A stretch of DNA of 64,000 nt, from positions 7,682,501 through 7,746,500 of the forward strand of contig CM048847.1 in the NCBI GenBank assembly GCA_026545225.1, in the 5' to 3' direction. Shown here one piece after another: positions 1 to 64,000 of this stretch (the first letter of the stretch is position 1; each line of letters starts with the position of its first letter). The position numbers and the translations under genes are program-made. The stretch comes from Cornus controversa (taxonomy: Eukaryota > Streptophyta > Magnoliopsida > Cornales > Cornaceae). The notes beneath the pieces were generated by a model. The model was not told the DNA's origin and did no database searches. It saw nothing but the letters and a program-made list of their open reading frames with translations.

Positions 1-1380
1 CCTCCTTAGAAGCATTTTCTTGTGACTCATCAATGGTGGACTTTTTTGGTTTTTCAAGAAGTGAAAGTCCATCAACATTCTTTTCAAGCTCAACCACTTC
101 ATCATCCAATTCTTGCCTAGGGGTAGGTAAAGGAGATTCATCAAAAACTACATGTACTGATTATTCTACCACCAAAGTTCTCCTGTTGAACACTCTCTAT
201 GCTTTACTTTTGGATGAATATCCTAGGAAAACACCTTCATCGAATTTAGCATCAAATTTTCCTAAATTGTCCTTGTCATTTAACAAAAAATATTTCCACC
301 CAAAAACTTTGAAGTACCCTATATTTGGCTTATGACCATTCCAAAGCTCACAAGGGGTCGTATCAAGCTTCTTTCTAATGATGACTCTATTTAAAACATA
401 GCAAGACGTGCTAACAGCTTCGGCCCAAAAGTACCTAGGCAACTTATGTTCATTGAGCATTGTTCTAACCATCTCTTGGAGGGATCTATTTTTCCTCTCA
501 ATGACCCCGTTTTGTTGAGGAGTTCTTGGAGCGGAGGAATTATGATCATAACTGTTTTCATCACAAAATTTCTTAATATCTCGGTTATCAAATTCTCTAC
601 CTCTATCACTTCAATGCTCTTAATCTTTCATTCTTTCTCATTTTGGACTTTTTTACAAAACTTAGAGAAAATGACATGAGTTTCATTCTTATGAGCAAGG
701 AAAAACACCCAAGTAAGCCAAGTGAAATCATCTACAATTACAAAAGCATAAAATTTTCCTCCTAAGCTAGCAATTCTATTCGGACTAAAGAGGTCCATAT
801 GGAGTAATTCTAAAGGTCTTGACGTAATGATATCCTTCTTCCTTTTGAAGGAAGACTTGATTTGTTTGCCTAATTGGCAAGTACCACAAGTTTTTTCCTT
901 AGCAAACTTAGTCTTTGGGAGGCCTTTGACTAAGTCCTTTTTGGACAATTTTGAGATCAAGTCCATGCTTGCGTGTCCTACTCTTCTATGCCATAACCAA
1001 CTATTTTCACTAGAGAAGATAAAGCATTTGACATTTTGATCAAGCAAGTCACATAAGAGGATGGTGTACAAATTACCATTTCTACGTGCAACAAAACTTT
1101 GATGGCCATATTTTTCAACAATGCAATGATTGGATCTAAATGCAACATTAAAACCTTTATCACATAGTTGACTAATGCTAAACAAGTTATGCTTTAAGCC
1201 AATAACAAGAAGCACATTATCAATAAATAAGGAAGATGATATACCTATGGTCCCAACGCTAACAATTTTACCTTTGGAGTTGTCTCCAAATGTGACGTTT
1301 CCTCCATCATAAGGCTTGAGAGAAGAAAATTTGGAACAATCTCCTGTCATGTGGCTTGAGCAACATCTATCAAGAAACTA
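1..1380 (-). pseudogene. Copia pol: GAG-pre-integrase and integrase part
   Basis: Near 1350-1150 the frame contains MTGDCSKFSSL and LKHNLFSISQLCDKGF, sequences seen after the Copia protease active site. The GAG-pre-integrase zinc-binding stretch SWLWHRRVGHASMDLI with CGTCQLGKQ follows at about 1030-850. The integrase start RPLELLHMDLFSP and FVIVDDFTWLTWVFFL comes next at about 815-700. The region toward position 200 has YFWAEAVSTSCYVLNR and FKVFGWKYF, matching the C-terminal half of Copia integrase. Reverse transcriptase is not in the window. It is broken, with a few breaks. Confidence 0.85.
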
Positions 1381-1429
1381 CTTGTCCTTGGAGCTAGATG
1401 TGGATTTCAAGCATACCTACAACGCAAGC

Positions 1430-3158
1430 TTAAGTGACTTCTTTTGGTACCCAAACCATTTTGGGTCCAATTTGCCTAGCAATCATAGGAAATGTTCCTT
1501 TTGGAACCCAAATCATTTTTGTTAACTTTCTTTTTCTAAAAGGACAAGAGAATATTTTGTGTCCACTTCTTCTACCAAGATTGCATATAGAACTGAAAAA
1601 GTAAAGTTGAGATCTTTTGACAAAGAAGTGCTTCAAAGGTTTTAACTTATCATTCTTAGAAGAGGGATTTTTTATCAAAGAATTTTGTTTATCATATGGA
1701 TTATATCCAATTTCTTCTTTGTCATAAACATCCCTTTGTCTTCCAAGGAGAATAGTTAAGTTCTTTCTCCCCTTGGTGAATTTTTCAAGAATCTCAATTT
1801 GATCCTCAACAATTTTCTTCAAATTTTCCTTTTTAATTTGAAATTCATTTGAGGAGGTTTCTTTTGAAGATGTATCTCTTTCTTTCTTGAAAGAATCATT
1901 TTCCATTTGAACTTTAGAAAGCTCAAGTGAAGAAGAATCTTTCTCCTTTTTCAATAAGACGTTTTCATTTTAAACTTTAGAAAGTTCAAATGAAAGAGAT
2001 GAGTTTTTCAAAATCACCTTTTCAAGTTCTTTATGCAAATCTTCAAAAGCATCTTGTAATTCATTATAGGAAAAAGAAGACTCAATTGAAAGCTCAAGAT
2101 TAGAATCTACCTCATCCTCCATTGCCATAAGGCAAAGGTTGACAACTTTGCCATTGTCACAATTCGAGTCGCTTGAGTCAGAATCATCCCATGTTCCCTT
2201 CATTGCCCTTTTCTTTTGCTTATTTTCTTTATCACTTTTGTACTTGGGGCAATCGACTTTGAAATGTCCCGGCTTTCCACAATAAAAGCAAGTAGGTGAT
2301 TCCTTTTTGCTTGACTCACCTTTGGATTCATTTCTCTTGAAAGGTCTCTTCTTGAAGAGATGTTCTTTCCTCATGAATTTTTTGAACTTGTTAGAGATGA
2401 GAGCAAGATCATCTTCATCATCGCTAACATCTTTGTCATCTTCCTCATTGAATTGAAGTCTTTAGAGCCATGCTCTTCTTTTGCTCGAGCTTTTCATGAC
2501 GGGTTTTCATCTTGATTTCATGAGTCATGAGAGATCCCATGAGGTCTTTAAGACTTAATGTATCAAAATCTTTTGCTTCCGAGATAGCGGTAGCTTTAGC
2601 ATCCCAACTTGTGGGTAGGCACCAAAGAATTTTCTCGACATTGTCGGATGTAAAGTAATTCCTACCAAGATGAGATAAATTATTAATAATATTAGTGAAT
2701 CTTGTAAACATCTCACCAATGGTTTCATTCAATTCCCTCTTAAAGAGCTCATACTTACGAATTAACATGCTCACTTTGGTGGCCCTAACTTGCTTAGTGC
2801 CTTCATAGGTCACTTCAAGTTTGTCCCAAATCTCTTTGGCGGACTTACAAGCTGAAATTCTATTGAATTCGGATTTGCTTAAAGCACAATACAAATTTGT
2901 AATGGCTTTGGCATTGACCTAAACAAGTTTTCGGTCATTGTCATTATATTCAGGCAAGTCTTTTGGAACTCTTAGACCTTCTACGGTTTTCATGGGAACT
3001 AAGGGTCTATTGTGAACAACTTCCCAAACTTGGTAGTTAATAGATTGAAGAAACCATATCATTCTAGGTTTTCAATAGTTATAGTCGGTTCCATCAAACC
3101 AAGGTGGCCTATTGTTGGATTGTCCTTCTACATGAGATGGTCCTTGCATATTTGCCAT
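1430..3158 (-). pseudogene. Copia gag (UBN2-type) with zinc knuckle
   Basis: This frame set encodes the remains of the Copia capsid/nucleocapsid protein. It opens at 3158 with MANMQGPSHVEGQ, the typical start of such gags about 40 bases after the primer site. The middle part (about 2445-2894) has the UBN2-family signature: SAKEIWDKLEVTYEGT, then YELFKRE and TRFTNIINNL. A CX2CX4HX4C zinc knuckle, CFYCGKPGHFKVDC, follows near 2270-2320. After that comes a Lys/Glu/Ser-rich coiled-coil-like tail. It is broken in several places and is a fossil. The family call is firm and the exact 3' limit is approximate. Confidence 0.85.
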
Positions 3159-3199
3159 GATCAAACTCTGAGACGATTAAGTCTTATTCAAGAGTCTAA

Positions 3200-3211
3200 G
3201 CTCTGATACCA
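3200..3211 (-). other. Primer-binding site, initiator-Met tRNA type (Copia)
   Basis: The minus strand reads TGGTATCAGAGC, the usual plant initiator-methionine tRNA complement that primes Copia reverse transcription. It lies two bases inside the LTR edge at 3214. Confidence 0.88.
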
Positions 3212-3213
3212 AT

Positions 3214-4430
3214 TGTTACCCAAGAGTTGACCCTAGAGGGGGGGTGAATAGGGTCAATGGCAATCTATGACAAATTTTCAGTTATTTAAATTTCAAGAAC
3301 AAATCTAAATAAAAGAAATAGTGAAATGAGGAAAATGAAATAGATGTACAAAAATTAAGAGAGAGAGTTAGAAAGAATCAAACACAAGTGACGCAAGATG
3401 TAGCGTGGTTCGGAATCTCCTACTCCACGACTCAAGATCCCTCTTTAGATTTCCCCAAATCCACTAAAGCTTCTCCTTTCGGGTGGAGAGCAAACCTTTA
3501 CAATGAAGCTTACAAGTTTCTTCCTTTCTCTTGCTAAGTGAAGTCCTTCACCTAGTCTTTTAGGGTTCAACCAACCCTTTACAATAAATGAGGAGAAGGT
3601 TTATAGCTCAAAGAATATATCTCTCCAAGATAAAATCTTAAATGAAGGCTCATAAGACTATTAGCTATATATGAATCTCAAGAGGAAGCTCAATTCTAAT
3701 AAATGAGAATGATTGAGTGTTGTTTGTAATGAATATAACTCAACAAAAATAGCTCAAGAGTGTTAGATGGTGAAATAAATGCAGAGCCATCAATATATAT
3801 AGAGCTTCTTGGAAATATATCTGTTGGTGGGTAGTTGGGTGCATTAAATGCATTGAACTATCCGTTAGATTTGAATTTAGCATCTTTGAGGCGCCTCAAA
3901 GTGACTTTGAGGCTTCTCAAAGTGTAGTTTGAGATGCCTCAAAAACTTTGAGGCCTCCTAGAAAGCCATGTTTTCTTCTGTAACTTAGAGGCTTCTCAAA
4001 CTCAAGTTTGAGGCACCTCAAAGTCCTCCAACCTTTATAAAATTAGATTTCGAGGCAAAGGATAGGACTTATGAGCATGCATGGTCTTAGGGTATCATTA
4101 TGCAAATATTAAGACCAATTTCAAGTGATTTTACAGACCAAGAAATGATATGAAAGATAATGCATGGTCCTATTATAGAGATGAGCTTCAATCATGTTAT
4201 TCATAAATAACTTTGGCAGTATAATCCTAACTCTCGCCAACTTATATCTATCCCATTTCTTTTACTTTGGCATTTCTCTTTAAATTTTGGGATAACACCT
4301 TCTTCTTCATTGAAATTCTTTTTTTGACAATATCCTTTTCATGACTTCATCCTCATTGTGAATGATTTCTTGAATAAACGTCATTACTTCAAAAGCAATC
4401 AGTCAAATTTGGAATTAGTACAAAACATCA
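3214..4430 (-). repeat. 5' LTR of the Copia element
   Basis: On the minus strand it starts TGATGTTTTGTACTAATTCC and ends ...GGGTAACA, giving the canonical TG...CA ends, at 1217 bp. The plus-strand edge tgttacccaagagttgaccc followed by a G-rich stretch and gtgaatagg is a common end of plant Copia LTRs. It abuts the primer site with a two-base spacer. The partner LTR lies outside the window. Confidence 0.85.
3884..4023. repeat. Cluster of short palindromes inside the Copia LTR
   Basis: About six copies of a self-complementary word lie within 140 bp. The first, ctttgaggcgcctcaaag at 3884-3901, is a perfect 18-base palindrome. The others, starting near 3905, 3928, 3946, 3985 and 4006, vary at the centre (ggcttctc, gatgcctc, ggcacctc) but keep the tttgag / ctcaaa arms. 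Such sequence could fold into hairpins in RNA or bind dimeric proteins. No function is shown. Confidence 0.85.
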
Positions 4431-4469
4431 TTAATGATTTGCTATCATCAAAATAACAAGATTGCCCTT

Positions 4470-5645
4470 AGGTTGAAACCTTTGGGTCAACAAATTCAAT
4501 TCACGATCATGAAAACCTTAAACCCATTGCGCTTACATACATTCGAGTCTCTTAACTCCACTTTCATTACATTTGAGACCCATGACTATCTCTCATTCAA
4601 TTCATGGTTAAGACGACCTTAAACCCACTTTCAATACATTTGAGATCAGCAACTGTCTCTCATTCAATTCAAGGTCATGGGGACCTTAAACCCAATTTCA
4701 ATACATTTAAGACTCGCAATTGTCTCTCTTTCAATTCACGATCACGGGGACCTTAAACTCACTTTCAATTCAAGAACGGTCTTCGAATACCTTAAACCCA
4801 GCATTCACAATCTGATGAGGACCTTAAACCTCACCAAAATGGTCTTGGGGACCTTAATCTCTTTCTACCAAACTACGTTCGACCTAATCCTTGGACATCC
4901 CCAAGGCACGTAGACAGTCTGGGTAACCCCGAATTTGATCTCATCACCATCATTTCATCTATTTCATTTGCCATTGTATTCACTTTCTCTATATTCCATA
5001 CTTCATTCACACCTAAATGGTCTTGTACCGAACTACATTCGACTTGATCCCTAGACAGCCTCAAGGTATGTAGGTAGTTTAGGCAGCCCTAGATTCGGTC
5101 CCACCATCACTTTTCATCAATCACCATTACATTCTGAACACTTCATCCATTCATTTCATCCAATGGACATTCAATTGAAGTCACTGGAATTACGTTTGAC
5201 CTGATTCTCTTCATCGAGATACGTAGGTAGCTCGGGCAACCCCGGGTTACGTTACATTTCCCATCCAATTCCCCGTATGTTTTCTTCACTTCTTAATTAT
5301 ATACATATATATATTAGACATTTTTTGTGAACATAATTATCTTTGAATAGTAAAGCATCATAAGGATTAGGTAATTGTATTGAGTACAAATGTTGTGGGG
5401 TGCCTTATACTTTCCCCACACATGACAAAAACATCAGGCTCACTAATATAGTTTTTGAAAGACCACATGGTAGTCATTCAACTGGGCCCGCACATACATT
5501 TACATCTCAGGTGACCTAGCACACCAGAATTCGATTTTAGGTGGCGACTCCAAGAACACATCTTTTTCTTCGGCCCTTCACATACTCCGGCGTGTGCCAA
5601 CCCCGTTGCAATACCCAAAATGATAGTTGGCGATCCCCAAATCTA
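4470..5645 (+). mobile_element. Decayed LTR resembling Tat/Ogre-type Gypsy elements
   Basis: Three spaced segments read like the repeated phrase of Tat/Ogre LTRs: a tacgttcgacct-like phrase, then a cctt(g/c)gacat-like phrase, then cacgtag or acgtaggtagctcgggcaacc (near 4875, 5035 and 5190). Further on, ggtgccttatactttccc, a gattttaggtggcgactcc-like stretch near 5535 and gttggcgatcccc at 5627-5637 resemble the LTR 3' end and the adjacent primer-site region of that group. Both edges are unclear and no coding part follows. It is an old broken remnant, and the family call comes from remembered motif resemblance only. Confidence 0.5.
4495..4765 (+). repeat. Imperfect tandem repeat, unit about 85 bp
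   Basis: Three to four diverged units share the order 'accttaaaccca...ttcaatacattt(g/a)aga...gcaactgtctctcattcaattcaaggtcatg'. The accttaaac(c/t)ca phrase starts near 4506, 4615, 4681 and 4750. The repeat lies in the upstream part of the decayed Tat/Ogre-like LTR. Confidence 0.6.
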
Positions 5646-6699
5646 CTAGGGTATCATCCGGCCAAGGAGTTCATAGGTACAACAATATTATAAAAGGATT
5701 GGGTCTCAATATATCAATTTAACATATGATTGATATCATTAAGTAAGAAATCGACATGTCCCAAATCTATGCAGCTATCACTAATCCACGAACAACTTTT
5801 GTAGATCAATCTTTTCTATTAATATCTCTAAAATAGTAACCCAGGTATTTCATGTCCTAATTTATAGGAAAGCAGCATACAAAATGAAACCAATACAATC
5901 TTTTGAAAAGATCTAAATCCCTACACTGCAGTCTGGTAAGTAATAGATGATCACTTTGCTCTACAAACTCCACGCTCTAACCTCGAGGTGGAAACTGCCT
6001 GAAACCTAAAATATTAACAAAGTGGGTTAAACCCACAAGCATGTTCCCTCTACTACCACCCAATCAGAGAACCAGTAAACATACCCTCTATATGAGGACA
6101 GTAAAAACATTTATATATAATTATACCGTTTAGTCATTTAATCTCCTATCTCAGAAATAATTAGAACTATGTTATGAACTAACCCATCCATTATTACAAT
6201 AAAGGTAGAACAAATTTTTAAGTTCAAACCTTAGGCAATCCTAATATGGCTGAGACACTAAGTTTTATCTAATTAGATACTATACAACCCTATCATGCCT
6301 TCCTCCATATTTTATAAATACCTTATTAAGTTTTAGGCAAACAAAACCTGCCTCCACTAATCATCCTTCTACAAAACCCCAAACTTATATTTATATATAA
6401 TTAAGTATAACTTACCAGCTCATAACAAAATCCTCAATTAAATCAGTGACCTAAGAATAGAGTAGCCCCACACATTACACTAACCCATCTGTTATCTCAA
6501 TGCAATCCTAACATGCTCGAATATATAATGAGAAACTTTTCTATTAGATATTAGGCAATTCGGACATGCCCCAAATAAAATATAAAGATACCTTATTAGG
6601 TATTAGGGAATCTTGACATGCCTTAGCAATCTTGACATGCCAAATGTAATCTATAGATACCTTATTAGGTATTAGGTAATCCTGACATGCCTTGGCAAT
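5646..6699. other. Unassigned DNA with weak internal repeats
   Basis: No reading frame or known element is recognised here. From about 6225 to 6695 a phrase of the type 'ttaggcaatcctgacatgcc...atagataccttattaggtatt' recurs at least four times with varying length, a degenerate repeat. The plus-strand LTR of element A starts directly after it. Confidence 0.5.
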
Positions 6700-8050
6700 T
6701 GATAAGCATTGAATGTTATACATTCACGTGCCTTTACTTATGTATTTTAATCCCATAACTGTACATACTGTATAGTTTTTACGTATTTTTATGTTTTTGA
6801 TGATTTTATGTTTAAACTCAGAATTCAGTGCAATTCGACTTCCTTATCAATTCAAGAATGCATTCCTATGTACTACCATGCTTCATGGAAAGTTCATACC
6901 AAGGAATAGTGAATGGCGTGTCAAAACCGGAGTCAAAAAGCTAAAGAGTTGAAGATCTGTAGAAGAAGGAAAGATCGATGCATCGAAGTCACCACTTCGA
7001 TGCATTGTAGCTTTGATACATCGAAGTCCCTACTTCGATGTATCGCCCAATCCTACAGAAGATATTATTTTGCAGATATTTTCTTTACATGCCACTTGTC
7101 CAATTTTGCTTGGATAAAGCCTAAAATAGAATTTCTATGATATTTTGAGCCTCAAATTAGATATACAGCTAGAAAATATGTAATAAATGAATATATTACA
7201 ATTTTTGTAATAGAGAGCATATATAGAATTCTAGAGAGAGAAAGTGAAGTTCTAGAGAGAGAAAGCTTCAAATAGGGCTTTGTAAGGCCTTAAAGACCAT
7301 TTTGAGCATGGGAACATATCTGTCTATGGAGTGCTTCCGGCTTACCATGATCAACTAATCCTTCTCTAGGGTTTTGACGAACCCTAATCTTGTAAATATG
7401 TTCTAACTTCAATGAATTGGGAATTTTTATGTATTTTTCTATATATGTTTCTTGCCTTGAGCCTTATATCAATATAAGTTTACAATTTCTTTGTGTTCAT
7501 GTGTTGTGACTTATCTTATTCTTGGAATGCTTAAATTACTCACATAATCTTCAAATACTTATAAGTTTCACAAGGACTACAAGTGATGGCTTAAGACTAG
7601 TTTTCACTATAACATGCATAGTTAGATTTGCATAGTCTATGCTTAGAGACGGTGATTTAGCTACACTTAAGTAATTAGGTAAGTAGGTAGGTAGGGAATC
7701 ACATTTATCAAAGATGGATTATAGTATGTTAAGGTGCGTGTATTCTCTTGGCTACATCGTTGTATGTGGGACTTGTCAACACGTCATTTAGTACACATTT
7801 GCATGAATTCTCCTAAATTATTATAAGTGTGACATACTACGAGGCTAGTGGTGAAGTCTAAACCCTAGTCTTTAACGCGTCATTTAGTGCGGTTGTGATT
7901 TGAACAAGAAACAACCGTCAACATTTAGCGAATTATTCCTACATAGTCTCTGTGGGATCGACACCCTTAACTTAGAGCCCTATCCTTCAAGGATTCGTTC
8001 TATTGCGAGTGGTAAATTATAAATTGCGAGTAGCTCAACCGCACATAACA
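6700..8050 (+). repeat. 5' LTR of Athila element A
   Basis: The LTR starts TGATAAGCATTGAATG and ends ...CACATAACA, 1351 bp, five bases before the primer site. A TATA-like catatata near 7209 followed by repeated tctagagagagaaag suggests the promoter and start of R. The opening TGATAAGCATTGAATGTTA resembles the opening of the B/C/F family LTR (TGATAGGCGTTGAATGTTA), a family-level likeness. Confidence 0.85.
6972..7047. repeat. Palindromic word cluster in LTR of element A
   Basis: Four copies of a self-complementary word built on cttcgatgcatcgaag lie within 76 bp: gatcgatgcatcgaag, cttcgatgcattg, ctttgatacatcgaag and cttcgatgtatcg. They alternate with short spacers such as tcacca and tcccta. The same word recurs in the element's 3' part at 25255-25485. 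Confidence 0.8.
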
Positions 8051-8055
8051 ATTTT

Positions 8056-8073
8056 TGGCGCCATTGTCGGGGA
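8056..8073 (+). other. Primer-binding site of element A (tRNA-Asp type)
   Basis: TGGCGCCATTGTCGGGGA differs at two bases from TGGCGCCGTTGCCGGGGA, the primer site typical of Athila elements and carried intact by element D in this window. Confidence 0.85.
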
Positions 8074-8316
8074 CTACGGTTTAATCGCTAAAATTAGAGG
8101 GTTGAGTCTAGTTTAAATTTTAACTTAACTCATTCTTTAAATTCTTTAATTGTAATTACTTTTATCTTTATTTCAGAAGTGTTTTATTGTAGTGCTTGTC
8201 TAAATAAGGCATTAAGACTTAAGCTTGGATCCTTGTGAGTGGAATACCTAACTTTATTGCACTTTAGAATTTAAAAATTTTATTTTTGCATATAGTTTCA
8301 ATTTTATTTCTTTCAT

Positions 8317-10106
8317 ATGCAAGGTAGGAGATTGTTGTCATTACCTTTGTTGCAGTATGACCTTGACCTTGAAAGAACTCTTAGACAACATAGTAGTGTT
8401 CCTAAGGATCCTATATTGTTTAGAGAATATAGGAGAGTAACCATGGCAAATAATGATAACCCAAATGTTCAACAAAATCCGATTTTACCACCCCCATCGG
8501 GTGGTGAGATTCTTCGAGATTTTTATGTTCCATCTACCTATGCATCTCCTTCTTGTATTCGTTTTTCGAATGTAGGAAGGAATAATTTTGAAATCAAATC
8601 CTCAACAATTAATCTTCTTTGTTATTTTCATGGGCTTCTGAACCAAGATCCTTATAAACATATTAATGAATTTTTAGAAGTGTGTTCGACTCTATAGTTG
8701 AATGTATAAGCGGAAGACAACTTAATACTTCGTCTTTTTTCTTTCTCACTTAAGGATAAAGCCAAACAATGGTTTAACTCCATAGAACCAAATTCCATTA
8801 ACTCTTGTGTAGAAATGCAATGAGAGTTTCTAAAGAAATACTTTCCAATGGGGAAGACTAATGGTGCATGAAAAGCCATCATTGGTTTCTCTCAAAGGGA
8901 AGGAGAAGCATTTCATGAAACTTGGGAAAGGATGAAGGACCTTTTGAGATCTTACCCACACCATTCTATTCTCAAATGACAATTGGTGCAAGGATTTTAC
9001 GATAGTTTAGGAGAGCCCCATAAACAAATGGTTGATACTAGTTATGAAGGTACATTCTTTCTAAAAAGTCCCAATGAAGCATGGATACTCTTTGAGAACT
9101 TGAGCAAAAATTCATCTCATCGTTCTTCTAATGAAAGGAAGAATAAAATAGTTGCTCCTCTCAACACCCAAACTGAAAGTATCTTTGAAATACGTAAAGA
9201 TAAAGTAACCGATAGGAAGATAGAGACCCTAGAAAAGAAATTAGATCAAGTCTTGTTAGCTGGGTCTTCTTCTTCTTTTTCTTCTTCATCCCTTCCTATT
9301 ATTCCTAATCCTACCCTTCATCCCACATATGATGTGTGTTCATTCTACTCTAGTCCTTCTCATTATATAAAGAATTGTCCTCATGCGGGGCCATACCTTG
9401 AATTCTCACAAGAGCAAGCAAATGCACTTTATTCTAGGTTGGTCAAGGATCATATCAAAACTCTTATAATCCCGGATGGAGAGATCAAAATCAATTCTAA
9501 TATGGGAACCAAGGTCAATATCAAGGACCTCGGGAACCACATGGACCGCAAGGTCAATGTCAATTCCAGCCTAGATCTTATCAACCAAATCCAAATTCAA
9601 GTTTCTATTACACTCCCAATCAACCACCTTCTCGGAACCTCGGTTTTGAGGAAAAGATTTTGGCTACTTTAGGCAATATTGAAAGTAATACCCAAAAGAT
9701 CAATGCCAACTCATAATTTATTGCAAAGATAGAGTCCCAATTGCGACAGCTAGCTATCACAATGAATCGTAGAGAGGGTGAAAAATTGCCTAGCCAAACA
9801 GTGGTGAACCCTAATATAGTATAAGTAATTGATGATGTTTCTCATTCCTTTGAGTTTAACATAGAACAAGATTAATCAATTACTACTTTAAGGAGTGGTA
9901 GATTGTTAGAAAATTCGGTTGATAAAATAAGGGAGAAAGAATGTCAGCATCTGATAAATCCAAAGACTCCTTTAAATCCAAAAGAGTTCTCTAATAATTC
10001 AAAAGATAAAAGAAAGGAAAAGTTCATTGAAGCTAAATTCTCATCTATTCCAATCCAAGAAGCTTCATATGAACCTCTTATTCCCTTTCCTCAAAGATTA
10101 AGGGAA
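8317..10106 (+). pseudogene. Athila gag region of element A
   Basis: It starts MQGRRLLSLPLLQYDLDLERTLRQ, closely matching the gag starts of B, C and D. The retrotransposon gag core is recognisable: NNFEIKSSTINLL and DPYKHINEFLEVCST near 8590-8690, then the stretch around 8900-9100 with QGFYDSLGEPHKQMVDTSYEGTFFLKSPNEAW. A degenerate zinc knuckle lies near 9335-9375. The frame then moves into the gag/protease linker before element B interrupts it. This is a broken fossil with several breaks. Confidence 0.85.
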
Positions 10107-10111
10107 CCTTC
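10107..10111. other. Target-site duplication of element B, left copy
   Basis: The five bases ccttc immediately before the B LTR match ccttc at 21265-21269 immediately after it, marking integration of B into element A. Confidence 0.9.
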
Positions 10112-11628
10112 TGATTCGTGTGTGAGTGTGACTCAAAAAGTATACCAATTAAAAATTTCCACACTTCGCAATAGAACGAATTCCTTGCAGAATAGGGCTA
10201 TCGAAAGGGGTATCGTACCTCAGGGATTATGGTCTGATGAGTTGGAACACAGAATTAATTCTAATTAAATTTATAAGAAAAGAATTCTGATTTTTAAACT
10301 AATTAAAAAGATAAAATAAAATAAATCAAAGTAAACAAGATAGTGAAGATAATAGGAGAGAAACCTAGGGTGTTTGACTTCACCACTAACTCCACAATCA
10401 ATGGTCAATTGAATCAACTATAGGAGAATTACATCATGCATAAGTGGTGTCGGTGGCTACAAGCTCACCTTCATCCATCAAGAAGATAACATATGATTAA
10501 GGCTAAACCATGGACTATCTTCGATTGGCATGGGTCATCTGCCTAACTACTCTAATCTAGGGTGCAGTATGGTTTATCTTCTCTAGGCATAATCCATCAA
10601 AGCTCATAACAATATATTCAGTGATTACCATTGTGTAATAATCTTTCTCATGATCACAGAAAACAAGAGAGATTGAGTTCAATAACAACAACTAAATATC
10701 TAAGACAAGATAAGAAATCATTGAAACTGAATTTACAAGACTTTTATTACTCAATTCTATAATAAGAATCCTCACAATTACACAATCTATGCATGTATAT
10801 AAAGGTCCCCAATAATTAAAACAATCAAACCATTGATGCTTTGTTAGGGCTACATCAAAATCCTAGTGGATGAACTAGCCGCTCATGGTAGAAGAAGAAG
10901 CTTCAACTGTTGAGGAAGAAGACATCATCTTTCTGAATTACGCGTATGACTTTGTTCTCCAATGGCTCTACAATATGTTTCTGTTCTCTTCTCAGCCCTC
11001 TCAGACTCTCCAATCTTTGTGCAAGCTCTCTGTAAGCTCTCTCAACTCAGCCTCCAAGTCTTCACTTTATTCCCTAAGAGAATACACCAAAGTCCTAATC
11101 CAATTAGGAATAAATTAGGGTTTCCCGCAGCACTAATCAGGTGGGTTTTTCGTGCTGACTTCGGCCCGACTTTTGACCCACTAGAAGTCCGATTTACGGA
11201 ATTTTCGTGAAATACAAAAGTGTGCAGAATTAAATTTTGTTCAACCTTATGCGAAAATAATGTCGATTTAAGGCTTGGAAATAAGACTTCTGATCCGTTT
11301 TCCAAAACGGGATTAAGACTGTATTATACGCAGATTTGGGCTTCAGGCCCGAAACCTTCTTAAGCAGCTGTAATTCTCTTGGACCTCTTTCTTGGGCTGA
11401 TTTGAGTTGAAATAAATGGTTGAGTGAATCTCCTTGATGTAGGCTTCATCTCACCATCTTGGATGTCTTCTTTAAAAACCCAAAAGCACGGTTTTAACTG
11501 AAATAATCATTAAGGCCCTGAAAATACAAAAAACACTAAAACAAAGTAAAATTACAAAATAATATATCACTAAGAGAATAAAATACATAAGTTAAGAGGC
11601 TAGAATGCGTAACATTCAACGCCTATCA
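10112..11628 (-). repeat. 3' LTR of element B
   Basis: It is 1517 bp with plus-strand ends TGATTCGTG...CGCCTATCA. Directly to its right cacccccaaactt is the complement of the polypurine tract AAGTTTGGGGGTG. It is nearly identical to 19756-21264. Confidence 0.92.
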
Positions 11629-13259
11629 CACCCCCAAACTTACATATTGCTAGTCCCTTAGCAATAGAATAAAACAAAACTAAAACAAAGAAACTACTAA
11701 ACACTAACTAAAGTACCTAACTCCATTTTCGTGGGAGAAACGATTGCATTTAGCATATGCAACAAGCCTTTAAACCCCTAGGTTCCCCCTAGTGGACGGG
11801 TATAGTCTCGTGAGGGTTTCCAGAAATGTTACCCACAAACATTCAAAATTCTGTTTCAACATTAATTCAAGAAGAAGATTACAATACATAGTTACAAAGT
11901 TGCATTCAAGAATAATTTCAAACTTTCAAATTCTATAATTCAAGCCAATGGTCCCCATGCATAATTCACATCAACATATCTCAAAATAATCAACTCTAGT
12001 CCCCTCGTGAAAAGTGAACTAGCAGTCATCTCATGTAGCATAACCAAGCTCTGAATATATTAAGGCACATACCCCCTCAACTCACTAGCTCCCCTTATTG
12101 AAATCATACTTCCAAACATGAATACATGACTTTTCCATTTTTTTTCATTCTTTTTTTTTTCATTGATTCATTGGTTGTGCAATGTCTTGATCTATTAAGC
12201 TTTCTGAAAGATCCATGTAGCAAGCTTTCAGTCAGTGACTCCCAAACCAGATGGCTTTAGGGCACTAGGCTTTAAGATACCCTGAAGACCTAATTACTCG
12301 AATCAGTCAGGCTACAAATCAAGACAACCAATGCTCATCTTTCCTCACCCTTTCACTTTTGACGCGAACACTCCGTGCTTCCTGAGGCATAGAGGCCCGG
12401 TTACTCATGAAAAGGATCAAATTGATTTGCTTATTCATCACTTTTTTTCTTTTTTTTTTTTTTTTTTTCATTGAAGTCAAGTATAACACATCATCGGTAC
12501 TCATTCTCAAGAGATACTAATTAAGATCAAGCATATGTAACTCAATAACTCAAAACCAAAGGTTATACCTCACAAAATTATGCTAGTGTGTTTGTGCATG
12601 TAAGGCAACTAAAATTAATCACTCCAAAACATGTTATTGCAAACCATGATTAAAATCACTTAATTTAAATCACAGTTTTCAAAATTTTCAAACATACTCA
12701 AAAATTGCAAGTTATGCACCTACATAAGGTACTAATCCCTTGAATAATATCGAAACATTCTATCTAAAAATAAAACAAAATAAAATAAAATAAATAAACT
12801 AAGAAAATAAAATAAAATAAAATCCTAATACAAAAAGAATTTCACACAATTTTTCCCATATGCAATAAAGCACACAAATAAGGCATCGCCTCACCCCCAA
12901 ACTTAAATTGTACATTGTCCTCAATGTACACCCAATTAAAGCATAGAGAAGAGTAAGAACGATGTTACCAGAAATTTGGAGTAGTGGAAAGAAAATAGAG
13001 TACATCACTAGTTATGAAGGCAATGAAGCACACCCCCAAACTTGGATGTCAAAACCTGTCAAAACGAACCACTATACCCCAAAGATCAAGTGAAATAGTA
13101 TGGGTGAAAATAAATACGAAAGAGTAAAATCCTAAAAAAAAATTAAAATATTTTTTTCATTTTTTTTAATCATTATAAGAATCTAACTATAAAAAGAAAA
13201 ATAAAAAGCAAAATAAAAACTAAAAATAAAATAAAATACAAAAGATGGTTACCTCCCTA
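11629..13259 (-). other. Noncoding 3' region of element B
   Basis: No coding frame is supported. The stretch contains a long T run (about 12435-12470), an A-rich segment, several copies of cccccaaactt (complement of the polypurine tract), and a conserved block at 12891-12929 that contains a small hairpin. Most of it is recognisable in the 3' region of C (51022-52689). Confidence 0.8.
12891..12929 (-). other. Conserved hairpin plus polypurine-like block (element B)
   Basis: On the minus strand it reads tgtacattgaggacaatgta then aatttaagtttgggggtga. The stem arms tacattg/caatgta enclose agga. Equivalent blocks are at 28702-28737 (A), 37477-37513 (D) and 51366-51404 (C), several hundred bases or more from the 3' LTR where one is present. 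Confidence 0.75.
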
Positions 13260-14460
13260 TCAAGGATGTGGTGGTGACTGAGCATCCGGATCCAAGTTTG
13301 CTTGGCGCATCAGTGCACGCATCATCCTCCTCATCTCTAGTTGCTCTTGGCGAGTGTCACGAAAGTGATCCGCCATCTCTGTTCTCATTGCACCAAACTG
13401 TGTGGAGACCTCTGTCTGTAGGGTGCCAAACTGGGCTGTCAACCCAGCAATCTGCCCTTCTAAATATTGATAATCATGGCCACCAGCCTATGCATGCACT
13501 TCCTCTTCCTCTTCCACCGGTGGTGGTATATCTACATGCTCTCCTCCCTGGGCCAACCGAGATACCTCACCAGGCGCCACTATGACTCTCTGGTGCATAT
13601 GAGATCGACTCAGGTTCCAGTCATGCGTGCCATAATGAAGATCATGTGGAAAGGCAAGCTCGTCCTCATGGACTGCATACCCCTGTGTCACAAGCAACTG
13701 GTGAATAATAGTAGGGAATGGAAACTCCCAGTCACTTGCACTGTCTGGTACTTTGGCCACAACTTTGGAATAGAATTTCTCCATCTGGCCCCAGACAATC
13801 TGTGGGAATGACAGCCAATGCCCAAAATGTATAGCATATAATGATCGAAGGAACTCTTGATGTCTCTCGGTTTTATGTCCAATTGGACATACATTCTTGA
13901 GTAGAACAGCGTCAAGGAACCATAAATGATTTGGCATTGAAGACTTTGAAGCTGCATTCCTTTTTGGCCCAGAAAATTGGTTGGCACACAATCGTGCAAC
14001 CACATTGCCCACCGACAACTCGTCGGGTAAAGGAGTATAGATATGAGATAAATCAGCTGGGCATTCATGAGGACAACCCATGGCAATGGCAATGGATGAC
14101 ATGTCCACTCGAACTATTGTTCCATCTACAGAAGAAGTAAGCACATCCCGCTCATCAGGTTTCGGCATTAAGTTCTGATAAAATACCTTGACAAGCCTCG
14201 GGTAAATGGTAGATGAGAGTGGAACAAAAATGGATGCCGACCGACGACGACGGATGTCGGAAATCCCCCATCGTGTCTCGGGAAACATACCATAAAGTTT
14301 GGCTATGTCAAACGTGGTTTCAAAGTTCAACGCCCTTGGATGCCATCTCTCTTGAATACCTTCTCAGCGAGATCGTGAAGAACCTGTGGTCGGATCATGC
14401 CTCACTCGGCGAGGATTACGTGAACTTGAAGCACCTTGGTGACTTGCTCTCTTTGGTGCC
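13260..14460 (-). pseudogene. 3' Athila-type frame of element B (env-position ORF)
   Basis: The start near 14460 (a MAPKRASHQGAS-like opening) leads into a long frame with FETTFDIAKLYGMFPETRWGISDIRRRRSASIF, YPRLVKVFYQNL and MSSIAIAMGCPHECP. It ends in a Glu-rich then coiled-coil-like tail with a repeated QFG-x-(L/M)-(Q/R)-TE phrase, near 13440-13260. It is closely similar to 49796-51021 in element C. Such ORFs sit where Athila elements are said to carry an env-like gene, but no signal peptide or transmembrane helix is visible. It is broken only lightly. Confidence 0.75.
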
Positions 14461-14821
14461 ATAGAAGTAGAAAAAGTGTGGTTGAGGAATTAAATCGAAC
14501 ACTTGGCGTGCACACTTAACTTGTACCCTTCAACCTCCTCTTTTCGGCAATTTTTCCACCCAAATCGAACAAGTAAATACACCAAATTGATCCCCCAAAC
14601 TTGGTCTTCAAAAGCCCCCAAAAAGATTTGAACAATTTCTTCAAAGAAAAACTTCACTTACTTTGTTGTTGAACTTGAAAAAGTGAGAGCTTCCTTTGAG
14701 AACTAGTGATTTTTGATCCAATTTGATGTTGAAGTTGATGTTGATCAATGTTGAATTCTTGTATACTAATCACTAATTGAAGAAATTAGTTTTCCGGATG
14801 ATGTAGGACTTGAATTGGAGT

Positions 14822-15187
14822 TCAAAGAGGCTTAGGATGCAAGTAGTAGCAACATAGGAGGATAAGGAGTCCATTTATAGCATAAACTTTCGGCCAGCCC
14901 ACCCATGGGCTTGGGCGATCGATCCCCCCTAGGGTGGGCGACCGATCGCCCACCTGGTGGTGGGGAATTTCTGAAAAACACATGGGGCGATCGATCCCCC
15001 TTGACTGGGGCGATCGATCCCCCTCCTGAAGGCCTATTTGACCCTCCATCGCCCAAGTTCGACCGAGACTTGATAATTTTGAGTCTCCATCGCCCAAGGT
15101 CGACCGAGAGCATGATTTTTCACCCGTCTTGAGTCCAAATACCTCGGTACACCTCTTGGCATCCTCCGGAAGCAACTTATACATCAA
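14822..15187 (-). CDS. Small frame with GDRSP / GIDRP repeats (element B)
   Basis: This 121-codon frame lies between pol and the 3' frame of element B. It starts MMYKLLPEDAKRCTEVFGLK and contains three to four copies of a GDRSP...GIDRP phrase, which is the palindromic DNA word gggcgatcgatccccc read in one frame. A related open frame exists at the equivalent place in C (49072-49497). It may be an accidental frame over a palindrome cluster; translation is not supported by anything else. Confidence 0.3.
   Translation of the reverse strand: MMYKLLPEDAKRCTEVFGLKTGEKSCSRSTLGDGDSKLSSLGRTWAMEGQIGLQEGDRSPQSRGIDRPMCFSEIPHHQVGDRSPTLGGIDRPSPWVGWPKVYAINGLLILLCCYYLHPKPL
14911..15110. repeat. Palindromic GGCGATCGATC word cluster, element B
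   Basis: About six copies of gggcgatcgatccccc or its variants (gggcgaccgatcgccc, catcgcccaagttcgaccgag) lie within 200 bp between pol and the 3' frame. The core gcgatcgatcgc is self-complementary. The same cluster occurs in C at 49136-49350. Confidence 0.8.
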
Positions 15188-15351
15188 AAACTCAAAGAAA
15201 AACCATTAAAACGCAACTAGAATTGAAGAAAAACTTAAGAAAACTAAAACTAAAATTTAAAATTAAAGAAAACTAAAAGAAATAAAGTATAGAAATACAT
15301 ACAAAACCTACAATTTAACATCCGTAGGAGACGATTGACTCTCCGAAGGGA

Positions 15352-17922
15352 TTAAGTCGGATAGACGGGATCCGTCAAGTCGACGGACTCTACGTCTCTT
15401 CTTGGCACACATCCTGCCACACAATGCTTCAACCTTTGGCCATTAACTTTCATCAGAGTAACTTCAAACAATTGCTCATCCGGGAATGAGTCTCGAATAG
15501 GTAATGCATCGATCACCGGCTCAAACTCGATTCGAGATAAATGATCCGCAACCACATTCTCCGTCCCCTTTTTGTCTTTTATCTCCAAATCAAATTCTTG
15601 CAGCAATAAAATCCACCGAATAAGACGCGGTTTGGTTTCTTTCTTTGCCAATAAGTGTCTCAATGCTGCATGATCAGAGTAGACAACCACCTTGGACCCC
15701 AGTAAGTACAAACGAAACTTGTCTAAGGCAAACACTACGGCTAGAAGCTCTTTCTCTGTGGTTGTATAATTGAGTTGGGCATCAGAGAGAGTCTTACTAG
15801 CGTAGTAGATGACATGTGGTCGTCTTCTCTCTGTCCCAACACGGCTCCCACTGCATAATCAGAGGCATCACACATGATTTCAAAAGGTACAGCCCATTTT
15901 GGAGACTGCATAATTGGTGCAGAGGATAACAGAGACCGAAGCTTTTCAAAAGCTTTCACACAATCTTCATCAAAGATAAAGGGAACATATTTAGATAACA
16001 AATGGCACAATGGTCGAGCCACTTTACTAAAATCCTTGATGAATCTTCTATAGAACCCGGCATGGCCTAAAAAAGATCGAACTTGCCTTACCGAAGTTGG
16101 ATGAGGCAGAGTTGCAATTAGGTCGATCTTTCTTTATCAACTTCAATGCCCCTCTCTAAAACAATATGGCCCAATACAATACCTTCTTTCACCATAAAAT
16201 GGCTCTTCTCCCAACTAAGTACCAAATTTTGTTCTCGGCACCTTTGAAGCACAAGTGATAAATTACTCAAGCAGTGTTCAAAGGATGATCCAAAAATAGA
16301 GAAGTCATCCATGAACACCTCTAAGAATTTTTCCACCATGTCAGAAAAGATGGCCATCATACACCTCTGGAATGTAGCCGGAGCATTACATAATCCAAAG
16401 GGCATACGACGATAAGCAAAAGTACCAAAGGGACAAGTGAAGGTGGCCTTCTCTTGATCTTCTGGATCTATAGCCACTTGGTTATAACCAAAGTAGCCAT
16501 CCAGAAAGAATAATAGCTCTGACCAGCTAACCTTTCAAGTATTTGATCAATGAATGGAAGAGGGAAGTGATCTTTCCTTGTCATAGAATTGAGCTTTCTG
16601 TAATCAATGCAAACATGCCAACCTGTGGTAGTACGTTGTGGAACAAGCTCTCCCACAGAGTTAGGGACAATGGAAAGACCAGATTTCTTTAGAACCACTT
16701 GTGTCGGACTCACCCATGTGCTGTCAGAAATTGGATAAATGATTCCTGCATCAAGTAACTTGACAACCTCTTTCTTTACCACCTCCTTCATATTGGGGTT
16801 TAGTCGCCTCTGTGCCTTTCTGGTTGGCTTACATCCTTCTTCCAGATGAATTTTGTGCATGCAAATCAAGGGATCAATACCCTTAAGATCAGCAACACTC
16901 CATCCAATTGCTTCATGATGTTGGTATAAAACCTCTACTAAGCTCTTCTCTTGACTTTCTGTCAGATCAGAGGCAATTATAACAGGAAGAGTTTTCTGTG
17001 CCCCCAAGAATACATACTTCAATTTGTCAGGCAAAGGCTTCAATTCTAATTCTGGAGGGGACTCCAATGAAGGCACTAAGGGAGTGCTAGAGAGAAAAGG
17101 CAGTGGCTCAATTGGAATTCTCTATGGTGGAGTATTCTGAATAGCATCCACTTCCAGCATAGCATGCACTTCTTCACACAACCCTTCATCATTAATGTTC
17201 TCAAAGTCATAAAGCGACTTACATACCTCCCAGGAGTCTCGAGATATAGAGGATGAAACAAATTCCTCTACACATTCATCAATATCATCCATGCAGAACA
17301 CATCAATCTGATCTGGGGGGTGTTGGATAGCATTGAACACATTAAGCTTGACATTCATGTTGCCAAATGAAATATCCATGATCCCCAACCTACAATTTTT
17401 GCAAGCATCAGCAGTAGCTAAGAAAGGTCGACCAAGGATCACAGGAATGTGCCTCTTCGGATTGTGAACTGGCTCAGTGTCAAGCACAATGAAATCAACA
17501 GGAAAGTAGAACTTGTCCACTTTAATGAGCACATATTCTATGATTCCTCGAGGTTGCTTTGTTGATCTATCTGCAAATTGTAATACCACCGAGGTAGGCT
17601 TCAATTCTCCCAAGCCCAATTGTAAGTAAACTGAATAGGGTAGCAAATTCACACTTGCACCTAAATCAAGAAGAGCTTTATCCACATGGTGCTCCCCAAT
17701 AATGCATGAGATAGTTGGAGCACCAGGATCTTTGTACTTGGGAGGAGTACACTGCTGAATTATTGAACTTACTTGTTGTGGCAGCATTACTTTCTTTGGC
17801 ACATGGCTTTTAGAATGCCTTTTCTGAGTGCACAAGTCCTTCAAAAATTTTGCACAAGGAGGAATTTGCTTGATGGCATCAAGGAGTGGCAAATTAATCT
17901 TCACTTGGCGAAACACCTCCAT
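15352..17922 (-). pseudogene. Athila pol region of element B (protease, RT, RNase H)
   Basis: The retropepsin stretch [21 protein letters not shown] lies at about 17690-17620; DLGAS replaces the usual DTGAS, as in the other Athilas here. Reverse transcriptase shows [38 protein letters not shown] and FMDDFSIFG (about 16640-16300). RNase H shows [15 protein letters not shown] and [14 protein letters not shown] (about 15880-15640). The frame ends with a short tail [31 protein letters not shown], also found at the end of pol in C. No integrase core was recognised. It is broken in a few places. Confidence 0.88.
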
Positions 17923-17943
17923 CGTGTCATGCAGTTTGTCCCC

Positions 17944-19610
17944 TTACTTTCCCAATTTAGATGCTTCTAGGAAACGTTGTGGGAAAGGAGCCTTGGGCTC
18001 ATAAGGAATTTCAGCACTTGGACTTGTGGTCACTTTTTCTTCTTCTTTCTTCTCACCCACCTTATTATCAATTATTTTCCCACTTATCAAAGTGGTAATG
18101 GCTTGAACTTGCTCGTGGTGTAGGGTGCTTGTGAAAGCTTGCATCCCTCTTGGATTAGCAATTGGTTGACTAGGGAGCTTCCCTTCTTCTATTCTACTTA
18201 ATGAAGTAGCAAGCTGTCCAAACCGAGATTCCAGTTTGGTAATGGATTGAGAATGCGAGTGCACTAGCTGAACTGTAGATTGTACTGTTGCTGCAGTAGC
18301 TTGCACTGTCTCTATGAGAGAATCAAGCTTGTCAAATTTAGACAAGGTAAGAGTCAACTTGTCTTCAATAGCAGAAATTCTTTGGGCCATAGGACTTTGT
18401 GTTTGATATTGCTGTTGAGGCACAAAAGTCCTAGGTTGATATGATGGTTGCATTGCTGCCCCTTGGTTACTGTAAGAAAAACCAGGATGATTCTCCATGT
18501 GGGATTGTAAGTATTACCTCGTGGAGGATTCATTGGTCCAGTGAAAGTAGCTTGAACTTGCTCATGTTGAATATCAGAAAATTGCCCCACCGAAGGACAA
18601 TTGCTCATGTTATGCATAGGACTAGAGCAAAATTCACAAGGGCCTAGCAATGAAGAATTTGAAGCAGAAAGAGTTTGATTGGCAGCCATAATTGCTGCCA
18701 CCTTCTGTGTAATTAAATCAATATCTGTTGGCATAGCTTCTGAAGCACCAACCTCAAAAATCCCATCAGTCTTCCTTGTAGTGGCAGGTCTGCTAGAACG
18801 AGTAGAGGACACATGTTGTAGAGAGTTGTCACTAAGATTTTCAAATAAGGTCCATGCCTCTTCTTCACTCTTCAACATAAAAGTACCTCCACACGACGCA
18901 TCAACCATTTGTCTGTTGGCTTCTGTCAGCCCTTCATGAAAACTCTGCACTAGTTGCCACTTAGGAACTTGATGGTGGGGGCACCTCTTAAGAAGGTCCT
19001 TGAATCTTTCCCATGTCTCATAAAATTGTTCCCCCTCATGTTGGGAGAAACCAGTGATAGCACGTCTGAACTGATTGGTCTTCCCTATCGAAAAATACTT
19101 CTTTAGAAACTCATGTTGCATCTGAGTCCAAGTCGTGATAGAACCAGCTAGTAGAGAATTGAACCAATACTTTGCTTTGTCTTTCAGAGAGAATGGGAAA
19201 AGTCTCATTCTGAAAGCATCCTCAGAGAAGTTGTGAATTTTTGTAGTTGAGCACACTTCAATGAAGTCATCCAGATGCTTGTTAGGGTCTTCTTGAGTCA
19301 GCCCAAAATAAGATGGTAGCATCTGAATAATGCTGGACTTGATCTCATAATTCTGTGTTGTGACATTAGGCAATTAAAAACCAGCTGGTGAGGTATATGT
19401 CTCAGGAACATAGTAGTCCCTAAGCAGTCTAGCTCTTTCTCCGTCAGCATTAGGAACAAGATTGTTATTCCTCTCTTCTGCCATGTCTTCAATTAATTCT
19501 TCCTCTTGCACAATGGTATCAACAGGGATATTCCTCTGTTGTCTAAGAGTACGTTCAGGCTCAGGATCAAGAGGTATCAAAGGATCAGCTACAGAACGAC
19601 GACCTTGCAT
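17944..19610 (-). pseudogene. Athila gag region of element B
   Basis: The frame opens at 19610 with MQGRRSVADPLIPLDPEPERTLRQ. The gag core follows with NYEIKSSIIQMLPSYFGLTQEDPNKHLDDFIEVCST, DKAKYWFNSL and [20 protein letters not shown]. Next come a zinc knuckle CEFCSSPMHNMSNC near 18600-18640 and a Gln/Ser-rich segment. A capsid/nucleocapsid role is inferred from the family. It is a fossil with few breaks. Confidence 0.88.
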
Positions 19611-19732
19611 ATATTAGCCAAAAGCACCTCAAAAGAAAACAAAAACAAAATTAAAAATAAAATATAAAAATTTTCTAAACTAAAAATCCAATTAAAACTA
19701 ATTCTGTAAAATCCAATCAATCAAATAGATAA

Positions 19733-19750
19733 TCCCCGGCAACGGTGCCA
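19733..19750 (-). other. Primer-binding site of element B
   Basis: The minus strand reads TGGCACCGTTGCCGGGGA, one base from the Athila tRNA-Asp consensus and identical to the site in element C (30920-30937). Confidence 0.88.
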
Positions 19751-19755
19751 AAAAT

Positions 19756-21264
19756 TGACTCGTGTGACTCAAAAAGTATACCAATTAAAAATTTCCACAC
19801 TTCGCAATAGAACGAATTCCTTGCAGAATAGGGCTATCGAAAGGGGTATCGTACCTCAGGGATTATGGTCTGATGAGTTGGAACACAGAATTAATTCTAA
19901 TTAAATTTATAAGAAAAGAATTCTGATTTTTAAACTAATTAAAAAGATAAAATAAAATAAATCAAAGTAAACAAGATAGTGAAGATAATAGGAGAGAAAC
20001 CTAGGGTGTTTGACTTCACCACTAACTCCACAATCAATGGTCAATTGAATCAACTATAGGGGAATTACATCATGCATAAGTGGTGTCGGTGGCTACAAGC
20101 TCACCTTCATCCGTCAAGAAGATAACATATGATTAAGGCTAAGCCATGGACTATCTTCGATTGGCATGGGTCATCTGCCTAACTACTCTAATCTAGGGTG
20201 CAGTATGGTTCATCTTCTCTAGGCATAATCCATCAAAGCTCATAACAATATATTCAGTGATTACCATTGTGTAATAATCTTTCTCATGATCACAGAAAAC
20301 AAGAGAGATTGAGTTCAATAACAACAACTAAATATCTAAGACAAGATAAGAAATCATTGAAACTAAATTTACAAGACTTTTATTGCTCAATTCTATAATA
20401 AGAATCCTCACAATTACACAATCTATGCATGTATATAAAGGTCCCCAATAATTAAAACAATCAAACCATTGATGCTTTGTTAGGGCTACATCAAAACCCT
20501 AGTGGATGAACTAGCCGCTCATGGTAGAAGAAGAAGCTTCAACTGTTGAGGAAGAAGACATCATCTTTCTGAATTACGCGTATGACTTTGTTCTCCAATG
20601 GCTCTACAATATGTTTCTGTTCTCTTCTCAGCCCTCTCAGACTCTCTAATCTCTGTGCAAGCTCTCTGTAAGCTCTCTCAACTCAGCCTCCAAGTCTTCA
20701 CTTTATTCCCTAAGAGAATACACCAAAGTCCTAATCCAATTAGGAATAAATTAGGGTTTCCCGCAGCACTAATCAGGTGGGTTTTTCGTGCTGACTTCGG
20801 CCCGACTTTTGACCCACTAGAAGTCCAACTTACGGAATTTTCGTGAAATACAAAAGTGTGCAGAATCAAATTTTGTTCAACCTTATGTAAAAATAATGTC
20901 GATTTAAGGCTTGGAAATAAGACTTCTGATCCGTTTTCCAAAACGGGATTAAGACTGTATTATACGCAGATTTGGGCTTCAGGCCCGAAACCTTCTTAAG
21001 CAGCTGTAATTCTCTTGGACCTCTTTCTTGGGCTGATTTGAGTTGAAATAAATGGTTGAGTGAATCTCCTTGATGTACGCTTCATCTCACCATCTTGGAT
21101 GTCTTCTTTAAAAACCCAAAAGCACGGTTTTAACTGAAATAATCATTAAGGCCCTGAAAATACAGAAAACACTAAAACAAAGTAAAATCACAAAATAATA
21201 TATCACTAAGAGAATAAAATACATAAGTTAAGAGGCTAGAATGTGCAACATTCAACGCCTATCA
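19756..21264 (-). repeat. 5' LTR of element B
   Basis: It is 1509 bp with plus-strand ends TGACTCGTG...CGCCTATCA. It starts five bases beyond the primer site and is followed by the ccttc duplication. The same family forms the LTRs of element C and solo LTR F. Confidence 0.92.
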
Positions 21265-21269
21265 CCTTC
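21265..21269. other. Target-site duplication of element B, right copy
   Basis: ccttc here matches the left copy at 10107-10111. Confidence 0.9.
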
Positions 21270-24200
21270 TCAATTTGGGAAGCAAGGAGAGAAATTGCAA
21301 GATAGGATAGAGATCTTCAAATAGGTGAAAATCAATCTTGCTCTCCTAGATGCTATAAAATAAATTCTCTCCTATGCTAAATTTTTAAAGGACTTATGCA
21401 CTCAAAAGCGTAAATCTAGGAACCACGTTCCTAAGAAAGTCCAATTAACTGAGCAAGTGAGTTAAATTCTCCAAAATAACAGCCCTCTAAAATTCAAGGA
21501 TCTGGGTGCCCCAACAATCTCTTGTGTCATTGGTGATCATGAATTCGAGAGGGCCCTCTTTAACTTGGGAGCAAGTGTTAAGTTACTTCCTTACTCGATT
21601 TATAGGAAATTAGAGCTAGGATAACTCAAGCCCACCACAATTGTGTTTCAACTTGCCGACCGTTCGGTAAGGCAACCACGTGGAATAAGTGAGGATGTTC
21701 TAATCAAAGTGAAAAAATTTTATTTTCTAATGAACTTCGTAGTCCTTGACATCGAACCTATTCAAGATCCTACAAAGCATATTTCGATCATTTTAGGTCA
21801 TCCATTCTTGGCTACTACTAATGCTTACGTTAATTGTCGTATCGGCATAATGGACATTTCCTTCGGGAATATGACTGTGAGGTTGAATATCTTCAATGCG
21901 TCTCACCACATGTCATGGACGAACTTGTGGATGAGATACTTCCTCAAACCTTGTCAAAAGATCCCCCTGAGGCGTGTTTGAGTCAATTCAATTTTGAAGA
22001 CTTTAACATTGAGCAATCCATCAAAGATGTAAATCTACTGCTCGACGCCAATGTCATTAATGACTTTCCCATGTGGAAGACACCAATTGAGCCCCTCCCT
22101 ACTCTTTCAAGTACTCCTCCAATTCCGTCCCTTGTGTCTCCCCCTCAACTTGAGCTCAAGACTTTACTGTCTAACCTCAAGTATATTTTTCTTGGCCCAA
22201 GTGACACGCTATCGGTCATCATAGCTTCAAATCTAACTCATGATCAAGAGTGTTCACTCATAATGGTCTTAAAAGAACATAAAGGAGCCATAGGGTGGAT
22301 CATTGTGAACTTAAAAGCCGTTGACCCCTCCATCTATATGCATCGCATATATTTGGAAGAGAATGCAAAGACCTCGCGAGAGGTGCAACGTAAGTTGAAC
22401 CCTAATATGAAGGAGGTAGTAATGAAAGAAGTTATCAAGTTGCTAGATGCTGGTATTATATACCCCATCTCAGATAGCAAGTGGGTAAGCCCCACCCAAG
22501 TGGTGCCAAAGAAATCCGGCATCACTGTGCTTCTCAATGAACAAGGAGAGTTATTTCCACAATGCAACACCACAGGATGGCTCATGTGTATTGACTATAG
22601 GAAGCTAAACTCCTCAACTAGGAAGGATCATTTTCCACTCCCATTCATAGATCAAATCCTAGAAAGGCTTGTGGGCCAAAGTTTCTGCTGCTTTTTAGAT
22701 GGATATTTAAGATATAATCAAGTGGAAGTCGACCCGCAAGAGCAAGAAAAAATCACCTTCACCTATCCATTCGAGACATTTCCGTATAGACGCATGCCCT
22801 TTGGGTTATGTAATGCACCTACGACTTTTCAATGGTATATGATGTCTATTTTTTCGGACATGGTGGAGAAATACCTTGAAGTGTTCATGAATGATTTTTC
22901 AGTCTTTGGACCTTATTTTGATTCGTGCCTTTATAATCTTACACTTGTACTCCAGCATTGTAAGGACATGAACCTTATTCTTAGCTGGGAAAAGAGCCAT
23001 TTTATGGTTCAAAAGGGAATTGTACTTGGGCATATTGTGTCCAAACGAGGTATAGGTTGATAGAGCCAAGGTAGAACGCATATCTAAGCTTCCTCCACCT
23101 TCTTCGGTGAGGGGCATTCATTCATTTCTTAGCCATACGGGTTTTTATCGCCATTTCATCAAGGACTTTAGCAAGATATCACGGCCCTTATGCTGACTTC
23201 TTGAGAAAGATACCCCTTTTTACTTTGATGAAGCGTGCCTTAAATCTTTTGAAATGCTATGCACACTTTTATCAGCCACTCCAATTTTACTCCCTCCAAA
23301 TTAGGCTCTCCCATTTGAAGTCATGTGTGATGCATTTGATTTTGCTATGGGTACTGTCTTAAGGGCAGCATGTAGACAAGTTGCCACATGTGATTTACTA
23401 TGTAAGTAAATCCTTTTTCAAAGCTTAATTGAATTATATGACTATGGAAAAGGAGTTGCTTGCGGTCATCTATGTCTTGGATAAATTTAGATCCTATCTC
23501 TTAGGATCCAAGGTTGTTGTCTTTTCAGACCATGCCACTCTTCAACATTTTTTGGCAAAGAGGGATAGTAAACCCCAATTGATTCGATGAATACTCTTGA
23601 TATAGGAGTTCAATTTTGAGATCCGAGATAAAAGGTTACCAAGAATGTGGTACCATTTATCACGGATCATTATGGAGTGCCATCGTAACCAAAATACAAT
23701 TAGCAAATCCTTCCCAAATGAGCAACTGTTCCAAGTCACTCAGGAGAAGCTTTCGTGGTATGCTGACATAGTCAATTTCTTAGCTACCGGAAAGATTCCA
23801 CCCTCTTGGTCCAAACAAGAAAAGGATCATTTTTACTCCCAAGTACGTTCATATTTTTGGGACGATCCTCATCTATTCAAGTATTTTCTTAACCAAATCA
23901 TCCACCGGTGTGTGCCAGAGAGTGAGAGTCCTAGTATTCTTACTTTCTATCAGATATTGGAATGTAGAGGTCATTTTAGTGCTCAAAAGACCACTTTCAA
24001 AATTCATCAACGTGGTTTCTTTTGGCCAACCATGCATCAGGATGCATACTTATTTTGCCACTCCTGTGGGCGATGTCAGTGCCTAAGCACTGTGTCTCAT
24101 AAAGATATGATGCCCTTGAACCCTATTTTAATCATTGATATCTTTGATGTTTGGGGCATTGACTTTATGGGCCCTTTTTCAAAATCTATCGGGTTTGAGT

Positions 24201-25008
24201 TCATACTTGTAGCGATAGATTATATATCTAAATGGGCTGAAGCCATGGCTACCAGAACCAATGACCACGCAGTTGTGGTCAAATTCATCCAAACGGATAT
24301 TTTAGTCATTTTGGTACGTCTCGAGCCATCATTAGTGATGGGGGTAAATATTTTTGTAATCGATTCCTTCGAACCTTGCTACTCAAATACTCTATCACTC
24401 ATAAGGTTGCTACACCTTACTACCCTCAAATGAGTGCCTAAGTAGAAATATCTAATAGGGAAATTAAACACGTTATGGAAAAAACTGTGCATCCCAATCG
24501 CAAGGATTGGTCACAACGTCTAAATGATGCATTGTGGGTGTATCGCACTGCTTATAAAACTCTGATTGGCATGTCACCGTACTGTCTTGTATATGGTAAG
24601 GCATGCCACTTACGGGTTGAGCTAGAGCACAAAGCCTTCTGGGCTATTAAGAAGTTCAATTTTGATATGAAGTTGGCTGGCTCAACTCGCAAACTTCAAT
24701 TGAGTGAATTAGAAGAAATACGGAATGATGCGTACGAAAGTGCAAAAATCTATAAGGCAAAGACTAAGGCCTTCCATGACCATCATATCGATTCTAAATC
24801 ACTCTCTCTAGGCCAAAAAGCTTGGCTTTACAATTCTAGGCTTCGCTTATTCCCTAAGAAAGTTTGCCCCCGATGGGACGGTCCTTTCCTCATCAATTTT
24901 GTTGCTCTCCATGATGTGGTGGACCTAAATGATCCCAAGAAAGGGACACTTTTTAAGGTTAATGAGCAACGAGTGAAACCTTCCATTGATAGCCAAATGC
25001 AATTATAG
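21270..25008 (+). pseudogene. Athila pol region of element A (protease, RT, RNase H, integrase)
   Basis: This continues element A beyond insertion B. Recognisable in order are the retropepsin area with FQLADRSVRQPRG and ILGHPFLATT (about 21640-21830), then reverse transcriptase with [36 protein letters not shown] and an FMNDF motif at the usual FMDDF site (about 22590-22900). RNase H sequence around 23310-23560 and integrase with the zinc-binding N-terminus, GIDFMGPF and [22 protein letters not shown] (about 23900-24620) follow. Spacing fits the family. It is broken in many places. Confidence 0.88.
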
Positions 25009-25254
25009 TATGTGGATTTCATCGAATTGATGGATCCCATATATTTAGACTTATAACTTGTGTACACGTCTCGCTATAGACGGTAAACTTGGCAATATTT
25101 TCACAGTCCTATCATGTTTTGTTTGACCCTTTGAATCCAAAAGGAATGTACATAAATATTTTTAAGGTATCTGAGTGTGAGAGGTATGAATTCAGGTTGA
25201 AACTTAAATTTTTTCATACTTGGGGCAATTTTGCAAACTTACAGTCAAAAAGAG

Positions 25255-25485
25255 CTTTGATGCATTAAAGTCCCCACTTCGATGCATCATAGCTTTGATG
25301 CACTGACATTAGCTTCGATGTATCAATTTTTAAAAGTCCTATTTTCCTGCCAACTCTAGTAGCGTTTGCACCCTGTGTTGATAGATCGTCAATGTATTAA
25401 CAGGATTGATGCATCAAAACCTCTATTTCTATACGTCGACAACATCGATGCATCGAAGTTGCCACTTCAATGCATCGCACCGAAG
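25255..25485. repeat. Palindromic word cluster between pol and 3' frame of element A
   Basis: About seven copies of the cttcgatgcatcgaag word and variants occur within 230 bp, for example cacttcgatgcatc, gcttcgatgtatc, catcgatgcatcgaag and cacttcaatgcatcg. It is the same word as in the element's LTR at 6972-7047. In elements B and C a different palindromic word sits at the equivalent position, just upstream of the 3' frame. Confidence 0.75.
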
Positions 25486-25964
25486 CACGTGACTGCACAC
25501 GCAGTCACTTAATATTCAAACCCCTCGTCTTTCCCTCGCATTTTTCTCTCATTTGCTTACGACTCTTTACATTCTCTTGGTTGTCTAGAACTCCCAAACA
25601 AGACCAACCATCTTAATCAACAATCTTCAAGCCCAAGGAGAGGATTTCACTTGCCTACAAATCCATTTGGGTTCAGTTTGCACTTTTGCAAGGTAAGAGC
25701 TTTATATTCCTTTTGTACATACTTGTTCAATTTTGAAATACAGGAGTATGGGTCTTAGATTTTCGTAGGAGTTGTGAGTGTTCTTGTTTGATTAAGTTAG
25801 AAAGTGAGAATAGAACATTTGTAATTTGTATATATGGGTACATACATAAGCTTCGATTTTGTTTAAAAATTAACATGACAAGCATAATGGCTATTTTTGA
25901 AATTCTTGGTGTAATTTTTGTGGCCAGGTTCACTTTCAACTAGATATTTTTGTGACCTCTCATA

Positions 25965-26860
25965 CCATGGCTAGTGACCAGGCTCCTCCCATTTCGGTTC
26001 GCGACATACCTTGGGGTCAATTAGCAACCCGAGACTTCCACCCTTAGCATACAATGGACATTGATGATTTTATCGAGGATCCATATGCGGCTTGGTCTCT
26101 TTTTTCCCTCACAGAGTGCCATTTGTTGGGCCTTTTGGTACCTACCACTGAGATTTATTACCCTCGGCTAGTTCGTATCTTCTACATGAACATGTCCTAC
26201 AACTTTGATACCCCAGATACACTACACACCACTACTGATGGTGTTGCTCTTACCATCATTATTCAGGATATAGCTGATTGCATTGGGTGTCCATATGAGG
26301 AACCTAAAGATCTTTACTTGGGAGAGAAAATCAGCCAGTTTCTCGACATTCCTTCCCACCTTTCTATTTTAGCCATGATCTGACACATGCGTCGAGGTCA
26401 TTTTTTGGATCCTCCCACCAACTCCTACACCACTAAATCTTTGTGCCTAAGGAAGTTGTGGTTCTTCAACACCATTTTCCAACGGAATGCACACACTTTT
26501 ACCCATATGTTTCTTAATGTCGCTCCTAAAGAAGAAGCAGGCGATCCTGTTATGGATGCACTTGAGGGGGAGGACATTGACTTGGCCAAGGCTGACTCAG
26601 ACATTCCTACCATGAGCCACGCCGATTATGACTATCTGGCCACTGGCTTAGAGTGTCTTAGTGCCAGCCTCCAGCAGTTATAGGTGGAGTTCACCGAGCA
26701 TCGCCAACAAACATATGATTTTCTAGGCGTTATTGGCAATGACATAATTAGTTTGATGCAAGATAACAATCTTGCACTTCAGCACTGTCGGCAGACTGAT
26801 GCACACCTAGATGCATCTAATTCTGCACCACCACCGTCGCCGCCTCCTCAGCCTTAGTTA
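25965..26860 (+). pseudogene. 3' Athila-type frame of element A (env-position ORF)
   Basis: This reading frame set lies after pol, where Athila elements carry an extra ORF often labelled env-like. It aligns by eye with the 3' frame of elements B and C: LLGLLVPTTEIYYPRLVRIFYMN here matches ASIFVPLSSTIYPRLVKVFY there, and TTDGVALTIIIQDIADCIGCPYEEP matches SVDGTIVRVDMSSIAIAMGCPHECP. The tail is Pro-rich. I see no signal peptide or membrane segment, so an envelope role is not supported by what is visible. It is broken. Confidence 0.7.
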
Positions 26861-27031
26861 TAGTTTTGTTATTTTTGTTTCATATTTTTATTTTATTTCA
26901 GTTATGTATGTATTTACAATCCTTGAATTGTCTAGTGCCTTTTGACACTCTCTTTTGTTGCTTTTTAAGCAATTCTTTTGTATTCCATAAATTCCAGCAT
27001 TTGTACTCACACATGTTTGAATTATTAGAAT

Positions 27032-27036
27032 ATTAT
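27032..27036. other. Target-site duplication of solo LTR F, left copy
   Basis: attat lies directly before the LTR and is repeated at 28469-28473 directly after it. Confidence 0.88.
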
Positions 27037-28468
27037 TGATTCGTGTGTGAGTGTGACTCAAAAAGTATATCAATTAAAATTTCCACACTTCGCAATAGAA
27101 CGAATTCCTTGCAGAATAGGGCTATCAAAATGAATGGGTATCGAACCTCAGGGACTGTGGTCTGACTGAGTTGAATTGTTAGGACTAATTCTAATTAAAT
27201 TTAAAAGAAATAAATTCTGATTTTTAATTCTAAATTAACTAATGAAGCAATTGAACAAAAGTAAGAAAAACTAAGGAGTGTAGAGAATATAAGATAAGTC
27301 TAGGGTAATTGATTTCACCACTAACTTCACAATCAATGGTCAATTGAACTAACTATGGGGCATCATATCATGCATAAGTGGTGTCGGTGGCTACAAGCTC
27401 ACCTCCATCCGTTAAGAAGATAACATATGATTAAGGCTAAGTCATGGACTATCTTCGATTGGCATAGGCCATCTGCCTAACTACTCTAATCTAGGGTGCA
27501 GTATGGTTCATCTTCTCTAGGCATAATCCATCAAAGCTTTTAATGATATATTCAGTGAAAACCATTGTGTAACAATCACTCTCATGATCACAGAAAACAA
27601 GAGGGACGAGTTCAATACAACAATTAAATATCTAAGACAAGATAAGAAATCATTGAAACTGAATTTATAAGACTTTTATTGCTCAATTCTATAATAAGAA
27701 TCCTCTAAATTATACAATCTGTGAATGAATACAAAAATCCCCAATAATTAGAACAATCAAACCAGTGATGTTTAGTTAGGGCTCCATCAAAACCCTGGTG
27801 GCTGAACTAGCCGCTCATGATACGCCTTGTTCTCCAATGATTCTCTATTCCAAAAGCTCTTCAAAGCTGCTGCCAAGCCTCCCAATACAGCCCTAATTTG
27901 TCACTTTAAATAGCCAAGAGAATAGATCAAAGTCCTAATCCAATTAGGAATTAATTAGGTTTTCCCGCAGCACTAATCAGGTGGATTTTTCCTGCTGACT
28001 TCGGCCCAACTTTTGACCCACTAGAAGTCCACTTTACGGAATTTTCGTGAAATACAAAAGTGTGTAGAATCAAATTTCGTTCAACCCATCGCGAGAATTA
28101 TGTCGATTTGAGTCTCAGAAATAAGACTTCTGGTCCATTTTCCAAAACGGGATTAAGACTATATTATGCACAGATTTGGGCTTCAGGCCCGAAACCTTCT
28201 TAAGCAGTTGTAATTCTCTTGGACCTCTTTCTTGGGCTGATTTGAGTTAAAATATGGAGTTCAATGGATCCCTTTGATGTAGGCTTCATCTAACCATTTT
28301 GCATGTCATCTTTAAAAGCCCAAAATCACGGTTTTAATTGAAATAATCATTAAGGCCCTGAAAATACAGAAAATACTAAAACAAAGTAAAATCACAAAAT
28401 AATCTATCACTAAGAGAATAAAATACATAAGTTAAGAGGCTAGAATGCGTAACATTCAACGCCTATCA
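27037..28468 (-). mobile_element. Solo LTR F of the B/C Athila family
   Basis: It is a single 1432 bp LTR with plus-strand ends TGATTCGTGTG...CGCCTATCA, clearly homologous to the B and C LTRs but more diverged from either than the B pair are from each other. It is flanked by attat on both sides with no internal sequence. This is the footprint expected when two LTRs of one element recombine. It lies in the 3' region of element A. Confidence 0.9.
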
Positions 28469-28473
28469 ATTAT
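28469..28473. other. Target-site duplication of solo LTR F, right copy
   Basis: attat matches 27032-27036. Confidence 0.88.
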
Positions 28474-28701
28474 CAGCTTTTTTTTTGTCTTTACATTTTA
28501 TTTTCGTCTATTCTTTTTATTTATTTTCCAGTGAATGTATGTTATGTTGGTATGTACTTGTAATTGTGCAGGTTTTAATGCCCCACGTATCCAATGCATA
28601 CCCGTGTACGCATGTATCAACTACCCTAACACGTTTGATGTTTTCACTTTTTGAAATCCATCAACCAGCTGGTAACATCGTTCGAACTCTTTTTAGTATA
28701 A

Positions 28702-28737
28702 ACATTGAGGACAAGGTTTGATTTAAGTTTGGGGGTA
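28702..28737 (+). other. Conserved hairpin plus polypurine-like block (element A)
   Basis: acattgaggacaaggt followed by ttgatttaagtttgggggta is the element A version of the block shared by B, C and D. The hairpin arm is less perfect here, as expected in the oldest element. Confidence 0.65.
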
Positions 28738-28782
28738 GTATCGTACACTTGCATACATTATTTTCGCATATATTGCATTTTT

Positions 28783-29374
28783 TTAGGGTAAAGTGCATAA
28801 AACCCCCCTCTAGTTTCAAAAACGTGCAGAAAACCCCCTTCATGTTCACTTTGCACCCTTATAGTTTCAAAAATGTGCAAATCAACCCTTCAACGCTAAA
28901 AACACATTTTAAGTTCCAATTTTACCCTTCTACATAATTCTTAATATTTTCAACAAAATTAATTTTATTCTTTTATATACTTTTTGAAAAATATTAATTT
29001 AATTATAAATAAATATTCTTGTTTTATTATTATTTCGTGGCCAAGCAAAAAAAAATAATTCTTCATTGTTAAAAAAAAACATTTGACATTACTTAATTCT
29101 TAATATTTTCAACAATAGAAATTTTCTTCTTTTTACATATATTTTAAAAATATTAATTTAATTATATATAAAATATTATTGTTTTATTATCATTTCATGG
29201 CCAAGCAAACAAAATTAAAAAAAAACTTCATTGTTTTAAATTTTTTTTATGCCATTGTTTAAAAAAAGTTTATTTTAAACAATGCCAAAAAAATAATTTA
29301 GAAACAATGAAGTTTTTTTAAAATTGTTTTAAAATATTTTTTGCTTGGCCATGAAATATGTCTGCACTCACCCA
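28783..29374. mobile_element. Possible decayed DNA-transposon edge with fold-back repeats
   Basis: The edge agggtaaagtgcataaaaccccc at about 28785 resembles the ends of widespread plant MITE/MULE-like elements, with related phrases (aaacgtgcagaaaaccccc, aatgtgcaaatcaaccc) just inside. A matching inverted end was not found on the right. An AT-rich tandem duplication (unit about 159 bp, 28935-29093 and 29094-29240) and a fold-back repeat follow. No transposase frame is visible. The family is not established. Confidence 0.4.
29192..29357. repeat. Inverted (fold-back) repeat
   Basis: The left arm starts atttcatggccaagcaa (29192) and passes through acttcattgttt. The right arm mirrors it and ends ttgcttggccatgaaat (29341-29357). 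Arms are roughly 70-80 bases, imperfect and AT-rich, with a loop near 29265-29276. The left arm also belongs to the second unit of the 159 bp tandem duplication. Confidence 0.8.
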
Positions 29375-29406
29375 GTGTCTTTTTCTTGCACTCGCCCACA
29401 TCACAC
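29375..29406 (-). mobile_element. TRIM-LTR-like fragment, left piece
   Basis: cccagtgtctttttcttgca followed by ctcgcccacatcacac resembles the complement of the start of the TRIM LTR at 53799 (cccagtgtctgtcttcgcac then ccgcccactcacac). The matching continuation lies at 53244-53269, right of element C. The fragment is short and broken, so the assignment rests on about 55 aligned bases in two pieces. Confidence 0.55.
29402..29406. other. Target-site duplication of element C, left copy
   Basis: cacac lies directly before the C 5' LTR and is repeated at 53244-53248 after the 3' LTR. Confidence 0.85.
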
Positions 29407-30914
29407 TGATAGGCGTTGAATGTTACGCATTCTAGCCTCTTAACTTATGTATTTTATTTTCTTAGTGATAGATTATTTTGTTACTTTACTTCGTTTTAGT
29501 GTTTTCTATATTTTCAGGACCTTAATGATTATTTCAGTTAAAACCATGATTTTGGGCTTTAAAGAAGACATCCAAGATGGTTTGCTGAAGTCTACATCAA
29601 GGAGATCCATTCAAGCATTTATTTTAACTCAAATCAGCCCAAGGAAGAGGTCCAATAAAATTACAGCTGCTTAAGAAGGTTTCGGGCCTGAAGCCCAAAT
29701 CTGCGCATAACACAGTCTTAATCCCATTTTGGAAAATGGACCAGAAGTCTTATTTTTGAGCCTCAAATCGACTTAATTTTCGCAAAAGATTGAACGAAAT
29801 TTGATTCTGCACACTTTTGTATTTCCCAAAAATTCCGTGAATCGAACTTCTAGTGGGTCAAAAGTTAGGCTGAACATCAGCAGGAAAAACCCACCTGATT
29901 AGTGCTGCGGGAAAACCTAATTAATTCCTAATTGGATTAGGACTTTGGTGTATTCTCTTGGGGCATAAAGTGAAGAATTGGAGATTACAGAGATTAAGGA
30001 GATTACAGAGATTGGAGAGTCTGAGAGGGCTAAGGAGAGAACAGAAGACATACTTTACAGAGCCATTGGAGAACGAAGTCATATGCATAATTCATGAAGA
30101 TGATGCCCTCTTCCTCAACAGTTGAAGCTTCTTCTTCTACCATGAGTGGTTAGTTCATCCACTAGGGTTTTGATGTAGCCCTAACAAAGCATCAATGGTT
30201 TGATTGTTTTAATTATTGGGGACCTTTATATACATGCATAAATTGTGTAATTTAGAGGATTCTTATTATAGAATTGAGCAATAAAAGTCTTGTAAATTCA
30301 GTTTCAAGGATTTCTTATCTTGTCTTAGATATTTAGTTATTGTTATTGAACTCAATCTCTCATATTTTTTGTGATTATGAGAGCGATTATTACACAATAG
30401 TAATCACTGAATATATCATTAAAAGCTTTGATGGATTATGCCTAGAGAAGATGAACCATACTGCACCCTAGATTAGAGTAGTTAGGCAGATGGCCCATGC
30501 CAATTGCAGATAGTCCATGACTTAGCCTTAATCATATGTTATCTTCTTGATGGATGAAGGCGAGCTTGTAGCCACCGACACCACTTATGCATGATGTAAT
30601 TCCCTATAGTTGATTCAATTGACCATTGATTGTGGAGTTAGTGGTGAAGTCAAATACCCTAGATTTCTCTCATATTATCTTCACTTTCTAATTACTTTGA
30701 TTTATTTTATTTTATCTTTTTAATTTGTTTAAAAATCAGAATTCTTTTCTCTTAAATTTAATTAGAATTAATTCCGTGTTCCAACTCATCAGACCATAAT
30801 CCCTGAGGTACGATACCCCTTTCGATAGCCCTATTCTGCAAGAAATTCCTTCTATTGCGAAGTGTGAAAATTTTTAATTGATATACTTTTTGAGTCACAC
30901 TCACACGCGAATCA
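29407..30914 (+). repeat. 5' LTR of element C
   Basis: It is 1508 bp, TGATAGGCGTTGAATG...CGCGAATCA, and is the plus-strand form of the LTR seen in minus orientation in B and F. The primer site follows after five bases. Confidence 0.9.
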
Positions 30915-30919
30915 ATTTT

Positions 30920-30937
30920 TGGCACCGTTGCCGGGGA
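30920..30937 (+). other. Primer-binding site of element C
   Basis: TGGCACCGTTGCCGGGGA is the tRNA-Asp type and identical to that of element B. Confidence 0.88.
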
Positions 30938-31059
30938 TTATCTATTTGATTGATTGGATTTTACAGAATTAATTTTAATTGGATTTTTAGTTTAGGAAAT
31001 TTTTATATTTTGTTTTTAATTTTTTTTTTGTTTTCTTTTCAGGTGCTTTTGGTTAATAT

Positions 31060-32760
31060 ATGCAAGGTCGTCGTTCTGTAGCTGATCCTTTGATACCTCT
31101 TGATCCTGAGCCTGAACGTACTCATAGAAAACAGAGGAACATCCCTGTTGATACCAATGTGCAAGAGGAAGAATTATTGAAGACATGGCAGAAGAGAGGA
31201 ATAACAACCTTGTTCCTAATGCGGATGGAGAAAGGGCTAGATTGCTTAGGGACTACTATGTTCCTGAGACATATACCTCACCAGCGGGTTTTCAACTACC
31301 CAATGTCACAGCACAGAATTATGAGATCAAGTTCAGCATTATTCAGATCTACCATCTTATTTTGGATTGACTCAAGAAGACCCTTATAAGCATCTGGATG
31401 ACTTCATTGAAGTGTGCTCAACTACCAAAATTCATAACTTCTCTGAAGATGCTTTTAGAATGAGACCTTTTCCATTCTCCCTAAAAGATAAAGCAAAGTA
31501 TTGGTTCAATTCTCTACCGGCAGGTTCTATCACGACTTGGACTCAGATGCAACATGAGTTTCTCAAGAAGTATTTTTCGATAGGGAAGACCAATCAGTTC
31601 AGACGTGCTATCACTGGTTTCTCCCAACATGAGGGGGAACAATTTTATGAGACATGGGAAAGATTCAAGGACCTTATTAGGAAGTGTCCCCATCATCAAG
31701 TTTCTAAGTGGCAACTAGTGCAAAGTTTCCATGAAGGGCTGACAGAAGCCAACAGACAGATGGTTGATGCATCTTGTGGAGGTACTTTTATGTTGAAGAA
31801 TGAAGAAGAGGCATGGACCTTATTTGAAAATCTTAGTGACAACTCTCTACAACATATTTCCTATACTTGTTCCAACAGACCTGCCACTACAAGGAAGACT
31901 GATGGGATTTTTGAGGTTGGTGCTTCAGAAGTTATGCCAACTGATATTGATTTAATTGCAAAGAAGGTAGCAGCAATTATGGCTGCCAATCAAACTCCTT
32001 CTACTTCAAATCCTCCATTGCTAGGCCCTTGTGAATTTTACTTTAGTCCTATGCATAATGTGAGCAATTTTCCTTCGATGGGGCAATTTTCTGATATTCA
32101 ACATGAGCAAGTCCAAGCTACATTCACTGGACCAATGAATCCTCCACGAGGTAATACTTACAATCCCACATGGAGTAATCATCCTAGTTTTTCTTACAGT
32201 AACCAAGGGACAGCAATGCAACCATCATATCAACCTAGGACTTTTGTACCTTAATAGCAATATCAAACACAAAGTCCTATGGCCCAAAGAATTTTTGCTA
32301 TTGAAGACAAGCTGACACTTACCTTGTCTAAATTTGACAAGCTTGATTCTCTTATAGAGACGGTGCAAGCTACTGCAGCAACAGTACAATCTACAGTTCA
32401 GCTAGTGCACTCGCATTCTCAATCCATTGCCAAACTGGAATCTCAGTTTGGATAGCTTGCTACGTCATTGAGTAGAAGAGAAAAAGGGAAGCTCCCTAGT
32501 CAACCAATTGCTAATCCAAGAGGGATGCAAGCTTCCACAAGTAACCCACACCATGAGCAAGTTCAAGCCATTACCACTTTGAGGAGTGGGAAAACAATTG
32601 ATAATAAGGTGGGTGAGAAGAAAGAAGAAGAAAAAGTGACCACAAGTCCAAGTGCTGAAATTCCTTATGAGCCCAAGGCTCCTTTCGCACAATGTTTTCT
32701 TAAAGCATCTAAATTGGAGAAGCAAGGGGACAAGCTGCATGACATGATGGAGGTGTTTTG
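31060..32760 (+). pseudogene. Athila gag region of element C
   Basis: It opens MQGRRSVADPLIPLDPEPERTHRKQ. The gag core at about 31370-31830 reads EDPYKHLDDFIEVCST, DKAKYWFNSLPAGSITTWTQ and [21 protein letters not shown] diverged zinc-knuckle region follows near 32030-32070, then a Gln/Pro-rich linker and a VQAITTLRSGKTIDNKV segment that precedes the protease. It is nearly the same as gag of B. A fossil with a few breaks. Confidence 0.87.
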
Positions 32761-34318
32761 ACAAGTGAAGATTAATTTGCCACTCCTTGATGCCATCAAG
32801 CAAATCCCTCCTTATGCTAAATTTTTGAAGGACTTGTGCACTTAGAAAAGGCGTTCTAAAAGTTATGTGCCAAAAAAGGTGATGCTGCCACAACAAGTGA
32901 GTTCTATAATTCAGTAGTGCACTCCTCCCAAGTACAAAGATCCTGGTGCCCCAACTATCTCATGCATCATTGGGAAGCACCATGTTGATAAAGCTCTTCT
33001 TGATTTGGGTGCAAGTGTGAATTTGCTACCCTATTCAGTCTACTTACAATTGGGCTTGGGAGAATTGAAGCCTACCTCGGTGGTATTGCAATTTGTAGAT
33101 AGATCAACAAAGCAACCCCGAGGAATCATTGAAGATGTGCTCATTAAAGTGGACAAGTTCTACTTTCCTGTTGATTTCATCGTACTTGACACTGAGCCGA
33201 TTTATAATCCGAAGAGGCATATCCCAGTGATCCTTGGTCGACCTTTCTTAGCTACTGCGGATGCTTACATAAATTGTAGGTCGGGGATCATGGATATTTC
33301 ATTTGGCAACATGAAGGTTAAGCTTAATATTTTCAATGCTATTGAGAATCCTCCAGATCAGACTGATGTCTTCTTCATAGATTCTGTGGATATGTCTGAA
33401 TCTATAGATAAAATAAAGGTGCAAGAAAAATAGAAGGAAAAGAAGGGGTTCAAAGATCATGTTTCTACCATTGTGGTAGGTTCTGTATCCACTAAACCTT
33501 CCAAAACACTTCAGAGTGAGCAATTGTTTGGAGTATCCGACAACTCCACACCATGGTATGCAGATATTGTGAATTATTTAGCCACGGGAAAAGTGCCACG
33601 AGACTGGACCAAGCGAGAACGTGATAGATTCTTCTCTAAAGTTCATCATTACTTTTGGGAGGATCTAGAGCTATTTAAATATTGTCCAGATCAGATTATT
33701 CGGCAATGTGTCCCAGACCATGAGTTTCAAGATATTTTCAAGTTCTGCCACTCATTAGCATGTGGAGGCCACTTTAGTGCAAGGAAGACAGCAGCAAAGG
33801 TACTTCAATGTGGATTCTTTTGGCCTTCTCTGTTTCATGATGCATATATTTTTTGTAAAACTTGTGATCACTGTCAAAGATTGGGTTCAATGTCGAAGCG
33901 CAATATGATGCCAATGAGCCCCATTCTGGTGATTAAAATTTTTGATGTTTGGGAAATTGATTTCATGGGACCTTTTCCACCCTCTTTTGGGTACGAATAT
34001 ATTCTAGTTGGTGTGAATTATGTCTCCAAATGGGTGGAGGCCATTGCCACTCGAACCAATGATCACAAGGTGGTAATCAAGTTCATGCATGAGAATATTT
34101 ATAGTCGATTCGAAATTCCTCGAGCCTTGATCAGTGATGATGGTTCTTATTTTTGCAATAAATTCTTAAGAGGTTTGCTTGCTAAATATTCAGTGACATA
34201 TAAGGTGGCAACACCTTACCATCCTCAGACAAGTGCGCAAGTAGAGCTGTCCAATCGAGAAATTAAGCATGTTCTCGGAAAGACAGTGAGACCGGATAGA
34301 AGAGATTGCTCATTGTGA
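32761..34318 (+). pseudogene. Athila pol parts of element C (protease and integrase)
   Basis: The protease area shows [20 protein letters not shown] near 33000 and [29 protein letters not shown] near 33220-33310. From about 33500 on, integrase is recognised by the zinc-binding stretch [21 protein letters not shown]...CKTCDHCQ, then [28 protein letters not shown] and [19 protein letters not shown]. No reverse transcriptase core was recognised. It is broken. The frame is interrupted by element D and element-like integrase tail resumes at 48451. Confidence 0.87.
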
Positions 34319-34395
34319 CTGAGTGAGGCACTATGGGCATATCGGACTGCTTACAAAACTCCTATTGGTATGTCACCATATCAGTTGGTGTATGG

Positions 34396-34400
34396 GAAAG
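34396..34400. other. Target-site duplication of element D, left copy
   Basis: gaaag directly precedes the D LTR and is repeated at 48451-48455, both within integrase sequence of element C. Confidence 0.93.
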
Positions 34401-35971
34401 TGTTATGCTTGGAAAGGTTATTTGTTTTACCAAAATAATTCTTGTCCAATTCTTAATAAATCACTCGCAATAGCACGAATCTTTGTAAGATAGGGCTCTT
34501 GTGAAGGTGTCGATCCCACAGAGAATGTGATTAAATTAGTCTCATTTGATTCATTGAAAGAGAGGTTAATATTTTTGGTCTTTGTTTAACATAAAATAAA
34601 TGGCACTAGTTAAAGTTTGAATTGATAAATATAAGAGGGACTAGGGTATTGATTTCACCACTAGCCTCACATCAATGGAAGAATGTATTTCAACTTGGGA
34701 AAGTTACATATGTATAATCATTATTCATGGGATTTGTCACATACCACCATGATATCTTCAAGAAAATACATAAATCAAAAGATAAGAATAATTCATCTCT
34801 AGTTAGTATGAATCGTCTACCTAACTAGTTAAATAAAAGACATAACATGAAATTAAAAGTGTAGAACGATTCATCTTCCTTAAGCATGAATTATCAAATC
34901 TAATGAATTTATGTTCTAATAAAACTATTGTATAACTTTCATACTTTATAAGATAAGAGAAGAATGAAGTCAAGATTAAACATAACTTTATACTTCAATT
35001 GCAAATGCAATCCTCAAAGTTATACAACTTATTATACACATATAACAATCCCAAATAAAAATATTATTATCATACCATTGATGCTTGACTAGGACTACAT
35101 CAATGCCCTAGGAAGAGTTTTAGCTCCTCATGGCTAACTTACAAGTCTTCATAGTTGAAGAACACTTCTTATTTCTATATGTGTGCAGAATATTTCCACT
35201 CACTTCTCCTCTCTACACTACTCAATTCCCCTCCATTTATAGCCAAAGTTAGTGCAATATGAGTGTCTACCATTTCTTCCACTAAAACTCATCCTATGGC
35301 CTAAATAGCTCCATATGTATTCCATTTAGAAGAATTGGATCATCTCCCTACATGTGTATAGCACTTTGGTGAATTAATTGAGTGGGGTGGTTGCTTGTCA
35401 TCTCATTGGTCACTTGTCACAAAATTTTCAAAGCAACCAAAGAAAAATCTGCCCAGAATATTTATCCTACTGTTTTGTCCACTTTCAACCACCCAGATGT
35501 CAGAATTAGAGATTTCTCAAAACTAAACGTATTTAGAACTCTCTTTTATCTTTCCATAGCCACAAAAATCGCCTTAATTAGAATCTGGAGCATGAAGTTA
35601 TGGTCAAAATACAAACAGTGCGCAGATCAGAATTTTGAACGAATTTTGGGCTTGAGATTAGTCTTGCACTTGTACTTGACCCAATGAATGAACCAATTCA
35701 GATTTTTGGCCCCTTTTGCATTAAATCTTCAATATAGCTTGGCCCAATCCATGGACTCATCATTGGAATTTGGCCCAAACTAATGGCAATTTCTTCTTCT
35801 TATGGAAGCCTCATTGAAAGCCCAAGAACCATGGAATTAACCACTATTTCATCTAAGGATCTGAAAATGACAAAAATAGAATAAAACTATAAAAATACTA
35901 ATATAAACATAATTAAAGGATTAACATATGTAAATTAGAATGACTGAATGCACAACATTCTGTGCTTATCA
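34401..35971 (-). repeat. 3' LTR of element D
   Basis: It is 1571 bp with plus-strand ends TGTTATGCTTGG...GTGCTTATCA. The complement of the polypurine tract, cacccccaaactt, follows on the right. Confidence 0.95.
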
Positions 35972-37766
35972 CACCCCCAAACTTACATATTGCTAGTCCT
36001 TAGCAATATACAACAAGAAAAATAAAACAACTTTCCTCTTTCGTGGGAAATACGATTGCATTTAGCAAATGCAACAAGCCTTTTAAACCCCTAGGCATCC
36101 CTAGTGGACGAGTGAAGTCTCGTGAGGGTTTAGCAGATATGTTACCCACAAACATCAAGTGATAATAATTACACTCAATAAAATTTTCTCCATTTAATGT
36201 GCAACTAGCAAGAATACTTTAATCAATCCACTTCAGTATGTAATAAAGGTCGAAAGATTCAATACTATCCAAAAATTAGAAAATTTCATTACTATTATTA
36301 ACTCAGAGTGTGTGTGTGAATATAGCCTGAAAATATAATTCTCAAATTAAAAGCGACTGTAGTCCAGATTTCTTTAGAAAATTAGCTTTGATCTCAAATC
36401 TCACATATGATATTTCACTCAAAATAAAGTACTCAGAGATTGGCTAATTTTCCACTCAAGTATATATGAGAAGAATAATGTAAACAAGTGCAAATTATCT
36501 CACATATGATTCATCTGAAGGACCGCAAATACATGAAGGAACATGTAGTCTCATGAAAGGGATATCAAACATTAAGAATTTATACCACAACACTATAGCT
36601 CAGTCATGACTGTTTTAGAACCATACCATCCTTGAGATCAAATAGGGCTTTTACTAGGATGTAATGTTAGGTAAAAAGAGGATAAAAAGGTGATGGTGAT
36701 ATTGAAATGGGTATTCGAGAATGCTTGGGAAAAGCCAATTCATTAGAGCACATTGCATTCAATTTCTTCTTACTTTTGTCAATTAATTCTTTTTGTATAC
36801 ACATCTTCAGCAAATCCATACCTTCTTTTCTTCACTTTTCTTTTTCTATTTTTCTTCTATTTTTTTTTCTATTGATCAAATCGATTCCGAAACACTTTGA
36901 TAAAAGGGTTATGAAAGGAAGGTTAGCTAAAGCTCAACGGGTTCACTAGTGGTATTGCATTACCAAGAAAAGAAATTTAAAGGCTAAAAAATATCCAAAG
37001 ATGGCCTAAAATCATTTCTCAAGGATTAGTATAATTCTTCAACAAGTGTGAACTTAAAAGATAGTGTGGCATAAAATTCCCAATATTTGATCAAAAGAAA
37101 AAAAATAATGAGACCGATCAACAAATTATGCGAACTCAATGAAAATTTTAGAATTTAACCTTTTAACCCTCAAAATAATAAGAATATTACAAAAGCTCAC
37201 TGGGTTAAATCTCCACTTTTATTCTTCGGATTTCTAACATGCAGTCACTCATCAATTTCAAATTATATCGAAGGGCTATCGTGAATAATATTGTTCTGAT
37301 TTTTAAAATTCATGAAATTTATTCTAATTAAAAGATAGGATAAAATCTATAAAACATACTAAAGCTTCAAGATTTTCAAAAATTATTTGCACATTGAAAA
37401 TAGAAAAATCAAATCATAGTGTAAAAATTACCAATATATTATTATTATTATTATTTTCACAAAATTGTTCTTCCTTACCCCCAAACTTAAATCACACATT
37501 GTCCTCAATGTGTAACAAAAACATAAAGTATATGGTAAGTGATAGAACAATATTACCGTGGTGGTAGAAATATCAAAATCTAGTTAAGCATCCATAAGGG
37601 TTAGCCATCCCCCCAAACTTGGATACAAGAACCTCTCATGCAGAACACAATACATACCAACCAAGGCAACAAAATTAATCGGAACATCCAAAATAAGTTA
37701 AACACAAATTAAGAACAAAAAATCAAGATTTCATCATTCATCTAAAGTAAGAACATGTTGCTTAAT
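35972..37766 (-). other. Noncoding 3' region of element D
   Basis: No coding frame is supported. It holds the complement of the polypurine tract at 35972-35984, a further cccccaaactt near 37612, the conserved hairpin block at 37477-37513, and an att repeat at about 37438-37456. Confidence 0.75.
37477..37513 (-). other. Conserved hairpin plus polypurine-like block (element D)
   Basis: On the minus strand it reads acacattgaggacaatgtgt then gatttaagtttgggggta, with an eight-base stem acacattg/caatgtgt and a loop agga. It is the best-paired member of the block also seen in A, B and C. Confidence 0.78.
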
Positions 37767-38360
37767 TTATGAATGACGTAGATAGGAAGAAACAATTGAT
37801 TGGAACTCATTACCATCATCTTGTACGATGTTTGGATCCATAAACTGATTTTGACAATAAGACATGGTGTCAAAATTGTTGCATAAGTCTTGGTTCAGTA
37901 GTGGTGCCATATCCACATTTTCAGATGGAACCCAGCTTTGAACATGATTATCGGGTGGATGTGATGAAAAGTTTCCTTCAAAAATATTATTAGGGTTTAT
38001 ACTGGAGGAGCTAGAAGCAAAGTTTTGAGCTGCTAGGTGACTGAGAGAAACCAGTTGTGCTTGTAGATTGAGAAGTTGCCATTCAAGAGAAAGAATATAT
38101 GAAACGCAACCAAAAATGGGATCGTGAAGCCTAGCTTGAGCTTCATATGCCATAGTTAGAACAGCTGTACCTCGATGTTCTACAGGGAGATGAGCAAGGA
38201 TTTTTGAGAAGTTGCGATACCCAAAAATTTTATGGATGGCAGCAAAAGTGTCTATACTATCTTCATGGCAAAAATAAGGAGCACAAATGCAATACTTATC
38301 ACATTTGTTTCTCAAGAATTTGCAAACACCACAAGGAGTTTTAGACATTTTGGATAACAC
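37767..38360 (-). CDS. LOB-domain (LBD) transcription-factor-like protein carried by element D
   Basis: This is a 197-residue frame in the sense orientation of element D. Residues about 9-25 hold the plant-specific LOB zinc-finger-like motif CX2CX6CX3C ([15 protein letters not shown]) followed by APYF. The GAS block follows with [21 protein letters not shown], where the usual GAS is GYR. After [15 protein letters not shown] the hydrophobic heptad region [20 protein letters not shown] fits the LBD leucine-zipper-like helix. Family members bind DNA in the nucleus and dimerise; many control organ boundaries and other development. Length and order fit a class I LBD, closest in feel to LBD23/24 types. 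A TATA-like aaatatatatttttt complement lies near 38397-38412. It is intron-free in this stretch. Capture from a host gene is inferred. Confidence 0.85.
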
Positions 38361-38707
38361 GAAGAAGAAACACAGATTGCTAACACTTACTCTTTCAAAT
38401 ATATATTTTTTTTAATCAAACAAATTCTTTTCACTTTTGGGGTAAAAGAGTGTCTCACACATGCATTGTACCTATATTGCACATATTCCAAACATGCCGC
38501 CACACACTTAATGATGTCATTGACAAACAAGCCATCTATGTTTGACAAAATGACCTAACCTAGCTCTAAAAGCATTGATTGGATAGATTTCGTAATTTGA
38601 GATGCATAATTGGTGGGCAAATTTTTTATGCATTTGAAGAGCAGATTTTTTTTTAATATTGGAACATTGTTGTATCTATCTATCTTCTTCACCACAAGCT
38701 CTCAAAA
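38361..38707. promoter_or_regulatory. Shared spacer between divergent LBD and coiled-coil frames
   Basis: The 347 bp lie between the two start codons. Next to the LBD start is a TATA-like tatatattttttt stretch (about 38400-38412). Near the plus-strand frame are tctatctatcttcttcacc pyrimidine repeats 20-30 bases before its ATG. The layout suits a bidirectional promoter, but no element is proven and TATA-like runs are common in AT-rich DNA. Confidence 0.35.
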
Positions 38708-39280
38708 ATGGCTTCCTCTTTTGTTTCCAAAAGTCACTTCGATTTAAATGTGTTGCCGGAGGTGCCATCAACCAATGTTGGGCAGGCAACATTCCTATCC
38801 TCTATTGATCCTCACCCAGTGGAGGAATCCGTGATGCTGAATGATACAACTGCTACGAGAGCAGCTAAAAATTTGCTGACTCCTCAAGATAAAAGAGTTT
38901 TAGCAAATAGGTCTGACATTATGGCAATTGATGACTCTTTGACTCTCAGCATTCGGTCGGCTGCGTCGATTTCAAACATAGGCCAACGTTTGTTAGCAAG
39001 AACAACTGAAGTTCAGATGCTAACAACTAACGTTAAAGTTCTTCAGAAAAGAATTAAGGAGTCTCAGAAAAAAAATAGAGAACTAAAAGCAGAGAATAAA
39101 CAGTTACGAAAGCTTGTAATTGAGTATTCTAATGACATGAAGACGAAGCTGGATGAGCTACAGAGTTCCAGTGATCAGATTCAGGAGAATCATGGGAGAC
39201 TCATAGCTATTGTCGCGAAAAATCCTTCTTTTTCTTATTCAAAACAAAATTACTATCAGCCTATTGAAAGTCAGTGTTAA
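38708..39280 (+). CDS. Antisense coiled-coil frame with EAR-like DLN motif in element D (190 aa)
   Basis: This frame runs opposite to the element's own transcription. The N-terminus MASSFVSKSHFDLNVLPEVP has a DLNxxP-like EAR motif, known in plants for binding TOPLESS-type corepressors. Residues about 105-165 form a leucine-rich coiled coil (TEVQMLTTNVKVLQKRIKES, then NRELKAENKQLRKLVIEYS). No DNA-binding domain is seen. Its start is 347 bp from the start of the divergent LBD frame (38360), so one spacer could serve both. Antisense extra ORFs between pol and the 3' LTR are known in related Tat-group elements such as maize Grande, but I recognise no homolog of this one. Translation is inferred. 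Confidence 0.55.
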   Translation: MASSFVSKSHFDLNVLPEVPSTNVGQATFLSSIDPHPVEESVMLNDTTATRAAKNLLTPQDKRVLANRSDIMAIDDSLTLSIRSAASISNIGQRLLARTTEVQMLTTNVKVLQKRIKESQKKNRELKAENKQLRKLVIEYSNDMKTKLDELQSSSDQIQENHGRLIAIVAKNPSFSYSKQNYYQPIESQC

Positions 39281-39875
39281 AATCAATGGCACATTTATTG
39301 CTGGCTTTTTGAAATATTTATGAAAAATGTCATGCTCAATTCTTTTTTTTTTTTTTTTTTTTTAAACTTAATCTTCACGGGTACTACTTTTCTCTCATTC
39401 TCTGAACTGGTGGTTCCCAATTTTCCAAGATGTGTATGTGATAAGATATTGATTATCCAGACACGCTAACGTATAGAGTACAAAGGGGTTGCCTTTCTTT
39501 ATTAAAGTCATACTGTGTTGAAGCAATCTCGACAGTACTGGGTATCGAAACCAGACTTTAATAAATGGAAATCATCAACTTTATCAATCATATCACAAAT
39601 TATAGAATTGGTACTACATACATAGTCAGAGAATGGGTGGCTATGCTAGACAGTTATGAATTCTATGTTTTTTTTTTTTTTTTTTTTTTTTTGAAATCAG
39701 AATGAAAAGAAAAAAAAAAATTTTTAGAACAAACATTAACACAAAATTAAAAATTTCAAAACAAAAGAAAGATGCATAAGAAAAGGTGAACAAGAATGAC
39801 AAAAGGAAATGAGTTACCCCCAAACTTGATCCTAAGTAACGACAAGAATACATATCATCCCAAGTTAGGGTCTTC
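39281..39875. other. Spacer with two long T runs in element D
   Basis: No coding frame is supported. A T run lies at about 39340-39363, just after the antisense frame's stop, and a second at about 39668-39692. On the plus strand gagttacccccaaacttgatcc near 39812 repeats the polypurine-complement word seen elsewhere in Athila 3' regions. Confidence 0.5.
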
Positions 39876-40193
39876 CTATCGAGGTGGATCTTTTCCATAC
39901 AACCGAGCACGATCTTGGTAAGAACGAGGAGTACAGTAATAAACCATGAATGGTCGGCCATAATCGCTCAATGGTTGCAATCCGGGGCAGGTTTCAGAGA
40001 GACAACTCTTACACCATCCCAAACGCTTGGCTTTACGTCTACGAGCAAATGATGACTTTCCATTAAATGCACTCGTCCTTGCAAGGATGTCTTCTTGAAG
40101 GTGCAATGGAAGTTTATCCCATAAAGAAGTCACTTTGATTTTTGGACGCCAAACCAAAGTGATTTTTTTATCATTGGTGGACGATGGATCCAT
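39876..40193 (-). CDS. Unrecognised 105-residue Cys-containing frame in element D
   Basis: I do not recognise this protein. It starts MDPSSTNDKKITLVWRPKIKVTSLWDKLPLHLQEDI and continues with a basic stretch SSFARRRKAKRLGW. A cysteine group CKSCLSETC is followed by a third-type Cys in VYYCTPRSYQDRARLYGKDPPR. The CX2CX4C spacing plus the later Cys could bind a metal; that is inference. It lies about 410 bp downstream of gag-pol in the same orientation, and it has no counterpart in elements A, B or C. It could be a captured host fragment, an element-specific accessory protein, or a chance frame. Confidence 0.45.
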   Translation of the reverse strand: MDPSSTNDKKITLVWRPKIKVTSLWDKLPLHLQEDILARTSAFNGKSSFARRRKAKRLGWCKSCLSETCPGLQPLSDYGRPFMVYYCTPRSYQDRARLYGKDPPR

Positions 40194-40606
40194 GAAAAAT
40201 CTGTAAATAAAAAAATTTGGGGCTAAAGCAATCTGTTGCCTATAGTAATAATACTACTATTGTATCTTATCACCAAAAGAAAAGAAAATGCAAAATTTAT
40301 AAAAATGACTCTTTTAACGTCAGATTGTCAAGACGTGTTGAATACACCATTTCTGGTCAAGCTTCCTTCAATAATGGATAGCTGCTGGTTATGCCGTTCC
40401 AGCTCGTCAATTGCTTTTTGCTACCACTCGTGCAAAAGGGAAACCTATAAAGCTAGGTAGGCCATTTCCTAACGCTGAGTTGGGTTCAGGTCCCTAATGG
40501 CTCGCATATACAACCAATTCCTGGAATCTCATCTTTATACTCCTCGCCAAGCAAAAGGAGTGAATGACCCAAGTTTATCGTCTAGGGTAGACATGATGAT
40601 GTCTCT
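40194..40606 (-). other. Spacer after gag-pol of element D
   Basis: No coding frame is supported. On the plus strand the sequence shows only short AT-rich stretches, and no polypurine tract or hairpin block was found here. Confidence 0.5.
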
Positions 40607-43600
40607 CTAGTCATAATAAACAGGATCCGTCAAGTTAACGGATTCAACATCTTCTGCTTGCACAGTATCTTCTACATAAAGCTTCAATCTTTGACCATTG
40701 ACCTTGAAAAGATTATCATTCTTAGGATCTTGAAGTTCCACAGCTCCATAGGGAAAAACAGATGAAATTATGAAAGGACCATCCCAACGTGAACGAAGCT
40801 TTCCAGGAAAGAGGTTTAATCTAGAATTGAACAACCAAACTTTCTGTCCTGGAACAAAGGTTTTATTCACAATATTTTTATCATGAAATGCCTTCATTTT
40901 AGCTTTATAAATTTTGGCACTTTCATAAGCATCATTTCTCATCTCTTCAAGTTCATTCAATTGGAGTTTTCGGGTTGAGCCAGCCATTTTCATGTCAAAA
41001 TTGAATTTCTTAATGGCCCAAAGAGCTTTGTGTTCTAATTCAACTGGGAGATGGCAAGCTTTCCCGTAAACAAGACGGTAAGGGGTCATTCCAATGAGAG
41101 TTTTAAAGGCAGTTCGATAGGCCCAAAGTGCATCATTTAGTCTTAAAGACCAATCTTTTCTGTCCGGCCTAACCGTTTTTTCAAGAATATGCTTTATTTC
41201 CCTATTAGATACTTCAACTTGTCCACTTGTCTGAGGATGGTAAGGTGTAGCTATTTTATGAGTAACAGAGTATTTGATGAGCAAGGTTTGAAGAAACCTA
41301 TTACAAAAATGTTTACCTCCATCACTTATTATTGCTCTCGGTGTACCAAAACGAGTAAAAATGTTAGTTTGAATAAACTTAATCACAACTTTGTGATCAT
41401 TCGATTTGGTGGCAACCGCTTCAATCCATTTAGATACATAATCTACGGCCAACAATATGTAGTCACATCCAAATGATGGTGGAAATGGTCCCATGAAATC
41501 TATACCCCATACATCAAAGATTTCAATAATTAAAATGGGATTTAAAGGCATCATGTCTTTCCTAGACATTGATCCTAATTTCTGACATTGCTCACAAGCT
41601 CGACAAAAATTATAAGAATCCCGAAATAATGATGGCCAAAATAATCCACTTTGTAAAACCTTTTGAGAGGTCTTTTTAGCACTGAAATGTCCTCCACATG
41701 CTAAGGTGTGACAAAAAGTAAGAATACTTTGAAACTCACTTTCAGGGACACAACAACGGATTATTTGGTCTGGACAGTATTTAAACAATTCAGGATCATC
41801 CCAGAAATACCTCCTTATTTGGGAAAAGAATCGATCTTTTTCTTGTTTGGTCCAATTCAAAGGAATTTTACCTATTGCTAAGTAATTCACAATGTCAGCA
41901 AACCAAGGTACTTTCTCATCAGTAATTGTCAATAGTTGCTCATCAGGAAAGGAATCATGAACTGGGATGGAATCAGAGGATTTAATGATAATACGAGAAA
42001 GATAATCGGCTACTACATTCTCAGAACCTTTCTTGTCTCGTATTTCAAAATCAAACTCTTGAAGCAAGAGTATCCATCTAATCAAACGGGGCTTGGTTTC
42101 TTTCTTGGCTAGCAAATGCTTTAAAGCAGCATGATCAGAATACACAACTACCTTGGATCCTAACAGATATGATCGAAATTTATCCAAGGCAAACACGACG
42201 GCCAATAATTCCTTCTCAGTTGTGGTATAATTCAACTGAGCATCTAAGAGGGTTTTACTAGCATAGTAGATAGCATGAGGAAGTTTATCTACACGTTGTC
42301 CTAGGATAGCTCCCATAGCATATTCGGATGCATCACACATGATCTCAAATGGTAAAGACCAATCAGGAGGTTTCATAATTGGGGTAGAGGCTAGAAGAGA
42401 ACGGAGCTTTTCAAAAGCTTCAAGACATGTTTTATCAAAGTTGAAAGGAGTATCTTTGGCAAGTAAATTGCACAATGGTTTAGCTATCTTGCTAAAGTCT
42501 TTGATAAATCGACGATAAAATCCTGCATGTCCAAGGAATGATCTAATTTGCCTCACCGATGTAGGTGGTGGAAGATTAGAAATGAGTTCAACCTTGGATC
42601 TATCTACTTCAATTCCTCTTTTTGACACAATGTGTCCTAATACAATTCCTTCTTTTACCATGAAATGACTCTTCTCCCAACTCAAGATCAAATTTGTCTC
42701 TTTACAACGCTGAAGAACAATTGACAAATTTTGGAGACATTTTTCAAAAGAAGGTCCAAAGACTGAAAAGTCATCCATAAAAACTTCAAGAAATTTTTTC
42801 ACCATGTCCGAAAAAATAGACATCATACACCTTTGAAATGTTGCAGGTGCATTACATAACCCAAAGGGCATTCGTTTATAAGCAAATGTTCCGAATGGAC
42901 ATGTGAAGGTTGTCTTCTCTTGATCCTTTGGATCGACAGCTACTTGATTATAGCCAGAATATCCATCTAGAAAACAAAAGTAACTCTGACCAGCGAGACG
43001 TTCTAGGATTTGATCAATAAATGGTAAGGGAAAATGATCCTTCTTAGTTGTAGAGTTGAGTTTTCTGTAATCAATGCACACACGCCAACCAGTTGTTGTT
43101 CGTTGCGGAATTAATTCTCCAGTCGAATTCTCAACTATGGTGATTCCAGACTTCTTAGGTACCACTTGAATGGGGCTCACCCATTTGCTATCAGAGATGG
43201 GATAGATGATTCCTGCATCTAACAACTTGACTACTTCCTTCATAACAACTTCTTTCATATTTGGATTCAATCTTCTTTGTACCTCACGAGATGGTTTAGC
43301 ATTATCCTCCAGATGAATGCGATGCATACAAATAGAAGGATCGATTCCTTTTAAATCAGCTACAGTCCATCCAATCACCTCTTTGGGCAGTCGAAGTACA
43401 GTCAACAAACTACTTTCTTGGTCCTTTGTCAAGTCTGAAGCAATGATAACTGGAAGAGTTTCATTAGAACCTAAGAAAACGTATTTTAGCTTATCTAGAA
43501 GTGGTTTGAGCTCTAATTTGGGTGGGGATTCAAGGGATGGAATTGAAGGAGTACTAGACAATAACGGAAGTGGCTCCTTTGACATTTTCCATGGTGAAAA

Positions 43601-46204
43601 GTCCATGATAGTATCAATCTCAAATGCAGAATTGACTTCACTATTTTCGATGTCATATCCTTCAAAATCATAGTGAGTCAAGAATGCCTCTAAAGGGTCT
43701 TTCGATAAAAAGGATGAAAGTGAATCTTCAACCATTTCATCAATGATGTCAAGGGAGAAGCATTCTTTTACATCTGACGGATGCTGTGAAGCATTGAAGA
43801 CATTCAATCTTACATTCATGTTCCCAAAAGATATGTCCATAACCCCTGTTCTGTAATTTATGCATGCATTAGCCGTAGCTAAGAAAGGTCGACCAAGGAT
43901 TATAGGTACATATTTTTTTGGATTTTGGACTGGTTCGGTGTCAAGGACAATGAAATCAACTGGAAAGTAGAACTTGTCTACTTTGATGAGAACATCCTCA
44001 ATGATTCCTCGAGGTTGCTTAACCGATCTATCTGCAAGTTGTAGGACAATTGGAGTTGGTTTAAGCTCTCCTAAGCCTAACTGCGAGTATACTAAGTAAG
44101 GAAGTAGATTAACACTAGCACCTAAATCAAGTAGGGCTTTTCCAATTTCATAGTTTCCAATGACACACGAGATTGTAGGAGCACCAGGGTCCTTGAATTT
44201 TGGAGGTGTGTTGTACAGCAGTATGGAACTAACTTGCTCAGTGAGAAGAATTTTCTTTGGAACATGACTCCTTGATTTTCTCTTCTGTGTACACAAGTCC
44301 TTGAGAAATTTGGAATATGAAGGAATTTGTTTGATTGCATCAAGAAGAGGAAGATTAATCTTAACTTGCTTGAAAACTTCCATCATGTCCTGGATCTTTT
44401 CTCCTTGCTTTCCATAACAGTATGGTTCTTTGAGACGTTCAGGATATGGAGCTTTGGGCTCATATCCGGTCTTAAGAATGGGAATAGGTGAAGAAAGAAC
44501 TTCATTCCTGACTTCTTTGTCCTTTGACAATTGTTTCACCAAATCTTTTGGATTTTGGGGCAAATTATTTGGATTTTTAGGAATTTCTTTTGGAACTTTT
44601 GGAATCTCATTTTTTTCATCTTCCTTTTTCTCAATCTTGTTATCTATCTCCTTCCCACTCTTAAGGGTCATGATGGCTTGGACATGCTCATGATGAGAGG
44701 AACTAGATGTATTCTCATCAATCATGTATTGTCCTTTTGGTTTAGGATTGACCACTGGCTGACTTGGAAGTTTTCCCTCCTCTCTTCTATTCAAAGAATT
44801 AGCTATTTGCCCGATTTGGGATTCTAGCTTAGAAATGGATTGAGAATGAGAATATAGCAATTGAGTATTTGACTCAAGATTGCTCAATGCAACCAACACC
44901 TTGTCTTCAAAAGCTGAATGCCTAGGAAGTGGAGTTGTTTGGTTCTGGTGTTGTTGAGAAGGTTGGTAATTGGATGAGGGATTGAAAGAATGACTATTGG
45001 ACGCAAAATTGGACTGTATGGGTTGTCCAATAGGTTGAGGATTTGAATTTCCCGTAGCTTGGGGTCTCCATGAAAAATTAGGATGATTTCTCCATCCCGG
45101 GTTATAAGTATTGGAATATAGATTATTCCCTGGTCTAGAAAAAGTAGCATTCACTTGTTCTTGCCCAAGTTCAGAAAATTGGCCAATGATTTGACAATCT
45201 TTGGCATGATGTGATGGACTAGAACAAAATGAACACAACTCAGGTGGCACAGATGACTGAGTAGGAGGTGCTTGATTTGCTGCCATCAATTGATCCAGCT
45301 TCTTTGACAATGCATCCACTTTAATAGACACATCTACTGAATTGCCTACTTCAAAGAGACCTTTGACCTTAGAACAACTAGATGAAGCATGATGCATCGA
45401 ATTTTCACTAAGATTCTCAAAAAGTTTCCAAGCTTCACTTTCACTCTTTAGCATGAATGTTCCACCACAAGAGGCATCAACCATTTGTCTATGTGGTTCA
45501 GTTAATCCATCATAGAAACATTGCACCAATTGCCATTTTGGGATAGCATGATGAGGACACTTCCTAAGAAGATCTTTCAATCTTTCCCAAGTTTCATAGA
45601 AATGTTCTCCTTCACTTTGTGCAAATCCAGTGATAGATTTTCTAATTTGATTGGTTTTTCCTATAGGAAAGTACTTCTGGAGGAACTCTTGTTGTAATTG
45701 TGTCCAAGAAGTAATCGTGTTATTTTCTAAGGATTTCAACCAATGCTTAGCTTTGTCTTTCAAAAAGAATGGAAAAAGTTGCATCCTTAAGGCATCTTCA
45801 GTAAAACCTTGCATCCTTAGGGTAGAGCAAATTTCAAGGAATTCATCAAGGTGCCTATATGGATCTTCATTATTAAGTCCATAAAAAGATGGTAACATTT
45901 GGATAACACTGGACTTAATTTCATAATGGGTGGCCGTTACATTTGGTAATTGAATTCCTGAAGGAAAGTTGTATGTGGTAGGAATGTAATGATCCCGAAG
46001 GAGCATTGGTCTTTCCTCAACCATTATGGGTGGTAGAACTTCTTCTACAATTACTGGTCTTACACCATCTTCTGCCATGTTTTCAATTGAAGATTCTCTA
46101 GGTAAATTAAAGTCCCTTACAGTTCCTTTAAGATGCCTAAGAGTTCTTTCAAGATTAGGATCTAATGGAAGTAATGGTAGTGATAACGAATGACGACCAA
46201 ACAT
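40607..46204 (-). CDS. Athila gag-pol polyprotein of element D (1865 aa)
   Basis: A single frame encodes all core parts in Gypsy order. The start [23 protein letters not shown] matches the other Athila gags here. The gag core is at about residues 85-280, and a CX2CX4HX4C knuckle ([14 protein letters not shown]) at about 340. The protease has DLGAS in place of DTGAS at about 695. Reverse transcriptase shows [20 protein letters not shown] and FMDDF (about 1143), and RNase H shows [15 protein letters not shown] (about 1290). Integrase has its zinc-binding N-terminus at about 1500, catalytic-type positions in GIDFMGPF (about 1567), ISDGG (about 1631) and GQVEVSN (about 1663), and a long C-terminal tail. 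Such proteins act in virus-like particles in the cytoplasm and then in the nucleus. The frame appears whole. Confidence 0.96.
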
Positions 46205-46854
46205 AAACTAACAAACAAAATAAGAAATCAAACATACAAAAACAACCAAAAAAATAAATTTTTTTTGTTTTTTATTTATTTATTTTAAAAACTACTTCTC
46301 TTTGGATTTTACAATTAATAGATTACCGATTAAGAGCCTTTAAAACGAGAACAAAGTAGTACATATGAAAGGAGGAGAAACACTAGGCTTGCTTAATGAC
46401 GGAACATCCAAGCTTTCATATTAACTATCCTTCGCCACTCAAATTAAAGGGTACTCACTGGAGTGACTAAAAATTGAGTCCTTCGGAGAAGAAAATCTTT
46501 TTTTTTTTTTAGAATGAAAATAGTAGTAATACTCAAACAAACACACTAAATATAACGGCAAGAAAATAAGTAAACAATGTAAATTGCAAAACTTACCCGA
46601 TGTCCTTGAAAGATCAACTCTCAAGGGTGCCGATGTTGAACATGAGATTTGACAATTCACAAAAACAAACAAAACAAATATATATACTAAAAAAAAATTT
46701 TAAAACAATGTAAAATACAAGACTTACCCACTTTCTTTTGAAAGATCAACTCTCAAAGCTTGTAGCAACTCTTGTACCTTCACACTTAACAAACAAATTA
46801 TATACCAAAATATTTACAAATCCTAACTATAATCAAACAAGATTTAATCAGCAT
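46205..46854 (-). other. 5' leader of element D between primer site and gag
   Basis: The leader is about 650 bp and AT-rich. It contains two related copies of 'acttaccc...tttgaaagatcaactctcaa' (near 46590-46625 and 46722-46757), a direct repeat that might belong to packaging or leader structure. No coding frame is supported. Confidence 0.5.
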
Positions 46855-46872
46855 TCCCCGGCAACGGCGCCA
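46855..46872 (-). other. Primer-binding site of element D
   Basis: The minus strand reads TGGCGCCGTTGCCGGGGA, the Athila tRNA-Asp-type consensus. Confidence 0.92.
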
Positions 46873-46877
46873 AAAAT

Positions 46878-48450
46878 TGTTGTGCTTGGAAAGGTTATTT
46901 TGTTTTACCAAAATAATTCTTGTCCAATTCTTAATAAATCACTCGCAATAGCACGAATCTTTGTAAGATAGGGCTCTTGTGAAGGTGTCGATCCCACAGA
47001 GAATGTGATTAAATTAGTCTCATTTGATTCATTGAAAGAGAGGTTAATATTTTTGGTCTTTGTTTAACATAAAATAAATGACACTAGTTAAAGTTTGAAT
47101 TGATAAATATAAGAGGGACTAGGGTATTGATTTCACCACTAGCCTCACATCAATGGAAGAATGTATTTCAACTTGGGAAAGTTACATATGTATAATCATT
47201 ATTCATGGGATTTGTCACATACCACCATGATATCTTCAAGAAAATACATAAATCAAAAGATAAGAATAATTCATCTCTAGTTAGTATGAATCGTCTACCT
47301 AACTAGTTAAATAAAAGACATAACATGAAATTAAAAGTGTAGAACGATTCATCTTCCTTAAGCATGAATTATCAAATCTAATGAATTTATGTTCTAATAA
47401 AACTATTGTATAACTTTCATACTTTATAAGATAAGAGAAGAATGAAGTCAAGATTAAACATAACTTTATACTTCAATTGCAAATGCAATTCTCAAAGTTA
47501 TACAACTTATTATACACATATAACAATCCCAAATAAAAATATTATTATCATACCATTGATGCTTGACTAGGGCTACATCAATGCCCTAGGAAGAGTTTTA
47601 GCTCCTCATGGCTAACTTACAAGTCTTCATAGTTGAAGAACACTTCTTATTTCTATATGTGTGCAGAATATTTCCACTCACTTCTCCTCTCTACACTACT
47701 CAATTCCCCTCCATTTAGAGCCAAAGTTAGTGCAATATGAGTGTCTACCATTTCTTCCACTAAAACTCATCCTATGGCCTAAATAGCTCCATATGTATTC
47801 CATTTTAGAAGAATTGGATCATCTCCCTACATGTTTATAGCACTTTGGTTAATTAATTGAGTGGGGTGGTTGCTTGTCATCTCATTGGTCACTTGTCACA
47901 AAATTTTCAAAGCAACCAAAGAAAAATCTGCCCAGAATATTTATCCTACTGTTTTGTCCACTTTCAACCACCAAGATGTCAGAATTAGAGATTTCTCAAA
48001 ACTAAACGTATTTAGAACTCTCTTTTATCTTTCCATAGCCACAAAAATCGCCTTAATTGGAATCTGGAGCATGAAGTTATGGTCAAAATACAAACAGTGC
48101 GCAGATCAGAATTTTGAACGAATTTTGGGCTTGAGATTAGTCTTGGACTTGTACTTGACCCAATGAATGAACCAATTCAGATTTTTGGCCCCTTTTGCAT
48201 TAAATCTTCAATATAGCTTGGCCCAATCCATGGACTCATCATTGGAATTTGGCCCAAACTAATGGCAATTTCTTCTTCTTATGGAAGCCTCATTGAAAGC
48301 CCAAGAACCATGGAATTAACCACTATTTCATCTAAGGATCTGAAAATGACAAAAACAGAATAAAACTATAAAAATACTAATATAAACATAATTAAAGGAT
48401 TAACATATGTAAATTAGAAGGACTGAATGCACAACATTATGTGCTTATCA
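46878..48450 (-). repeat. 5' LTR of element D
   Basis: It is 1573 bp with plus-strand ends TGTTGTGCTTGG...GTGCTTATCA, nearly identical to 34401-35971. The primer site lies five bases from its inner edge. Confidence 0.95.
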
Positions 48451-48455
48451 GAAAG
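48451..48455. other. Target-site duplication of element D, right copy
   Basis: gaaag matches 34396-34400. Confidence 0.93.
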
Positions 48456-48906
48456 CATGTCATCTTCCAGTAGAGATTGAGCACAAGGCACTTTGGGCAA
48501 TCCGAAAATTCAATTTTGATGCAAAAAGAGCTGGGGAAGAGAGAAAGTTGCAATTGAATGAATTAGAAGAGTTTAGACGTGATGCTTATGAAAGTTCATG
48601 AATTTACAAAGAGAGGATGAAGGCATTTCATGATCGACATATCTCACGAAAGTCCTTCTCTCCAGGTGATAAAGTATGGCTCTTCAATTCAAAGCTTCAG
48701 TTGTTTCCCGAAAAATTGCGTTCAACGTGGGATGGACCATTCCAGGTGATTTCAGTTTTTCCTCATGGTGCAGTGGAAATTCGAAGCTTCTGAGATAATA
48801 CTTTGATGAAAGTAAATGGGCAAAGGTTGAAGCATTGTGTGGAAGGATGTGTGCCAAGAAGAGACGTAGAGTCCGTCGACTTGATGGATCCTGTCTATCC
48901 GACTTA
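48451..48906 (+). pseudogene. Integrase C-terminal tail of element C
   Basis: It resumes right of element D with [21 protein letters not shown], the family's conserved integrase tail, then [19 protein letters not shown] and [22 protein letters not shown]. The end [22 protein letters not shown] precedes a stop at 48904-48906, matching the end of pol in B. Broken lightly. Confidence 0.85.
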
Positions 48907-49071
48907 ATCCCTTCGGAGATTTGATCGTCTCCTACAGACGTTAAATTTTAGGTTTTGTATGTATTTCTATCCTTTAATTTCTTTAGTTTTCTTTGATTTT
49001 AATTTTTAGTTTTAATTTTCTTAAGTTTTCTTTCAATTCTAGTTGCGTTTTAATGTTTTTTCTTTGAGTTT

Positions 49072-49497
49072 TTGATGTATAAGTTGCTTCCGGAGGATGC
49101 CAAGAGGTGTACCGAGGTATTTGGACTCAAAATGGGTGAAAAAATGTGCCCTCGATCGACCTTGGGTGATGGAGACTCAAAAATTACAAGTCTCGGTCGA
49201 CCTTGGGCGATGGAGGGTCAAACAGGCCAACAGGAGGGGGATCGATCGCCCCATTGGAGGGGGATCGATCGCCCCATGATTTTTCAAAGTGATACCCACC
49301 AGCAGGTGGGCAATCGATCACCCATCCCAAGGGGGATCGATCGCCCAAGGGTAAAATGTGAGCTGCCCAAAAATTGTTGGTATTTAAAGCCTCCTTCTCC
49401 TATTTCAATGCTACTACTTGCTTCCTTGACCTCTATAAGCTCCAATTTAAGTCCTACTTCAACCGGAAAATTATTTTCTTCAATTGGTGATTCTTAA
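49072..49497 (+). CDS. Small frame with GDRSP / GIDRP repeats (element C)
   Basis: This 141-codon frame starts MMYKLLPEDAKRCTEVFGLK, like 14822-15187 in element B, and includes the palindrome cluster read as GDRSPHWRGIDRP and GNRSPIPRGIDRP. The two copies diverge after the repeat part. That it stays open in both could reflect coding or chance. No start context or other support was found. Confidence 0.3.
   Translation: MMYKLLPEDAKRCTEVFGLKMGEKMCPRSTLGDGDSKITSLGRPWAMEGQTGQQEGDRSPHWRGIDRPMIFQSDTHQQVGNRSPIPRGIDRPRVKCELPKNCWYLKPPSPISMLLLASLTSISSNLSPTSTGKLFSSIGDS
49136..49350. repeat. Palindromic GGCGATCGATC word cluster, element C
   Basis: About seven copies within 215 bp of gggggatcgatcgcccc and variants (gggcaatcgatcaccc, ctcggtcgaccttgggcgat). 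It is orthologous in position to 14911-15110 in B, between pol and the 3' frame. Confidence 0.8.
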
Positions 49498-49795
49498 ACA
49501 AGTATTTAACATTGATCATCATCACCATTAACATCAAAACAGGATTGATCATCACTAGTTCTCAAAGGAAATTCTCACTTTTTCAAGTTCTACATCAAAG
49601 TAAGTGAAGTTTTTCTTTGGTGAAATTGTGCAAATATTTTTGAGGAATTTTGAAGACCAAGTTTGGGGGATACAACTGGTGTATTGAGTTGTTCAATTTG
49701 GGTGGAAAAATTACCGAAAAGAGGAGGTTGAAGGATACAATTTTATTGTGCACGCCAAGTGTTTGGTTTAATTCCTCAACCAAACTTTTTCTATT

Positions 49796-51021
49796 TTGAT
49801 GGTACCAAAGAGAGCAAGTCACCAAGGTGCTTTAAGTTCACGCAATCCTCGCCGAGCAAGGCATGATCCAACACCCGGTTGTTCAAGATCTCGCCGAGAA
49901 GGTATTCATAAGCGATGGCATCCAAGGGCCTTGAACTTTGAAATAATGTTTGATATCGCCAAACTCTATAGTATGTTTCCTGAGACACGATGGGGGATTT
50001 ATGACATTCGTCGTCGTCGATCGGCATCGATTTTTGTTCCACTCTCTTCTACTATCTACCCAAGGCTTGTTAAGGTATTTTATGAGAACTTAAGGCTGAA
50101 ACCTGATGAGCGGGATGTGCTTATTTCTTCAGTAGATGGAACAGTAGTTCAGGTGGATATGTCATCCATTGCTATTGCCATGGGTTATCCTCATGAGTGC
50201 CCAGATGATTTGACTCATATCTATACGCCTCTACCTGATGATTTGTCAGTGGGTAATTTGGTTGCACGGTTGTGTGCTAACCAATTTTCTAGACTGAAAA
50301 GGAATGCAGCTTCCAAGTCTTCTATGCCAAATCACTTATGGTTCCTTGATACTATTTTACTCAAGAATATATGTCCCATTGGACATAAAATTGAGAGACG
50401 TCAAGAGTTCCTCAAAGCTTTATATGCCATACATTTTGGGCATTGGCTGTCGTTCCCACAGGTTGTCTGGGGCCAGATGGAAAAATTCTATTCCAAAGTT
50501 GTGGCCAAGGCACCGGACAGTGCAAGTGACTGGGAGTTTCCATTCCTAACTATCATTCATCAGTTGCTTATTGCACAAGGGTATGCAGTCTATGAAGACG
50601 AGTTTGCCTTTCCACATGATATTCATTATGGCTCGCATGACTGGAATTTGAGCCGATCTCATATGCACTAGAGAGTCATAGCTGCGCCTGGTGAAGTGTC
50701 TCGATTGGCCTAGGGAGGAGAACATATAGATATACCACCACTGGTGGAAGATCAAGAGGAGATGGAAGTTGAGGAAGAGGAGGTACATGCACAAGCTGGT
50801 GGCCATGATTATCAGTATTTAGAGGGACAGATTGTTGGGTTGATAGCCCAGTTTGGCACCCTACAGACAGAGGTATCCACACAGTTTGGGACTATGAGGA
50901 CTGAGATGGCGGATCACTTTCGTGAAACTCACCAAGACTAACTAGAGATGAGGAGGATGATACGTGCACTGATGCGCCAGACAAACTTGGATCCGGATGC
51001 TCAGTCACCACCACATCCTTG
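49796..51021 (+). pseudogene. 3' Athila-type frame of element C (env-position ORF)
   Basis: The frame opens MMVPKRASHQGALSSRNPRRARHDPTPG with a basic N-terminus. It continues with FEIMFDIAKLYSMFPETRWGIYDIRRRRSASIFVPLSSTIYPRLVKVFY, MSSIAIAMGYPHECPDDLTHIYTPLPDD and GHWLSFPQVVWGQMEKFYSKV. An acidic segment and a tail with repeated QFGT(L/M)(Q/R)TE and MRRM(I)RALMRQTNLDPDAQSPPHP close it. It matches the B frame closely. The N-terminal basic region and lack of a signal peptide or membrane helix argue for an internal rather than envelope protein. Lightly broken. Confidence 0.75.
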
Positions 51022-51825
51022 ACAGGAAGGTAACTATCTTTTGTATTTTGTTTTATTCTCAGTTTTTATTTTTATTTTTTAGTTTTATTTTTCTTTCTGT
51101 AGTTAGATTTTTATTATTATAAAAAAATAAATATAAAAATAAAAAATAAAAAACTTTTAGGATTTTTTTCTCTTTCATATTTATTTTCACCCATACTATT
51201 TCACTTGATCTTTTGGGGTATAGTGGTTTGTTTTGACAGGTTATAAAATCCATGTTTGGGGGTGTGCTTGCATTGCCTTCATGCTATTAGTTTACTATAT
51301 TTTCTTACCACTTCTCCATAGTCCTGGTAACATCGTTCTTACCCTTCTCTATGCTTTTCTTGGGTGACAATGAGGACAATGTACAGTTTAAGTTTGGGGG
51401 TGAGGCGATGCCTATTTTTGTGCTTTATTGAATATGGGGGAAAAAATTTTGTGAAATTATTCTTATTTTAGGATTTTTTATTTTTTTATTTTCTTAGTTT
51501 GTTTCTGTATTTTATTTTGTTTTGTTTTTAGATAGAATGTTTTGACATCATTCAAGGGATTAGTACCTTATGTAGGTGCTTAACTTGCAAATTTTTGAGT
51601 ATGTTTTAAATTTTTGAAAACTGTGATTTAAATTAAGTGGTTTTAATCATGGTTTGCAATAACATGTTTTGGGCTGATTAGTTTTAGTTTCCTTACATAC
51701 ACAAACACACTGGCATAATTTTATGGGTATAAACTTTGGTTTTGAGTTATTGAGTTATATATGCTTGATATTAATTAGTATCTCTTGAGAATTAGTACCG
51801 ATGATATGTTTACTTGACTTCAATG

Positions 51826-51856
<31 letters not shown>

Positions 51857-52689
51857 GAAAAAAAATATGTGATGAATAAGCAAATCAATTTGATCATTTT
51901 CATGAGTAACTGAGCCTCTATGCCTCAGGAAGCACGGAGTGTTCGCGTCAAAAGTGAAAGGGTGAGAAAAGATGAGCATTGGTTGTCTTGATTTGTACCC
52001 TGACTGATTCGAGTAAATAGGTTTTTCAGAGTATCTTTAAGCCTAGTGCCCTAAAGCCATCTGGTTTGGGAGTCACTGACTGAAAGCTTGCTACATGGAT
52101 CTTTCAGAAAGCTTAATAAATCAAGACATTGCACAACCAATAATGCAATGAGGAAAAAAGAATGATGAAAAAAAAATGATGAAAAAGTCATGTATTCGTG
52201 TTTGGAAGTATGATTTTAATAAGGGGAGCTAGTGAGTTGAAAGGGTATGTGCCTTAATATATTCAGAGCTTGGTTATGCTACATGAGAGGACTGCTAGTT
52301 CACTTTTCACAAGGGAGCTAGAGTTAATTATTTTGAGATATGTTGATGTGAATTATGCATGGGGACCGTTGATTTGAATTATGGAATTTGAAAGTTTGAA
52401 ATTATTCTTGAATGCAAGTTTGTAACTATGTATTGTAATCTTGTTCTTGAATTAATGTTGAAACAGAATTTTGAATGTTTGTGGGTAACATTTTTGGAAA
52501 CCCTCACGAGACTATACTCATCCACTAGGGGGAACCTAGGGGTTTAAAGGCTTGTTGCATACACTAAATGCAATCGTTTCTCCCACGAAAGTGGAGTTGG
52601 GTAGTTTAGTTAGTATTTAATAGTTTCTTTTGTTTTAGTTTTATTTTATTCTATTGCTAAGGGACTAGCAATATGTAAGTTTGGGGGTG
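51022..52689 (+). other. Noncoding 3' region of element C with polypurine tract
   Basis: No coding frame is supported. The region has the conserved hairpin plus polypurine-like block at 51366-51404 and AT-rich stretches. It ends ctattgctaagggactagcaatatgtaagtttgggggtg directly before the 3' LTR; the ctattgcta/tagcaata pair forms a small hairpin just before the tract, also present in B (11640-11670) and D (35990-36010). Confidence 0.8.
51366..51404 (+). other. Conserved hairpin plus polypurine-like block (element C)
   Basis: gacaatgaggacaatgtaca followed by gtttaagtttgggggtgag. It is the C version of the block found in A, B and D. Confidence 0.75.
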
Positions 52690-53243
52690 TGATAGGCGTT
52701 GAATGTTACGCATTCTAGCCTCTTAAGTTATGTATTTTATTCTCTTAGAGATAGATTATTTTGTTATTTTACTTCGTTTTAATGTTTTCTGTATTTTCAG
52801 GGCCTTAATGATTATTTCAGTTAAAACCATGATTTTGGGCTTTAAAGAAGACATCCAAGATGGTTAGCTGAAGCCTACATCAAGGAAATCCATTCAAGCA
52901 TTTATTTCAACTCAAATCAGCCCAAGGAAGAAGTCCAAGAGAATTACATTGACCATTGATTGTGGAGTTAGTGGTGAAGTCAAATACCCTAGATTTCTCT
53001 CATATTATCTTCACTTTCTAATTACTTTGATTTATTTTATTTTATCTTTTTAATTAGTTTAAAATCAGAATTCTTTTCTCTTAAATTTAATTAGAATTAA
53101 TTCCGTGTTCCAACTCATCAGACCATAATCCCTGAGGTACGATACCCCTTTCGATAGCCCTATTCTGCAAGGAATTCATTCTATTGCGAAGTGTAAAATT
53201 TTTTAATTGATATACTTTTTGAGTCACACTTAGACACGAATCA
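52690..53243 (+). repeat. 3' LTR of element C
   Basis: It has matching ends TGATAGGCGTTGAATG...CACGAATCA but is 554 bp, shorter than the 1508 bp 5' LTR. The target duplication cacac follows at once. Confidence 0.88.
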
Positions 53244-53248
53244 CACAC
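53244..53248. other. Target-site duplication of element C, right copy
   Basis: cacac matches 29402-29406. Confidence 0.85.
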
Positions 53249-53269
53249 TCGCCCATAAGGGCTACTACA
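53249..53269 (-). mobile_element. TRIM-LTR-like fragment, right piece
   Basis: tcgcccataagggctactaca resembles the complement of the TRIM LTR start tgtagtgacccttgtggacg, continuing the piece at 29375-29406. Element C appears to have inserted into this fragment. Confidence 0.55.
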
Positions 53270-53478
53270 TCTTCTCTAGTAATGGTTTTGCAACCTTTAG
53301 GATACTCATCCTCATTAATAACGTCTGAACAATAAATTGATCGGCCAACTGTTCTAACGGCTAAGTCACATTCTTGATTATCTGAATCAGCCAATTGGCC
53401 TTTTTCTTGGGATGACTGATTAATTCATTTTTTTTATTTACCACTGCCGGCTCATTAGCCACTAGTGGTTGATAAATC
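53270..53478 (-). pseudogene. Decayed coding-like sequence, part 1
   Basis: On the minus strand, frames read naturally in pieces, for example DSDNQECDLAVRTVGRSIYCSDVINEDEYPKGC, which has ordinary amino-acid usage, and LVANEPAVVN just before the TRIM. I do not recognise the protein. It seems to continue at 54049-54520 beyond the TRIM insertion. Heavily decayed if it was ever a gene; chance cannot be excluded. Confidence 0.3.
53474..53478. other. Target-site duplication of the TRIM, left copy
   Basis: aaatc directly precedes the TRIM and is repeated at 54049-54053. Confidence 0.92.
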
Positions 53479-53728
53479 TGTAGTAACCCTTGTGGACGGG
53501 TGTGAGTGGGCGAGTGCGAAGACGGACACTGGACTGAGCTACCACACTGACAGGGTACAGGGTGCTCAATCCCACATTGCCTGGGTGTGGAAAAGGAGAT
53601 GTGCTTATATGTAGTATGTTCTCTTCAAATGGTATGAGGCCTTTTGGGGTAAAACCCAAGAGCAAAACCGTGTGGGCTCTGGCCCAAAGCGGACAATATC
53701 ATACCATGTGTTGGAGTGGGGTATTACA
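53479..53728 (+). repeat. TRIM 5' LTR
   Basis: It is 250 bp, TGTAGTAACCCTTG...GGGGTATTACA. Confidence 0.95.
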
Positions 53729-53730
53729 GT

Positions 53731-53742
53731 TGGTATCAGAGC
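53731..53742 (+). other. TRIM primer-binding site
   Basis: TGGTATCAGAGC, complementary to initiator-Met tRNA, starts three bases after the 5' LTR. Confidence 0.93.
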
Positions 53743-53798
53743 GTGAACCCAGCTGGAAGTGTGCCGACGAGGACGTTGGGCCTCGTAGGGGGGTGGAT

Positions 53799-54048
53799 TG
53801 TAGTGACCCTTGTGGACGGGTGTGAGTGGGCGGGTGCGAAGACAGACACTGGGCTGAGCTACCACACTGACAGGGTACAGGGTGCTCAATCCCACATCGC
53901 CTGGGTGTGAAAAAGGAGATGTGCTTATATGTAGTATGTTCTCTTCAAATGGTATGAGGCCTTTTGGGGTAAAACCCAAGAGCAAAACCGTGCGAGCTAT
54001 GGCCCAAAGAAGATAATATCATACCATGTGCTGGAGCGGGGTATTACA
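53799..54048 (+). repeat. TRIM 3' LTR
   Basis: It is 250 bp, TGTAGTGACCCTTG...GGGGTATTACA, preceded by the purine tract aggggggtgga and followed by the duplication aaatc. Confidence 0.95.
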
Positions 54049-54845
54049 AAATCTAAGACCAATCTTCTGGCTAATTGGCCACTGGCTGCCACCCGAGTAA
54101 CAGAGGTGGTAGACTATAATCAAACCAACCTTAAGGTTGATCTACCACTGGTGGCTAATTAGCTACTAGTGATTGACAAGAAGAAGGCAAACCATACGGC
54201 TACACCCCGAGTGTTGGAGGTTGCTGATTATAATTAAACCAACCTTGTGGCTGATCTACCATTGGTGGCTGATTTAGTAGTGGTGGCTGAACCACAGAAT
54301 ATTGAGATGTCAGTTGAGATTCTCATTCTGCATACTCATCATTGATTATCTGAATAAACCTGTCAAGAATGACGGTTGATGATCGAGACATGGATTCACG
54401 TAACACGACAAGAAATTCACTTATCATGTTAGTCACGTCCCTCAATGAATGTGTAGCTTCTTCTATCATTGGTGCCGAGACACCAAATTGCTTAATAGAA
54501 TATTGAGACATCAGCTGAGAAGATGATTATTTAATAACGTAATTTATATTCAAGATCAGCCTATCAAAAAAGACACTGATGACTGAGGCAAGGATGCGCG
54601 CAACACGTGAAAAAAAACATTCACCCTCAGCATTGTAATCCTTCAACTGCAATTCTTTCAGCACTTTTCGGTCCCACGGGGCATGCCAAAATATGTTCGA
54701 TTATAAATTGATCAGCCAAGTCAGTCGATTGCTTGCGAGCATGCTAGAGTCGTTGTATCGGCTTGATGTAAATAGTTGGTCGAACACAAATATCTCCTTT
54801 AGAGGTCGTGTTAGATCAGGCAATTAGCTAGGGAGAAAGACTATG
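54049..54845 (-). pseudogene. Decayed Pro/Gln-rich coding-like sequence, part 2
   Basis: The longest open stretch, 54323-54511, reads MSQYSIKQFGVSAPMIEEAT, then LRDVTNMISEFLVVLRESMS and DRFIQIINDEYAE, a plausible helical N-terminus. Downstream on the same strand a repeated phrase of the type QPPVVDQPQGWF(D/N)Y occurs two or three times (about 54060-54290), interrupted mostly where CAA/CAG would become TAA/TAG. I do not recognise the family. The part from 54520 to 54845 holds nothing I can name. Repeat structure and decay pattern suggest an old gene or transposon exon. Confidence 0.35.
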
Positions 54846-57497
54846 TGTCACGCCTCGGAATCCGGACCGCAGGGACTCCCCCGGACCGACCCCGAATCCC
54901 GAGTGTGAACCCATTCACTCAACCCCATGAACTATCTCAAGCATACTCATGCGATAGTATCAAGGTCTAATACCAAGTTAAAATGCCCCGATTTCTAATT
55001 CTCGGAGAACCGGAGGTTAAACATCCATTTAAATCCAGTGAACCCTCATTACACTCATTTTCAGTGGAAGCTTAACTTAACTGTTGCATATAAATGCACA
55101 CAACCACTCATCAACCAATCCCCATGGGCCCTACATTGATTCACACACTTTAAAGAACATTTACATGTCCACACCTTTGGAAATCACTCACTTTCGAGCC
55201 TCAAAACTTTCTGTGTTTGGAATCTGAAACTGAGGCTTATCCCATTGGATAGAGAATCCAAAAATACTCAAGTTCAAAAAAAACCACACTCAATTCCGAT
55301 CTAGAACGAAGAAATTACGTCGAAACGAAGTTTTGGAAAAAGCTGTGAATAGTAATTTCGATCAATCGAAATTGGCATTTCGATCAATCGAAATTCATCT
55401 CGATTAATCGAGATTTTGACCCCATCAATCGAAAAAAACAGCCTCTCGGTACCTTGGACCTGCAATATTTCGATCAATCGAAATGGGGACTTCGATTGAT
55501 CGAAATTACCCCATTCTGGACCTCAAAAACACTCAGATTTCGCAACCATTTCGATCAATCGAAATGGGAGTTTCGATCAATCGAAATGGACATTTCGATT
55601 GATCGAAATGCACTTCCCAGCAACTCCAAAACACCTATACAAGATCCATTTGAACTCAAATCTCAACCAAACCACCTTGGATCATTCATAAAATATATAA
55701 ATCATCCCCCAATGATATAAAATCATACTCACACATCAACCTACACATTTGAATCTCAAATCTTGTATAATCATAGAAAACTCATCCTAAATTCTCAATG
55801 CACCTAAAATTCAAGTGCATGAACCATCCTCATTTTCCAAGGATCATATTCATCAACTCATACATACAACCTAACTCATACATCAAAATCCTACAACCGT
55901 GATTTCAATATAAATCCACTCTTCAAAACCTTCGTGTCCAAGAGTTCAAGATATAAAAGACAAAAAGGATACATTCATCCATTTAAGCTCCAAATTCATA
56001 TAAAATCCATGAAACCATACACATAAGGATTCAAATGAATATACAAGTTACATATACCATGAATGTAACTATAAATCAACATAATCCACATGCCACATGC
56101 CGGCATGGATAGCCAAAAACATAATCCATACATATATCTCAAAAGATCCCCAAAATGCACCAAAATGCTCCAAGTAAGGAAGCAAGCTCTTTTCATCCAT
56201 TCTCGGCTTCTTACCTGAAAAAAAATGTTTGGGGGAGCGGGGTGAGCAACACTGCGGCTCAGTAGAGATGCCCCTCCCCTCCTAGGTGCCGACCCGACAC
56301 CGACCTACATGTCCCTCACTACATGGCATGTAAAATTCTTTCATGCACACGACAACATACAATTCAAGTATGAACGCACTCACTCATATATCATGTTTTT
56401 CAATGCATATCATTGCTATAACAAGCCTAGCATACATTCTAACATTCAAGACAACACATGGTCACATATATGTCATAAGGCATGCATATCACTCTCATAT
56501 GCCTACTAACCACAACCTAGCATATTTTGATCATGCTTCAACAACACACACACTTGCTATAAAATAACCTAGCATGCATTCAACATTTATACACAAACAC
56601 AACCAACATATAATCATATGATTGCACCCCAAAATACACATAACCCACATTTGCATATGATACACAATATAGCTAATCATGCTCTCATTTTGCACACTTT
56701 GCACATATTCAACCCACACATCATATATTCATCAAAATGGATCTATCTAGCATGCATAATCACAAGGGAAGAGGAAATATAAAAAATTCAGCCCCTTGCC
56801 CATCTCTCTCACATACAAACTCAACCGAAAACCTCTCCGAACCACCCAAAACCCTAGAATCGACAACTAGAAGAGAAGAAACACCCCTACCTCGAATTTC
56901 CAAGCTTTGAATCCAACTTTGAGAAATCCCAACTTTCTCAACTTCACGAAATGGAGACTTTGATCGGTTCAAACCGATGCCCTTGATGTCCCCTACACAC
57001 TTTCCTTCTTCGGCGAATCACGAATCCAAGCCGAATGCACCCGAAATGTAGAGAGAAGGTGGAGGGATGAAGTGGGATACGTAGAGAGAGAGAGAACCGT
57101 GAGAAATGAGATCTCAGATCTCCCTGGGATATTTATTCCAGTCCTAGGGGCGCAAAATGACCAAAATGCCCCCAAGTCACTTAACGTACCTTCCCGGGCT
57201 CCTTTTTCGATTTCGAAAACTCCTACGGCCTCGAAATCACTTCCTTAACTCATTAAACATTTCGTTACACTCAAAATCAAAAATAATTATTTTTCGGAAA
57301 TTTTCCGAATTTCCGGGCCCCTGTTTGACCAAAAAGTCAAACTTCTCCAAATTTTCCAAAAACTTCCAAAAACCTCATAACATGTTTCCAAACATGTTTT
57401 CCACTCTCGAAACATCCAAAACATCATTTGAAATGCATTTATAGCAAAAATGATGAAAATTTTTGAAAACCGGTCAAATTTGGTTCCAGTCTCTACA
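54846..57497 (-). repeat. 3' LTR of element E
   Basis: It is 2652 bp with plus-strand ends TGTCACGCC...CTCTACA. The complement of the polypurine tract, acctccccaccttt, follows at 57498-57511, which sets the right edge. The first 1387 bases match 62612-64000. The five bases ctatg to its left would be the target duplication. Confidence 0.85.
55353..55610. repeat. Cluster of ATTTCGATCAATCGAAAT palindromes in 3' LTR of E
   Basis: Nine copies of a near-palindrome lie in about 260 bp, starting near 55354, 55377, 55398, 55423, 55467, 55489, 55548, 55571 and 55592. Some copies are inverted (cgattgatcg for cgatcaatcg), which the near-symmetry allows. The arms atttcgat/atcgaaat pair fully with a two-base centre. 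Confidence 0.9.
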
Positions 57498-58289
57498 ACC
57501 TCCCCACCTTTAAAGAATTTCGTCCACAAAATTAGCATCATACTCTAAATTGCAAGACTGTTGTCACTAAACCTTAAGTGACCTTCCCGATCTTCCTTCT
57601 ATCACAGGAAATAATCATAACTCGCCGGTATCCAACACGCGGCTTCCATTCTGTAACCAACAAGGTTCTTGGTTATGACATCACACTACCTTGTGCCACA
57701 TTTCACAAAATATCAAACTATTGTCATATCTCAAAAGATGTCCAAATATCTCTAAAACTATAGTGCCATCATTTATTGTAACTAACACGACCATAAATTA
57801 TCTCCCAAACCAAGTTCAGGAAGATCAAAACTTTAACCAATTTACTTTCCAATCTACCCACTTCCCAATCAGTGAAACTATGCATAGGCATCCCTTTCTA
57901 GTGATTCACCCTCCTTGAATCACAATCCTCAAAGTTCTCACACCAGACAACACCATGTTCTTACTGCAAACTTACACATTTCATCTGTGATCTGAGGCCA
58001 TTGTTTGCTAAGGATTGATAAATCAATCTTGGGCTGGTTCGATCACCTTTCTCCAAAACTCATGAAATCTTCACTCCTGAAGTCTCATAATGAATCCTTG
58101 GATCCTTTCAATTTCACTGGTACCACAAGGTACGGTTCACAAGTAACAAAATCTGTGAAAATCCCTATCGTTCACGCCATGATCCAGTCATGTCCCAAAA
58201 CTAATCAAATCACATGTGACAATCGAAACTCAATCTCTCAGGGTCACACCACCCACAATGATACATCCATAGACTAAACTGTCTCTCAT
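57498..58289 (-). other. Noncoding sequence of element E next to 3' LTR
   Basis: Apart from the polypurine tract complement at 57498-57511, no coding frame or known motif is supported. Confidence 0.5.
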
Positions 58290-59330
58290 GATGAAAATCT
58301 CACATCAGCAAGCGTGTCAATAGAGAAGGCTGCATCTCGATGACAACAATCACACTCTCAGGTGTGTCAAATGGCCAAACTGCCCCTCAACGAAATCACA
58401 ATATCCAGGGGTTGTATCCATAGACAAAACTGCGTCCATAGTGACAACAACCAATCAACAATAGATGGGCCAATAGACAAAGCTGCGTCCCCCACCACTG
58501 ATGCGTCAATAGACAAAACTGCGTCTGAGTGACAATGATTGGGTCGATAGACAAGACTGCGTCCATACGACTCCGATCCTCAATTGATGTGCCAATAGAC
58601 AAAACTGCGTCTAAATGACGACACCACTCATATGCAACAATGGACAAAACTGCGCCCAGAGTCACCACCACTTGTCAATAGACAAAACTGCGCCTAAATG
58701 ACAAGAATCTCAACTGATGTGCCGATAGACAAAACTGCGCCTAAACGACAACACCACTCATATGCGACAATGGACAAAACTGCGCCCAGAGTCACCACCA
58801 CTTGTCAATAGACAAAACTGCGCCTAAATGACAAGAATCTCAACTGATGTGCCGATAGACAAAACTGCGCCTAAATGACAACACCACTCATATGCGACAA
58901 TGGACAAAACTGCGCCCAGAGTCACCACCACTTGTCAATAGACAAAACTGCGCCTAAATGACAAGAATCTCAACTGATGTGCCGATAGACAAAACTGCGC
59001 CTAAACGACAACACCACTCATATGCGACAATGGACAAAACTGCGCCCAGAGTCACCACCACTTGTCAATAGACAAAACTGCGCCTAATTGACAAGAATCT
59101 CAACTGATCTGCCGATAGACAAAACTGCGTCTAAACGACAACACCACCACAATGTGACAATGGACAAAACTGCGTCCAGGGTCACTATCACTCGTGTCAA
59201 TAGACAAAACTGCGCCTAATTGACAAGAATCTCAACAATGGATGGGTCAATAGACAAAATTGCGTTCATATGAGACCGATCCTCCAACTGATGTGTCAAT
59301 AGACAAAACTGCGTCTCAATGACAGCACCA
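58290..59330. repeat. Hierarchical tandem repeat in element E (about 43 bp unit, 130 bp higher-order)
   Basis: The word (g/t)gacaaaactgcg recurs about every 40-45 bases, roughly 25 times. In the centre three distinct subunits form a 130 bp block. The marker cttgtcaata starts at 58671, 58801, 58931 and 59061, an exact 130-base spacing, and those blocks are nearly identical, while outer units are diverged. This pattern indicates recent local amplification. It occupies the part between gag and the 3' LTR where pol would be expected. Confidence 0.9.
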
Positions 59331-60767
59331 CAATGATCATCCCAAAGTCTGTAGCCTTCCAAGAATATCACATGTCCCCTCGAGTACACTATCATGTACT
59401 GGAACTCATAACCTCAAGAGCGGTTTAAACTAACCTACCCTTGTTATCACAATCTCAATTATACACTCATTTATGAGTAAGAGTTGCCATACTCACAACA
59501 TTCGAATTTCATTTCCTTATCTACTGATACTCATCGAATCAATCCCACAATCACTTGGACCAGACACATTGTAAGAGAAGTACTAATCGAAGAGAAATGG
59601 CTGGCCAGGCCGTTTTTTCCCGCTAGTCCAACCCCGACTACATGCCTTTCTTGTCCCTCACACATTTAAATCCCTCAAACTTATAATCACAATCCAATCC
59701 CTATTTTATGAAATCACTGCTTAGGGGCTTTCTCAAAGTCCTAAGCTCCCACAATTGGAGTTTAACATAACTCCTACTTCTCAACTATCATTAGCTCACT
59801 CAAGCTCAAATATTTGGCATGTCTCGGCAAATCTCCAAAACTAGAATCCCTAGGCGATAATAACACGCCTAATAACCGAACCCCATGTACGGTTCACTTT
59901 CACATCCTCCAGAGCACTCGCTCCCTAGAGTCCACAGTCTTTACCTCAAGACCTATCCAGTCTATCTCTACCTTTAGTCTAAGGTAATATCCTCGACTAA
60001 TCACATCAATCACTCACAGTGATACTTTCCTATAATTGAGATCATCAGTACTCAAAGTCATTCCATCATCATCAACCATGATTCTCTGACTGGAATGCAT
60101 CTCAGGCATAATCCAAAGTCTCGTGTATCGTTATAATCCACATCAATCCCATGCACTTAACATAACAAGCGCACTAACTAGAATAAGGCACATAAAGGGT
60201 GCACTTACCCAAACAAGTCACATAGTTCAGCCCAGTTTCGTAGGCTATCACCCAATGGAATCCAATTCCAAATCTAGGATCTTACATCCTACTAATCTAA
60301 CAATCTCAAAATTTATCACCACATATCTATTTCAACGTCATTATTCGCTCAATTTTCAAACCTCTACCTAGGTTTACCAAAATCTCAAAATTTGGGACTT
60401 CTAAGTAGTGCCACATGTCGCCACTAACCACGTGATGCATAATAAAACACTAAAATGCAATGCTCAATCACATGAATAGCATATTTCACATAGCACATAA
60501 CATATAACATGTTAAATCAAATAAATAAATACAATGCATGATATGACATATGGTGCATCTAAACAACCCAATATTCTAGCCCTCGGGCTACAACTAAGAA
60601 AAATACCTACGACCACGCACAGTCCCGGAACATTCTCAGCCTAAGCAATCGTGAAGGCAAGACCCAATTCCCTTAGTATACTAACACATACTCATGATAT
60701 GCCACTTAATATACTTGCATAAATCATCATTATAACTCATAAGTTGGAGATCATGGATATACCTCAA
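59331..60767 (-). other. Noncoding middle of element E between array and gag
   Basis: No coding frame is supported and no pol-like motif was seen on either strand. From about 60440 to 60560 it is rich in (c)acata words. Confidence 0.5.
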
Positions 60768-61916
60768 TCACTGTGGATGAGTCCTTTGATACCTGGACTG
60801 TTGTCCTGAACCACTAGGAAGGTTCCTCATACTTGCTCGTAAAACCTGAGCAGACTGCATTGGCGGGGGTGGCGGTATTGCCACTGAGTCAATCTGACTC
60901 GCCAAGAACTGATCAGTGCGGTTAAGAGACTTTGTCCTACCCCCTGTACCCTGTCCTTGAGGACAATTCACTTTTAAGTGACCAATCTGATGACAAAGGT
61001 AACAAATCTGTCCATCTGCTGGTGCCAAATGTATGCTGGGGCACTCAGACCTATAGTGACCCGGCTGCTGACAATGATGACACACTCTCCTTGACCCGAC
61101 CGACTGTATAGACATGGAAGTTGTAGGTACTGAATGTGTCATCTGCTGTCCCACTGATCCTTCGGATCGATAAGGACCACTTTTCTGCTTCTTCTTTGGC
61201 TGACTCTTAGGAGGATCGCACCTTTTCTCATCCTGTACCCTTTTATTGTCATTACCAAGCTCTTCTGCTATTAGTGCTCTTTCCACCACTGCAGTATAGC
61301 TTGTCAATCCCAGAATTCCAACTTTATCTCGCAAATAGGGTCGGAGACCTCTTATGAACTGTTTGACCTTCAGCTCTTCCGTTGGAATCATCTCTTTCGC
61401 AAATCGAGCCAAAGAGGTAAATCTGGTCTCGTACTCCATAACTGTCATATCCCCGTGAAGCAAATCATAGAACTCTCACCTCAAGCTATCCTTCACTGTT
61501 ACTGGAAAATACTTCTCGAAGAATAATGTTTCAAACATATTCCAGTCCATTACCTCAATGTCATGGCGGTTCCCAATGGACTTCCACCAACGTTTGGCCT
61601 CACCCTTAAGATAATGGGTGGCCACTTTCACCTTTAAGTTCTCCTCTACCTCAAGTACGGTAAGGAGTTCAACCATCTCATCAATCCAATTTTCAGCCAC
61701 CATAGGGTCAGCCCCTCCTGTGTACGATGGCGGATTATGCTTCCTAACATGCCCCAATGTCAACATCATCCTACTAGGAGCTGCTCTAGGTCGAGCCTGA
61801 GTCTCCTCTTGTGTTTCCCTAGCAATTTGTCGTATGGTTGCAACCATATCATGCATAACTTGCTCTCCACTCATAGGGATTGTACCTCCCCTTTCACGAA
61901 CTCTCCGTGGTGGCAT
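60768..61916 (-). pseudogene. Tekay/Del-type gag of element E with two zinc knuckles
   Basis: The frame opens at 61916 with MPPRRVRERGGTIPMSGEQVMHDMV. The retrotransposon gag core follows: FLEWIDEM-like ENWIDEMVELLTVLEVEENLKVKVATHYL, WWKSIGNRHDIEVMDWNMFETLFFEKYFP, then MTVMEYETRFTSLARFAKEMIPTEELKVKQFIRGL. Near the C-terminus are two CX2CX4HX4C knuckles, CHHCQQPGHYRSEC and CYLCHQIGHLKVNC, about 35 residues apart. Family gags form the particle and bind RNA. Its near-open state suggests recent activity of the family; it is broken lightly, if at all, beyond the core. Confidence 0.85.
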
Positions 61917-62596
61917 CTTGCTATATAGACAACAAGAAGATACTTAAATCCCAAACCAAATCATTCAAAGCTGTATGCTTATACTAAACATGGAAGCATC
62001 AAATCATATTCCATATGACACTACACAAGTTGTATATCCGCTACAAATTTCAAGTCAAATGTTTCAACTCAGCCAACTCTGGGAGTATTATCAAATGAAA
62101 AATTAATTTCACGCACCAATTCATTGAACTTTCATGAGGATCATTCACACTGTGTTAATCATTCCACTATAGTCCAAAGGTAGTCAAACCAATTATTCAG
62201 ACAACCTCAAATCACTACATATGTCTAAACCAACACATTGTTCTTACACTTCATGCACGTACCACATGTAACCTAGCATATTGTATCAACAATTAAGCAC
62301 ATAAAATTTCTAATAACATGCACTTAGTCTCAACTTACCCTCACAACCTCAATTCTAGGATCATAAGTTCAAAGTCATAATCCTATAAATCATCAAATCC
62401 TTCTACTCAAAACGTGGGTTAACCCTCCCTGTTGTCCTCATAACTCTATATATGATCTAACCATTACCCATCGTCCCTAGGTATTCTGACCTAGAGCTCT
62501 GATACCATGCTGTTGGTATCAGAGACTTGATCTAACCCTCATAATTTCAAATGTTATCTGAACACCACCCATCGTCCCTAGTTATTCTGACCTAGA
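61917..62596 (-). other. 5' leader of element E with duplicated primer-site segment
   Basis: No coding frame is supported. Two similar segments, each ending 'catcgtccctag(g/t)tattctgacctagagctctgatacca', end at 62507 and 62608, so the primer-site region is present twice. Between them lies a primer-site word in the opposite orientation (62514-62524). Confidence 0.7.
62497..62524. repeat. Inverted repeat built from two primer-site words
   Basis: ctctgatacca (62497-62507), then tgctgt, then tggtatcagag (62514-62524): a perfect 11-base stem. Each arm is a copy of the initiator-Met tRNA primer-site word, in opposite orientations. Confidence 0.85.
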
Positions 62597-62608
62597 GCTC
62601 TGATACCA
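62597..62608 (-). other. Primer-binding site of element E
   Basis: The minus strand reads TGGTATCAGAGC, three bases from the 5' LTR edge at 62612. Confidence 0.88.
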
Positions 62609-62611
62609 TTC

Positions 62612-64000
62612 TGTCACGCCCCGGAATCCGGACTGCCGGGACTCCCCCGGACCGACCCCGAATCCCGAGTGTGAACCCATTCACTCAACCCCATGAACTA
62701 TCTCAAGCATACTCATGCGATAGTATCAAGGTCTAATACCAAGTTAAAATGCCCCGATTTCTAATTCTCGGAGAACCGGAGGTTAAACGTCCATTTAAAT
62801 CCAGTGAACCCTCATTACACTCATTTTCAGCGGAAGCTTAACTTAACTGTTGCATATAAATGCACACAACCACTCCTCAATCAATCCCCATGGGCCCTAC
62901 ATTGATTCACACACTTTAAAGAACATTTACATGTCCACACCTTTGAAAATCACTCACTTTCGAGCCTCAAAACTTTCTGTGTTTGGAATCTGAAACTGAG
63001 GCTTATCCCATTGGATAGAGAATCCAAAAATACTCAAGTTCAAAAAAAACCACACTCAATTCCGATCTAGAACGAAGAAATTACGTCGAAACGAAGTTTT
63101 GGAAAAAGCTGTGAATAGTAATTTCGATCAATCGAAATTGGCATTTCGATCAATCGAAATTCATCTCGATTAATCGAGATTTTGACCCCCATCAATCGAA
63201 AAAAATAGCCTCTCGGTACCTTGGACCTGCAATATTTCGATCAATCGAAATGGGGACTTCGATTGATCGAAATTACCCCATTCTGGACCTCAAAAACACT
63301 CAGATTTCGCAACCATTTCGATCAATCGAAATGGGAGTTTCGATCAATCGAAATGGACATTTCGATTGATCGAAATGCACTTCCCAGCAACTCCAAAACA
63401 CCTATACAAGATCCATTTGAACTCAAATCTCAACCAAACCACCTTGGATCATTCATAAAATATATAAATCATCCCCCAATGATATAAAATCATACTCACA
63501 CATCAACCTACACATTTGAATCTCAAATCTTGTATAATCATAGAAAACTCATCCTAAATTCTCAATGCACCTAAAATTCAAGTGCATGAACCATCCTCAT
63601 TTTCCAAGGATCATATTCATCAACTCATACATACAACCTAACTCATACATCAAAATCCTACAACCGTGATTTCAATATAAATCCACTCTTCAAAACCTTC
63701 GTGTCCAAGAGTTCAAGATATAAAAGACAAAAAGGATACATTCATCCATTTAAGCTCCAAATTCATATAAAATCCATGAAACCATACACATAAGGATTCA
63801 AATGAATATACAAGTTACATATACCATGAATGTAACTATAAATCAACATAATCCACATGCCACATGCCGGCATGGATAGCCAAAAACATAATCCATACAT
63901 ATATCTCAAAAGATCCCCAAAATGCACCAAAATGCTCCAAGTAAGGAAGCAAGCTCTTTTCATCCATTCTCGGCTTCTTACCTGAAAAAAAATGTTTGGG
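62612..64000 (-). repeat. 5' LTR of element E (cut by window end)
   Basis: Plus-strand start TGTCACGCCCCGGAATCCGG; it is near-identical to 54846-56232 and still matching at the last base of the window. Confidence 0.9.
63121..63378. repeat. Cluster of ATTTCGATCAATCGAAAT palindromes in 5' LTR of E
   Basis: This is the same nine-copy cluster as at 55353-55610, with the copies themselves unchanged. Confidence 0.9.

Follow-up and report, generated by a model that had tools for sequence, protein, structure and literature searches.

The locus described here raises the question of how a frame for a LOB-domain regulator came to lie within a long terminal repeat (LTR) retrotransposon, and whether the element has kept it for a use of its own. 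The window, meaning the whole stretch of 64,000 nucleotides that was analysed (C3:7682501-7746500), belongs to a genome of 771.7 Mb in 61 contigs, and the same genome was searched for relatives.

The element and its LOB frame

The element, D, has the following parts:

34401..48450, minus strand: whole Athila-type Gypsy element D with TG...CA ends (from the LTR pair and the ends)
46878..48450, minus strand: 5' LTR of D (98.99% identity to the 3' LTR)
34401..35971, minus strand: 3' LTR of D (from comparison of the LTR pair)
34396..34400, no strand: left copy of the target-site duplication GAAAG (read at the element end)
48451..48455, no strand: right copy of the target-site duplication GAAAG (read at the element end)
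46856..46872, minus strand: likely primer-binding site TGGCGCCGTTGCCGGGG, just inside the 5' LTR (read from the sequence)
35972..35985, minus strand: G-rich stretch directly before the 3' LTR, a likely polypurine tract (read from the sequence)
40607..46204, minus strand: gag-pol frame, 1865 aa (from the list of open reading frames and a profile search)
37767..38360, minus strand: LOB-domain (LBD29-type) frame (from PF03195, the list of open reading frames and alignment with host LBD29 genes)

An LTR pair, a target-site duplication and a gag-pol frame with reverse transcriptase before integrase place D in Ty3/Gypsy. Its description as a 14 kb Athila-type element takes the type label from the first-pass annotation and from general anatomy, and a profile scan of four frames listed no match to the Athila ORF-1 domain. 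The LTRs, each of about 1.57 kb, differ by 14 mismatches over 1577 aligned columns. The primer-binding site is presumably of Asp-tRNA type. Gag, reverse transcriptase, RNase H and integrase were recognized in gag-pol by profile search, with protease below the cut-off. The LOB frame had been placed on the sense strand between pol and the 3' LTR, in an element bounded by LTRs and a 5 bp duplication, and this placement was confirmed: gag-pol lies on one side of the frame and the 3' LTR on the other. In position and orientation it fits the env-like extra frames of Athila, Bagy2 and other elements, which are likewise sense and lie between pol and the 3' LTR; in the available part of PMC7264820, however, those frames are described with transmembrane similarity, whereas that of D specifies a LOB protein.

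Several further features were observed around and within D. Its flanks (33550-34400 and 48451-48898) show homology to neighbouring segments of the pol of D itself, the two matched segments overlapping by five bases (41059-41063), and D therefore seems to have inserted within the pol of an older relative. Direct repeats of 99.3% identity at 54846-56233 and 62612-64000, the latter reaching the window end, may be the LTR pair of another young element. Directly after pol lies a sense frame for a basic, cysteine-containing protein of 105 aa (39876-40193, minus strand) with a weak match to PF01623, a carlavirus nucleic-acid-binding profile (23.7 bits, cut-off 20.9). Between pol and the LOB frame there is also an antisense frame of 190 aa with a coiled-coil-like product (38708-39280, plus strand); as a second conserved gene it was rejected, being stop-free and full-length in just one of 50 copies.

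The LOB frame has 197 codons when counted from a GTG, as in the list of open reading frames, but the protein likely starts at the ATG of codon 5 (38348), which is kept in 57 of the 58 copies read and gives 193 aa. The identification of a LOB domain is borne out by the PF03195 profile, which matches residues 9-106 over profile positions 1-97 of 99 with 105.5 bits against a curated cut-off of 24.2 (E 2.4e-30). This score, and the presence of 73 other near-full-length copies in the genome, exclude a chance frame. The sequence also matches the Ramosa2 LOB domain (PDB 5ly0, E 7.5e-25), and the same structure is the top Foldseek match of the AlphaFold model (E 9e-8; TM-score 0.68 by target length and 0.39 by query length). 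The model has block means of pLDDT of 79-91 over residues 1-70, with a poor C-terminal half and overall values of 59.7 for mean pLDDT and 0.40 for pTM.

CX2CX6CX3C is the defining zinc motif of LOB proteins. Of the sequence marks that the first-pass annotation had pointed to, this motif is read in the translation, with all four zinc cysteines in 54/58 copies, and a coiled-coil helix is predicted for the product of the window copy, where a zipper-like helix had been noted. The GAS-like block aligns, but reads GYR in 45 copies (the window copy included), GYS in 11, and GYC and GYI in one each. The proline P77 is kept in 58/58 copies, and RNKC replaces RRKC in 57/58.

Presence across the element family

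A search of the genome with the LOB protein gave at least 151 matches; 150 of 263 candidates were scored, so the copy counts are lower bounds. At least 74 copies, including the window's own, are near full length (coverage of at least 190 residues, identity of 81% or higher), and 53 of the 74 lack a stop. Copies were also collected with the non-coding stretch between the LOB frame and the 3' LTR as the query, which avoids choosing by intactness. This yielded 40 places among the matches listed (40 of 1155 candidates scored), 38 of which reach the edge of the LOB frame; the other two are partial, stop short of the frame and were left out. LOB sequence stands at the same position in all 38 of these listed copies (23 intact, nine full-length with stops, six partial or split).

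A third search, for which the C-terminal 300 residues of pol were the query (131 of 13,488 candidates scored), gave two groups among the matches listed. Of the 64 rows at 87-100% identity, 56 are followed by a listed LOB match within 9 kb on the downstream side, and in the sister family at 81-82% none of the 67 listed rows has one, although at the scope of these listings (131 of 13,488 pol and 150 of 263 LOB candidates) a rarer or more diverged LOB sequence could escape. Eight of the 64 closer relatives have no listed LOB match within that distance; two of these have one on the same strand 11-15 kb off with no listed pol row in between, and in a third the match, at 10.6 kb, adjoins another pol row.

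The LOB frame is thus a trait of the element family and not the property of a single copy. Of the outcomes that the first-pass annotation had named as refuting its reading, the lack of a LOB match and the restriction of the frame to this copy are both contradicted. That a host gene came by chance to lie in or beside one element is ruled out as practically impossible by the shared position in 38/38 copies and by the absence of the intron described below.

Two other loci deserve mention. At C7:50015739-50016638 (plus strand), another of the eight exceptions, there is a pol relative of 97% identity with an open gag-pol frame of 1866 codons and no LOB match within 30 kb among the matches listed, possibly a family member without the LOB gene. 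At C6:36349517-36375289 three LOB copies on the same strand, spaced by about 12.6 kb, are nearly identical (3 to 5 differences per roughly 3550 bases), as in a tandem array of elements with common LTRs.

Donor gene, route of capture and relatives

Two host genes of the same protein type, L059 and L060, have two exons each, with intron borders CAG|GTTTAG at the start and GCAG|GTTGT at the end. The frame of D runs continuously across the host splice junction and the intron is exactly absent, which indicates that an LBD29-type gene was captured through a spliced mRNA. DNA similarity to L060 forms two blocks of 75% that cover the coding sequence, the L060 stretch compared having short flanks only and ending before its stop codon. 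In a tree of 49 LBD proteins, the element proteins sit on a long branch with L060 (support 95/80), inside a Cornus florida b LBD29 clade (100/98), so the proposed placement among host LBD proteins has been obtained. This tree, with an identity of 86% to C. florida, suggests a host in Cornus or close to it. The claim that D captured an LBD gene and kept it open is accordingly upheld by the intron loss at the junction, the position in the Cornus LBD29 clade, the family-wide presence and the lack of any indel in 50 copies. The capture looks old, since dS is 0.46 for D against L060 and 0.395 for the two host paralogues against each other, though substitution rates may be higher in the element than in the host.

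Two relatives bear on this history. P0001, a 936-base record taken from a protein database in which open frames alone are listed, specifies a protein with 68% identity to the LOB product over 98% of its length and has the derived residues of the element in common. The same genome also holds a second intronless, multi-copy lineage derived from LBD29, here called E, with at least 62 matches at 70% or more DNA identity to its member L077 (40 of 156 candidates scored). One stop or more interrupts each of L075, L076 and L077, the members that were read, and the best preserved of them has a C-terminal stretch that is absent from D. Members of E join the element clade at 99/93. Separate captures of the D and E lineages were considered and rejected (p-AU 0.044 and 0.047 for the alternatives); the tree prefers one capture for both, a preference that may be affected by the long branches in play.

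Constraint on the frame and candidate roles

All of the 50 best copies are complete over the 594 nt and free of indels, while each 200-nt bin of their flanks contains between 5 and 67 separate indel events. These copies are the best protein matches and lean towards intact frames, so the fairer figure is that of the flank-selected set, in which 6/38 are partial or split. A codon model was fitted to two host genes together with 58 copies, on a tree of fixed topology and fixed branch lengths; omega was 0.28 in the host, 0.42 on internal element branches (against 1, 2 delta lnL 7.6, p about 0.006) and 0.74 on terminal branches (2 delta lnL 4.1, p about 0.04). On the stem it was 0.61 and not clearly below 1 (2 delta lnL 3.4, p about 0.07), and the internal and terminal values did not differ significantly (2 delta lnL 2.75).

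Variants were also compared with the spectrum of mutations seen in the flanks. Amino-acid changes are depleted among singletons, both in the 50 copies (omega about 0.60, p 0.015) and in 28 of the 38 flank-selected copies, the set that corrects for ascertainment (omega 0.62, p 0.034). Variants found in two or more copies have no clear deficit in either set (omega 0.73, p 0.23, and omega 1.06, p 0.62, respectively). An excess of synonymous over nonsynonymous changes between copies, proposed earlier as a mark of retention, is seen in the 50 young copies (pooled pN/pS 0.46) but not in the eight divergent ones (1.18).

The stem that leads from the host gene to the point where D and P0001 part has about 0.61 amino-acid changes per site, or about 118 changes. 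These sit on sites slightly more variable among host proteins than the unchanged ones (p 0.027), and sites that differ between the element and P0001 are not more host-variable than those of young singletons (p 0.63). Of 70 positions that are invariant in the hosts, 20 have a different residue as the most frequent one in the element, although at four of these 20 the host residue is still present in 11 to 20 copies. We read these results as making a weak long-term constraint probable but not proven, with evolution faster than in the host. As to relaxed codon evolution, which the first-pass annotation had named as a point against its reading, the outcome is divided: shared variants and the site tests show little constraint, while the internal omega of 0.42 speaks for some.

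It is possible, if rather unlikely, that an LBD29 gene was simply amplified by chance on a successful element and that its frame is open merely through the youth of the copies. The family is young (LTRs 99.0% identical), the divergent copies are decaying with pN/pS near 1, shared variants lack a deficit of amino-acid changes, host-invariant sites have been lost, and the sites that changed show no stronger constraint than those of new mutations, all of which would suit such a passenger. It fits less well with the internal-branch omega, with the absence of indels in the 50 copies (themselves chosen by protein match) or with a frame that stayed open along the stem, where the flank spectrum of 8 stops per 128 amino-acid changes predicts about 7 stops; this last argument is weaker because the finding was noticed through the open frame.

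We consider, with moderate confidence, that the frame is an old, retained, captured gene of LBD29 type in an Athila-type family, probably specifying a nuclear regulator or dimer partner. A spliced host mRNA would have been acquired by an ancestor of the family, presumably by template switching during reverse transcription. The family has since kept the additional gene, open in most copies, in sense orientation after pol and ahead of the 3' LTR. With the zinc cysteines and the predicted coiled-coil helix kept, nuclear DNA binding or pairing with LBD proteins would be the most likely activity, and the product may enter the nucleus and there bind DNA or pair with host LBD proteins. Proteins of the LBD29 type function in the formation of lateral roots and callus. 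The most likely benefit would be a shift of host gene expression in this programme that favours transcription or inheritance of the element, and it is plausible from the sequence that the element spreads a DNA-binding regulator, as had been suggested.

Distinctly less likely, the shortened and altered protein might mainly compete with host proteins of the LBD16/18/29 type and not act as an activator. The helix is kept while the surroundings of the zinc motif are altered (RRKC to RNKC in 57/58 copies, GAS to GYR or GYS in 56/58), and a C-terminal stretch is absent by comparison with host L060, which speaks for such interference; but the zinc cysteines and P77 are kept, and so is the C-terminal end, which reads YLRHS against YLQHS in a Withania LBD. 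It could also be speculated that the element is a counterpart of retroviral oncogene capture, in which an altered LBD29-type regulator would push cells to a proliferating root-founder or callus-like state favourable to the element, although we regard this as quite improbable.

Use of the protein for D's own transcription, another early suggestion, gained no support. LBD proteins bind a motif with a CGGC core. The sole GCGGC of D's internal region (38496-38500, minus strand) belongs to a well-conserved stretch some 140 nt upstream of the LOB frame, and might allow the protein to bind the element's own LTR or internal DNA and drive its transcription. One internal site is anecdotal, however, and neither LTR contains a CGGC, where 2.1 would be expected from mononucleotide shuffles, so that action on its own LTR is unsupported and autoregulation as a whole appears very improbable.

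The capture of genes by plant Gypsy elements is already known; here the captured gene is for a regulator of the LOB class, and both its donor and the path of its capture can be seen. Steinbauerova et al. reportedly described in 2011 Gypsy elements with LONELY GUY (LOGL4, YgdH) extra frames. Like D, these are plant Gypsy elements with a host-type gene as an extra frame, but they carry a cytokinin protein and D a LOB-domain regulator, for which donor and intron loss have been traced. According to the available part of PMC9289625, 121 angiosperm genomes were screened and 15 extra domains found in Gypsy elements, including YgdH (LONELY GUY family), B3 and an AlkB-type demethylase; the term 'LOB' is absent from its main text. 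The orchid Gypsy elements with an AlkB-type m6A demethylase, as presented there, are like D multi-copy and have kept a captured domain, and both this domain and the LOB domain are likely to act on nucleic acid; protein and plant group differ, and the orchid case includes work with purified protein whereas D is known from sequence alone. LTR elements of Aegilops tauschii with B3, in the same part of that source, resemble D in having a DNA-binding domain of plant transcription factors inside the element, but there it is a domain match alone in consensuses, while donor, intron state and selection are described for D. A plant survey (PMC6317226), in the part available, counted extra frames only from 250 codons upward and would therefore miss a frame of 197 codons. 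In the literature on LOB/LBD genes and retrotransposons no such capture was found among the titles.

The extra frames of plant LTR elements are, in the available part of PMC7264820, described as often without known origin or function. Here, a single genome shows the donor gene, the spliced-mRNA route, retention across the family, and sister families that either have the gene or lack it, and since these are visible together, the benefit of a captured regulator to its element becomes testable. If the LOB protein works, one element family would be spreading a developmental regulator, in dozens of copies, across the genome of a plant.
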